NCBI RefSeq assembly: GCF_963675165.1
Contig: NC_087393.1
Location: 542,002 to 606,001 of the forward strand
Origin: Halichondria panicea
Lineage: Eukaryota > Porifera > Demospongiae > Suberitida > Halichondriidae
Direction: 5' to 3'
DNA: 64,000 nucleotides
Shown here in pieces: positions 1 to 64,000 of the stretch. Numbering within the stretch: position 1 is the first letter of the stretch; each line of letters begins with the position of its first letter. The notes under the pieces are model-generated. The model was not told where the DNA came from, ran no database searches, and was given only the letters and a program-made list of their open reading frames with translations. A program made the translations under genes and the position numbers.

Positions 1-2536
1 GGACACTCTGGAATGACACAGAGGTAAGTGTACATGTACTTACAGTATCTTTGTATTTTGACAACTTAGAAGGTTTTGCATACTATAATTTTAAGCATGT
101 AATGTAGGAGGTGATTTTGTTGTGTTATTGCTGTGTTACATAATTTCTCCCCCCTAGGTCCCAGTCCATTCAGGTTCAGCCATCATACGAGCAGCAGAGG
201 GCAGCCCAACAACTGCAGCAGCAACAGCAGCAGCAGTACAATCAGGGGCAGTACAGTCAGCAACAGCAACCACAGTACGCCCAACCCCAGCCCCAGTCTC
301 AACACCAACAGCAGCAGTATAACCAGCAGCAACAGCAACAGTATAACCAGCAGCAGCAGCAGGCTCAGGGCACACCTGGTGTAGCACACCGTGAGTCAGT
401 GTGTGTGTGTTTAATCTGTGCTAGAGATCAGTGTGCTTGTACATGTACAGTTGTAGTCCGTGTACAGCCCTTGTAAAGTTAATAGCCACACTTGTACTTA
501 TACTTACACTTTGTTACACACTAATGACTGTACTCTACAGATGATGTGGGTGGGGCTACTCCGCCCATGGACCTGGCCTCTCAGATCCAAGCCAAGCTGG
601 CTGCACGGAAACCCATGACCACCTCACCCACTCAGAAGGACTTCCCAACAGGTGGTGACGAACCATTCAGACGCAGCAACACGATGTCCTCACAAACCTC
701 TATGGGCGAGATCAGGTAATGAGCATGTATATAATTATATAGTATCTTTGAGCGACCATAACTTTTATTCTGTTGGTCCAAAAACGTTAACTTTATGATG
801 TTTTGAAAGCTTAGAGAGAATCCTTTCAGATTATGCCTTAAATCAAAAGTCTATTTTGGGCCTGTTTTTGACAGAATACATGGTATTTTTCCGAAAAATG
901 GAAATTATGGCCTGTTACAAATTTGAGATTTGATCATACCATCTGAACGGGCTCCTTCTAAGCTTTGAGAAAATCAGAAAATTGTGGAATTTGGACTATC
1001 AGAACTTTAGTTACAGAGCTAACTCTAATCACTTCTTGCTTCCTCCCCAGACAAGCAGTTCTCAGAAGGAGGGGGAGTATGACAGACCGCTCATCAAGTT
1101 CCCCTGATCGAGAGGGGTACGATCGCAGCAACCCCCCCACTCTGCCTCGTCGTGGCCCTGCTGGCCCCCCTGCATTCACACCAGTACCCCCCATTCAGAC
1201 TGCCACTCTAGATCGTCCCAGACGCAAACCTACACCTAAGCCCCTCCCTCCTCCAGAACCAGAGGCAGAAAATGAACTATTGAAGAAGCTTATGAGGAGA
1301 CAAAATCGAATACAGAAGGCAGAGGAGGAAGGAGTGGAGTCTCTGGAACCTAAGATCGATGAGCCGATAGATAGCGAGCCCCCCAAACCAGCTGCAGTTG
1401 TTGGACCACCCCCCATTCCAGAGAGAAAGACACCAGCATTGAGTTCTGAAGTGAAAGAGCTTAGTCCGCCCCCACCACCTCCACAAACGCCCCCTCCATC
1501 CTCACACGCATCACCACCCTCACGAGCTCCACCACCCTCACAGCCGCCCGCTGAAGAGTCCAAGATCATTGATATTCCAAAAGTGAAGTCTAAGCCTCGA
1601 GCTAAACCACCACCCACAAAGCCAAAGAAAGAAGAGCCGGAAGTGCCACCATGGCAATTAGAGTTACAAAAAAAGAAAGAAAAGCGAGCTTCAGAATCGA
1701 TTGAGTTAGCCAAGTCCATGATGGTTGAGACAGATGAACAGAAGGAAGTACCACTGGCAAAGGAGGTCTCCCCTTCACACTTCCCCATCCCCCCGTCTCC
1801 TGTGAAGATGTTGACACCTCCTCCAGAGCCAGCTCCCCCACCACCCTCACAGCAACCACCCTCTCTGCAACCTGTGCTGCCCCCTCCGGCTGAAAATCAA
1901 TGTGAGTCCTTGTTAGACTATGAAGGCCTGTATATACATGTAGAGCATCTACAATCACAATGTCGGATACATTCTGTAGAAGCTCTATTGAATGGCATAT
2001 CTCTTTACATGTGTATCCACACCTACACCACCCACACCACACAACTCACACACACACCTACACCACCCACACACGCACACACAATAGACGAGATACCTCC
2101 TCCACGAGTGGCCACGAAGAAGAAGCCGTCACCGACTGCTCGTAGAAAGATAGAGTCCAAGCCTCCCATCCCACCCCCCACAGAGGAGCCTAGACCACCC
2201 CCTGCTGAGCTGCTTCCTCCCCCACCCACAGCAAGTCTACCCCCTGCTGTGATGCCGCCTCCCCCATCCATGGCAAGTCTACCCCCTGCTGTGATGCCGC
2301 CTCCCCCACCCACGGCAAGTCTACCCCCTGCTGGGATGCCGCCTCCCCCACCCACGGCAAGTCTACCCCCTGCTGTGATGCCTCAAACCCTGCCCCTGTC
2401 AACTACACAAACAGTGTCACAATCGGGCCAACCAGGGACCCCCTCCAGTGAAAGTAAGTGGATAACATATTCAGCTTATACATAGCATATGTAGAACATG
2501 TCTATTGTATGTTACATTCAATGACATGTGTACGCA

Positions 2537-2572
<36 letters not shown>

Positions 2573-5184
2573 GTCTAGAAGCACCAGTCTTTCGTCTATT
2601 CCTGCCACTGGATCGGTGAGTTCTTATATTTAGACCAAGAATCCAATTGTTCATACGCTATCAACCATTCTTTATTCATTCTTTGCTTCCCCCAGCTGCT
2701 ACAAATCTCGGATCCCATCCCGATAGGTGATTGGTTATCCAGCTACAAGCTAGCAGCCTATCTCCCCGTGTTTGAAGAGGCAGGCTACGACACGACCGAC
2801 TTCCTCACTGGCATTACAACTGATGAGCTCACAGAGATAGGAGTGTCCAAGCCAGGACACAGGAAGAAGCTGATGACAGCTCTCTCCACTGTGCATCACA
2901 AGGAGCACCTCCTGCTGGAAAAACCAGTATGTGTTTAAAAAAACTTTAACTGCATTTAAATAACAAATTATCATGGTGTACATTGTAGATCATATGATAT
3001 ATGTGTAACTGTTGTTATTGTCTGGCTTATAATTATGCCCTTGATTTTTTTTCACACTGCCCCCCCCCCCCCCCCTTCTGCAGGCGAGTGTGAGGGTGTG
3101 GCTAACTAGCATGGGGCTGGTACAGTATGAGGAAGTCTTGGTAGAGGCAGGATATGACGATATTGACTTTATATCCGACATCTCCGGTGACGAGTTACAA
3201 GACATTGGGATCACCAAAAATGGTCAGTCGTTAGATAATATTCATACTTACAGCTGAACACACTTGTTCCTGTGTGTACCTTTGAGACCCCGTATTTTGT
3301 GTTCAATTTCAAAGCTGATTGATGCATTCAATAGCTCTCAGAATGGCCTTTACAATAATGTGTTTATAGATCTATAATCTATAATGATGTGTTCATAGAT
3401 CTATTATCATATAGATACTAGTACGATTATTCGAAATCCTTTACCTATATAGCTACTGACAATTATAATCATTAGTGATATTGTATCTTTGTGTGTAGGG
3501 CATTTGAAGCGGTTCATGCGTGGAATTGCTGAGCTGGTTGAAGTGAGCAAGAGTGCCCCGCCCACTCCCTCCCCGATCCCTCGTTTGCAGCACGTCAACG
3601 GACTTGCCACGCCCCCCACTGGCGGGACCATCGCCACTTTCCCCGAGGACAACAAGACACCTGAACCACAAGATGATGATGTTACTATTATCGCACCACC
3701 AGTAGGTTTCGATGAAGCCGACTTGATGAACCAAATCGCTAACAACTTACAACCTCCCGTTGCTGTTAAGTCTAAACGATTCTCACAAGACGAAGCTGTC
3801 TTGACCTCTGACCCCTCGCGGGCGCGGGCGTACTCGGGTGAGCGTGAGGGTAGTGTGCCTAGTGACGGGGGCGGGGGTTACAACAGGATGCGACAGCTAT
3901 TGGAACAACAGATGGGATCGAGTCGTTCCACAGAGAGCTTGGAGATGAGTGTGGGGAGTGAGTCGAGTGACGTCGTCAAGAACAACAGTCGATCACCATC
4001 ACATAGTCCCAGGGTGGCACGCAAACCCAAGGTATGTGTGTGTGTGTGTCTACTTGTGTACAGACTAGCTGTTTAATACATGTACTTGAAAATAACTTGA
4101 TGATTGACATGTGTTCTCCTAGGCTCCTCCCCCTGCCCCCAAGCGTTCGTCCCAGACCCAGCTGTCATTGGCCAGTCTCTCCTCCTCCACATCCTCCCTC
4201 TCCTCCACCTCTGATAAACACGACAAGAGAGCCTCTGCTGACGTAGGGCTACTCATGGAGTCTCCACCCAAGGTACCTCAGAAGACCAGAAGATCCACTG
4301 TGGAAGGTATGTGTGGGCATTTCTGTTGAGTAACATTGAGGAAGGAAATGTATCCTGTGTAGCTCTTATATTTATGGATATTTACCAGAAAGACTGATTT
4401 TAAAGCATACTAATAAGACTTCAGATGGTCCAAATGCAACATTTTTATGGTTTATGAAAGCTTAGAAGGAGCCCAATCAAATTGTATGCTCAAACCTCAA
4501 ATTTGGTACAGGCCGTAGTTTTCCAAAAATAGGCCCAGCCTGGTCTGTGAATGATAGTTTTGGTACAAATTTGAATCTTAGCCATATAGCTTGAGTTTTG
4601 GTGATCAATATTTTAGTACATGTATACTCTTTGCAGTGTCTCAAGTGCGTATGGGTGGTGGTGGTGTGGACATGACTGACTCAGGAGGTAACCATTCCTC
4701 CATGGCCGCCATGAAGAACAGCTTCTCTGTGGAGGACATAACAGCTGCCCTCGATGACATGGTCTCCGGGGACGAGTTCCTTGCCGATGATCTACCTCCT
4801 GTGAGGAATGTACCTCGTGAGCCTGTGAGGAGTGAGCCTGTGAAGAGTGATGGGGCGGGAGGTAATGCAACTTCATCGATAAAGAACATGGTCAGCGCAG
4901 ACAGAGAACTAGACGTTCTGTCCCGAGTACTGCAAGGATTCGATGCATCCGCTGATGACAACGAGTAAGTATGTCACACATTGTATGTACACCTATCAAT
5001 GTTAGCTAGTATTATTATATTATTATAATTATAGTTAACTGTGTGTGATGATAATAATGTGCCACCCCCCTCTCTCAGTTCTGGTGAGGCCGACCAGCTG
5101 CTGGCTGACATTGATGACATGCTCGCTGATCTGAACTCGCATCTAGATTTTATTACACCAGACGATGATGGAACTGATGTTTAA
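1..5184 (+). CDS. CASKIN: Caskin-like tandem-SAM, proline-rich scaffold (5' partial)
   Basis: Exons by eye: <1-23, 158-390, 541-715, 1051-1901, 2088-2453, 2572-2615, 2696-2926, 3084-3222, 3499-4031, 4123-4306, 4637-4964, 5079-5184 (TAA). Phases agree across all junctions. Order: Gln-rich tract (158-390), linker with MDLASQIQAKL, long Pro-rich region, SAM1 (2696-2926, GYDTTDF and GVSKPGHRKKL), SAM2 (3084-3560, GYDDIDF and GITKNGHLKRF), Ser/Pro linker with basic PKRSS, and an acidic tail ending DDMLADLNSHLDF. Two adjacent SAM domains followed by a proline-rich tail match caskins, synaptic and adaptor scaffolds whose SAM domains polymerise. Ankyrin repeats and SH3, if present, lie upstream of the window. 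ANKS1 or another tandem-SAM family is the alternative. Its last two exons were copied into the neighbouring sushi array as relics. Confidence 0.72.
158..390 (+). repeat. CAG/CAA repeat coding a Gln-rich tract
   Basis: An interrupted CAG/CAA tract in one exon of the caskin-like gene. In the frame that links to the next exon it reads Gln runs broken by Tyr-Asn and Tyr-Ser pairs (QQYNQ type), i.e. a low-complexity, prion-like Q/Y/N segment. Ser-rich and Leu/Ala-rich readings in the other frames are shadows. Confidence 0.8.
736..1030. repeat. Dispersed intronic repeat, copy in the caskin-like gene
   Basis: Contains ACTTTTATTCTGTTGGTCC, GAAAGCTTAGAGAGAATCC, TTTTGGGCCTGTTTTTGACA, AAATTATGGCCTGTTACAA and ends GTTACAGAGCTAACTCTA. 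Related copies or fragments, in both orientations, lie near 4420-4600, 21290-21360, 21860-22100, 22884-22930, 32425-32550, 39375-39605, 44105-44380, 51740-51940 and 54495-54745. All are inside introns and non-coding. Confidence 0.85.
2541..2571. repeat. (CA)n tract forming a splice acceptor
   Basis: A CA repeat ending CACAG immediately before the 44-nt exon at 2572 of the caskin-like gene. Confidence 0.85.
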
Positions 5185-5515
5185 CTCAAATAGCATTAAT
5201 AATCAGGAATTAATTTCGCAATTTAATCAGATATGTTTATTTGTTTGTATATAGTTATATGATCTTGTTTGTGTGTTTTTTGTTGTAGCAGTTGCACATG
5301 ATTGTTTACTGGGTACACTAGTTGCTCTGTATCTAACCGCAGCGTATATACTTGGGTTGATGGCTCTAATTGTAAGCAGAGATAACTGAAATGTTAATGA
5401 GTTGTATATGGGGGGGGGGAAGAATAAACAAAATAATCAGCATCAGAAAATAATAGTTATCTGCAAACGATTGAGTAAGTACATTATACACATTGTTCTT
5501 TACTCTGCGGCTCAC
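5185..5515. other. Convergent intergenic spacer
   Basis: AT-rich 3' flank between the caskin-like stop and the stop of the first sushi gene. The stretch near 5320-5380 recurs around 8255-8320 as part of the duplicated unit. A poly-G run sits at 5411-5419. I see no gene here. Confidence 0.6.
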
Positions 5516-7803
5516 TCAGGGCCTAATGTTGTCCATGGGGACTTCAGGAACGTCCTCAGGGCTTTCAGTGTTGGGCTCAGCTGAAACAAATTGAATACTT
5601 AATCAATCGTGACAAAAGCTAGCTCACTATTCAAGCACTGAGGTTGGCTTCCACTCCATTTCACTGTACTCTCACCCTCTGTACAATTCCTCATCCCATC
5701 CCCCATGAGCGTAAATCCATCGTTGCACTTGTACTTGGCCGACCCCCCATAGAGATGAGAGGTGATCAAAACTTCCCCATTGACAGGAGCTGTTATCTGT
5801 TGTAAACTACTGCAGTTACCAGGAACCCCTGTCATATATATACGAATGTGAAAATCAATTGAATGACTAGCCATGTTTTTTACCTGTACAGGATGGATTC
5901 ATCCTTGGCTCCCATATACGATCTTTAGAACATCTTTTAGTTTGTGATCCACTGCTCAGCTTGTATCCATAGGCACACGCATATGTAACAACTCCACCAT
6001 AATAAATTGAAGACACGGAAACAATTCCGTGTATCAACCGCAGATTACGTGTGGAACATTTGATAGCTGTACTCAACAACAACAGACAATAAAAAAGTAC
6101 ATATTAATCACTTACGTTCACAATCGGGAACCACATCATAATCACCAACCCACTCCAACAAGTGATCAGAATTGTCATCATGTAGACAGCAGTATGTGAG
6201 GCGGCTTTCTGCTTGGGATCCTGAAAACTTGAAGTTAAAGCCTTCATTGCACTGGTATGTTGCTTTTCCATTGTAAAAATGTGAATCAACAGTCAATGTA
6301 CTATTGAGAACTTGTTTCAGAGGCCCACACACACCTGTTGGGGGAAACATAACTATCGTGAAATTTAGAACAGCATTCATAGAGCACACAGCTGCAAGAG
6401 AAACCATGAGCATACATACAAAAAATGATGATCTTACGATTACAAACTGGGGGTTGCTGGCTCCAAATACCATCAGCTGCACAAATAATTTGTTCAATCC
6501 CGACCATTCCAAATCCCTCATTGCAAACAAAATTAGCAGTTCCACCCACAAAATAATTTGATACATTCATATTTCCATTGCGTGGTGCACTCAGTGTGGG
6601 ACAGATACCTATAAAGGATTGACCACATTGGTATCGTAGTAATTGGAAGCTTGCCTAATCAAATTATAATTACTTTTATTGCCCTCAAGTTAACATACGT
6701 TCGCACTGAGGATCAGAATGGGTCCAGGTTCCATTCAGTTGACAGGTCCTGGAATCAGACCCTACCAGAGTATATCCAGCCGAGCATCCGTAACTAACAA
6801 GACTATCTACTCCGTTGGTGCGATTCTCTAGTGTCGCAGCACCATTAGCAGGATCATCAAGACGAGGGCACATGATCAACTCTGTATATTGTATAGACAA
6901 CATTGATTGCATGTACACGCAGCTCACTGTAGCATTCTGGAGGTGGTCTATTCCACTCTCCGCTGCTCATACAGGTTAGTGTTGACCCTCCAACCATTCC
7001 GTATCCATAGCTACAAGAATAGCTTGCCTCACTCCTAGCAAAGTCCCCATCAGTTTTACTAACAGCACCATCAGCAATTCCATTAAGAACAGGGCACACA
7101 CCTATATAAATACCAAAGCAATGTTGTATATACTCTTCAGTACTTGCACTCACGTCTACAAGTTGGAATTGTGTTATTCCAGCTGCCGTCTGATTGACAG
7201 GTCAGAACAGCTCCTCCATCAACTCTATATCCTGGACTACAGCTGTATAAGGCAGTGCCACCAACAAGAATAGAGGTAACTATCACTTTTCCATGAGAGA
7301 CATGCAAGGGCAGAGATGGACACCCACCTGTAAGTAACATTGAAGTCAAAAATAAAGAATGTATATCTAAGGAGTATATTCACTCACGTTGACAACGTGG
7401 TGCAGTTCCAATATATCCTGGACAGCAGTGATCCTCATCATACGCTTGGGTGTAGTGCACTGTTCTATATGCTGTGCGGTACCCGAAACTATAATTATGG
7501 TTGAATTGTTATTATAAGTAGTCACATTAATTTTGTATATACTACAGTCATTGCTCTAGCTCACACAGTACTTGGACCACATCTAACACATCTGTGAGTA
7601 GTATAGCTGTATCGCTCTGAGAAACTCTGCTGCCTGGATGCTCTCCGATAGAGGGTCCTCGTGCAAACACCAGACTCACTATTAGCACAGGTTAAACACA
7701 GCTTACTACATATGTACACCACTCACCCTGTTCCTGATGCAGTTCTCACAAAGAGCACCAATGTTACAAAAATCACACACTTCCACAAACCTTTGTAAGC
7801 CAT
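5516..7803 (-). CDS. Secreted EMI + 7-sushi (CCP) protein, array copy 1
   Basis: Start at 7803: MAYKGLWKC followed by a hydrophobic run and TASG is a signal peptide. Next is an EMI-like module over two exons (about 7690-7395; CTRTLYRRAS, then YRTAYRTV and CCPGYIGTAPRC). Sushi modules follow, one per exon, at about 7330-7155, 7100-6932, 6873-6702, 6609-6437, 6336-6114, 6070-5885 and 5830-5627. The last exon gives an acidic tail, stop at 5516-5518. Exons are mostly phase 1, as usual for secreted shuffled modules. The module found fifth in copies 2 and 4 is missing: a deletion fused its acceptor to intron sequence near 6385-6395. The module at 6336-6114 is long and carries an unusual CCLH. There is no membrane segment, so it is probably extracellular (matrix or recognition). 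Ligand unknown. Confidence 0.78.
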
Positions 7804-8508
7804 TATTGTCTGTCTATGGTAAATTCTCAGTTTTCTTGGATGCAGTTTAATCTACAAACCACAGAAATGTTTGTGTGCAGCTACACTTCCAGCTATAGCA
7901 CAATCCCATCACATTGACATTGTTTTGTAAGAACATTCACTACAATTTACACAACATTTTCACAGGTCCTCCCCCTCCCCTCAACCATGCATGCTCCCAA
8001 CACTGCACCAGTTACCTAAGAGCTCAAGTCACTAGCAACCTGTGAGGAGTGTGCCCAGTGAGTCTGTGAGGAGTGAGGGGGCAGGAGGTATTACAACCTC
8101 ATCGATAAAGAACATGGTCAGTGCAGACAGGGAACTAGAAGTTACTTATAGTCTCATCCTATTTTTGGCTTCCATGAGACTGATGTGCGAGAGCGCATAA
8201 TTATAAAAAACTTAGAAGAAATCATTTAGTAGCTCTGTATGATACAGAGCTAGCAAAGTTAGAAGGGTTAGTGTATCTAACCGCGGCCTATATTTGGGTC
8301 GCTATAATTATGATGACTTTGTGTTGGGTAAAGATCGTTAACTCTGAAAGTGCCAGTTGATGTATCGCATGCACATTGATAAGTAACCATGCAGAAGTAT
8401 TAAACTGTGAAAGGTTGATACAAAGCAAATAGCAAATAATCAGCATCTAAAATTATAGTCGTCAGCAACTAATAGTACTAGTATAGCTACATACATCAAG
8501 TCAGATTG
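7804..8508. other. Spacer with duplication-junction relics
   Basis: Apart from the relic at 7963-8145, this spacer holds AT-rich sequence and, at about 8255-8320, sequence resembling the caskin 3' flank (TCTAACCGCGGCCTATAT). I see no intact gene. Confidence 0.55.
7963..8145. pseudogene. Relic: DECR2 3' end fused to caskin exon fragment
   Basis: 7965-8034 matches the last exon of DECR2 (intact at 18823-18903: GGTCCTCCCCCTCCCC, then AAGAGCTCAAGTCACTAG). It runs directly into sequence matching caskin 4813-4910 (CCTGTGAGGAGTG, then AAGAACATGGTCAG). It is the junction of a tandem duplication whose ends lay in the two flanking genes. Neither fragment has a usable frame or splice context. Confidence 0.85.
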
Positions 8509-11090
8509 TTATATACTTCTTTGCTCTGGGGCTTTCTCAGGATTGTCCTCAGGGCTTTCAGTGTTGGGCTCAGCTGAAACAAATCAATACTTATAATCAA
8601 TTGTGATAAAAGCTAGCTCACTATTCAAGCACAGAGGTTGGCTTCCACTCCATTTCACTGTACTCTCACCCTCCGTACAATTCCTTATCCCATCCCCCAT
8701 GAGCATAAACCCATCGTTGCATTTGTAGCTGGCCGACCCCCCATAGAGATGAGAGGTGATCAAAACCTCTCCATTGACAGGAGCTGTTATCTGTTGAAGA
8801 CTGCTGCAGTTACCAGGAACCTCTGTATCAGATACGAATGTGAAAATCAGTTGTATATGACACACCATGTTATACCTGTACAGGATGGATTTATCCTTGG
8901 CTCCCATATACGATCTTTAGAACATCTTCTAGTTCGTGGTCCACTGCTCAGCTTGTATCCATAGGAACACACATATGTAACAATTCCACCATAGTAGTGT
9001 GAAGTCATGGAAAACGTTCCATATCTCAACCGTAAACGACGTGTGGAACATTCAACAGCTGTACTTGACAAGAATAAACATGTATACTGAACCTTTCATC
9101 ACTTACGTTCACAATCGGGCACCACATCATAATCGCCAACCCACTCCAGCAAGTGATCAGAATATTCAGCATGTAGACAGCAGTATGTGAGGCGGCTTTC
9201 TGTTTGAGACCCTGAAAACTTGAAGATAAATCCTTCATTGCACTGGTATATTGCTTCGCTATTGTAAAAATACGAGTCAACAGTCAATGTACTATTGAGA
9301 ACTTGTTTCAGAGGCCCACACACACCTGTTGTGGGAAATATAACTATCGTGAAATTTAGAACAGCATTCATAGAAAACTCACGGTCGCAAATTGGTGAAC
9401 TACCACTCCAAGACAGATCAGACAAGCAAGTAACAGTCCCATCTCCATTAACTCCGAATCCTTCCTCACAAGTGAATGTAGCATTGCTCTCAATGAAGTA
9501 AGGTTCATCACTCATGATGATGCCATTGTCAGGTTTAGTGGGAACAGAGCACACAGCTGGAGGAGGTATCGTATGAATAAACATACAATAAAGATGATAT
9601 AATCTTACGATTACAGACTGGAGGTTGCTGGTTCCAAAGGCCATCAGCTTCACAAATTATTTTTCCAATCCCAATCATTCCAAATCCCTCATTGCAAGTA
9701 AAATTAGCAGTTCCATCCACAAAATAGTCTGAAATATTCACATCTCCATTGTGTGGTGCACTCAGTGTGGGACAGATACCTGTGAAGGATTGACCACCAG
9801 TGCTTATCAATGATTATAGCATGCTAGAGTTCATTAGGACTCTTGTTTACAGTGGTTAGAGTACAAATCTTTTCCCATGTACTTTAAGTCTAATTACTTT
9901 GTTTCAGTTAACATACGTTCGCACTGAGGATCAGAATGGGTCCAGGTTCCATTCAGTTGACAGGTCCTGGAATCAGATCCTACCAGAGCATATCCAGCCG
10001 AGCATCTGTAACTAACGAGACTATCTACTCCGTTGGTGCGATTCTCCAGTGTTGCAGTACCATTAGCAGGATCATCAAGACGAGGACACATGATCAATCC
10101 TGGGAATTATGATAAAAATTGAATTTTGCTTGTACATGCAGCTCACTGTAGCATTCTGGAGGTGATCCATTTGACTCTCCGCTGCTCATACAGGTTAGTG
10201 TTGGCCCTCCAACCATTCCGTATCCATAGCTACAAGAATAGTTTGCCTCACTCCCAACAAAGTCCGCATCAGTTTTACTGATAGTACCACCAGCAACTTC
10301 TCCAAGCACAGGGCATGCACCTAAATACGAAAGCAATGTTTTGCAGTGCTTGCACTGTACTTACGTCTACATATTGGAACTTGGCTACTCCAGCTGCTGT
10401 TCCCTTGACAGGTCAGAACAGCTGCTCCATCAACTCTGTATCCTGGATTACAGCTGTACACGGCAGTGTCACCAACAAGAGTGGAATTAACTATCACTGT
10501 TCCATTGGAGATATTCAAGGGCAGAGATAAACATCCACCTGCATGTATACAAGCATTAGGGGCAAAAAGTAAACATTAACTTTTTACGGTCTGCACTGTG
10601 TGTGTATGTACGTGCATTATAATTCACTTACGCTGACAATGTGGTGCAGTTCCAATATATCCTGGACAACAGTAATCTTTATCATATGCTTGGGAATAGT
10701 ATCCTGTTCTATATGCTGTTTGGTATGCAATCCTATAATTATGGTTGCATTATAAAAAAAAGGATCAATTTGTCCAGCTTACCTGTATAAAGTTGCTGCA
10801 CATCTTCTTCGTCTCCTTGACCAGCTGCCACACTTTACAGAGCCACTGTAAGCCTCATTAAAACGCTCTGCGAAACTCTCCTGCCTCGGTGCTCTCCGAT
10901 AGAGGGTTCTTGTGCAAACACTAGTACTATTTTCATAGTCACTGTTTAATTAATAGCAGGTTATTAAGCATTAAACAAAGGTTACCAAACACACACACAC
11001 ACACATTACTCACTGTTCTCCTGATGCTGTGCTCACAAAGAGCATCAATGTTGCAAAAATTGCACACTTCCAAAAAATGTTGCAAGCCAT
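8509..11090 (-). CDS. Secreted EMI + 8-sushi (CCP) protein, array copy 2
   Basis: Start at 11090 (MACNIFWKC, hydrophobic core, STASGEQ: signal peptide). The EMI module spans about 10930-10630 and shows CTRTLYRRAP, CGSWSRRRRRC and a CCPGYIGTAPHC-type end. Eight sushi exons follow at about 10539-10364, 10319-10143, 10092-9918, 9780-9608, 9555-9391, 9331-9107, 9063-8876 and 8822-8625, then a tail exon (TEPNTESPEDN) with stop 8509-8511. Each sushi shows the four Cys, the Gly-Tyr/Phe and a Trp before the last Cys, although the second has Trp replaced (SGESNGSPPEC). This is the most complete copy and the best guide to the ancestral module order. It is predicted to be secreted, ligand unknown. Confidence 0.78.
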
Positions 11091-11700
11091 GACCAGTTTT
11101 TTTTTTATGCAGTGTGAGATGTGAGTGGTTTACCCATAGATAATTATCTATGGTTTACCTTCAGGAAATCCCCTTTTTATTAATATTTGTTGCCCAGTGA
11201 GTGGGCAGATCAAACATTCCATACTACCATAGCAACCATATATTGCACTGCATTATATGCACTTGCACTGTGTGTAAATGCAGTAGATTTGAGCTACTTT
11301 TGGGACTTATGCCCCACCACCCACCTGGTCCCTTTTATAGGCTACTACCTTTTCCATACAAAACCTAAAAATGTACTATGAAATTCAACAAAACTAATGA
11401 ATTCACTAAAATTCCACTCAAAAACACATGTCTTTTATAGGGAAAAATTAATCAATCAGAAGAATTTGAAGTCATTGGGCAACAAGTTAGTTATTGCAGG
11501 CGCCTCGTGCGGCCCTCGGGCATTATGTTATCCAGTGCAATATATGGCATGTTGCACTCATGCTGGGCATATACTAATTTACTGCCATATATAGTGTTTG
11601 GTTTTACAATTCTTCAAACCCACAGAATGTTGTGTGCATGTTGGAAATTGTATACAATACACCAAATTGACGTTTTACACAAACAAACTGATAATAATAT

Positions 11701-12295
11701 TCACAGTATACTCGTACTCTTCATAGGTCCTCCCCCTCCCCCCAACCATGATCCCCCGTCCACTACCATCACTGCACCAGCTAATATATAAGAGCTCAAG
11801 TCACTATAGCAACCTTTGAAGAGTGTGCCTCGTGACACTGTGAACCTGTGAAGAGTGATAGGGCGGGAGGTAATGCAACCAAAAACATGGTCAGTGCAGA
11901 CAGGAACTAGACGCTCTGTCCCGAGTACTGCAAGGATTCGATTCATTCGCTGATGACAACGAGTACATGTAAGCATAGTAAGTGTGTTGCAGATAATTGT
12001 TTTATAAAGGCACACTTTTTATATACATATCTATCGCCAGTAATATAGTGTCTCCTCTTCCATTAGAAGACCACTGTAAGTAGGTTGTTGGCCCAATAAT
12101 ATGATTATTTCCCCTGGTCCCATAATTATAGAATTTCTTTGTATTAACTACATGCTTCTTTTGCTCTACAAATATGCCGAGTCCCCCCTTCCTCCCTCTC
12201 TCAGTTCTGGCGGACCAGCTGTGGCTAACATTGATGACATGCTCGCTGATCTGAACTCGTATCTATATCAGACGATGATGAAATTGATTTTTAGT
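11701..12295. pseudogene. Second relic: DECR2 3' end + two caskin exons
   Basis: On the minus strand 11722-11812 still reads as the DECR2 C-terminus (DLSSYI, then [19 protein letters not shown]) but is cut off upstream. On the plus strand 11813-11970 matches the caskin exon at 4813-4964 with deletions, and 12190-12292 matches the last caskin exon (DDMLADLNS equivalent). The junction point is the same as in the relic at 7963, so both descend from one breakpoint. Confidence 0.85.
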
Positions 12296-12472
12296 TGTAG
12301 TTAGATCTACATGATCTTGTTTGTGTGTTAGCTGTGTGTGACCTCGAGAACAAGCCGCTAATGATATCGAGGCTAGTATACTTTTGATTGTACTCTGTAC
12401 CCAGATGTTGGGTAAAGATCCTTAACTAAAGTTGACAGTTGATAGTAGTATTGCGCATGCACATTGTGAACT

Positions 12473-12573
12473 TAGCCTCGATCCCAGGCCGAGTTTTCGC
12501 TTTTATAACGGTTAGGCGAACAACTTTCGCCTAACCGTTATAAAAGCGAAAACTCGGCCTGGGATCGAGGCTA
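12473..12573. mobile_element. 101-bp perfect hairpin element (MITE-like)
   Basis: Two perfectly complementary 48-bp arms (starting TAGCCTCGATCCCAGGCC) separated by a 5-base loop CAACT. The element is flanked on both sides by ATTGTGAACT (12463-12472 and 12574-12583), a 10-bp target-site duplication. It has no coding capacity. End-like fragments occur near 40395-40420 (CGGCCTGGGATCAAGGCTAG) and 45488-45510 (TTAGCCTCGATTCCAGGCC). Perfect arms imply recent insertion. Confidence 0.9.
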
Positions 12574-12696
12574 ATTGTGAACTATGACAACAAATAATCA
12601 GCAGTAAAATTATTATAGTTATCAGCAACTAATAGTAGCTACATACACATCGTTATAATTATACTTCTTTACTCTGCGGCTTTCTCAAGATAATCT

Positions 12697-15038
12697 TCAG
12701 GGCTGCTCAGCTGAAACAAATTGAATACTTAATCAATCGTAATAAAAGCTAGCTGTTGATATAATTATATACTGCAGTTACCGACTTCTGTATCAGATAT
12801 GGATGTTAAAAATTAGTGTTGCATGACACACTATTTTTTATACCTGTGCAGAATGGATTTATCCTTGGCTGCCATTTACCATCTTTAGAACATCTTCTGT
12901 TTTGTGGTCCAGTTAGTACGTATCCATCAGAGCACATATATGTAACAATTCCACCATAGTAGTGTGAAGTCATGGAAACCGTTCCATATCTCAACCGTAA
13001 ACGACGTGTGGAACATTCAATAGCTGTACTTGACACGAACAAGTACAACATAAAGCATACGTATACTTTTACTTACGTTCACAATCAGGAACATCATCAT
13101 GATCACCAAACCACTCCAGCAAGTGATCAGAATTTTCAGCATGTACACAGCAGAATGTGATAATTTTTATTTTGTACCCTGGAAACTTGAAGATAAAACC
13201 TTCATTGCACTGGTATGTTGCTTCGGCATTGTAAAAGTATGAGTTAACAGTCAATGTACTATTGAGAACTTATTTCAGAGGCCCACACACACCTGTTGGG
13301 AATATATAATTTAGAATGAGAAGCTTTGAAAACTCACGGTCGCAAATTGGTGAGATACCACTCCAAGTCATATCAGACAAGCAAGTTATGTTCCCATTTC
13401 CATTAACTCCGAACCCGTCCTCACAAGCAAATGTGGCATTGCTCTCAATAAAGTAAGGTCCATCACTCACGATGATGCCATTGTCAGGTTTAGTGGGAAC
13501 AGAGCACACAGCTGGAGGAAGTATCGTATGAATAAACAAACAATAAAGATGGCATGATCTTACGATTACAAACTGGAGGTTGCTGGCTCCAAAGGCCATC
13601 AGCTTCACAAATTATTTTTCCAATCCCAATCATTCCAAATCCCTCATTGCAAGTAAAATTAGTAGTTCCATCCACAAAATAGTCTGAGACATTCACATCT
13701 CCATTGCGTGGTGCACTCAGTGTGGGACAGATACCTGCAAGGATATTGACCACAAGTGCTTATCAATGATTTATAGTGCATGTTGGCTTGTTGTGCATTT
13801 TGTGAAGTGGTTGGAGTGCTGCCTAATCTCAAATCAAATCTTTTCCCATGTACTCTAAGTCTAATTACTTTGACCTCAACTTTCAGTTAACATACGTTTG
13901 CACTGAGGATCAGAATGAGTCCAGGTTCCATTCAGTTGACAGGTCCTGGAATCAGACCCTACCAGAGCATATCCAGCCGAGCATCTGTAACTAACGAGAC
14001 TGCCTACTCCGTTGGGGACATTCAAAGTCACAAAACCATTGGTCGGATTATCAAGATGAGGACATGTGATCAGTTCTGTGAATTACGTATAACAACATTA
14101 ATAGCATGCACAGTAAACTCACTGTAGCAATTGGGAGGTGATCCATTCCACTCTCCACTACTCAAACAGGTTAATGTTGACTCTCTAACCAATCCATATC
14201 CATCATTACAAGAATATCTTGCCTCACTCCCAACAAAGTCCCCATCAGTTTTACTAACACTGCCATCAGCAATTCCATCAAGAACAGGGCACGCGCCTAA
14301 AGACCAAAGTTATTTTATGCTCTTTAGTGCTTGCAACTCACGTCTGCAAGTTGGAACTGGGTTATTCCAGCTGCTGTCTGATTGACAGGTCAGAACAGCT
14401 GCTCCATCAACTCTGTATCCTGGACTACAGCTGTATAAAGCAGTGCCACCAACAAAAGTGGAGTTAACTATCACTGTACGTTCCGTAAGACATGTATAAG
14501 GACAGGGATAGACACCCACCTGCATGTACAAGCATTAGGGGTAAAAAGTAAATATTAAGTCAGTGATACGGTATGTATATTGTGTGTATTATGGAGGGTC
14601 AAATTCACTTACGTTCACATTGTGGTGCAGTTCCAATATATCCAGAACAGCAGTAATATTGAGTATACGATGGGGTGGAGTACACTGTTCTATATGCTGT
14701 GCAGTACCCAGTGCTATATATGGTTGTATTATATAAAATTGGACAGATACTTGTCCATGCAGCTTTACCTGTAACCAGTTCTTCTACATCTTTGTATACC
14801 CCCCACCAGCTACAAGCATGAAATGTAGTAACTGTAACCCACACTATAACTTTCTGAGATACTCGTCAGTGTCGATCGTCTCCAATAGCGGGTTTTCGTG
14901 CAAACACTATTAGCAGGTTAAACTAAATGACCAAACACACACACACATCACTCACTGTTCTCCTGATGCAGTGCTCACATTGACAAAGAGCATCAATGTT
15001 GCAAAAATTGCACATGTCCAAAAACTTGTGTAGGCCAT
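12697..15038 (-). pseudogene. EMI-sushi array copy 3, decayed
   Basis: Start and signal peptide are intact (15038; MAYTSFWTC, hydrophobic core, NVSTASGEQ). Module exons are recognisable: EMI about 14900-14610 and sushi at about 14521-14343, 14298-14123, 14073-13899, 13735-13563, 13511-13338, 13294-13078 and 13029-12843. Lesions: an in-frame TAG in the first EMI exon (14810-14812, after small insertions), a 4-bp insertion near 14477-14480 that shifts the first sushi, and CAA changed to TAA in the sixth sushi (13270-13272, CGPLK then stop). The final sushi exon is deleted, a loss shared with copy 4, and the tail exon is shortened. Truncated or alternatively spliced products cannot be excluded. 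Confidence 0.75.
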
Positions 15039-15456
15039 TGTTGTCTAGTCAATTCTCATGCAAGTTTTCTTATGCATTTATATCTAGCAAAACCACAGAA
15101 ATTCTTCCACAAACAGCAGTTACATCACATTGACATAGTTTTATAAATACATTCCAACAAAAAAAGTTGAAGCACTCTTCATGGGTCCTCCCCCTCCCCC
15201 CAACCATGCTCCCCCGCCCACTACTAACACTGCACCAGTTACATAATTATTAAAATGCTATGGGTAAAGTTTGTGTAAAGATCATTAACTTATATAAACT
15301 CAGAACTTGACAGTATGCATGATCACAAATAAGCAAAATCAAGAGTGAAATTAAAATTATAATCAGCATCAGCATCAGCAAATAATTATAGTCGTCAGTA
15401 ACTAATAGTAGCTACATACATCAAGTCAGATTGTTATATACTTCTTATTTTCCGGC
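15039..15456. other. Spacer with third DECR2 relic
   Basis: 15179-15245 resembles the DECR2 3' end (GGGTCCTCCCCCTCCCCC, then ACACTGCACCAGTTA). No caskin fragment is joined to it, unlike the other two relics. The rest is AT-rich and shows no gene. Confidence 0.7.
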
Positions 15457-18400
15457 TCACTCAGGAACGTCCTCAGGGCTTTCAGTGTTGGGCTCAGCTG
15501 AAATAATTGAATACGTAATAAAAGCTAGCTATTGATTAATACTGCAGTTACCAGGAACCCCTGTATCAGATGTGAAAAGCAGTTGCATGACTAGCCATGT
15601 TTTGTACCTGTACAGAATGGATTTATCCTTGGCTCCCATATGCGATTTTTAGAACATCTTCTGTTTTGTGGTCCAGTTAGTACGTATCCATCAAAACACA
15701 TATATGTAACAATTCCACCATAGTAGTGTGAAGTTATGGAAACCGTTCCATATCTCAACCGTAAACGACGTGTGGAACATTCAATAGCTGTACCCAACAA
15801 GAACAAGTACAACATAAAGCATATGTATATACTTTTACTTACGTTCACAATCAGGAACATCATCATGATCACCAACCCACTCCAGCAAGTGATCAGAATT
15901 TTCAGCATGTAGACAGCAGTATGTGAGGCGGCTTTCTGTTTGGGGCCCTGAAAACTTGAAGTTAAAGCCTTCCTTGCACTGGTATGTTGCTTTGCCATTG
16001 TAAAAGTATGAATCAATAGTCATTGTACTATTGGGAACATGTTGTGGGGGCCCACACACACCTGTTGGGGGAAATATATCGTGAATTTAGATTCAACAGC
16101 TTTGAAAACTCACGGTCGCAAGTTGGTGAGCTGCCACTCCAAGTCAGATCAGACAAGCAAGTTATGCTCCCATTTCCATTAACTCCAAACCCGTCCTCAC
16201 AAGCAAATGTGGCATTGCTCTCAATGAAGTATGGTTCATCACTCACGATGATGCCATTGTCAGGTTTAGTGGGAACAGAGCACACAGCTGGAAAGAGGTA
16301 TCGTATGAATAAACATACAATAAAGATGATGATCTTACGATCACAGACTGGAGGTTGCTGGCTCCAAAGGCCATCAGCTTCACAAATGATTTGTCCAGAC
16401 CCGACTATTTCAAAGCCCACATTGCAAGCAAATTTAGCAGTTCCATCCACAAAATAGTCTGAGACAGTCATATCTCCATTGCGTGGTGCTCTCAGTGTTG
16501 TGGGACAGATACCTGTGATATAGGTTGACCATGCACTTTAAGTAGGGCTTATCAATCCCCTCAATTATTGGTATTATTGTGGCATGGTAGGAGGTTTGTA
16601 ACTGCAAATGATGTGCGGAACATTTAATAGTTGTACTTAACAAGAACGTCTACAGCATAGAGTATGTATACTTTACTCACGTTCACAATCGGGCACCACA
16701 TCATAATCACCAACCCACTCCAGCAAGTGATCAGAATTGTCATCATGTAGACAGCAGTATGTAAGGTGGCTTTCTGTTTGGGATCCTGACAACTTGAAGA
16801 TAAAGCCTTCATTGCACTGGTATGTTGCTTCGCCATCGAAAAAATATGAGTCAACAGTCAATGTACTATTGAGAACTTGTTTCAGAGGCCCACACACACC
16901 TGTTGGGGGGAGACATAACTATAGTGAAATTTATAACAGCATTCATAGAAAACTCACGGTCGCAAGTTGGTGAGCTGCCACTCCAAGTCAAATCAGACAA
17001 GCAAGTTATGCTCCCATCTCCATTAACTCCAAACCCGTCCTCACAAGTGAATGTAGCATTACTCTCAATAAAGTAAGGTCCATCACTCACGATGATGCCA
17101 TTGTCAGGTTTAGTGAGAACAGAGCACACAGCTAGAAGAGAAACCATGAGCATATACAATAAAAAATGACATGATCTTACGATCACAGACTGGAGGTGGC
17201 TGGCTCCAAAGGCCATCAGCTTCACAAATGATTTTTCCAGACCCGACTATTTCAAAGCCCACATTGCAAGCAAATTTAGCCGTTCCAGCCACAAAATAGT
17301 CTGAGACATTCATATCTCCATTGCGTGGTGCTCTCAGTGTGGGACAGATACCTGAGGATTGACCACCAGTGCATATCAATGGCTTATAGTGCATGTGTTG
17401 GTTTATAGTGCATTTTGTGAAGTGGTTGGAGTGCTGCCTAATCTCAAATCAAATCTTTTCCCATGTACTCTAAGTCTATAATTACTTTGACCTCAACTTT
17501 CAGTTAACATACGTTGGCACTGAGGATCAGAATGGGTCCAGGTTCCATTCAGTTGACAGGTCCTGGAATCAGACCCTACCAGAGCATATCCAGCCGAGCA
17601 TCTGTAACTAACGATACTGCCTACTAAAGCTTCGTTGTGGACACTCTTCCAAGTCACAGAACCATTGGTCGGATCATCAGGACGAAGACACGTGATCAAT
17701 TCTGTGAATTATGTATAATATTAACAACACAACATTGATTGCATGGACAGTAACTCACTGTGGCATGTTGGAGGTGATCCATTCCACTCTCCTCTGTTCA
17801 AACAAGTTAGTGTTGACCCTCCAACAAGTCCATATCCATAGCTACAAGAATAGCTTGCCTCACTCCCAACAAAGTCCCCATCAGTTTTACTGACAGCACC
17901 ATCCGCAATCCCATCAAGCACAGAGCACACACCTAATTACCAAAGCTATTTATACTCTTTAGGGGCTGCACTTACGTCTACAAGTTGGAACTTGGTTATT
18001 CCAGCTGCTGTCTGATTGACAGGTCAGAACAGCTGCTCCATCAACTCTATATCCTGGACTACAGCTGTACACGGCAGTGCCACCAACAAAAGTGGAGTTA
18101 ACTATCACTGTTCCATGAGACACGTATGAGGGCAGGGACAGACACACACCTGTATACGTATACAAGCAATAAATAACTTACGGTATGCAGTATGTGTGTG
18201 TGTGTGTGTGTGTGTGTGTATAATGGATGGCCAATTAGCAAATTCACTTACGCTGACAATGTGGTGCAGTTCCAATATATCCTGAACAGCATTGATCATA
18301 ATCTTCGGAGTAGTACACTGTTTTATATGCTGTGCGGTATGCAGGACTACATGCATGGTTGCATTTTAAAAAAGGACCGATACTTGTCCATGCAGCTTTA

Positions 18401-18670
18401 CCTGTAACCAGTTCTTCTACATCTTTGTACCCCCCACCAGCCACAAGCAATGTAGTAACTGTAAGCCACACTATAACTTTCTGAGATACTCGTCAGTGTT
18501 GATGCTCTCCGATAGAGGGTTCTCGTGCAAACACTATTAGCAAGTTAAACAAAAGGTACCAGATACACACACATTAACATTACTCACTCTACATGTTCTC
18601 CTGATGCAGTGCTCATAAAGAGCATCAATGTTGCAAAAATTGCATACTTCAAAAAACTTGTGTAAGCCAT
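15457..18670 (-). CDS. Secreted EMI + 10-sushi protein, array copy 4
   Basis: Start at 18670 (MAYTSFLKYA, signal peptide). The EMI module is the clearest of the array: CTRTLYRRAS, then CGWWGVQRCRRTGYR (18535-18420), followed by YRTAYKTVYY and CCSGYIGTAPHC. Sushi 1-6 lie at about 18148-17977, 17932-17761, 17700-17514, 17352-17182, 17130-16960 and 16900-16678. A broken seventh sushi (about 16635-16585) follows. A second block corresponding to modules 4-7 comes next (16513-16340, 16288-16113, 16061-15840, 15791-15607). The tail exon ends at TGA 15457-15459. The last sushi found in copies 1 and 2 is deleted, as in copy 3. I saw no frame break in the used modules. Predicted to be secreted, ligand unknown. 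Confidence 0.75.
18191..18219. repeat. (GT)n microsatellite
   Basis: A short pure GT tract in the first sushi-to-EMI intron of array copy 4. Nothing else is visible around it. Confidence 0.8.
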
Positions 18671-18804
18671 TGTTGTCTGTCTAGTCAATTCTTATGCAAG
18701 TTTTCTTATGCAGTTTAGTATTTATATCTAGCAAAACCACAGAAATGTTCCACAACAAGCAGTTACATCACATTGACATAGTTTTACAAACACAATAATA
18801 AAAG

Positions 18805-20286
18805 TCACAGCATACTCTTCATGGGTCCTCCCCCTCCCCCCAACCATGCTCCCCCGTCCACTACCAACACTGCACCAGTTATATAAGAGCTCAAGTCACT
18901 AGCTAGGAACACAGCCGACTCAGCAATCTCTGTACGAGTCCCCATTCTCCCGAGGGGTATGTATGACATCATCTTGTCCTTGACCTCTGGACTGCCCTCC
19001 AACATTAACCCACCTGGGCATGGCAAAGAAATCAACTTTATAGCCAATGTAGATTGTATAACGTGACAACTCGATCAGACTGTACTGCATGTGTATTAGC
19101 ACTGGCTAGCTAAGACTTAAGATTACACCAAGCAAGCAAAGTTGACACTCAGTAGCTAGCTATGAACTGATGGAGTATATACTCACCCAGTTTCCTCATT
19201 CCCACTGTCCCTTCTATAGGCCCCGGGGCTATACAGTTGACTCGTATGTTGTTAGGCCCCCACTCCACAGCCAGGTGTCGGGTCATGGCATCAATGGCTG
19301 CCTTGGCTGAACCAGCATGCACCTGCGACAAGCATCGTATATGTACACACACAATACAACACAATGGGTTCTTTGTACCTGTAGTGGCTGACCGAGGTAA
19401 TGAAGGGTGGCGGATATATTGATGATGCAACCTCCATTATCCTGTGAGGGTCAGAGATATTAGCTAGCTACACAGATAGTATTGAGCAGCTCACCTTGAA
19501 GTAAGCGTCGTAAACAGCTCTGCTTGCATTGTAGCAACCAACAGTGTCAATCTCAATAACTGCAAGAGCAACAACTTAATATAATCATTATAATTATAGT
19601 TCTTACCAGTTCTGAAAGCGTTGGAGGAGAGAGAAGCAGCTGGACAGAGGAAATTCCCAGCAGCGCCTGAGGGGATTGATAGGGTTGTTGAGAATGTACA
19701 TGCATGTGTGGGTGTACACTTACTGTTGATTAGGATGTCAATACGCTTGAACTTTTGCAACGTTTCCTCCACAGCATTCTTCACAGAGTCATACTAAACG
19801 AAGAGAATATACGACCATAAATGACGTGAGGTAATGGACACACACTAATGTCCTCACCTTCCTCACGTCCATCTGAATAGGCAGACACTCTCTACCAGTG
19901 GCTGCACTCAACCTCTGAGCAGACTGGAGAATGGAGGTATAAGGAAATTTATCAGCTATTATTAAAATACGAGTATGTATAGCTATAACCTCATGCTCAT
20001 ACGGTGAGCATAAATATAGATAGACTGCCATCTGATAGGCCTCATCGTGAACACAACGCATACAAATATGCAACAGTATCAATACTACCTCCTGGAGCTT
20101 GTCCCTCCGCCTGCTCCCGATGGCCACATGACAGCCGTGTCTCATGAGGAGCTCGGCCATACGGAATCCTATCCCAGACCCCCCACCAGTGATGAAGGCC
20201 ACCCTCCCCTGGAGAAGGTCAACCTGGAACTGGTGCTTGTACTGCTCCAGACAGTAGTCATCGTGATTAGGGTCCTTCTGGGCCAT
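18805..20286 (-). CDS. DECR2: Peroxisomal 2,4-dienoyl-CoA reductase
   Basis: Eight exons: 20286-20089, 19923-19858, 19793-19724, 19666-19607, 19559-19495, 19441-19379, 19322-19187, 19013-18805; about 288 residues, close to human DECR2. It is an NADPH-dependent short-chain reductase acting on 2,4-dienoyl-CoA in beta-oxidation of unsaturated fatty acids. Visible features: Rossmann motif [39 protein letters not shown] (where DECR-type enzymes keep Ser and Lys), NCIAPGPI and [14 protein letters not shown]. The end is PMKSML, so the C-terminal tripeptide SML departs from the usual PTS1 (SKL/AKL type). I chose ATG at 20286 (MAQKDP) because it matches the family start; the GTG just upstream is not needed. 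Divergent with IFT140. Confidence 0.95.
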
Positions 20287-20582
20287 CACAAGAAGAAGAA
20301 GTAGAGCTAGAGGTAGGTAATGTTCTTTTGGGGCTGCTAGCTAGCTACTGTACTGACCTTGTACGAGCCACGCCCCTCTTTGATGCAAGATAAAAATGTG
20401 TCTAATATTCACTTGTTGGTTTATGATCTTTACCATAGCAACATTCAACTAACAAGTTCCCTACAGTGCAGTGCTAGTTAATTAAGTTTAGCCTAGCGAA
20501 GAAAGTGAAGGCCTTATAAAAGTTGCATTTTGTACTTATTGTGGATTGGATTGCAAGCTGCAAGTCTGCAAGAGAGGCTGCT
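20287..20582. promoter_or_regulatory. Bidirectional DECR2/IFT140 promoter
   Basis: 296 bp separate the two start codons. An X-box-like site TTTACCATAGCAAC (20429-20442) differs from the RFX consensus GTNRCC-N(0-3)-RGYAAC only at its first base. A GC-box-like CCACGCCCCT lies near 20370-20380 and a TATA-like TTATAAA at 20514-20520, which could serve IFT140. RFX sites upstream of intraflagellar transport genes are established in animals. Confidence 0.65.
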
Positions 20583-23500
20583 ATGGCTGTGTTTTTTGAC
20601 AAACATGTAGAGTTTCCAAGGCCATCTGGTGGAGTGAGGATTCATCATGCAGTGGAGTGGCACAGCAAGCATGCAATACTGGCAGTGGCCTCCAAGTGCG
20701 AGGCTACAGATGCCGAGGGATCAGTCAACTTCTATATAGATGAGGTAGAATAACAAATATATCTATGCAGGTGTGTACACACCCCCTTTTTGCCAGACCA
20801 TGTGGTCTTGTAAATTAGTTTTGCTTTGTAAACAGAAAAGCTTGAGGCAGAGTTAGTAAGTAAGTGTTGGTGTTCCTAGGCTCTAGCTGTAGCTAGCTAC
20901 TACGATATCCATCCTGGTAGTTAGTAGATCTAGCAGCCTCCTCTCCCCCTCGCACTCACACGTACACTTCCAATAATAGTCTCGATTTTAATATCAGTCC
21001 CATTTATTAATATTACACACATACGCAGGGTGAGCTGATTGAAGATGCCACCATCCAGCGTTCTGTCTCAGTGGAGTGCATGCAATGGCACCCAGTGAGA
21101 CGTATTGCAGTCATTGGTTGGCAGAGTGGAGAGATCACACTCTACAACGATCATGAGCAGACATACTGTGAGCAGTCCTCCTTGCATAGGTCACCTCTCA
21201 CTGTGCTTAGATGGAACAAGAGTGGCAGTTGCATCATCTCTGGAGATAAGGTGGGAGCAGGCTCTGACATTGCTAAGATTGTTGTAGCCTTGGAGATGTT
21301 TTCACTGAACATTTATTTTGTCTGAAATAATCCGTTAAAATTTATAAGTCTATTTTCAGCCTGTTTTTGACAAACTACAGGGCTGCATCCAGGATTTTGG
21401 ATCAGGGGGGGCGAATTGGGCAATTTAAAGATGTAGGAGGGGCAAAGTCATCAGAATTATAGCAGTACAAATGAATCTGTCAGATCCTAGGGGGGGCGAA
21501 TTACCCCCCTCGCCCCCCCCCCCTCAATGCAGCCCCCCTGAAATACCATGCCATATACATGTATACCCCATGGTCTTTTTCACACACACACGCACACACA
21601 GAGTGGCCTACTGGCGGTATGGAATGTGGACCCTCAAGGCAAGATTCATCCTGTTCCCATACATCAGCACCGACTGCAATCAACCATAGCGTACTGTGTG
21701 ATGCTCCACCCACCAACCACTCCCCCTATCGGCAAGAGGGGCAGTGTCCTGGATGCCTACACTTGGCAGAGGAAGGGAGCTGCTCAAATGGCAGAGAGCA
21801 TTCAAGACCCCATAGCGTGCTTCATCATTACACAAGAAGGTGAGTAGTAATCATAGAATTAGTTCCGTTGGCCCAATAACCTGAAAGCTTGGAGAGAGAG
21901 GCCTTTAGATGATGTGTTAATTTAAAAGTCTATTTTCAGCTTGTTTTTGACAAATACCATCGTCTATTATAGCCCATGGCCTTTTTTCGAAAATGAGAAG
22001 TTATAGCCCATTCCAATTTTGAGATTTGAGCATGCCATACTCCTTCTACCCAGAAAATCGTTGAATTTGGACCATTAGAAGTAGTTACATGTACAGAGCC
22101 AACTCTAGCAATGAAGATGATCTGTGAGTGTGGAAGAGGTCCCTAATCCCTCCCTCCCCTCCCTCCCCTCCCTCCCTCCCTCCCTCCCTCCCCTCCCTCT
22201 CTCTAGGAGCAATGCTGTTCATGAACCACTCTGGTGTGTGTAGTGAGAGGTCCCGTATCAATGGCCCAGTGCACAGCCTCCTGATGAGGGGGGATATGGA
22301 GCTAATGGCCGTGCTCACTCATGAGATGGGCCTCTCACAGTACTCTGTCACCTACGATGGACAAACATCTCAGACCATGAATGTAGGGGCTCATGTGTGT
22401 GTGTGTGTGGGTAGCTACTCACTGTATCCCCTTCCTAGATACATTCATGTTTGCTTAATCAAAATTAATGTACATGTTTGTATGGATGTCATAATTATAT
22501 CCCTTTCCTTTACATAAAGTAATGACTATAGGATCTGAGTCATCGGATTGAAGAAATAATTATTGAATCTCTACGCTATTAACATCATGTGGTGTATTGT
22601 CCTTTCTCTAAGGAAATGGGCGTGTATTTATTGTCTACAAGTTGTCAGTATTCACTGTTTTGTATCCTTTTTCCCAGGCAAAGCTGAGCACCCAGGCAAC
22701 GTGTTTAATCTGGGTGGGGGGTGGTGTGCTGGCCTCATGCTCGGGGGAAGCTGCCGTGAGATTCTGGGACTTTGAGGGAGGAGACAACTACAGTCTGGGA
22801 CTAGGGGGTGGGGCTGCACCAGGGGAGGTGGTCACCTGTATCAGCTACAACACTGAGAGAGGTAAGGATGGTGTGATAGCTTAGAAGGTGCTCTGTCAGA
22901 TGGTATGCTTAAATCTCAAATTTGGATCACTGACTTATCCCCCCCCCCCCCTCCCTAGGTGTTCTGGCCGGGGGTACTAGTGCTGGTAATGTGGTCATGT
23001 GGAAGTTTACAGGAGGAGACACATCTCTCGAGGGCCCGGACCAGTGGGAGTTCCTCACATCATCAACAATCGCTGCACCACCCACTCAACTACAGGTAAC
23101 AATAATAGGTACTTATGGTAGCCCTTGCGAGTAATCAGATGAACAAAATTATAAAAATAAACGTAATCCTCATACTTGACTAACATTCGTAACTATTACG
23201 CTACCATCTCAAATATCTGTATTCACTATTATAGAACAATACATCGCTACATTTAGTTGATGCCAAGACTGTCTTCTTGATCTCTATTTTCTTCTTGCAA
23301 CCCATATTGAACTTGATCTGTGTGTGTGCGTGTGTGTTGTATATATATGCGTACCATATACTTTATTGTTCAAAGATACAAATCAAAACTTACCTTCAGG
23401 ATTATCATCTCTCGGGGGTGCTTTGATGCCAGCTTCTTGTTCCTCCTCTCCTTGATAACTTTTATCCATTTCATCTGGCAAATCCCTCACTTCTAGCTCA

Positions 23501-26275
23501 CGAAGAATAACAAGGAAAAGCCTAAAGAGCCTCTGTGCTTCTTGATCACTAGCAGCTGCTTTAACTTGTTCTAATACAGTCATCATAAGTTGGCTAATCA
23601 TTGCGAATGGAGGGTTTGCAGTAACTTGTATAATATTTTTTGCACCCTGCTCTGATATGAAGCCATTGGCAATCAAATGAGCAGAGAACAAAGCAGGGAG
23701 ACTTCCAGTAGCTGTATCAATGGCTTTAGTCAACCTTGCTGAGAAACCTCTAAGAATATTAGCCTCTTTTCTTGCTGCCATCTTGTTTGTTCATAAAAAT
23801 AGAAATCATGTGACCAACCTATAAGAGTGTGGTTGCTTCTATAATGGTATTCATTTATACTTGACCACCAAATTTTGACCACCAAATTAGTGCCAATGAC
23901 TATAAATATTTACATAGAGCATGGCAGTGCAATCACTGCAATGGGGTTAGACGATAATGTGTGTACGTACATGTAGTGATTTCACAATGATATCATCTCT
24001 CCTTGCAGTGGGGCTCTGAGAAGCAGCTGTTGGTGGCCAACTGTACAAGCACTGTCCAGATCCTCAGTGAGCATGTCATGAATGCACACTACAACCAGCA
24101 GGTCAGCTAGGGAACTACTAGCTAGGGAGTACTGTGTAGCAGGTACCTACCTACCCATAGTCTAAGCTGCAGGAGATTGTATTATCCCTCTACTCTACTC
24201 TCTTACTCATTAATACGTCATGTACCAAAGGCCCCTATGTATAGGTCATCCCCCGAGGGCTTGAGCTGTATTAGCTGTACAGCCCACAAACCTATACACA
24301 CGTGTAGTGCACACACAAACTAGAGCTTTTGTTTGATTTTCTCCCATGTACATGTACACTGTATAATTATACTTGTAGCAAATCAATTAGTACAGACATG
24401 TTTGCTTCACCCCCCTCCCTCCTGTGACAGGTATCAGTGGTCCAGGTCTCCCCCAGTGAGCTGATGGTGGAGTGTCACAGCACAGGGCTACTACACACTG
24501 TCAAGGCAGCCATGCATGTGAGGGGTGTGGCTGTGAACCGTGAGGACGTGATGGTGTGGAGTGGGCGGAAACTAGCAGTGTACGCTTTCTCCCAGGACAA
24601 GCCGACCATCAGAGATGCAGGTACTGTCAATGATGGAGATCAATCAACTAACCTGGATTGTGTGTGTGCATTGTATCTGACCACTGTTGGTGTCATGTAC
24701 ACAGTGTTGTGTCTGGTAGTGTTGTGTCTGGTAGTGTTATATGTTCTTGTTATCCCACGCCAGAGGAGTTGTTCCTAGTGCCTAAGGTTAATTGTGTCCT
24801 CCCGCCTCTGATCTCACGCTGTGTTGTGTTGCTGTAGGTTCCTTCTCCACTGACACCCAGTGTGCAGCACTGTATGAGCACAGTGTCTACACTATTGAGA
24901 AGGGGGCCATCAATGTCAGGGCTTTCCAGGTAGGGGGCTATATGCATTATGGTAGACAATAATCATAGTCACTGCATATGTACATTGTAGTAGTTTCAAT
25001 TTGGACCATTGTGGTATTTATATCAGAATTGTCATGATGCAGTATAGTCATTATTGAGTTGCCAATCGTTTTTGAAACTGAACCGTTGTTTGTTTCCTAG
25101 GGGACGGTGAAGCAGGTGCTCTCGTTTAGTGATGTGGAGGGTTCTCCGCTGTGTCTAGGGGTCGGAGGTCACCACATCGTGGCAGCCACTGATACTGGTT
25201 ATGTCAAAGCCTGGGACCTGGCTAGAAGGTGAGATCATGACAGTAGCCCTGATCAATCTTCATAATTAGGTTCTAAATATAAAATATAATTTATGACATA
25301 ATGTCTCAAGTTAGCAGGAAGTTATTTATCCACACATTGTGTTATTGGAAACAGCATTGTACATACGTAAGCAGCATTGTGTAAGCAGCATTATGGTACG
25401 ATTAGCAGCTAGTCAATAAATGAATGATTTTGTTTGTTTGTTGAGATCCACAAGTTGTCTGATAGTCACTCTGGCATTGATACTTGCCTGCAATGGTGTA
25501 TGTAGTGGAGCTTTATTACAATGTATACGTACCTGCATTGAACAATCCCATCAAATAGCTTTTTGGTGGCCCCAGTGTGGTATCTCTTACGCCACTCTCT
25601 CTTGATATCCAAGAATACCAGTTCCTTTACCCCTGCTGTGAGAATGGACACACCGTCCCTACTAGAGGGGAGGAGGTTTGTATAGAGGGTGGCCCCTTCT
25701 GGAGACTCCTTCTGTTTATAGGCAGCTTGTATAGCTACTACAGCAGCATGGGTCACTGTGATTGTGTGTGTTTAGCCTTATTAGAAAAACAACTCAGAAA
25801 AACCTATTGGTTTGTATTATAATTATAGTGAATGGCTTATGGTTAATTGTGTGTGATGATGGTTACGTGCTTTTGTACCGTAGGGATATTTTGTGTCTTC
25901 CTCTTTGTCTTCTTTGTTACTATTCCAAGTCAAGCCTTCTCTAGGTAGAAAGTTGTACCCCTCCCCAATGATCTTATTTTCTGGACTCACCAGGACTGCC
26001 CCAACCTGTTTTGAAAGTAGCAGCCACTATGTGTTCTATGTACCAGATTGCATGCTCTTCTGATATCAAAATCCAGCATGGTACAATACAAGTAGTTTGT
26101 GCTCACCTTCGTGTGTGGGTCCTCACTCTGGAGTGCTACCTCCAATGCCCTTTTCATGAACCTTAAATCATTGCCAGCTGCAACTGGTGGCATGTCTAGC
26201 TCCTCATCTTCATCTTCAGACTTGTCTGGACTGTCACTCTGTGGGTATTCTACAGCTTCAGCACCTCCTGGGACA

Positions 26276-26359
<84 letters not shown>

Positions 26360-29300
26360 CGTGCGTGTAGTCATGTATACACCTAGCCAAGTCTATTGTG
26401 AATCAATATTTATTGATTCACAATAGACTTGGCTAGGAAATATTGATTCACAACAGACCTGGCTAGGTGTATACAACTATTTTGTCGTGTAGTTGATGTG
26501 AATGTATTTCTCACCCAGTCTCCTTTTCTTTCTCCCTGGGTCACTCATACCTCTCTGTAGCTGAAATAGTTCACTATCCTCTGATAGCTTTCTGGGTGGT
26601 CTGAGATATACATAATAATTATGATATTCAATGGTTTTTACTGTGTTACAGTGTATATTTTAGGAAGGCTCTACATAGCTTACGGTGAGAAAATGGCAGC
26701 GTTTTCTGAGATTTTCCTCTCCACTGCCTGGATGGGTCGTCGGTTTTGACCCTCCTCCTCTTTAGTTACCCCTGTCTCAGGAATAGGCGTGCATACCGGG
26801 TCAGCAAAGAAGGGAGCTGCATCAGTGCTCTCAAGGGAGGGGGTCATCAATGCTGTGTCAGTCTCTCTGATGTATTCAGCTACCTTCTCACTTTGATCCA
26901 AACACTTTATTGTGGTCAAGTTTTTAACCAGCTCATTCAGATCCAGCACCCCTTGCTTTTGGAGGTGCTTGAGGGTATCATAGGGCTTAGCAACATCTGG
27001 AACTTGCACATCGTATAGTTGAACCAGCTTCTCGAACTTTTCTGGTGGTATTTCATCGCTGATAGTCATAAGAAGTCTGTTAAGCGCTTGGTTTTTAGTG
27101 CGTGAGGCCATAGCTACTTAGTGTTTTGTTGTGGTAGTATATATTAGGACAATAATTATGTTGTAATCAATTGTAAGGTGGGGATTTCCCTGGGACCACC
27201 CCCTTTAATGGAATTTGAACCCGTACTCGATAATAAATGCCTCCCACTTTTAATCACTTGTTACGCGTACTGCACAGAGTACAATGTATAATTATGTACA
27301 TACGTTAATTTGTGGATGAGTGATTCATGTTTGTTTTGACAGTAAATGATGCTTCCTTCCTACCCATATTACGTATGTATTCATTTGTATATAAGCTGCT
27401 GTTTTAAGTTTAAACATTCAAATAATGTTTATAATAACACACACAGCTGATTGATTAAGTGTTAGCCAATTTGACGATAGTTGGGTGGATTTTTAAATTG
27501 TCTTCTATCCAGTCTCCTATAAAGTGTGATTTATATTATAATAAAATTAGGAACATGTGAACATGTAGGAGTTACCTTATTTTAATCCTTGCTTTCTCCA
27601 CAATACGCTTCGATGCTTTTGTGGGCAGTATATGTTTGAAAATGTCATCGATAAACACGACTGTTGTTATTCCATAATCCACAAACATCTGAGCATCACG
27701 ATTGGCTGGGAACAGTGTTGTGTACAGAGTACTGCCGCTGATACCATCTTTAGTCCATGCCTCAGTAGCATCAATGATGGCTGCTATTGCTGAGTTGACC
27801 ACTGAAATACAATTATACTGGTATAGTGCATGCATGGATCATTCCAATCATTCTTACCATAAGGGTATTTTGTGTCTAGTGAACTTTTATCTCCATCCTG
27901 TGATGTCCATGGGAAATCTAGTTCGTGTCCCCTACAGATAGGCATCCTGTTATATCCTCTACCTATTACCCCATTTTGAGGGTGAACCAGTACACTTCCA
28001 ACCTGTATAATGTATAATAATTATTGCAACAAGCCATGTAAATGTTGTGCTTTGGGTACATACATGACTGTATACTATAATGATGATGTGATACCTTCGT
28101 ATTTTTGTCTTTACTTTCTTTACAAAGATCTATTGCCTCTTGCATGTATTTCTTGTCATCTTCATTGTATGGTTCTGCATCGCATGGTATCTCCTCCACT
28201 ACTTGGTCATCTTGGTCATTAGCCCCTAGAGATCACACACTGTAATAATTATAGTAGTCGATACCTAGCATCAGGAGTGCTAGCGTATATACTGACCTTT
28301 TTTTCTGTCACCTGGAGAGGCCTCCTCTGGTTGTATCTCACCAGCCACTCCCCTAGGTCCAACCAAGGCTGCACTGTCCGCCTGTTGTCGTTTGGTAGCT
28401 TTAAAGTCAATAACCTCTCTCACTTTCTGACTTTGATCTTCACATCCAATGTCTTCCAGATTTTTAGCTAGTTTCTCTAATTCTAATTTGCCATTATCTT
28501 TGAGGTACTTGAGTACTCTAAAGTGATCTGTAATGCCATCAGGCACATCATCATAGAGGCTGATTAGCTCTGTGAACTTAGCTTCTGGCAGTGTGTCACC
28601 AATATCCACCAGTAGTCCATCAATTGCCAACCTCTCAATAGGTTGTAGCCATGCTTGCTTTATTGTGAGCTTTGTGTCTGTCTACATGACACTGTAATGT
28701 CAGTTATGGTAACTGTTTAGGGGTTTTCCCTGGGACCCTCCCTTCGCTCACGTACATAGCGAGTGGATCACAATCGATTAGCTATAGCTACTGTATAATT
28801 CTCTCCCACAACCATTAAATTGTTTCTCTTATCACAATAGCTTATTGTTACTGTACTCTACAGAGAACCCAAGCTGCTGGTGAATGGTCTAACCATGTTG
28901 AGAGCCTGTGTTATTGTACCACCTCAACATTTATGTACCCCTTGTTGCTTGCCAGTTTAAGTTCAAACGTTCAAAAATTGTTATACATAATGTAAATAGT
29001 GATGGGATTGGGATAACACACACGTACGTAAACTAACGTATTCTCTACAGTTGGTAGGTGGGTAGCCTGGTGAACTTGCTTTTATCCAGTCTCCTGTTCA
29101 TAACAAGAGTATGATTGATTACAACACAATGAAATTACTTACCTTATTTTAATATCTGCTTTCTTTATAATACGCTTTGATGCTTTTGTGAATGGTTTAT
29201 CTTTATAAATATCATCGATAAAAACCACTGTTGTTATTCCATAATCCACACACACCTGAGCATCACGATTGGCTGGGAACAGTGTTGTATACAGAGTACT

Positions 29301-32300
29301 GCCGCTGATACCATCTTTAGTCCATCTCTCAGTAGCATCAATGATGGCAGCTATTGCCGAGTGGACCACTGAAGTAGGCCAATTACATTTTGTACTAGTG
29401 GTCCATTATTCAATTTCTTACCATAGAGGTATTTTTTGTCTAGTGAACTTTTAGCTTCATCAGATGTCCATGGGAAATCTAGTTCTTGTCCCCTACACAG
29501 AGGCATCCTGTTATATCCTCTACCTATTACCCCATTTTGAGTGTGAACCAGTACACTTCCAACCTGTACAATGTATTGTAAGGTTAAAATGAAGATGCGT
29601 AGCTATAATAGACGTGATATACCTTTGTTTTCTTGTCTTTACTTTCTTTACAAAGATCTATTGCCTCTTGCATGTATTTCATGTCATCTTCATTGTATGG
29701 TTCTGCATCGCATGGTATCTCCTCCACCACTTCATCAGCCGTGTATGGATCATCTTGGTCATTAGTCCCTAGAAATCACACACTGTGATACAGTACATGT
29801 AGATTTAATGATAGCTAGCATACTGACCTTTCTTTCTGACACCTGGAGAGGCCTCCTCTGGTTGTATCTCACCAGCTACTCCCCTAATTCCAACGTAGGC
29901 TGCACTATTCTTCCGTTGTCGTATTGTAGCTTTGAAGTCAGTAAACTCTCTCACTTTCTGACTTTCATCTTCACATCTAATGTCTTCCAGATTATTAGCT
30001 AGCTCCTCTAATTCTAGTTTGCCGTTATCTTTGAGGTACTTGAGTACTCTAAAGTGATCTGTAATGCCATCAGGAACTGGCACATCATAGAGGCTGATTA
30101 GCTCTGTGAACTTAGCTACTGTTAGTGTGTCACCAATATCCACCAGTAGTCCATCAATTAGCCTGTTAGATGCGGCCATGCTTGCTTTCTTTATTGTGGG
30201 CTTTGTGGTTTAATTGTCTTGACACTATACTAACAATAATGATTACATAATGACGTACTTATTATAACTATTTAGGGGTTTTCTCTGGGCCCCCCATTGT
30301 TTTACGTATGTACGTACATGTAGCTACATGTATGTCCTTTGTAGGCTAAGTGAGTGGGTCACAACCGATTACTATATATAGCAATTGTTTCTCTTATCAG
30401 ATAACACACAATGATTTATTGTTATTGTATACTCTGTAGGGAACCCAAGCTGCACTGCAGCCGACAGGTGCTGGGGGAAAGTGCTGAGTCATCAAGAATC
30501 ACCTCTGTACAGTGCAACTGTAATGGATCCAAAATCAGTATTCTCTCCAACAGTGTAAGTACACCATCATAACGTGTGTGTGTAGTGTGTACTGTCTCCC
30601 GCCCACACACACACACACAGGCTGGCTCACAGCTCCACCAGCTCACACTATGGGATGTAGACACTGACACTGTCAAAATATTCAACCCTGCCGTTCTCCT
30701 AGGCCACACCCACCCACCAGGAAACCACACCCCTCAATACACCACCCTCCCTCCCGAGCTACCAGAGCCTACTATCAAAGAGCAACACTCTCAATTGAAG
30801 GCATTGATCAATCATGATATTGTAGACAGCCACTGGGACTCTAATGAACCTCGGCTGTTGGTCCTAGTCACTAGAGGCAAGGCTAGTGAAGGGACCAAGA
30901 AGGGGAAACACATACAGGTAAGAGAGGTGTATGGTTGTATACTCAAGGTGTGAGTGTGTCCCCGTGTATAGCCAGGTGCTGTGTTGGTATCCTTGCTCGT
31001 AGCACAGGATGTGGGTGTGGTCATCAGTGATGTACTGACGATGGAGCCACACTGGAAAGGTGTGAACAATGTCATAGTGTTACTCCACTCATTTATTTGA
31101 TCAACATTTGCAGGCCTAGTTGGAGTCAGTGTACCGTTCTTCTACATCAACCAGAAGGTGAACACCTAGTACACTGTACTGGGATAATACCATGACACTG
31201 TACCTCTTATACCCTAATCACTGAATGCCATACTCTACCTTGCACTATTGTACCCTACCTTGTACTATTGTACCCCTCCTCTACACAGGGAGGTGAGATA
31301 CGGGACACTCCATCATTTGTGGGCCGTGTGACGATGAGAGGATTCTCTGGCCTGGAGGACAGTGAGGAGACTGCCCTCCACGCTATGATGGAGTTCACCT
31401 ATCACTCCACTATTGGGAATATGGACGAGGCCTTCAGGGCAATCAAACTCATCAAGAGGTGAGAGGAATGGTTGGAATTTTGTCTACAGAATCTAGGCTT
31501 GCAATCGTAGCTATATTGACTATCTGTTAGCATGTAGCTATTGTGTTTGCTTGTCTAAAATGATGTTTCAACCACATTTTTCCTTTGGTGTAGTGAGGGT
31601 GTTTGGGAGAACATGGCGCGTATGTGTGTCAAGACCCAGCGTCTAGACGTGGCAGCTGTGTGCCTGGGTAATATGGGGAGTGCTCGAGGGGCTAAGGCCG
31701 TGAGGGAAGCCATGAAGATACCAGAGCCAGAGGCACGACTGGCAGTGTTAGCCGTTCAATTAGGCATGCTGGTGAGTGAGTGTGGAGCATCTTATAGTCA
31801 GGCTTACCCTTGTCAATAAAGTTGGAGACATGGCATGTACCAATACATAAGCTTAGAGATTTGGCATTATTGCTAACACCAGTTCAAGTTAGTAAAGCCA
31901 ACTGGTTGTGTGTGCACACACACACACTGACTGTAGGAGGAAGCAGAAGATCTCTACAAGAAAAGCAAGCGCTATGACCTATTGAACAAGTTCTACCAGG
32001 CGTGTGGTAGTTGGAAGAAGGTACTGTACCACAATATTATCATTGCTAGTATTATGACCCCCCCCCCAGGCAGTGGAGGTGGCGGAGTTGAATGATCGCA
32101 TGCATCTTAAGACCACCTATTACAACTATGGCAAGCATGCAGAGGGTATGGGAGAGCTAACAGCTGCCATCAACTGGTGAGTGGGTGGTGAGCCTCCAAG
32201 TAATCAAATAATTGATGTCTTGTTTCTGGCTTGTAGCTGTTTTGCTGCCCTTACTTTTGCTTGTAGATTATTAAGTATTTCCTGTGCAGCTATGAAAAAT

Positions 32301-32626
32301 CAGGTACCCACCAATTTGAAGTACCTCGAATGCTATTGGAGGATCCACTGGAGCTGGAGAACTATGTCATGAAGAGCAAGGACAAGTAAGTCCTTCTTAG
32401 CATAATTATACATGTACAGTAATTTTGAAAGTACTAAGAGTTGGCTCTGTAACTAGAGTTCTGATAGCCCAAATTATGATTTTCTGAAAGGTTGTATGCG
32501 CAAATCCCAAGTTTGGAACGGGCCATAATGTTTCCATAATACCATGGATTATGGTACATATAGCGACATGTACACACTTAACCTATATTTTTGTATCTTA
32601 GCAGTAACTGTCCTCTCACCATCACC

Positions 32627-32676
<50 letters not shown>

Positions 32677-35583
32677 CACAGGGGTATCCGCAAGTGGTGG
32701 GCGGAGTATCTTGAGAGTATGGGCGAGTGGGAGCAGGCCATGCAGTTCTATGAGACGGCCAAGGACTACTATAGTCTAGTGAGGCTCCTCTGCTTCAACG
32801 GGCAGGTGGAGCGAGCTATGGAGCTGGCTGAGGAGAGTGGGTCCAAGGCAGCCTGCTATCATCTGGCCAGGAGGCTTAGCATGGACACAGAAGATCATGT
32901 GAGGGGGAAAGGCTTAAACATTTTGGCCTTTTAAGCTTTCAGAAAACCACAAAACTATGTACACTGTATGTATAAACTTGTATGTTATTACTGTATATAA
33001 TTATTTATAGCCCTAAGTTGTTATACATGTACGTTGTATATAGAACTCATGATCAATACCTCTCCCACCAGGATCCTCGTAAAGCTATTCATTTCTACAC
33101 CAAGGCCCAGTGCTATACTCCCGCCCTCCAACTGGCCAAAGAGCTTGAACTGAACAATGATCTCATGCGCCTTGCCCTGCTCAGCTCACACGAGGACATG
33201 ATCGATGCTGCTAGGTCAGTGCTCTGTAGATGTTGTGTGTGTACATGTACAGCTCTAAAAACAGCTGTTTGGTTAACTTTGTGTAATCATAATTATGTAC
33301 ATGTACTTGTTCGACTAGGTATTATGAGCGTAACCCCGATACACTGGACAAAGCCATCATGTTGTATCATAAGGTACGCAAACACTCCATCTGTTAGCCA
33401 TTATTTCAAGAGTTTTGTATACTATCTCTAATTTTTGTCATAGGGTGGTGAGATTTCAAAGGCCCTTGAGTTGTGTTTCCAGCATCGTGAGTTTGAAGTG
33501 CTCAACCAGATAGCCGATGATCTGAGTGAGGATTCCAATCCAGAGATGACTAAAAGAGTAGCCGACTATTTCATTGAGAACAGTCAGTTTGACAAGGCCG
33601 TGGAGTTGCTGGTTAAGAGCAAGCAGGTCGGGGCAGTGTTGGAGCTGTGTCTCACTCATCACATCAAGCTGACTGAGGAGATGGTTGAGGGGATGACCCC
33701 ACCCAAACAAGACAACGGTGAGAGGAAACATGTGATACTTAGAAAAATTCTCAAAGTCCACTAATGCTATGTGTGTGTGTGTTTCAGGGGACATCCCAAC
33801 CATACACCATTGTATAATAATTATAAACAATAGCTACAGCAACCATCTGAAAGAGCTCTTTCTAAGTTTTAATCAGAATTTCAGAATTTCAGAATTTTGA
33901 CCATGTGTATAATTGCTATTGTATTATCCTTCCCCCCCCACTGATTAGAGACCCCCCTGGAGAGTGAGAGGCGGGTGCAGCTGCTGGAGAGACTGGCTGA
34001 CTGCTGTGCTGAGCAGGGGGCCTATCATCTGGCCACCAAGAAGTTCACTCAGGCTGGAAACAAAACTAAGGTTAGGAAATCTCACAGTGTGCACAAATAC
34101 CTAAAGTCTATTGTGTTGAGTTTGACCTTCATAAAGTTGTCATAACTTTGTCATACTTTACTGAAATTCAAAGTTTCATATACCATTGGATTCCTTGTTA
34201 AAAAAAGCGCTTCTATCTATATGCTGTAGAACTGGTAAGCTCCAACCAGCTAAAAGTCATGTAGAAGTCCCAGGCATACTTGTCAACCACATAAAGCATA
34301 AATGAAGCCATAATTTACCACATAACTTCCAGGGTTGAACTCAACACAAATAGACTTTAATGTACATTTCCAGTAATAATTGATTACAAGCATGGTGTGT
34401 CGTGTGTGCGTGTGTGCACTAACATTAAGTATAAAGTATAAGGTGCTCATAAATTCATTCTTCGTGGACAGGCAATGAAGTGCCTCCTGAAGTCAGGGGA
34501 TACAGAGAAGATAGTGTTCTTTGCTGGGGTCTCGAGACAGAAGGAGATCTACATAATGGCCGCCAACTATCTCCAGAGCCTGGACTGGCGAAGCAATCCT
34601 GAGATCATAAAAAACATCATCAACTTCTACACCAAGGGCCGAGCCTATGAGTCACTGGCCGGTTACTATGATGCTTGTGCACAGGCTGAGATAGATGAGT
34701 TCCAGAACTATGGTAAGGCAGTGGGTGCTCTGAATGAGGCTCTCAAGTGTCTCTCCAAGGCCAAGAGTAAGAACCCAGCTGCATTGGAAGCCAAGGCTGC
34801 CTTCCTCAAGGAGAGGGTAGACCTCATTCGGAGGTTTGCTGAGGCTAGAAGGTGAGCTTTATGTGTACGTAGTGTATATAGTGGCAGTCTGTATACCAAT
34901 TGCCTGATATCTAAACGGTTGGTGGCACATTTTAGTACTTAGTTTTTGGCTTAAACTCTTTAATTGAACAACTCCCTCCTGTGCAGTGTGTACGAGAGTG
35001 ATCCTGATGAGTGCATCAAGCAGTGTCAGTCTCTGTTGGATGAGCCTAATCTAGACACGGCTATTAGGATGGGAGACGTCTTTGGGCTCATAATAGAACA
35101 CTACGGACAAACTGGCAGCTATCAGCAGGTGAGGGCTGTACAATACTCTCTGGTATACCTCACTGTTAGTGTACATTTAGCACATTTATCACTATAATTA
35201 TTCATAATTATGATCATTGCTGTACAGTAGAATGATGTGTTTACATTATGACCCAAATTTTATAGAAAAAGCATGGGCTTAGTGATTTCTCTTAAATAAG
35301 CTTATTGTGATAGCTATGTGTGTGTGGTTAAGGTAATGGTGTTCATTGTTGCTTGCTCCCTTTGCAGGCCTACTCTCTGATGGAGGAGATGAGACAGCGT
35401 CTGCCCACTGTCAATATGACCTACTATGTAGACATTCGTACTATCGAGGCCATTCACTCGGGCCTGGGTATCCCGCTGGGTCGTGGTGTGGGTGGAGGTG
35501 ATGTGGGCGGAGGGGATGTGAGGCCTGCAGCTGGTGACGAGAGTGACGACAGTGTGGGGGAGGAAGTCGATGATGGATTCTGA
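20583..35583 (+). CDS. IFT140: Intraflagellar transport protein 140
   Basis: Twenty-seven exons: 20583-20744, 21029-21250, 21602-21839, 22207-22382, 22678-22861, 22959-23095, 24009-24101, 24431-24620, 24838-24929, 25101-25228, 30440-30554, 30621-30917, 30972-31059, 31114-31157, 31289-31458, 31594-31771, 31937-32020, 32070-32176, 32290-32385, 32682-32898, 33072-33214, 33319-33373, 33444-33717, 33949-34070, 34472-34851, 34987-35128, 35368-35583. The sum is 4350 nt, about 1449 residues (human about 1460). The N-terminal half is WD40-like ([26 protein letters not shown]). The C-terminal half is TPR-like with very conserved blocks ([32 protein letters not shown]). It is an IFT-A core subunit for retrograde ciliary transport and ciliary entry of membrane proteins. 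Introns 6 and 10 host antisense genes. A Gly/Asp-rich insert precedes the acidic C-terminus. Confidence 0.97.
21380..21545. mobile_element. Small element with inverted C/G-rich ends in IFT140 intron 2
   Basis: Left end AGGGCTGCATCCAGG and right end near AATGCAGCCCCCCT are imperfect inverted repeats, with internal GGGGGGGCGAATT runs. It looks like a degenerate foldback element, non-coding. Confidence 0.45.
23253..23781 (-). CDS. CARD-like death-fold protein nested in IFT140 intron 6
   Basis: Exon 1 runs 23781-23394 and ends at a consensus donor (AAG|GTAAGT). Exon 2, 23317-23253, follows a CA-repeat acceptor and stays in frame to TAA, giving about 150 residues. The N-terminal ~95 residues form an amphipathic all-helical domain: [39 protein letters not shown], then a Leu-rich [20 protein letters not shown] stretch. 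The pattern suits a CARD or related death fold. The remainder is acidic and polar. No enzyme motif is visible. It is antisense to IFT140 and lies wholly within one intron. With the DED-like genes in intron 10 it suggests a small death-fold cluster. The family call is by pattern only. Confidence 0.55.
25466..27111 (-). CDS. DED-like + inactive dCMP-deaminase-like protein, copy C
   Basis: Six exons: 27111-26684, 26600-26515, 26276-26107, 26005-25879, 25755-25533, 25487-25466; about 351 residues, all phases agree. The N-terminal ~85 residues are helical and DED-like ([38 protein letters not shown]). A linker holds a basic GRKKRRLG, a possible nuclear signal, and an acidic SEDEDEELD run. The C-terminal domain resembles [29 protein letters not shown], then THAAVVAI where DCTD has CHAELNAI, and LLPSSRDG where DCTD has PCNEC. 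The catalytic Glu and both zinc Cys are absent and the His is kept, so it is predicted not to deaminate. It is nested antisense in IFT140 intron 10 and is the most divergent of the three paralogs. Confidence 0.72.
26278..26369. repeat. Long (GT)n microsatellite abutting a splice acceptor
   Basis: About 75 bp of pure GT followed by GTGC units. On the minus strand it is a CA tract ending ACAG directly at exon 3 of the deaminase-like copy C (26276), so it replaces the usual polypyrimidine tract. Confidence 0.9.
26374..26475. mobile_element. Foldback element with duplicated arm
   Basis: Outer arms TGTATACACCTAGCCAAG and its inverse (CTGGCTAGGTGTATACA) enclose a second inverted copy of the inner arm (GTCTATTGTGAATCAATA). 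It lies in intron 2 of deaminase-like copy C and has no coding capacity. Confidence 0.7.
27462..28657 (-). CDS. DED-like + inactive dCMP-deaminase-like protein, copy B (start disrupted)
   Basis: Exons: about 28657-28297, 28225-28095, 28002-27858, 27801-27576, 27516-27462 (TAA). The DED-like exon reads [18 protein letters not shown] onward, and the deaminase part reads [31 protein letters not shown] and FPANRDAQ. Here even the zinc His is Asn, besides loss of Glu and both Cys. Compared with copy A, the start region has 7 extra bases: the homologous ATG (about 28652-28650) now runs into TGA after five codons, and no in-frame ATG precedes or lies within the DED exon. Either the N-terminus is lost (the first Met in exon 2 would give a deaminase-only protein), an upstream exon supplies a start, or the gene is dying. 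All splice sites look intact. Confidence 0.6.
28858..28890 (+). pseudogene. Relic copy of the IFT140 exon 11 start
   Basis: ACTCTACAG followed by AGAACCCAAGCTGC copies the acceptor and first codons (REPKL) of the real exon 11 at 30431-30455. It ends within about 20 bases. The preceding ~170 bp also resemble 30230-30430. The copy was carried along when the deaminase-like gene duplicated. Confidence 0.8.
29045..30179 (-). CDS. DED-like + inactive dCMP-deaminase-like protein, copy A
   Basis: Five exons: 30179-29828, 29768-29623, 29563-29422, 29368-29143, 29093-29045; 915 nt, about 304 residues, all phases agree. The DED-like domain (residues ~5-80) contains [19 protein letters not shown] and [20 protein letters not shown]. 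An acidic linker follows. The deaminase-like domain contains [54 protein letters not shown] and LFPANRDAQ. The GYN-x-MP block and fold order follow DCTD, but the HAE motif is HSA and PCxxC is PANRD, so the zinc site and general acid/base are lost. It is nested antisense in IFT140 intron 10, immediately beside exon 11, and is the likely source or product of the tandem duplication with copy B. Confidence 0.75.
32635..32681. repeat. (CA)n microsatellite at the IFT140 exon 20 acceptor
   Basis: A CA tract ending ACAG directly at the exon at 32682. It takes the place of a pyrimidine tract. Confidence 0.85.
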
Positions 35584-35905
35584 ACAATGAACTTATTGTA
35601 AACTTAGTCATCAACTTAAATTATTGTACACATACACCATGTCACATACACCATGTCATTTTTAGCTTTCATTAATTTTTGCTCCTGATGCCAAACAATA
35701 GCATGTAGTGTACCAAGCCGATTCGATCCAACGCCGCGACCAATATTGGCAATAAGCAGCCAGCCCCACCCCCATTTGTGGTTGCACCCTTACAAGTATA
35801 CGTGTATATGGTGGTTCACACTTCCTAACTGTGGTGATTATAGCCATCAATTATAGCCCTAGGCGCTAGGCACCTGACTAACATTGGGTTGTTGTGTCCT
35901 ATACA

Positions 35906-38900
35906 ATGGCTAGACAAGAGGAGCTCTCTACGGCCTCCACAGCTGGCTATGGTCTCCAGTGGCCGTGGCCTATCTACACCACTGAGATAGTCAATCTGAG
36001 CAACTCATCAGCATCAGTGTGAGTCTCATGTTCCTGTATCATATCTAGTACCTGTATTGTTGGCAATAGAATAAGTATAATCTAGCTCCCCTAACACATA
36101 TCCATCATCATTTGCCTTGCTAGGCTGTACACTTTTAATTTTAATGGTGATTGGTTTGTCTTTCACTATCTGTGTGTATGTAGGTGTATAGAAGAGAGAT
36201 CGTTGGCTGGCTACCTGGAGATCAGTGTGCTCTGCTCAGCAGTAAGTGTTAAGAATTATGTACGGCCTTTCTATTCCCAAAATTCCCCCAGTTGTACATG
36301 ATATTGCAGTTGTATCTTGCCCTATTAGTATTGATTCCCTGCCCATGCCTGGGTCATACGTACCCCTCCCTCATACCTCTCCCTCGTACATACCCCCTCT
36401 CGTACAGGCACTGATTATCGTTGTACTCAACCTGGTCCTGCCCAGATGGAGGGAGAGGACACTACAGGGATGGACACAACTAGTGGTGTGAGTTTATATG
36501 TGTATGTATGCCGCCATTGTTTATAGTCATTGTGTTTCGTATAATACAGTGAGGAGTGTACAGTAGTATGAACTTTCAAACCACCTGGCCCCTTGCTAGC
36601 TGTTAAGAGAGGCGTCTAAATAATTATGATTTAATAAGTGGTTTTGATGTGTGTTAGAATGTAATCTAGTCTCGTTAAGTTGGCTAGCTCACTGCATTTT
36701 TATTTGTGGTTTCCTAACCTGCTAATACCTCACCCCCCACTAGGCCTGTCAAGTTCCTGGACTCTACACGATACCGAGTGATCTACTGTATGGCTCTGAG
36801 TGCGTGGGCGGGGGACGTCCTCAAGAGTGTCTCTGACTCCACCCAGTTCATACGGCACAAGGACAAGGCACTACTGGACGCCTTCTACTTCTTCAGTGAG
36901 TACTGTGTTGAACTTTGCAATTATATACTCACATTTTTAGTCTGCTGTACTGTATCTTGAGGGGTGGGGCTGGTTTGACATGAATCCCCCCTCCCCCCAT
37001 TCCAGTATTGTCCCCGACTGTGATTATTCTGAAGCAGACGCTGGCCTACTTCCCAGTGTTGGCCTGTGTGGATGGACCACTCCCCCTCCTCTCACACACA
37101 CTGGGATGCCTCCACACTCTACTACTGTAAGCTCCCTGCCTGTCTCCATGTATCGTATGGCAGACTATTTTGACGTTTTCGTAGTATCTGCCATTGACCA
37201 TGAGTATCTCTCACAGGGGCAGCCATAGTGTCTACTCTGAGAGCCTCCAGCTGAGAGGCTGCTCACCTAAAGGAGTCATGACTACCAGAGATGTGAGATA
37301 ATGAAATACTAAGGATTGTTATATATTATTCTCTTTCCTAGATGGTATTATCAGGTTTCATCTCTGCCCCTGTGTACGTGATCTACCTGATAGTGGGGGT
37401 GTGGTTTCTCTTCCAGGCTCTCCTAGAGCTACCCCTCGTCCTCTGCACCAGACACAAGGCCTATCAGAGTGTGAGCCTATATATAGAGGGTATAGGGAAG
37501 GGGGTGCTATTGCAACGTTTAGATTGTGAGGTTAACGCTTCCTCCCATATGCACTGAATTGCCAATTTGCTGAGCCTCACTTCAACTTCAACTGTACGTG
37601 CATACGTGTGTGTTACTGTCTCAATACTCTACAGATCTCAAGTTATTATGACAACAACCCGTATTACACTCATGTTAGAGGACTTCTTAAAAGGTCAGTG
37701 TATATTATGGTCTCTGTGGAGTGGAAGTGACACTCAATCACTGCCTCTAACTACCCTCACAGGAGATGGAGACCTACTGGTAGGATGGTGGTCAACATGC
37801 ACACTCTCCGTAACTATCTGAAGAGAGGCCTCGGCTATATCACGCCTTACCACGGTGGGTATAGATACCCTCTACCATTCGTCAGTGCTATCAGTATGGC
37901 AGTCCTCGTTGTCTATCAGGTGCTTGAACGTGTGTGTATGTGCTTTGAATGTATTAGCCTATTGACACTGGTATGATTCCCACACTCCACACTCCACACA
38001 CACCACACACCACACTTCACACACCACACACACCACACACTACACACACTACACACCACACTCCACACACACACCACACTCCACAGCTTGCCCTATCACT
38101 AGGCTATGCCACTGTCTCGTACACTGAGCAGTTGATGCGCTGGGTGAGGGAGTTTAATATCACCGTGGAAACAATCGAGCACTTATTCCCACAACTCAAG
38201 CCAAAAGTTGACGATATTTTCTACAACGCCAAAAGCTTGATACTGGCATTCAATAGTGAGTCAATTTTTTGTCTAAATAACTTTCTTTTAATGTTCTATT
38301 TTTGTTCAGTTTTGCTTCCCATGGCCGTGTATGTGGCGTCTGCACTGAGTGTCTTCTTCTTGTTCTATATGGTTCAACAACACCAGTGAGAAGCTGTGCA
38401 TTTGTGCATTCTGTTCTTTAATATGCTGTACTTGTCCCCTGCAGTAAGCTGATGGTGGGAGCATGCCGTGGTGAGCTCTCCTTCCTAGTGTCCTCAGAGC
38501 CACTGCCATCACTATCATACAGACTGGTGAGTGCATTGCATAGTCTAGTGTGGACTGAGCAGCTGCTCTCCCTCTCCCTCCCAGGCTGCCACCATGAGGT
38601 ACTCGGCTTTCCAGTTCTCCCATATCATCTTCTGTGAGTTGTCCTGCACAATATTATATCTAGATATTATATCTATAATTATGTGTAGTGCCATAATTCT
38701 TCTCCTCTGTTACATACAATACTTACTGAGAAGTACATGCTGCTATACTGTATCATCTCCCTCAGCCTGGTTTATCTACTTCATTGCCCTCACTGTCATC
38801 ATGACCCTCGGCCTGCTCACCTACTTCTTATTCAGAGTAACTCCAGACATGGGCACTCACATATGGGCGTGGTTCATGTACGTCACTGCACATAGACATT

Positions 38901-40226
38901 TTACAATTTTCGGTGGGATTGATCAATAATTTTGTTCCTACTGGAAAATGTCCACGAATTGTAGCTATACATTCTCTCTCCCCCTCCAGGGTCCCCCTGA
39001 TGTGGGGGGCAGTGATGCACCTGGTTCAGGGGTTTCTCTGTCATGTTGTCTTCCTCAAAGACAAGACTGTCTCAAAAACTGGTTTTGTACCGCTCAGATT
39101 CAAGTAAGCATGCACAGTGTGTGTGTGCTGGTTATGTTAATGATTGGTACATTTAATCCCTGTGCAGATCACTGTATCAGATTCTCTCCTTTGTGTTCTT
39201 TTTCTTCAATGTGATCTACGGCATTGTCATGTGCTTTCTTCGAGTGTTGGGGATGCTTGTATTCACTATCATCATGCTGTTCAGAATAGACAGGGATGTG
39301 TACATGAGGGGACTGGAGGGATGGGATGTGGGTACGTGGACATCTGTTAGACTTTAAATATTATGACATACTAATACCTGTAGTTGGCTCTGTAACTATA
39401 GAGTTCTATTAGTTCAAATTCAACGATTTTATGATTGCTTAGAAGGAGCCCATTCAGATGGTATGCTCAAATCTCAAATTTGGAACCGGCCATAATTTCG
39501 ATATTTTGTCAAAAAAACAGGCCAAAAATAGACTTTTGATTTTAACACAAGTCATCATCTGAGGTCTCTCTAGAAAATTGAACTAAAGTTATATGGCTGT
39601 TCAAAATGCTCTATTTAATTAACGCTTCCCCCCCCCCCCCCACTTGTCTCTGTAGGTTATCGCACATTCATTGGGTACATGTACATGGAAGTGACCAACA
39701 ACCATCCAGTGGTGAGGGCCTTCCTAGCACTGCTCCAGGAGACCACACCCTCCCAACGGACGTCACTCAGAACACCCTCTGATAACTCATTGGCAACCAT
39801 TGACCTCACTTCTAGCGGCAGTCCCAGTAGAGAAGCTAACGGACTTCATCACAGACACACTGCTAAAGGAGGTCAGTGAAGTATCTGGTTTGAACTGGTT
39901 GTGGTAATGTAGTTTAGTACATGAATTCATTATAATTATGCAGTCAAGTTGTTCACTTTTCATTGCTTTTCATTTCAGAAATGGCGCTGCCGGTGGCAAA
40001 GAGGACAAGTGATAAAGGTGGAGATGGTGTTGCTTTGTGTAATGCAAGTTGTTGACAGTGTCGTCCCATCTCAGGTCTTGTTGGAATGAGAACAGGGAGG
40101 TCAAAGTCCAGATGTGCCCGGAATCGGTGGTTGGTAGCGTACACTCTCCTGCGTAACCCAGCACTCAGAACACTCACTGCTAGCTCTCTTAGACAACTCT
40201 CTGACATTCAGTATAGAACATTTTAA
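35906..40226 (+). CDS. STRA6: STRA6-like retinoid transporter, copy 1
   Basis: Nineteen exons: 35906-36018, 36184-36241, 36408-36487, 36744-36895, 37006-37126, 37217-37292, 37342-37470, 37635-37693, 37763-37919, 38087-38255, 38310-38385, 38445-38526, 38585-38633, 38766-38877, 38990-39103, 39168-39331, 39656-39871, 39979-40017, 40075-40226; 2118 nt, about 705 residues. It is a multi-span membrane protein. The last third matches STRA6, the cell-surface RBP/retinol receptor: long hydrophobic spans, FRIDRDVYMRGLEGWD, GYRTFIGYMYMEVTNNHPVV (human GYYTYRNFLKIEVSQSHP) and RARNRWLVAYTLLRNPAL-like tail (human ARWGLAYTLLHNP). Exon 18 (39 nt) is extra relative to copy 2. Exons 5-6 with their intron are identical to copy 2. 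The true ligand in this organism is unknown. Confidence 0.85.
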
Positions 40227-40460
40227 CCGTTATTGTATGTGTGTGTGCTGTGTGTGTGTGTGTGAGCTGGCTCACATTTATTTTTGTTTGCTTGTTGAGT
40301 GTTGACGCGTTAAGCGCATTTTTAATTAATTAAGGGTGTAATAACGCAGTCATGTGTCAAAGTGAAGCCATACACAGCATGCAAGTGTAATACTAGCCTC
40401 GGCCTGGGATCAAGGCTAGGATAATACCCACTTCTCTGAGTAGAGCTATTGACTGTTAGG

Positions 40461-43400
40461 ATGGAAGAGGAGCTCTCTACAGCCTCCACAGCTGGCTATG
40501 GTCTCCAGTGGCCGTGGCCTGTCTACACCACCGAGATAGTCAATCTGAGCAACTCGTCAGCATCAGTGTGAGTATAGTCTCATGCTCTAGTCATGATACT
40601 AGCTAGCTAGCTAGCTGTATTGGTCTCTGCATTTTATATATCCCACACACACGTACATAGTAATGCCTAGCCGGTTGTATATAGACTGTACCACAGTAGA
40701 AACCACAGAGTGATTCGTACCTAGCTATTTATTGAGTTATGCGTATTTAATAGGTTATGATAGCCGTTAAAAATAATGTGCTTTAAATAATGGGTTATCT
40801 TTCATTATCTGTGTGCATGCAGGTGTATAGAAGAGAGGTCGTTGGGTGGCTACCTGGAGATCAGTGTGCTCTGCTCAGCAGTAAGTGCTCTCATCACTGT
40901 GCCTCCACACAGTGTGTTAGAAACTAACTTAGTCGGCTTTAGTGATAGAATACTAGTACTGCCCCCCTCCCTCATACCCCCCTCATACATACCCCCTTGT
41001 ACATACCCCCCATATCCCCCCTATACATACCCCCCTCGCATACAGGCACTGATCATTGTGGTGCTCAACCTGATCCTGCCCAGATGGAGGGAGAGGACAC
41101 TACAGGGATGGACACAACTAGTGGTGTGAGTATAAAAACATGTCCTTCCTTTGCTTATATACACTAGCATGAATTAGTTGATTGTGCGTGTGTAACATAT
41201 ATTTGTGGTCTCCCTAAGTCTTTGCCTCGTGACTATTACACTGCATTGCATAAAGTTTTCATTGTGTAGTATTTGTTATGTAACTGAAAGTCTGAGAACC
41301 ATGACTTATCAGTTGAATACAATCAAGTTGATTATCTCCTCATCGTGTATACAGGCCTGTCAAGTTCCTGGACTCTACACGATATCGAGTGATCTACTGT
41401 ATGGCTCTGAGTGCGTGGGCGGGGGACGTCCTCAAGAGTGTCTCTGACTCCACCCAGTTCATACGGCACAAGGACAATGCACTACTGGACGCCTTCTACT
41501 TCTTCAGTGAGTACTGTGGTTGGACTCTGCTAGATACAAGCTAACTGATGATTGAGTAGCTACAGTAACTACCTCAGAAAAAAATGTCCCCTAAATTTGC
41601 AGATTTATAGAGTTACTTAACGCAAATTTATGAGGAGTAGCTAAGCAACCACGATAAACAAACAGATGGCCAAATAAGATTAATGCCTAAAAGTTATGCA
41701 GGGCACGTTTACATGTGCAGTGTGTGTGCTGGATTGTATTGTACTATTGATGCAATGCCCCTCCCCCCATTCCAGTATTGTCCCCGACTGTGATTATTCT
41801 GAAGCAGACGCTGGCCTACTTCCCAGTGTTGGCCTGTGTGGATGGACCACTCCCCCTCCTCTCACACACACTGGGATGCCTCCACACTCTACTACTGTAA
41901 GCTCCCTGCCTGTCTCCATGTATCGTATGGCAGACTATTTTGACGTTTTCGTAGTATCTGCCATTGACCATGAGTATCTCTCACAGGGGCAGCCATAGTG
42001 TCTACTCTGAGAGCCTCCAGCTGAGAGGCTGCTCACCTAAAGGAGTCATGACTACCAGAGATGTGAGATAATGAAATACGAAATACTAAGAAATATTTAT
42101 CTCTCCCCAGATGGTATTCTCAGGTCTCATCTCTGCCCCTGTGTACGTGATCTACCTGATAGTGGGGGTGTGGTTTCTCTTCCAGGCTCTCCTAGAGCTA
42201 CCCCTCGTCCTCTGCACCAGACACAAGGCTTATCAGAGTGTGAGCCTATAATTAATTATATTACCCTCAGGCTAGTTTAATAGTGTGTCATTTTCCACAG
42301 TCTCATCACGACCATGGCAACCAACAGTCCTATGACTACGTGCAGGGGCTACTTAAAAAGTAAGTTGTGTTATATATGCAACAGACCTTCCTATACCTAA
42401 TGCCTCAGCTATCGTTGAGGGTCTGTAATTTCTGTACAGATTGTCCTGTTTCAAACCTAATGGATGCATTTAGTAACTTCCATAATTATACTGACCGTTC
42501 TAATGGTGTGTTTAGATCTATACAAGTTCTGTGGGTAGTCCAAATCTATGTTTAATATCCAAAGTTTGATTGCAAGCACTGAATGCCTCTAACTACCCTC
42601 ACAGGAGATGGAGACCTGCTGGTAGGATGGTGGTCAACATGCACACTCTCTGTAACTATCTGAAGAGAGGCCTTAAGTATGTCCTGCCTTACCACGGTGG
42701 GTACAGGTATCCTCTACCATTCGTCAGTGCTATCAGTATGGCAGTCCTCATCACTTATCAGGTGAGCTCTGATTTTTGTTTCCTCGTTAAACCCCCCCCC
42801 CCACACACACACTACACTCCACAGCTTGGTCTATCACTAGGCTATGCTTCCGTCTCGTACACTGAGCAGTTAATGCGCTGGGTGAGGGAGTTCAATATCA
42901 CCGTGGAAACAATCGAACACTTTTTCCCACAACTTAAACCAAGAGTTGACAGTATTTTCTACGATGCTAAGAGCTTGATACTGGCATTCAATAGTGAGTC
43001 AATTAAGACTAATGTTATTTTGTGGTGTGTCTGTCCTCTCTAACATGGTGTGTGTGTGTGTTGCAGTCATCATTCCCCTGTCTGTGTTCATCTCCTTTGC
43101 TATGAGTCTTGGCTTCCTCATGTACATGGTACAACAACATCAGTGAGTCAACAACACATCTCTAGCCCATCATGTAAAGCTGCAATTGTCTCCTATAGTA
43201 AGCTGATGGTGGGAGCATGCCGTGGTGAGCTCTCCTTCCTAGTGTCCTCAGAGCCACTGCCATCACTATCATACAGACTGGTGAGTGCATTGCTTAGTAT
43301 AGTGTGGACTGAGCTGCTCTCCCTCTCCCTCCCAGGCTGCCACCATGAGGTACTCGGCTTTCCAGTTCTCTTATATTGTGTTCAGTAAGTCGTATAGATT

Positions 43401-44731
43401 TGTGATTTCCCACACTTGATTCACTCTCCCCCCCTCCCTTCTCTACAGCCTGGATGGTGTACTTTTTCATGATGGCTTCCCTCATGTGCTTTGGTCTCAT
43501 CTTCTACATACTTTTTAAGAATGGCCAAAACTTTGGAGTCCACGTCTGGGCCTGGTTTATGTGAGTGCAGTATCCCCTGAAGCTGTGTGTTGGTTTGTCT
43601 GTATATAATTTACCAGGCTACTGTACTTGACATAACGGCCCATTTCTTATACCCACCTTCTCTCCCTTCTCCAGGGTCCCCCTGATGTGGGGGGCAGTGA
43701 TGCACCTGGTTCAGGGGTTCCTCTGTCACGTTGTCTTCCTCAAAGACAAGACTGTCTCAAAAACTGGCTTTGTACCGCTTAGATTCAAGTAAGAGTGAAC
43801 CACACTGTATGTATTTTAGTTATGATGTGGCTGATATCTTCGTGCAGATCACTGTATCAGATTCTCTCATTCATTTTCTTTTTCTTCAATGTGATCTACG
43901 GCATTGTCATGTGCTTTCTCCGAGTGTTTGCAATGGTCATGTTCACCATTGTCATGCTGTTCAGAATAGACAGGGATGTGTACATGAGGGGACTGGAGGG
44001 ATGGGACGTGGGTACGTGGATATCTGTACATACGTAGAAATAACATACCTGTATCTGCGTATGTTTCGTTAATGTGTACCCTGGCTAGGTCACGCCTCTT
44101 CATTTTGAGTCGGCTCTGTAACTATAGAGATAGTTCAAATTACGATTTTATGATTTATGACAATTTAGAGAAGGAGCCCTTTCAGATGGTGTGCTCAAAT
44201 CTGCTCAAATCTCAAATTTAGAACGGACCATAGTTTCCTGTTGTTGGAAAAAGATCTTGTCAAAAACAGGCCGAAAAGAGACTTTTGATTTTAAACACAT
44301 CATCTAAAGACCTATCTTCTCTAAATTGTATTGGACCAACAGAACTAAAGTTATGGCTGTTCAAAGATGCTCTATTTAACGCTGCTCCCCTCTCTCTGTA
44401 GGTTATCGCACATTCATTGGGTACATGTACATGGAGGTGACCAACAACCATCCAGTGGTGAGGACCTTCCTAGCACTGCTCCAGGAGACCACACCCTCCC
44501 AACGGACGTCACTCAGAGCACCCTCTGATAACTCATTGGCAACCATTGACCTCACTTCTAGCGCCAGTCCCAGTAGAGAAGCTAACGGACTTCATCACAG
44601 ACACACTAATGGAGGTGAGTAGTTATTCTATTAGCCACTCAGTTTATTCTGTAATTAGGATTATCTGAAGGAGTGTTGAGGAATAAAGCTGACAGTTCAA
44701 ACAGACTCAAAGGTACGTTATTACATGCTAC

Positions 44732-44762
<31 letters not shown>

Positions 44763-44938
44763 CACATTCTGACTGCATTACAGATATCACAAGAGTCTCA
44801 AAGTCCAGACGTGCCCGGAATCGGTGGTTGGTAGCGTACACTCTCCTCCGTAACCCAGCACTCAGAACACTCACTGCTAGCTCTCTTAGACAACTCTCTT
44901 CATCATCAGTCAATGATAACTGCTATGGAACATTCTAG
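40461..44938 (+). CDS. STRA6: STRA6-like retinoid transporter, copy 2
   Basis: Eighteen exons: 40461-40567, 40823-40880, 41046-41125, 41355-41506, 41776-41896, 41987-42062, 42111-42239, 42301-42359, 42605-42761, 42825-42993, 43067-43142, 43199-43280, 43336-43384, 43449-43560, 43675-43788, 43848-44011, 44402-44614, 44784-44938; about 690 residues. Exon sizes and phases are the same as copy 1 almost throughout, so it is a recent head-to-tail duplicate. Divergence is concentrated in exon 8, which has a His/Gln-rich SHHDHGNQQSYD, and in exon 14. It keeps RDVYMRGLEGWD, GYRTFIGYMYMEV and RARNRWLVAYTLLRNP. Probably a plasma-membrane transporter or receptor for a hydrophobic vitamin-like ligand, inferred from the family. 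Confidence 0.85.
44737..44762. repeat. (CA)n microsatellite
   Basis: A pure CA tract just upstream of the last exon of STRA6-like copy 2. Confidence 0.85.
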
Positions 44939-45119
44939 CTCTAGGGCTAATAATTATTGTGTGCTGTTTGTGACGTACCCTTTTATTTATGCACAATTTG
45001 TAATTATTGTTCATCAATCACTATTGACACTTTTTGTAACACTTTTGATTATAAAACAGTACGTCAACTGTAATTCTCAACCACAAATAATCAATAAATA
45101 CATAGACAAGAATCAAGTT
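44939..45119. other. Short convergent spacer
   Basis: AT-rich 3' flank between STRA6-like copy 2 and PEX12. AATCAATAAATACATAG near 45087-45103 could hold a polyadenylation signal (AATAAA) for copy 2. Confidence 0.5.
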
Positions 45120-47222
45120 TCATGACACGTCAGTGAAGAGTCTAATGATTTGCTTCTCAGTGGTAGGCAGCGCTGTGATGGGGCAACAATGATTCTCCCT
45201 CAGGTAGTGGAGGATGCAGGCATAGCAGAACACATACCTGTAAGGGGGGAGGGACGTTATAGTGACCACACCCACTTCAGGCCACACCCACTTACCCTGA
45301 GCTGGCGATGGTGGTTGGCTCTGCCCTCTTCCCAAGACAGAGTGGACAGAGGAGAGGGTTAGTAGGAACACGGACACCACCACCACCACTACTAGGCTGC
45401 ACGGGAGAGGAGCAGTAATTAATAATAGAGAATAATTGTAAGTATATATACCGTATTACTAGAATGTTTTGCGAGCATTAAACATATTAGCCTCGATTCC
45501 AGGCCGCACTGAAGATGAGGCCTTGTGAAGGAGGCTACAAACATATGTGAACTTTGCGAGGGCAAAACTTAAATTAGTACTGGTAAATACACACGATCCT
45601 TGCCAGAACGCAATAGTTAGGTCGCAAAGGGTCAACTTTTCTGCTGATTGGCTCATTCGTAAAGAGAGGAATAAATACTTAACTAGTTAAGAGAATTGGC
45701 ATGATGAAGGCATGGGGAGTACCAAGTATGCAACTAACTTGTATTGATTTGGGAGGGGGTGGAACAGGAAGTGATGTCATCATTCTCACGGCCGTACTCT
45801 TCTCAGAAGAATACCACCACTCAAGAAATTTTAGAGAAAACACTCCCAACGGTGCCAGTGAACCAATCACATTGCTCATCCATCCACCTGACACGGCATC
45901 ACTAGGCAACCCAGACTGCCTCTTTAGCGTCACACCTATCAGAGAGAAAGGAATGAGCTTTGTGCTTAGTGTTTCTTAATACTAGTGTATTATTATCAAA
46001 ATCAACACTTCATCTTGAATATACTGATATTATGAGGAGCACTTACCAGCCAACCAGAGCAGCGGGGAATAGTAGCTGGTCTGAGCAAAGAGGTACCGCA
46101 GTCGAAACAACAACTGTACACTCTGAGAAAAAGTAGGGCAAGAAAGATAGCAGGGGAGACATACATACTACCCTGGCCCTAGGGACATATATCCATTTTT
46201 TCAGCTATATTTATTATGGCCTAATACTGAATTAATAGTGACTTCAATAATAATTATTTTAAGGACTGAGTACCTGCCAGAGTGCAGAGAGGTAAGGGTA
46301 GAGAGAGAAGTAGGAGTACTTGAGAGAGCCACTCCACCAGCCAATGGACAACTGGTCGTCCTCCTCCTGCAGCACTGAGAATAATCTGTCCAGTTTCACT
46401 TTGAGATATGGCACTGCACACTGCAGGGGGTAGCAGCGCATGACATACGTGTAGCATGCAGCAAACATACCACTGCAGGGGGTAGCAGAGCATGACATAC
46501 ATGTAGCATGCAGCAAACATGCCACTGCATGTGCTATGCATGCATGCACGATGTGTAACTTGCTTGTTCTATTGTTGTACATTGTATGGCTTTGTAGTAC
46601 CTCTACAGTTAGTTGACAATGCAGTGGTAGCAGAGAATGACATAGCATGCGGCTAGTATATGCAGTTATGGTCTTAAAATAGGAGATTGTGCACACTAGG
46701 CAAATGTACGTAACACAGAAGAGCAATCTTAGTTTAGAGAAACAACGATGAGATCTCACCAAACATAACAGAGACAGCACAATCTTCCTTCTCCCTAGTG
46801 TCTCATTGCCATGGAGATTAGCAGGAGAGCGTCTCAAACTGTAGAACTGCTCAGAGAATGACCCACCTGGAGAGTGAGTTCACGGGTATGTGGTGTAGGG
46901 TACGTTTTGTTCTCACCATAATGGGTGAGGAAGTACAGTTGCAACGTTGACTCGAGCATAGTGTAGAGCTCATCTGAGAATCGCCACAACCAGTTAAACA
47001 GGTCAGGCCTGCTTTGGACCAGTACCTGCATGCATGCACATGTGTTGCACATGAGGGGTGCATTAGCTAGCTGGCTTTAGCTGGATACAGCGCGTGTGCA
47101 TGCTTTACCTTGCTTATGTACTGGAATGCAGGTCTGAGAGCTTCTTGCATTGCTTCATTGGCCACCAGCTCGAAGAAGTTGGGCCGCACGCTCTCCAAAA
47201 GCTGCTCATTGAAAGATGCCAT
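45120..47222 (-). CDS. PEX12: Peroxin-12, RING-type peroxisome import ligase subunit
   Basis: Eight exons: 47222-47109, 47025-46917, 46866-46760, 46420-46274, 46122-46047, 45935-45739, 45396-45296, 45237-45120; about 322 residues (human 359). It is an integral peroxisomal membrane protein of the PEX2-PEX10-PEX12 complex that ubiquitinates PEX5 for receptor recycling. Matches: FFELVANEAMQEALRPAFQY at the N-terminus, PYLKVKLDRLF, FSLKFLEWWYSSE with a following PVPPPP, and the C-terminal RING CPLCLGKR-x-SGYVFCYACILHY-x-CCPITALPT. The RING is the reduced zinc-binding type usual for PEX12. It is divergent from STRA6-like copy 3, with 275 bp between start codons. Confidence 0.95.
45452..45680. mobile_element. 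Degraded element in PEX12 intron 6
   Basis: Begins TACCGTATTACTAGAATGTTTTGCGAGC, the end seen on the element at 57425-57687, and contains a fragment of the TAGCCTCGATCCCAGG family (about 45488-45510). It also shares an AACGCAATAGTTAGGTCG-like interior with the 57-kb copy in inverse orientation. No matching right end is visible. Confidence 0.5.
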
Positions 47223-47497
47223 CTTCAGTCAATATGGTAGAGAGCGTCCTAGAGAAATGTACTTATTAGCCTTGTTTAGGGGAAAGGTCGTCAATAAGAA
47301 GAAGCATAGAAGAAGCTAGCTGTTCAGGCTTTTTGTATAGCGATCTTTACCACAATTTTGTGTATATGTATAATTTATTGTGGGGTGGGGCTCAACTTTT
47401 AATTTGTTTATACTGCACTGTATATAGGGAAGACAAGGTAGGAAGAAGCCAAGACGTACATGTAATTATCTCTTGGGCACAAAAGCAACTCTCTGGG
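47223..47497. promoter_or_regulatory. Bidirectional PEX12/STRA6-like promoter region
   Basis: 275 bp lie between the divergent start codons. AT-rich, with no clear TATA, X-box or other site that I can name. The head-to-head spacing alone supports a shared promoter. Confidence 0.45.
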
Positions 47498-50182
47498 ATG
47501 GATGCGGCAGGCAATTCTTCTATAAACGGGTATCTTAATTTTATGCTATATATATTCTAAGCTACTCGAGTATCAAGCCTGTAGCTTGGCTAGCCAGCTC
47601 TCTATGGTCTAAATCAACTGTGTATGTGCAGCACCACCATACCCAACACACTCTATACGTACCCAATCCCTTAATAATATTGCGCCTGACACTCTGTACT
47701 GTACTACTGTATTGCCCGCAGGTCATTATGCTCTCAGGCCTTCCTCGACTCGTTCAGTTATTCCACACTAGGAGCACTCCTCGGTTTTGCCGTGAGTGAT
47801 TATAATAACATACAGCATCGAGTATTTCATGTATACTTAATGTAAATGCACTGCTTTAAAGTTTAGTCCATACAGTATTATTGAGGAGTTCTCACTCACT
47901 CTCAGTTTGCCATACTCATCTTCATGACCTGTTTAGAGGGAAAGTGGATAAAATGCAAGTCTGTTAGACTATGGCTACCAAGCATAGCGGCGTAAGTTCT
48001 GTGCTAAACTTGAACACCCCAAGAGAGAAGAGCCTCACTGTGTGTAAACCTATTCTCTTACAGGCCAGTGAGCTTTCTGGTTCGCCCAAGACATCGGTTC
48101 ATTTACATCCTATTATTTGGGCTGATGTCCACACAAGCTCTGTTTGTGTTATCCACTCTAAACATACCAAACATATCCAACACTTACGCTAACCTCTTCT
48201 ACCTAATACGTGAGTTGTGTGTGTAGTGTAGCTCTAGCTATGGAAGGTGGGGCCATAAGAACCTGATATAATGGTATAATGGTGGTGTACGTGTGTTTGT
48301 GTATACCCCTCCTGCAGTGTTGGTGCCAGCAGGGATTGTTTTGATTCTTTCTCTCCTTTATTATCCCCTCTTTGCGTGTGTGGAGACGCAGGTGCCATTG
48401 GTGGGTCACATCATTGGATTCCTCTACTCAAGCGCGTGGTTAGTGTCCACTATGTGTACTACAGTATAGGTCTCTTTCTTTGTGGGCTATTACCAACTGG
48501 ATTCAGCATGCATATGTCCTGATATGTACCGTAGCGTAATTGTCTACAGGCTTTGTTGTGGAGGAGTCCAGCCCAAACCAACTTGAGGTGTTTAATTAGC
48601 CAGCCATCTGGTTAGACAGATCCATATAAGTGTACCATAATTATGCCTCGGTGCGCATGCGCAAGCGAGGTATACGGTAGTGTGTTTGTGTGTCTGTCTG
48701 TCTGTGTGTGTAGACTGCTACAGCTGCTCAAGGATGAATCAAGTGCAAGTAAGAGTTTCTATAGGCTTCTAGTCATGTTTTCTTGGATTTTAATTCGTGG
48801 ATTTGCAAAATAATGCTTCGTTCTCGAGTTATGCCTAGTTTTGCTTACTTTGAATGCCATTGCAGCCTTTCAGAAGAGCACGTAGCCAAACTTGTTTACC
48901 GAGTGTTACTACTCTACTTAGTAGTTATCTCTGCACTATAACGCTAGCTATTGGTAGCTGCAAGAGTGAGAAGAGAGCTGCAAGGCTCTGCTGATGGCAG
49001 CCATTAATTTTAGACTTGAACTTTTGGCATCGATCGTTTTAACAATAATCATGGTCGATCATTACCCACTCTTTGAGTTTGCATGCAGCAAAATAATTAT
49101 TGCAGTTATTAGTAGCTTTATGTTATGTAGCTTTGGCATCTCCACCGAGGCATCAGCACCTGCGGTGCTTTCATTATAATATCATTGCTATTTGGCTACT
49201 CTCTGTAGGTTCACTCAATATGTGATAGGTGACATCATTCGTGACTACTACCCAACCCTATGCTCGGCTGAATCAACTGTTGTGGTGGACGTTAGACTGG
49301 TGAGCCATACAGTTATACTGTACCGTACAACTGGAAATTTAAATTTGGTAAAGATTGCAAAATTAAAGTTTTCCGGTGGACGCAACGTCATTGCTGTAGT
49401 AGCCACACCTGAGACGCCAAATTATAAAACTCCAAGTCAGTTCAATGGCTCATTTGCCAAATATAATACTTGCCCAATTTTCCAGTTATAACGGTATGTT
49501 ATATATTATAAAAGAGTTAAAACCACACCCCCTCCCCCACCCAGATTGTGGTAACGATACTGACGTACCTACCGATTGTACTCATCAGTTTCTACATCAT
49601 TCTGTGGTATCTGGGTCAGTGTATCAAGGACTGCATTTATTGCGCCCCATCCATGAGAAATCATGAAATACACGAGGACAAGGATATAGAAGTCACTACT
49701 GGTTTGTCCAAGCACCAAATCGAGCATGTCAGAGATCTCCTAAAGAAGTGAGCGTCACTCTTAAATATTATTATCTACTTGTCAATTATTTTAGTCAGTC
49801 GTTTAATTGCTATTCTCCTTATACACAGACGTCCTCAAGTGTTGCCTCCCTCCACCAAGTTCCAGTTTGTACTATTGAAGATCAAAGAAGAGCTCTTCCC
49901 CTACAATAAGGGTACGTATGTAGGCTACTGTCCCAGTGCTGTCATTGAGTCGTCTCTCTCCCCCACTTTTAGATTTTCGCTTCCCCCTGGCATTCTCTGG
50001 GGCTCTGATGGCAATGATTCTCCTTCTGTATCAGGTTAGTATGGACAGGAGCACATGAGGAGATGGAGCATCTTACTATACATGATTCACTATCGTCTAA
50101 CCTTGTTTGTAATGTGCTAAGTGCTCTGTACATGTGCGGCTGATAACGCTAATATGGATTATACATACTCCACCCCCACCCA

Positions 50183-50222
<40 letters not shown>

Positions 50223-53200
50223 CCACCCCACACCCACACAACACACAGCTGAGTTTCCTGATTGCTTCGTTTGGTTTCATCTTTGTGACGGATGTATCAG
50301 TAGACTACATTGCTCATGTCCAGCCTCTACTCCAGTCAGCCCAGGCTGCCGCTAACAGCACCTTCGTCAGGGAAACACTTAGAATCACTCTGGACGTTCT
50401 CAATGCTGGCTTCATTGGAGTACCTGGTGAGACTGTACACATACCTCACATATATGAACCTACTGTACACGTATTCATGGGCTACTAATTGAAATGGGAC
50501 GTTCCTAACACAAGTTATGGACCACTAAAGTTAGCTCCGAAACAGGCCATTTCAGAAAAAGCACATACTTAATATCCCACGCTTTTTTCCTAAAAATGAT
50601 CCAATGCCTATATAATACATGTACTGTTGTTGTGATTAGATCAAAGAAACCACAGTGCATATATTCATAATTACGCTGCATGAAGTCATGTATGACAGTG
50701 TGTAGATCAAAGCTACAGTATTACCACTTATATACATTGTAACCATGTGGCCCACCCAACAAATACATGTACATGTACATGAGTGCCACCACATAATAAC
50801 TGTGGCTGTAGTGTCGAGTGCTTATAATTATACTTAGCAAGTAGGAGTGTGCAAAAGTCAGTGACATACTTTTTGAAATGGAACGTTCCTAACTCAAGTT
50901 ATGGACCATCAAAGTTAGCTCTGAAAACAGGCCCATTTCAGAAAAAGCACATAATACTTAATACATGTATAGTATAAGCCACCGCTTTTTTCCTAAAATG
51001 ATCCAATGTCTTTGTTTTAGATCAAAGAAACCACAGTGCAAATATTCATAATTACGCTGCATGAAGTCATGTATGACAGTGTGTAGATCAAAGCTACAGT
51101 ATGACCACTTATATACATTGTAACCATGCGGCCCACCCAACAAATACATGAGTGCCACCACATAATAATTGTGGCTGTAGTATCGAGTGCTTATAATTAT
51201 ACTCAAGTAGGAGTGTGCAAAAGTCAGTGGCAGGAGCTAGTAAAGTGTATTAAAAGTCTACCTACACTAGGTATGCATAAGCGCATGCGTGTGGTGTGTT
51301 TGTATAATTATGTCAAGAAGTATTCCGCTCACGTGGAATGTCTAAAAATGATTTTTGCTGAGTCTGAGAATAGCTTGAGTTGCATGCCCTCTTCTCTTAT
51401 AAGCCCTTGATAGTATTTTACTGGTCTACTGCCAATATATGGATGATTTTTTTAAACCGTTGTTTCTGATCTTACAGTGATTGTTGTGCTTGCACCGTTT
51501 GTGTCTCTGATTGTGTGTGGGTGTCTCCTGTTCCACATGGTGGCTTCTGTGAGGTGAGGGGGCGGCACTGTGTGTGTGTGTGTGTGTGTGGTGTGGGTGA
51601 TATTCTTATAATCTTGCAGCAAGCAAATCAGACGTTTTGCACGAGAAGGATTTCAGAAAGAACTACCCTCTCCATTTTCCAGAGTGGTGAGTGTGTGTGT
51701 AAACTATAGCTGCACTGTTAACCCCAGCGTTAAACAAAGCATCCATAACTTTAGTTCCGTTGGTCCAATCACATCTGAAAGATTGAAGATAGGCCTTTCA
51801 GATAATGTGTTAAATTTTGGGCCTGCTTTTGAAAATGGGAAATTATGGCCTACCATCTGAACGGCTTCCTTCTAAGCTTTCAGAAAATCAGAACTTTAAA
51901 TTGGATCACCAGAACTCTAGTTACAGAGCCAACTCTAGTACTCTCAAAATATTATCATTGATTGTTACAGCCATCGTCTTGGAAATACATTGGCTATCAG
52001 ATCGGCTTCTTTGTGTTCGGTGAGTCATCCCCTGTATTCTAGTACTGTATGTCACCCCCCTCCTCCCCTCATACACACAGCGTGGATCATCTATGCCTTG
52101 CTGTTTATTCTGGCTGGTATTGCAGTTATTATAGTGTTCATATTTCTGACGGACCTGACAGAACCGACTGTAGTCGTCTTACTCTACCTCCTGTAAGTAC
52201 TGTACATCTCGCAAAATTTGCATATGTTTGATGCTCGCAAAACATTCTAGTATGGTAGTTAAGGTACGTGCAGTTTATGTACTTATACATATACACAGTT
52301 TGTACATGTACCTAGATGAACTGTACATGCACGTCCCAATCATAATTATAGTGTGCTCTCATTGCAGTCTTCCCCTGTTGTGGACCAAGGTGTTCCTTGT
52401 TCTCCAAAGTCTCATCTGTTACTGCGTCTTCTTTGCTGATAAGAAGGGCAAGTTTATTGCCATCAAAAACAGGTATGTTAACAATTGTACATTACTGTAA
52501 AGTCAATTTTATGGAGTTTTATGTCTTGTACTTTGACCTTTTGCGTGTAGAGGACTGTTCAACTGGTTCTCGTATCTGCTCTTTTTCTACAACGGGTTTG
52601 CTGGTTTTATGGGAGCAGTAATTCGGACCCTAATGGCCAGCCTCTTTGGCCTCGTACTCCTGTTCCGGCTGGACACTGTGGTTCTAATGAGGGGCTTTGA
52701 GACATTCGATTATGGTACGTTTGAGTTTATCATGTCATCCAATTTATTAACTCGAGTGCCTAATTAGAATGGTATTGTGATATTTCTTGTGTATAGGTCA
52801 TAACAGTTTCCTTGGTTTCCTGTACCTGGACTACGTGTACAACAACGCCATTATCCACGTGTTCTTCAATATCCTGCTCAACCCAGCTGCCTACAAGCAA
52901 CCCAACCACAGGAACTCCTCCCTCGTCAAGCAGTACGGGATCAAGGCTGGTGACGATACAGCTGTCATCACTGGGAACCAGACTCTGAAAAGTGTGCATC
53001 CTATAATGACTGTAGCTAGTGTGTGCTGGAATGTAGGGCCTTGTACTGTGCATCTCACATATTTCTTAATATTGTTTCGATAGTTGTTTCTATTCTTTTC
53101 CTTATAGTGGAAAACCTTATCTCTATATTTCTCGTGTCTTACATACCTCTTAACCATGATTATAATTATGCTTTTCATTCATGTCTGTAGGTCGTAGGAT

Positions 53201-53486
53201 TCATAACCGATGGCTACTGGCCTACTCACTCCTAAACAACCCATCTCTACAAGAGCTGCGGTGGCATGCAATACAGGACAAGAAAAGAGGGTCACCCACT
53301 TCACTGCTAGTACGGACTTCTTCTCCCATTGAGAATGAGCTGGAACCGAGTGAGAGTGTTGCGGTGGACGTGAGGTTGTCTGGTGAGCATGGTTCCATTC
53401 AGTTGAGGGACGGTGCTGCAGAACAAGCGTCCAATGAGATTGAGTTGGCAGAGATTAGTGTCGATATTAAAAGTGCCGCCGTGTGA
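47498..53486 (+). CDS. STRA6: STRA6-like retinoid transporter, copy 3
   Basis: Eighteen exons: 47498-47529, 47722-47791, 47906-47991, 48064-48209, 48318-48438, 49209-49299, 49545-49747, 49829-49911, 49973-50034, 50249-50426, 51478-51553, 51620-51686, 51971-52019, 52081-52192, 52368-52472, 52551-52714, 52797-52991, 53191-53486; 2136 nt, about 711 residues. Exon order and most phases equal copies 1 and 2, but the sequence is much diverged. Conserved points: HRFIYILLFGLMSTQ, DFRFPLAFSGALMAMILLLY, SWKYIGYQIGFFVF, DKKGKFIAIKN, LFNWFSYLLFFYNGFAGF, MRGFETFDYG and RRIHNRWLLAYSLLNNPSL. The cytoplasmic tail is longer (about 75 residues, acidic). Start ATG 47498 (MDAAGNSSI) is tentative. Intron 5 holds a repeat element and intron 10 a tandem duplication. 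Confidence 0.82.
48640..49180. repeat. Interspersed element in STRA6-like copy 3 intron 5
   Basis: A 770-bp intron whose interior begins with a CGCATGCGCAAGCG-centred near-palindrome (GCCTCGGTGCGCATGCGC), then GTGTGTCTGTCTGTC, and AT-rich non-coding sequence. Its abrupt start suggests an inserted repeat. Its ends are not defined. Confidence 0.4.
50170..50228. repeat. CA/C-rich simple repeat
   Basis: CACACC and (CA)n tract just before the exon at 50249 in STRA6-like copy 3. It may act as the 3' splice-site tract. Confidence 0.8.
50489..51230. repeat. Tandem duplication (~384-bp period) in STRA6-like copy 3 intron 10
   Basis: Two direct copies start at TTGAAATGG about 50489 and about 50873. 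Both share GTTATGGACCA, CAGAAAAAGCACATA, CGCTTTTTTCCTAAAA and GAAACCACAGTGCA and end near GTGTGCAAAAGTCAGTG. Non-coding. Confidence 0.85.
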
Positions 53487-53864
53487 CAAACATCATTAAC
53501 ATTAATTATATCTGTGTAGCTTGTGATTGACTTTGAACCCTATACAAACATACTGAACTCTTACTCATTAGCATCATTATTTTTATACGTTGTACGTCTT
53601 TGTGAAACTGTATTAATGATATTCATGGTTTTGGTTTAATGAGTATAATCAATCCTAATTAATTTTACTTCCTCAGGGTCCAGGGCAGTTCGGCCTGAAA
53701 TGCTGAAACAGGTTCTTATAATATATATAAAGACGACCTTTCCCCTAATTTCAATAGCTGACTTTGTTAGTGATTATTTCATATCCATAGGTACAGCAAC
53801 AAGATGATTATAGAACGAAGATATAATTATTACATAAAAACAATAATTAAGGAACAAACAGTAT
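53487..53864. other. Convergent spacer between STRA6-like copies 3 and 4
   Basis: AT-rich 3' flanks, with TTATTTTTATACG and long A/T runs. No ORF with family features. Confidence 0.6.
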
Positions 53865-56800
53865 TTAAGCTGTAGCTTCGTGTTCATCATCATTGTCTGA
53901 TCTCTGAACGGTGGTGTTAGTTGCAAAGGACGGTAGCTCCAGTTCTTCGTAGCTTGTATCCATAGCAGCCCTGGTTACTAGGTTAGAGGCTGTCAGTTTC
54001 ACCAGAGAGGGGTTCCTGATTAGAGTGTAGGCCACCAGCCAGCGATTGCGAGCCTGTACACCTGTAGAGGGTGGGCATGTGATAGTCATGTGTAAGGTGA
54101 TAGTCATGTGACAGTCATGTGTAAAGGTGATAGTCATGTGACAGTCATTATCCTAATGGGATATACCATTACACACACAATTCTCTCGCAGTTGGTTTGA
54201 CCACTTAAAAGCATTTAATTTATAATATATATCCCCCTAGTAACCGTTCGGTTACTACAATAGTCGATTGATAGAGATATTAATTACTGTGCCTCACCGT
54301 TACAGGAGACAGTCCTCCCCTCCCCCTCTCCCTCCTCCTGACTGAGTATGCTACGAGCCGACGCCCTGAGGCGCTTCCCCAGGCTACACTTGAGCAGTCC
54401 TATAAACACATGCACCACTGCATTGTTGTACGTGTAGTCCAAGTACATGAAACCAAGGTAGGCCTTGTGACCTGTATAGGGAAATATACAGTCTGAGCGT
54501 TAAATAGAGCATCTTTGAGCGGCCATAACTTTAGATAATGTGTTATTAAATTAGAAGTTAGTTTTCGGCCTGTTATAGGATTCAGATGGGATGCTTAACT
54601 CTCAAAATTGTAACAGGACATAATTTCCATTTTCAGAAAAAGACCATGGGCACCAAAAACAGGCCAAATATTAACTTTTAATTATCGTTAAATTTGGACC
54701 ATCAGAAGAAGTCTAGTTACAGAGCCAACTCTAGTACTTTCAAAATAAAGGTGGTGTAATAAAACAATGGATATACTGTCCACTCACCAAAGTCAAATCT
54801 CTCGAAGCCCCTCATCAGGACCACTCTGTCCAGCCGAAACAGGAGCAGTATGGTGAAGAGGCTGGCCAGTAGGGTCCGGAGAATGGCGTTCACAAAACCA
54901 GCAAACCCGTTGTAGAAGAAAAGGAGGAAAGAGAACCAGTTGAACAGACGTCTGCATAACAGAAACAGAATAGCTCTGAACCAGCACAACCAATTCTGCC
55001 CCAATCTGTGCACTACACACACACACACAATACTATTTTATAATAAAAGTCGTGTGTGCAATGAGATTGAAACACACCACTTAATTAGAGACTCGCTGCC
55101 TTACCAACAAAAGCTTACGTGTTGGTCAATGCAATGAACTTCCCCTTTTTGTCCACAAAGAAGACAAGCCTGCAGACGATGCTCTGAGCCAGGAAGATGA
55201 GCTGAGACCATCCCACTGGAACACTAGAGGGGGAGAGGGGAGAGGGGACCGGGGTAAAAGTTATGTAATCAGGCCCGATTACACTTACAACGTGCATGTA
55301 CATAGAGAGCCACAAAGCTAGCTAGCTCACATTAAGGAGAGGAGGAGCAGTGTCGTGAAGTCTGGGAAGAACCTGAAGCCCATGTACAAACCACTGGCGA
55401 CCACACCCGCCACTAACATCAGCACCGTATACACCGAGTACGCTGTAAGGAATAACACAATAATTATTAATACGTCTTTATAATTATAAGCTAGAGAAAA
55501 TTAAAGCTTACCAAGAACAAAGAATCCGATTTGATATCCAATGTACTTCCAAGCTGAGGGCTGGGAAGGGTACACATGAGGTCAAAGTTCAGCATAGTAT
55601 TGTACTCACCACTCTCGAGGCAGGTGAGGGTAGGGGAACTTTGAACCCTGTCTTGGCCAGCATCTTACACTCTTTGCTGTAATAATACATTGTTATGGCA
55701 TACAGGAGTTATTAGAGGGTGGGCAGGTCACCTGACTGATCCAACCATGTGGACCAATAGGAAGAGACATAAGAGGAAGGAGAGCACAGGGGAGATACAC
55801 AACAACACTGTGGGAGGTTACAATGGGGATACACAACAACACTGTGGGGGGGGTACAGGGGAGATACACAACAACACTGTGGGGGGGTACAGGGGAGATA
55901 CACAATAACACTGTGGGGGGTACAGGGGAGATACACAACAACACTGTGGGGGGTTACAAGGGAGATACACAACAACACTGTGGGGGGGGTACAGGGGAGA
56001 TACATAACACATAACAACACTGTGGGGGGTACAGGGGAGATACACAACAACACTGTGGGGGGGGTACAGGGGAGATACACAACAACACTGTGGGGGGGGT
56101 ACAGGGAAGATACACAACAACACTGTGGGGGGGGGTACAGGGAACAACACAACAACACTGTGGGGGGGAGGTACAGGGGAGATACACAACAACACTGTGG
56201 GGGGGGGGGGCACTACACTCTGGGAGCTATCCATCTAAAGTACCTGGCAGACCAATGTAGACTATTTCAGAGACTTGGGTGAGCTCATTGATGTATATCG
56301 AGTCGTTGGTGAGAATGCTGAGGTTGGAGAGGAGGGGCTCCAGAGTTTCCTTGTAAAATGAGGGGAGGATCGTGGTCAGGGAAACACCCAATATCACGAT
56401 CCGTATAGTCAGCTATAATTTTAGGGGACAGCAAAGACATCATAATTATCATTGTACGTAAATAATTATACAGCCGTACGGTACGCATGCAAAGTTATCA
56501 TACAGACAGTGGATTAAATGTAGCTGGAGGACAAGTAAAAGATAATTAAGTACATTGTCTTTTTCACACATAGAGAGATGTACCCACCTGATAGAGCAAC
56601 ATTGCCATGGCAACCAGAGCTCCCATGAACGGCAGTGGAAACCTAAACCCTGAAAATGGGTACAATATCTCATTTCTGATACACAACAAATAACACACAC
56701 CTGAGTGATAGGGGAAGAAGTAGTTTTTCACTTTCTTTACTACCTCCTTTAGCCGGGTCCTCTCCACTGGTGGCTCAGGTCTACAGGAGGTGTGTGTGTG

Positions 56801-59134
56801 GTGTGTGTTTTGTGTGTGTGGGTGTGTATATTACAGTATATAGGGCTCGCAGTACTTACTTTTTGAGCAGTGTCTTGACGTGTGTGAGGTGATAGCGCTT
56901 CACACCGAGTGTTACACGTCCTCTCGCAGTCGCCAGCTGTTGGTACTGTAGGAGGTAGGGAGGCAACAATAGTAGCAGAGCGTTAAACACTCGAAGGTTT
57001 CTTTTAGAGTGTGTTGGCGAGTAATTTTTCGTCACAGCAAGTAAATTTCCTTGCACCTGTCAACTTTTAATATTTGGAACCCCACTTGTGCGAAAAGAAA
57101 CCTTGCTCCCTCCTTACCTGTCCATTTCTTGTAGTGAAGAGTGTTTCTGCTGACTCGGTCATTTCCTCCTCCCCCCTGAGTGCCAGAGACCCCCTGCATA
57201 GCTGCACGGCCCCCCACACGACCTTGTACATGTACCAGCCTACTACAATGAGAGCTGCTACAACAACAGGAATATTCATGGCCACGTCAACAAGAATGTC
57301 AACAAGCTCCTGAAGGGAGGGAACAGAGTGATTTAATTATCAGTCGCACCAGGAGTGGATGAATATACGCCTGTCCCGCAAATTGAGTTAACTTGTGGAG
57401 AAAATCAAGAGAAAGTAATGGATACCGTAAAACTAGAATATTTTGCTGGTGACAAACCTTTGCAAATCAGCCAAAAATCACCAAAAAGTTGACCCTTTAC
57501 GATGTAACTATTGAGTTTCTTGAACACTAGAAATAGAGTCCATACAGACAATACATGAACATCTAACTATTGCGTTCTGGCAAGAAACGTGTGTATTTAC
57601 TAGTAAGTTATTGTTGCGAATTGATCAACACTCGCAAAGTTCTCATAATTATGTTTGATGCTCGCAAAAGATTCTAGTAATACGGTAGCAGAGGAGGTCC
57701 GACAGGCGCGGTGCAGCTCAAGTAATTAGACCGCGCCTGTCGTACTTCCTCTGGATGGATAGTGAGGAAGGAAGAGGATATAGGGAAAGGCTAAAAGGTT
57801 GACCCACTGCTATAAAATGGTAGCTACGTACATACACTGCCATACCGTATCGTTGCAGATCAAGAAACCGTACTTCATCACTAGTGAACTAAAGAGCCCC
57901 ATAAACCTGTACAGGGAGAGGGGTGTGTGTAACACACTAGAGTCACTCCGTGCTCACCAGAGGATAGAATAGAGGAGACCCAGTATTCTCCCCAGCCAGG
58001 GCCGAGGTGCCCTCACACACGCAAACAGGGGAAAGTAGATGAGGGAGAGCATGGCCACCAGGATGAGAGGCTGTAACACTGTATGCATGGGGGTACATAT
58101 AATTATGTATACACTAATAAGGAGATAACTACAATTCGATACAAAAAACCTGCAGCTGAGCACGCGCTTAAAATAAAGATACGCTTATAGTCGAGTAAGC
58201 GCTAATAATCCAGTTTCTACGGAAGGTATACACTAAAAGAGCATTATAAGTACAGTAGTTAGTAACTGATACGTGTAGAGCTAAGTGATTTCTGAATCAC
58301 AAACAATCATTATCTACATCTACATTGTTAGAGCAACACATACATACACGGTCTTAATGCATTGTACACGTAGGTAGGGTTATAAGCACATGAAAGGCTC
58401 ACAGATTTTGTAGAATAGTTTGTCGTAGAGGTTGTTAAAGCCGTCTGGAATATTCGACGTCTGAAACACTTGAAGGATGGAGGTTGCCATGACACCAAAT
58501 ATGACTGTATAGACAGTACGATATCGCGGGGTCACCAGAAAGTCCACTGGCCTGTAGGTAATACACACATCAACGTAATATCACATTAGGCAATATTAAT
58601 GTACATAACAGAAATAATTATTTACGGTACAATCATGCTATTAGCCAGTAATTATTCATGTGCGTACGATTATTTATGTACAAGGATAATCTCCTCATGT
58701 GCTTCTGTTACACACTATAAGGACAGAACACTATGACATCATATGACACGTACACTGGCAATCCAGGGACCCCCCACAAACAGTTGGGTCCGAGGCGCCG
58801 TCGCTTCTGGGTGAAGCTGAGAATGACGAGTATGACGAGCTGCACGGGGGAGAGGGGGATTATAAGATCATCTCTCTCTTAGTTACAATGCTACGTACGT
58901 CTCAGAGTAATGTACTTACTGAGGCGACAAATTGCCCTATAAGGACACAGAGACTAATGAAGTTGATCTGTTCCTTAGAGGGACACTCACCACCAGAGCT
59001 GCCGGGGAAGCAAACAGACACCATGTCATAATAATATTCATTTACTGTGTGTACCTGTTGCTACTGTTGTTGTCTGAGTCCATACTGTAAGCTCTGAAGT
59101 GGCTCATCAGATCATATCCTTGGGATTCCTGCAT
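53865..59134 (-). CDS. STRA6: STRA6-like retinoid transporter, copy 4
   Basis: Nineteen exons: 59134-59055, 58998-58920, 58839-58754, 58551-58403, 58078-57958, 57906-57846, 57309-57118, 56945-56860, 56780-56701, 56649-56588, 56412-56244, 55807-55732, 55676-55610, 55560-55512, 55442-55331, 55223-55119, 54951-54788, 54471-54298, 54061-53865; 2109 nt, about 702 residues. It is closest to copy 3 (AWKYIGYQIGFFVL, DKKGKFIAL, LFNWFSFLLFFYNGFAGF, LMRGFERFDFG, ARNRWLVAYTLIRNPSL), but with an extra intron splitting copy 3's exon 7. Intron 11 consists largely of a minisatellite made from the acceptor of exon 12. The start at 59134 (MQESQGYDLMSHF) has alternative downstream ATGs. Confidence 0.82.
54495..54745. 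repeat. Dispersed intronic repeat, copy in STRA6-like copy 4
   Basis: Same family as 736-1030 in the same orientation: GCGTTAAATAGAGCATC, GGCCATAACTTTAG, TTTTCGGCCTGTTATAGG, then GTTACAGAGCCAACTCTAGTA. The two ends are partly complementary (GGTCCAA/TTGGACC-type), suggesting a MITE. Confidence 0.8.
55793..56215. repeat. Minisatellite of ~34-35 bp, about 12 units, each with a 3' splice site
   Basis: On the plus strand the units read ACACAACAACACTGTGGG, a poly-G run of 6-12, then TACAGGGGAGAT. On the gene strand each unit is a C-rich tract, CACAG, then TGTTGTTGTGTATCTCC, which is the acceptor and first bases of the exon at 55807-55732 of STRA6-like copy 4. Unit 7 has a short insertion and the last unit is truncated. 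Confidence 0.93.
57425..57687. mobile_element. 263-bp element with inverted ends (TA-flanked)
   Basis: Left end TACCGTAAAACTAGAATATT and right end CTAGTAATACGGTA are inverted repeats of about 24 bp with mismatches, possibly flanked by a TA duplication as in Tc1/mariner-derived MITEs. It lies in intron 6 of STRA6-like copy 4. Related ends occur at 45452 and at 52235-52255. Confidence 0.65.
57690..57752. repeat. Short GC-rich foldback
   Basis: GAGGTCCGACAGGCGCGGT pairs with ACCGCGCCTGTCGTACTTCC across a 16-base spacer. It is adjacent to the 57425 element and could be a separate foldback insertion. Confidence 0.6.
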
Positions 59135-59410
59135 GCTGGGCAGTACAGCTAGCTATAATTATATCTACTAGCTTTTTACATGTAGTGATACAATGGGACA
59201 ATCCCTACCGGTAGAGGTGTGTCTTTAAAACCACCTATACCAGATGGTGCAATTCTCTTTATGTCTCCACAACAACAACCAATTTGAAGTACACAGTTCA
59301 CTAAAATCACAAACACAATAATAATTATAGAGTCGACCTAGTCACACAAACTATGAAAGTACTACAAAATACATTACTGTAATTACAGGTATCAAGCCAG
59401 GTCCAACTAA

Positions 59411-61584
59411 CTACGTACTACGTACAACCATGTTCCAAGCTGCAGTTCCAGTGATCACCTTGCTCCCTTGTACAGTGCTAGCTGTTTCCAAACTTGGGTA
59501 GTCAGAATCACTCAGTACACCCTGTGTCAATGGTCGGCCTCCCGAGCTCCACACACTAGTAGTACTAACTTTAGCTTTCTTCTTTGACTTGCCCTTCCTA
59601 ACAGGAGCAGAAAGAGATGGTCGAGAAAAATATCTCGATAGTTCAATTTGTTTTTCTTCTTCAGGGAATACAGCTGCTACGTTTGGACCAATTTCCTCCC
59701 ATTTTGGGCCGAATAGATTAGAACATTGGTTCATGTACTCAATAGCAGATATCTGATCGTTTCTATACCAACCTGATAGTGTTTTAAATTGTGTGAATTT
59801 TGTCTTGTCTAGAACAGCTCGAATTTTTTCAACAATTTTTGTCTCCACTTGTTTCCTTGACAATGGAATTTTATCGCCACCCATTTTCTCACGAGGCTCA
59901 GATAATGAGGGAAAAGATTCAGCAGTATATGCAGGGACAATCTTTTCTTTCTTGGGTTTGCAATTTTTCTTGGGTTGTTTTTGTTCAGGTTTTTCACTTC
60001 TTGCCCACGCTCCAAAATTATGTAAGCCAGTTAATTCGCTCTGGGCAACTAATCGAGTGTCTTCTTGTTTCGCAATTTCCCCTCCAGCAGCAATTTCTGG
60101 CCAATCGTTTCTTTTCTTTTCTGGCTTTGTCAGGACAGTAATATTTTCAAATCCAGGAGGTTTAGTGAGTTCAGGTTTTGATTTTGAGACGGATTCGGCA
60201 GTATCAGAGTAAGGATTGAATGCAGTAGTTTCAAACGTTTGTTGAGATTTGCGTATCACTTCAGGCTGAGGGGTTGGAACCACTCTTGATCTTGAGAACC
60301 CAGGGGGAGGTTTAGTTTCTTCATCAGGAGACTTCCTGGGGAGAGATGGGGACGGTTTAGTGGGTTTCTCTGCTCGTTGTGTGGGGGCCGACAAAGCAGT
60401 GGCTACCTCCAGCTCTTCTTGCTCTCTGCAAGGGAGAACAAATGGTAGAGCAGTAAATACATGTACACTGCACAGAAGCTAGTTTCTAATCTCACTTAAT
60501 TGATAACCTTACAAAGTACTGTACACACACAAGTACACAGATGACCTCACCTCCTCTGTGCTGTTCTGCCACTCCTCTGATTGAAGTAAGGGGCACCCCT
60601 GCCCCTACCAACATCACCACCACTACCATAGCTAAATCCAAGCTCCAACTGTTTCATCTGCTTCACCTCTGCCTTGGAGAGCCCGTGGATATGAATGGAT
60701 GCACGATGCGCTTGAATGTCTATCTGGGATCGAAACACAGACGTTAGTTTCTCTTCTCTACACGACCCCTCTTCGCATAAAAAGTGTTCTTCTTTGAAAT
60801 GCTTTCGTAGCATCGGGTAACTCTTGTAGTAGTCTTGTCTGCCATTGCTTTCACAGATGTGACACCACAAATGGTCCGTACGCAAGTGTGTATGAAGTAC
60901 ATCGTTGTCTAGGTAACGGTTGTCACAGAATTTACAGAGGGGGTGTCCCTTATAAGATGTGTCGTCGGTATCTCCAAGACGACGATGTTTGGTGAGCATC
61001 GAACGAGTATACGATCGAAACTCGCGAGGGAAAAGTTTCAAATTATCCACACAGATCTCACAATAGTGTAAATCATGGAAACGGTTCATATGGTCTCGTA
61101 ACTGTTTAAAAGTTTGAAACATTTTCTCCTCTTCCGGGGCACACTTGTCACACGAATTTTGCCGTAGAGCTTCGTACACTTGATATAGCTTATGGTTCTC
61201 GAATAATATCCCATGCTTCCTATCACCAAGGAAACCCGAACGAGAACGAGACAGCTGAGAGAATGGCTTTACCTCACGACACACAAATACCTGTGACGTA
61301 TATAAAAAATACGTGAGATGGAATAATTAATACACACAACAAAAGGTCAAGTTTGAAAAACAATTCTGGTTGTCTACTGTGGTATTTTATTGTCTATTAA
61401 AGATTCTATTGTTTTCTCTCACCCGGTCCAGCTTTAGTCTACAGACAGAGCAGTCCCTCTGGTCACAGAGGGTCCTTAGCTTGGCAGTACAGCGGATACA
61501 GGTGGGGTGGTCACACTCGCCCACAGCCCAACAGGTCGACTCGTGGCAACAAAGGTCACAGATTTTGGGGGACACGGCAGCCAT
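59411..61584 (-). CDS. ZNF598: E3 ubiquitin ligase ZNF598, collision sensor
   Basis: Three exons: 61584-61423, 61290-60551, 60425-59411; 1917 nt, about 638 residues, shorter than human (904). The N-terminal RING (residues ~9-50) reads CDLCCHESTCWAVGECDHP, CIRC and CSVCRLKLDRVVF. C2H2-type fingers follow (HYCEICVDNLKLF, GHPLCKFCDNRYLDNDVLHTH, WCHICESNGRQDYYKSYP, HFLCEEGSCREE), then SEIDL-like SQIDIQAHRASIH. The family ubiquitinates small-subunit proteins eS10 and uS10 on collided ribosomes and starts ribosome-associated quality control. The C-terminal half is Pro/Lys-rich and ends ITGTAAWNMVVRST, with a helical middle part (FTQFKTLSGWYRNDQ) also typical of ZNF598. The shorter length reflects a reduced proline-rich linker. 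Confidence 0.93.
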
Positions 61585-61951
61585 TGGATAATGATAGGAA
61601 TAGTTGTGTTGTAAAGAGTTTCAGTAGTTTGTTGAACGTATAGTGGCTATACAAAAGCTTGTCTCTTGTGCTTCTAGTTCTTAGAACTTCCAATAATAAT
61701 TAATGTGCGGTTTCAAGCGTTTCTAAAATTAGTACAATAAGTCTGACGTCATATAAAAGGTTGCACCATCTACAGCCATAAAAAATACAATGTCATGCAT
61801 GAGTAATTATTTTGGTAGAATAAGATCTACATTTACCATATAATTATTTTCTTCCTTCAGACCTACAAAAATCTACGGCAAAAATTAGACATTTTTACGG
61901 TTAATTTCACAGTGAGACCCTAGCTACTTATAAAAACCAAATGGATCACAT
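61585..61951. other. ZNF598 upstream / TRMT1 downstream spacer
   Basis: 367 bp, AT-rich toward TRMT1. It must contain the ZNF598 promoter. GACGTCATATAAAAGG at about 61745-61760 joins a CRE-like TGACGTCA and a TATA-like box, about 165-180 bp upstream of the ZNF598 ATG; its role is inferred. Confidence 0.45.
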
Positions 61952-64000
61952 CTAACTGTCCACAGTGTCATTGTCCAGTTTCTTAGCTCTCTTGCCTTGC
62001 AGTCTTAGTCTCTTGGTGGGCAAGTCTTCCTCTGGATTGTCCTTCCTACAGCAAAACACAACACATTGAGTCAACAACTACAGTAAACACACCACTTACT
62101 TTCTCTTGGCCCTGGCCTTAGGTCCCCAATTTGACTCGGGATTTGAGGGAAATCTTGACAACTTTAGTAGTTTAGACGGTGGGTTGGCATCCTTTCGTAT
62201 CTCAAATGATGCTTCAATTCTGTCATGGTCAGGAGATAGCTTTATAGAATAAGGATGATAACTAACTTTGGCTCTTTGCTCAGAATGGCTGCACAGGGTG
62301 ATGTAGGACTGGGTGTCTTCACTGGGTTCTGTTTCACCTGTATTGCACGGTAATGGTGGACACTGTGGGAGGGGAGGGGGAATTATTATAACATACCCAA
62401 CATCTCAGAATATCCCACAGTACGTGATGAGGAGCGTCGGTCTTGATAGTGTTGGCATCAGTGTGGGTGATGGATACTCGATAGCCTTGGTTCATGAGGG
62501 CAGATCTGAGCACATGGGAAGGAGACAGTTATGTAACATTCATACCTCTACCACCGGTATAAAAAGTACGTGTGATAGTAATTACAGATAGATATTAGTG
62601 GGTTGCTGCATGCTTACCTCATGGCGGCCATCTTGGGTGTGCTGGTGTGGAGGGTGGAGCACACACCGTTCAATACATAATGGAGGGGAACATCGTGAAG
62701 CTCCTGAGATGATAGGACGAAGTGGACAGACACACCCACACACTACACACACACCACACACCTACACACCTACACACTACACACACGTACCTCAGACACG
62801 ACTGTCAGGAATCCCTTGATTCTCTCCACAGTCTTGTACATGCCCTGAGGTGCTGCGTTGACCTCACCCAACAGACCACCGACAAACACAGGGTCATGGA
62901 TAGGCTCCGCCCATATTGGACCACCTAGCTGTACATTTCAATATTTGTTAAAAAATTAACCAACATTAAATCCTACATACCTTGAATCCGTACCCGCACT
63001 GATCACACTTCTTGTCCACAGGGGGTCCACTACCTGGGGGGTACTTCCTTCTGTAAGAGCGGGTAATGAGTGGGAACAATGCGGACATAACTCACGATCG
63101 TCCATTTTCCACTCTCTTGCCCATAGGCTGGAGGTGGAAGCTCTCACACCCAGTGCAGTGGTACACCATGGCAAGCTTGCTGCAAGGACAGGAAATCAAG
63201 AGTATTATCAATCATTGATACTAACGACAATTCGAACATGCATGACTTCTCACATAACTGAACTGACATGCTGATACTGTACTTGCCTGAGTGACCTTTT
63301 GACCTCTTGTGGGCTGGTGTATACAGTGATGAACAATCTGACATAGAAGTCTATGGAACAGGAGAGGAGGGGAACGATGTAGCGTCGGTAACGGTTGGCA
63401 TGGGACTCTAGCGATGAGAGCACAATACGCAGAGCCTGGAATAAACACACACAGAGCAATAAATAGCCACTGTACTGATTGAGGATAGGAAGTTTGGGAC
63501 AATATTACCGAATTCTTAGCTGTGCAATTCCTATTACAATTAACAGTAATTGCATGTGTTTGTGTACTCACCATTTCATGGCAGTACTTAGTCTTGAGAG
63601 AGACTGAGCCATACTTGGAGTGGCAGCTCTCACTGTTTGTGCCACACAGCACACTCATGTCAGTACACGTTACACACAGAAGCCCTACACATACAGAGGA
63701 GGGGAAACAACGAAGGAGAGTAGGCGTATCTACACTCATAACACAGCTGCGGTCTCTCACCTCCGTCTCTCACTGCCTGGATGGCAGAGTCCAGGAACTG
63801 AGAAGGGGAACCGTAGGGGTCAAGGTCTATCACATCAAACCTCTTTGAGTGGGGCTCTCTATGTTCGTACATGAGCATACTGCATGGGAGAGGGACACAC
63901 ACATTAGCTGAGTGAGGCTCTCTGTGCTCGTACATAAGCATACTGCATGGGAGAGGGGACACACACATTAGCTGAGTGGGGCTCTCTGTGCTCGTACATG
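61952..64000 (-). CDS. TRMT1: tRNA (guanine26-N2)-dimethyltransferase (5' partial)
   Basis: Exons seen: 63879-63761, 63684-63572, 63435-63287, 63179-63096, 63050-62981, 62928-62791, 62703-62618, 62505-62397, 62362-62100, 62045-61952 (TAG); the 5' part lies beyond 64000. It is the SAM-dependent Trm1 enzyme making m2,2G26 in tRNAs. Visible: [47 protein letters not shown], zinc-ribbon-like pairs CTGC and [42 protein letters not shown] and [13 protein letters not shown]. It ends in a short basic tail ([12 protein letters not shown]), possibly nuclear, without the C-terminal CCCH finger of human TRMT1. The intron after 63287 appears to use a GC donor (AG|GCAAGT). Confidence 0.93.
63818..64000. repeat. 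63-bp tandem repeat spanning a TRMT1 acceptor and exon start
   Basis: On the gene strand each unit has CTCTCCCATGCAG, then TATGCTCATGTACGA and AGAGAGCC-CACTCA. The copy starting at 63879 is the real exon. One complete copy and part of another lie upstream (to 64000 and possibly beyond). The period is 63 bases (TGCATGGG at 63881 and 63944), i.e. 21 codons without a stop in the coding frame. Confidence 0.88.

Follow-up and report, generated by a model that had tools for sequence, protein, structure and literature searches.

Three Genes in a Sponge IFT140 Intron Join a Death Effector Domain to a dCMP Deaminase-Like Domain with a Lost Metal Site

Three tandem genes in the sponge Halichondria panicea, here called A, B, and C, combine an N-terminal death effector domain (DED) with a C-terminal domain related to dCMP deaminase (DCTD), in which the catalytic metal site has been lost. 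Fold prediction, profile comparison, and a common gene structure agree on this architecture, as the original prediction had proposed. No description of a DED–dCMP-deaminase fusion was found in the open-access literature searched, and no direct connection between deoxynucleotide metabolism and the assembly of DEDs is known to us. Since a DED is joined to a dead deaminase, part of the nucleotide-binding surface is kept, and a switch-like site precedes at least two of the genes, A, B, and C may act as a sensor or scaffold that links the building blocks of DNA to cell death. They offer a small-scale example of how an enzyme of metabolism may come to serve signalling, and the genome also has an intact DCTD gene against which they can be compared.

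The Locus and the Gene Models

The window, meaning the whole stretch of DNA analysed, is 64,000 nucleotides long, and all positions refer to it. A single IFT140 intron on the plus strand (25229..30439) holds the three genes (25466..30179); the exon before it ends in ...GGCTAGAAG, followed by gtgag, and the intron closes with ctctgtag before GGAACCC. Once joined, the two flanking exon groups of the host gene have a PDB match to IFT140 (8fgw_E, E 6.2e-19). The proposal of three antisense multi-exon genes nested in this intron was thus upheld by the host match and by spliceable models with GT-AG introns.

Gene A, on the minus strand at 29045..30179, has five exons (30179-29828, 29768-29623, 29563-29422, 29368-29143, and 29093-29048, followed by the stop codon TAG), and encodes 304 amino acids in a frame that is open from ATG to stop. 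Exon 1 (29828..30179) carries the DED at about residues 4-85, and exons 2-5 (29048..29768) encode a linker and then the pseudo-DCTD. Gene C, also on the minus strand at 25466..27111, encodes 351 amino acids in six exons, one more than A and B (27111-26684, 26600-26515, 26276-26107, 26005-25879, 25755-25533, and 25487-25466, the last including the stop); its DED lies in exon 1 (26684..27111).

Gene B (27462..28652, minus strand) has five exons, with the DED frame running from 28639 to 28297, followed by 28225-28095, 28002-27858, 27801-27576, and 27516-27462 (including the stop). Where does its protein begin? The DED reading frame is not that of the ATG at 28652, which meets a TGA after five codons; the distance from the ATG to ATTGATGG is 7 bases longer than in gene A, and the DED exon has no in-frame ATG. 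Gene B could be a copy in decay, the assembly could be wrong at this place, or translation could begin further upstream at a site not seen here.

The N-Terminal Death Effector Domain

AlphaFold2 models of exon 1 have five helices in both gene A (mean pLDDT 75) and gene C (mean pLDDT 69). In Foldseek comparisons with the PDB, DEDs made up 24 of the 25 best chains for A and all of the best 23 for C, the closest being those of FADD, caspase-8, cFLIP, and PEA-15, at E-values that are weak (best 0.11). A profile built from A, B, and C was aligned by hhalign with DEDs of the same genome over 72 columns (96.4%, E 1.2e-9); the DED set comprised 18 rows, one of which (L022) was mis-oriented and some of which came from one common ORF. 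The controls gave 4.6% for Death domains, represented by 30 rows whose orientation was chosen by stop count only, and 0.2% for the reversed query.

Single-sequence and family searches were silent. The Pfam DED model gave no report for A, B, or C at E up to 10, and a phmmer search of the N-terminus against the PDB returned no DED, its best match (E 0.39) being an unrelated protein. The Daxx model of Pfam matched B weakly (E 0.016, 15.7 bits, cut-off 27.6). DEDs carry an RxDL-type charged motif of helix 6. This motif is absent here, where A reads CEDES, B CEDQS, and C CLDQS (C-x-D-E/Q-S). A chance likeness to DEDs was considered and rejected because the fold and profile comparisons agree despite the silence of phmmer and Pfam. 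The DED-like N-terminus anticipated from the translations is therefore retained, on models of exon 1 for A and C and on the joint profile for all three genes.

A Deaminase Domain without Its Metal Site

Each protein has one stretch that passes the PF00383 deaminase model (A 54.5, B 49.4, and C 51.0 bits; cut-off 25), and the deaminase part of gene A matches the DCTD structure 2w4l (E 5.1e-19). Another deaminase model in Pfam, MafB19-deam, scores 27.8, 21.1, and 35.9 bits for A, B, and C (cut-off 27). A DCTD-like C-terminus with DCTD block motifs had been expected and stands on the PF00383 and 2w4l matches; the motif DTKYPYV that had been noted was wrong for gene A, which reads DKKYLYV.

What remains of the catalytic site? 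Alignment gives VHSA and PANRD in A, VNSA and PANRD in B, and THAA and PSSRD in C, so that only 2 of the 12 cells of the HxE and PCxxC zinc and catalytic site are kept. None of the three copies has the catalytic Glu or either zinc Cys, and B has also lost the His, exactly as had been read from the sequence. Taken alone, the loss of this set, which like the other residue sets was picked after the sequence had been seen, is not extreme among DCTD-conserved columns (p 0.14).

In CDADC1, a vertebrate (d)CTP deaminase, N367, K392, F393, and I396 contact the sugar and alpha-phosphate of dCTP (PMC12088426). Placed by alignment to CDADC1, their equivalents in A, B, and C are as in DCTD in all 12 cells. 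All three copies keep 28 of 101 DCTD-conserved columns; therefore, keeping four of four sugar and phosphate contacts has p 0.005, again for residues selected with the sequence in view. Among the eight dCTP contacts that could be placed, the other four fare badly: the His is kept in two of three copies, A399 in one, and E400 and C426 in none. The base side of the pocket is altered.

The allosteric motif of DCTD is G(Y/W)N(A/G) (PMC12088426). GYN is kept in 9/9 cells, and the last residue has become R in A and B and F in C; it is G in the DCTD of the same genome, in human DCTD, and in all nine viral DCTDs. These viral relatives, from nine loci on viral contigs, have HxE and CxxC in 9/9 cases; in five of them P and CxxC are separated by an additional residue or the motif takes a different form.

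Origin, Constraint, and Relatives

The introns at alignment columns 31 (phase 0), 80 (phase 1), and 157 (phase 2) occur alike in the three genes and in the intact DCTD gene of the genome (G000:C6), with which the three copies share only 31-36% identity over 146-156 columns. The best explanation is that A, B, and C are paralogues whose history included the joining of a DED exon to C-terminal exons from a DCTD gene, the loss of the catalytic metal site, and duplication in tandem.

Between A and B, Ka/Ks is 0.50, with a bootstrap 95% range of 0.32-0.79; a dN/dS comparison among the copies, suggested beforehand as a check, thus gave a range that excludes 1. Point estimates are 0.52 in the DED, 0.45 in the linker, and 0.50 in the deaminase part. 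Silent sites are saturated between A and C (Ka 0.65, Ks about 3), yet both genes are open and spliceable. From these comparisons the three proteins look constrained.

A genome search with the 87-residue DED of A returned all three genes of the window (E 2e-52, 2e-38, and 4e-12), followed by two DEDs (E 0.88 and 1.96). The deaminase query of A found exons of A and B and an intact DCTD, the one found in this genome, and did not reach C at E up to 0.001; the deaminase of C was found only with PF00383, which missed B. No further fusion copies were seen in these searches, whose sensitivity is limited and which diverged copies could escape; the analysis covered one genome with such genes. Among prokaryote genomes, none of 184 pattern-matching stretches was a relative of the DED exon. 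Candidate partners exist in the sponge genome: DED and Death matches at C7:1623085-1623814 form a FADD-like candidate, and two loci, C10:859830-862894 and C10:2921362-2923384, have tandem DEDs close to caspase domains.

A Predicted NF-kB-Like Site Upstream

Genes B and C are preceded, at almost equal distances, by an 18-bp block whose core is NF-kB-like. Before B it reads GGTCCCAGGGAAAACCCC (28720..28737, minus strand; -85 to -68 relative to the ATG position), and before C GGTCCCAGGGAAATCCCC (27180..27197, minus strand; -86 to -69 relative to the ATG). When up to one mismatch is allowed, the 18-mer has four matches in 131 Mb. B and C account for the two exact matches, and the reversed 18-mer has none. 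The longest word common to the two upstream regions was not reached in length by any of 300 shuffles. A degenerate block precedes gene A (GGGCCCAGAGAAAACCCC, 30275..30292, minus strand, -113 to -96), and its core, GAGAAAACCC, is an incomplete kB core; its three mismatches to the block of C equal the best of 60 B-C shuffles, and the likeness does not exceed that of shuffled sequence.

Searching the window for plain kB motifs gave a weak signal, with 10 matches against 4.5 expected in one case (10 was reached in 4 of 100 shuffles) and 5 against 3.7 in the other (31 of 100), some matches being counted on both strands. A gene with a Rel-homology domain is present in the genome. The conserved block before B and C is a predicted switch-like site of the immune type, and it predicts when expression of the genes might be expected.

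Elsewhere in the genome, the near match at C10:58970 is inside an open frame resembling a leucine-rich repeat, and the one at C17:973059 lies in open frames.

Possible Functions

The original prediction suggested that the deaminase fold had become a nucleotide sensor, scaffold, or allosteric partner. For A, B, and C, the four kept sugar and phosphate contacts support this suggestion, as does the NF-kB-like block upstream of B and C. The suggestion is limited by the substitution at the end of the allosteric motif, by the loss of the zinc ligands, and by the missing start of B. The reading that we favour, tentatively and at somewhat less than an even chance, is an NF-kB-controlled DED scaffold or sensor built on an oligomeric pseudo-DCTD. 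Immune or stress signalling would lead to production of the fusion proteins; the dead DCTD part would still form DCTD-like rings, alone or together with active DCTD, and might still hold a (deoxy)nucleotide without turning it over. A change in assembly or ligand would then cluster the DEDs, and these could nucleate DED filaments of the FADD/caspase-8 type, thus coupling the nucleotide state to death or NF-kB signalling. A more specific version is rather unlikely: an NF-kB-induced death receptor of a new kind, responsive to the nucleotide state, in which the emptied deaminase ring reads deoxypyrimidine nucleotides, for example when a replicating DNA virus alters their pool, and frees or clusters DEDs that nucleate a caspase-8-type filament.

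Is nucleotide binding needed at all? The dead DCTD could be purely an oligomerisation ring that arrays DEDs, with nucleotide binding gone, which we regard as somewhat unlikely. The metal site and the last allosteric residue are changed in every copy, and in CDADC1 the inactive domain is retained as a structural element; residues 391-396 of CDADC1, equivalent to part of DTKYPYV, touch the neighbouring protomer (PMC12088426). By contrast, the sugar and phosphate contacts are kept in all copies; because three of these four residues sit in the protomer-contact loop, their retention does not separate the two readings. It is improbable that the fusions enter mixed hexamers with intact DCTD, bringing the DED to the enzyme or tuning it. 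DCTD is a homohexamer stabilised by dCTP (PMC12088426), and an intact gene of the same structure is present in the genome, but the low identity to that DCTD argues against mixed assembly.

Alternatively, the family might have no function, its duplicated fusion genes becoming pseudogenes. The lack of an in-frame ATG in B and a Ka/Ks of 0.50, which we judge to be rather high, would fit such decay; it is nevertheless quite improbable, given that A and C remain open with usable splice sites at their degree of divergence, that the A-B range lies below 1, and that B and C share a conserved upstream block. Still smaller is the chance of an integrated decoy, in which the dead DCTD mimics a DCTD targeted by invaders and their binding triggers the DED. 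A death fold beside a dead enzyme in a small tandem family, the kB-like block before B and C, and DCTD relatives on viral contigs are in keeping with a decoy, but no invader ligand is known and the A-B point estimates are below 1 in all three parts of the protein.

Comparison with Known Systems

How do A, B, and C relate to described proteins? DCTD itself shares the PF00383 domain, the 2w4l fold, and the three intron positions and phases. It differs in having the catalytic Glu, both zinc Cys, and GYN(A/G) in place of GYNR or GYNF, and in having no added N-terminal DED. CDADC1 likewise holds a DCTD-like domain without catalysis; unlike the sponge proteins, it carries a pair of deaminase domains, one active and one dead yet still zinc-binding, and the account of it drawn on here mentions no DED (PMC12088426).

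The bacterial anti-phage dCTP deaminase family NF041025 shows distant deaminase similarity to A (34.2 bits) and C (32.4 bits); its cut-off of 400 bits is far above these scores, and the catalytic residues are lost in A, B, and C. On the death-fold side, DED/TRADD-N immune proteins of Amphimedon and other marine animals also combine an N-terminal death-superfamily domain with a variable C-terminal part, which in some cases may be an enzyme, for example PNPase or HD; no deaminase is named among the C-terminal parts in the portion of that report used here, and the word appears a single time in its text, within a reference (PMC8195603). TRADD-N was not reported by Pfam in A, B, or C at E up to 10, and the linker was modelled in its exon 1 part only, with low confidence.

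Nested Genes and Coding Constraint

Three genes, each joining a death-effector domain (DED) exon to a deaminase-like domain, lie in tandem on the minus strand within 25466-30179: gene A at 30179-29045 (five exons), gene B at 28652-27462 (five exons, without an in-frame ATG), and gene C at 27111-25466 (six exons). Their introns are GT-AG throughout and 45-238 bases long. The array sits within a single intron, 25229-30439, of a gene on the plus strand. Once joined, the flanking exons of that gene have a PDB match to IFT140 (8fgw_E, E 6.2e-19); the original prediction of three antisense multi-exon genes nested in an IFT140 intron is thus borne out. In intron 2 of gene C, at 26278-26475, there is a (TG)45 tract with nested inverted repeats, 27 nt (100% complementary) and 38 nt (95%).

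Are the copies under constraint? For A and B, Ks is 0.194, Ka 0.096, and Ka/Ks 0.50 (bootstrap 95% 0.32-0.79); by region the ratio is 0.52 (DED), 0.45 (linker), and 0.50 (deaminase domain). dN/dS among the copies, proposed earlier as a check, is therefore below 1 for this pair. Ka is 0.65 for both A-C and B-C, with Ks about 3 in the former and past the range of the method in the latter. By their sequences, A and C are old paralogues with reading frames still open.

Descent from Deoxycytidylate Deaminase

The C-terminal domain predicted in all three copies is recovered by PF00383 (Pfam, cut-off 25; A 54.5, B 49.4, and C 51.0 bits), and the closest PDB relative of A is a deoxycytidylate deaminase (DCTD), 2w4l (E 5.1e-19), which we take to be the human enzyme. 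The same genome encodes an intact DCTD (G000:C6, L007) with HAE and PCNEC present. Over 137 columns it shares 73.7% identity with 2w4l, while its identity with A, B, and C is 33, 31, and 36%, respectively. All four genes have introns at alignment columns and phases 31/0, 80/1, and 157/2. Because these are identical, the deaminase domains, judged by gene structure, are derived from a DCTD gene of the same exon-intron structure.

Other candidate deaminase loci include two open frames of 258 and 229 codons (L048, G000:C15:4836874-4837017; L049, C15:4830922-4831074), both with HAE and PCxxC and, by eye, resembling AID/APOBEC-like deaminases. Deaminase matches of equal score at G000:C6:6270253-6270570 and C27:6325-6642 are possibly a duplicated or uncollapsed stretch.

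Lost Metal Site and Retained Contacts

Alignment with DCTD upholds the predicted dismantling of the active site, where 2/12 metal/catalytic cells are retained. The catalytic Glu is Ala in every copy, the first zinc Cys is Ala, Ala, and Ser (A, B, C), the second is Asp in all, and the zinc-site His is still present in A and C, with Asn taking its place in B. For comparison, HxE and CxxC are present in 9/9 viral DCTD relatives. Since the replacement Ala and Asp are common to all copies, the alignment suggests that the loss is older than the duplications.

What has been retained? The dCTP contacts of CDADC1, a vertebrate (d)CTP deaminase, are named in the available text of PMC12088426, where N367, K392, F393, and I396 contact the sugar and alpha-phosphate. 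Eight contacts were placed by alignment, leaving out I455, Y457, and four triphosphate lysines. The four sugar and alpha-phosphate contacts (N, K, Y, and V in DCTD) are retained in 12/12 cells; H398 is retained in two of three copies, A399 in one, and E400 and C426 in none. The genome's own DCTD and 2w4l agree at 101 columns, and 28 of these are retained in all of A, B, and C; against that background, retention of all four columns has p 0.005. Retention of GYN plus DTKYPYV (28/30 cells) has p 5e-5, and loss at the catalytic set alone p 0.14 among DCTD-conserved columns, which is not extreme; these residue sets were all picked post hoc, with the sequence already known.

The allosteric motif of DCTD is G(Y/W)N(A/G) (PMC12088426, in part), and its last residue is R in A and B and F in C. 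This argues against the allosteric dCTP/dTTP site being intact, and any ligand would therefore be placed in the former active site rather than there.

Upstream Block

An 18-bp block, GGTCCCAGGGAAAWCCCC, lies 5' of B (-85 to -68) and of C (-86 to -69), and a version, GGGCCCAGAGAAAACCCC, lies 5' of A (-113 to -96). The longest word common to the B and C upstream regions (221 bases) is 13 bases, reached by 0/300 dinucleotide shuffles (maximum 11); 0/60 shuffles reach the B-C 18-mer match at one mismatch. A's block differs from C's by three mismatches, equal to the best shuffle and not better. Across the 131-Mb genome, in a search leaving out very common words, the 18-mer occurs four times at ≤1 mismatch, the exact occurrences being B and C (reversed control 0). 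The inner 15-mer at ≤2 mismatches occurs three times in the window, once 5' of each gene, against 0.12 expected, the pattern being derived from the sites it counts. The core, GGGAAAWCCC, is kB-like and fits a putative NF-kB site; GGGTTAACCC is used as a kB consensus in the accessible part of PMC13042239. A Rel-homology gene has exons on C6.

A Possible Nucleating Scaffold

How might such proteins act? As far as the excerpted sources go, DCTDs are hexamers whose assembly is stabilised by dCTP, CDADC1 residues 391-396 contact the adjacent protomer (both PMC12088426), and death-fold adaptors, including those of a sponge, can remain supersaturated until nucleated by other death folds of the same pathway (PMC13012725). 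The A, B, and C proteins may be induced nucleators: their expression would be induced, the pseudo-DCTD would form a ring presenting DEDs, perhaps gated by bound nucleotide, and the displayed DEDs would act as nucleators. A scaffold-only role and a sensor role are inseparable here because the oligomer loop itself carries three of the four retained contact residues.

Candidate partners, from domain matches alone, are a FADD-like locus with DED and Death matches together (C7:1623085-1623814) and two loci with tandem DEDs near a caspase domain on the same strand (C10:859830-862894 and C10:2921362-2923384; spacing 0.8-1.9 kb). A single open frame of 439 codons has three DED matches (G000:C10:2931636-2932484). 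The genome is rich in death folds, with at least 150 Death matches (150/150 scored, out of 503 candidates), 44 CARD matches (E ≤0.01), and 33 DED matches (E ≤10), eight of the latter within C8:615943-632025. Together with the short introns, a repertoire of this size would fit a sponge.

Comparison with Known Systems

No description of a DED fused to a dead DCTD was found in the open-access literature searched, and it is the combination that is undescribed there. In the portions of the sources available, both elements are already known: CDADC1 retains a dead DCTD-like domain as a structural part (PMC12088426), and sponges and other marine animals have death-fold proteins whose C-terminal parts vary and are in some cases enzymatic (PMC8195603).
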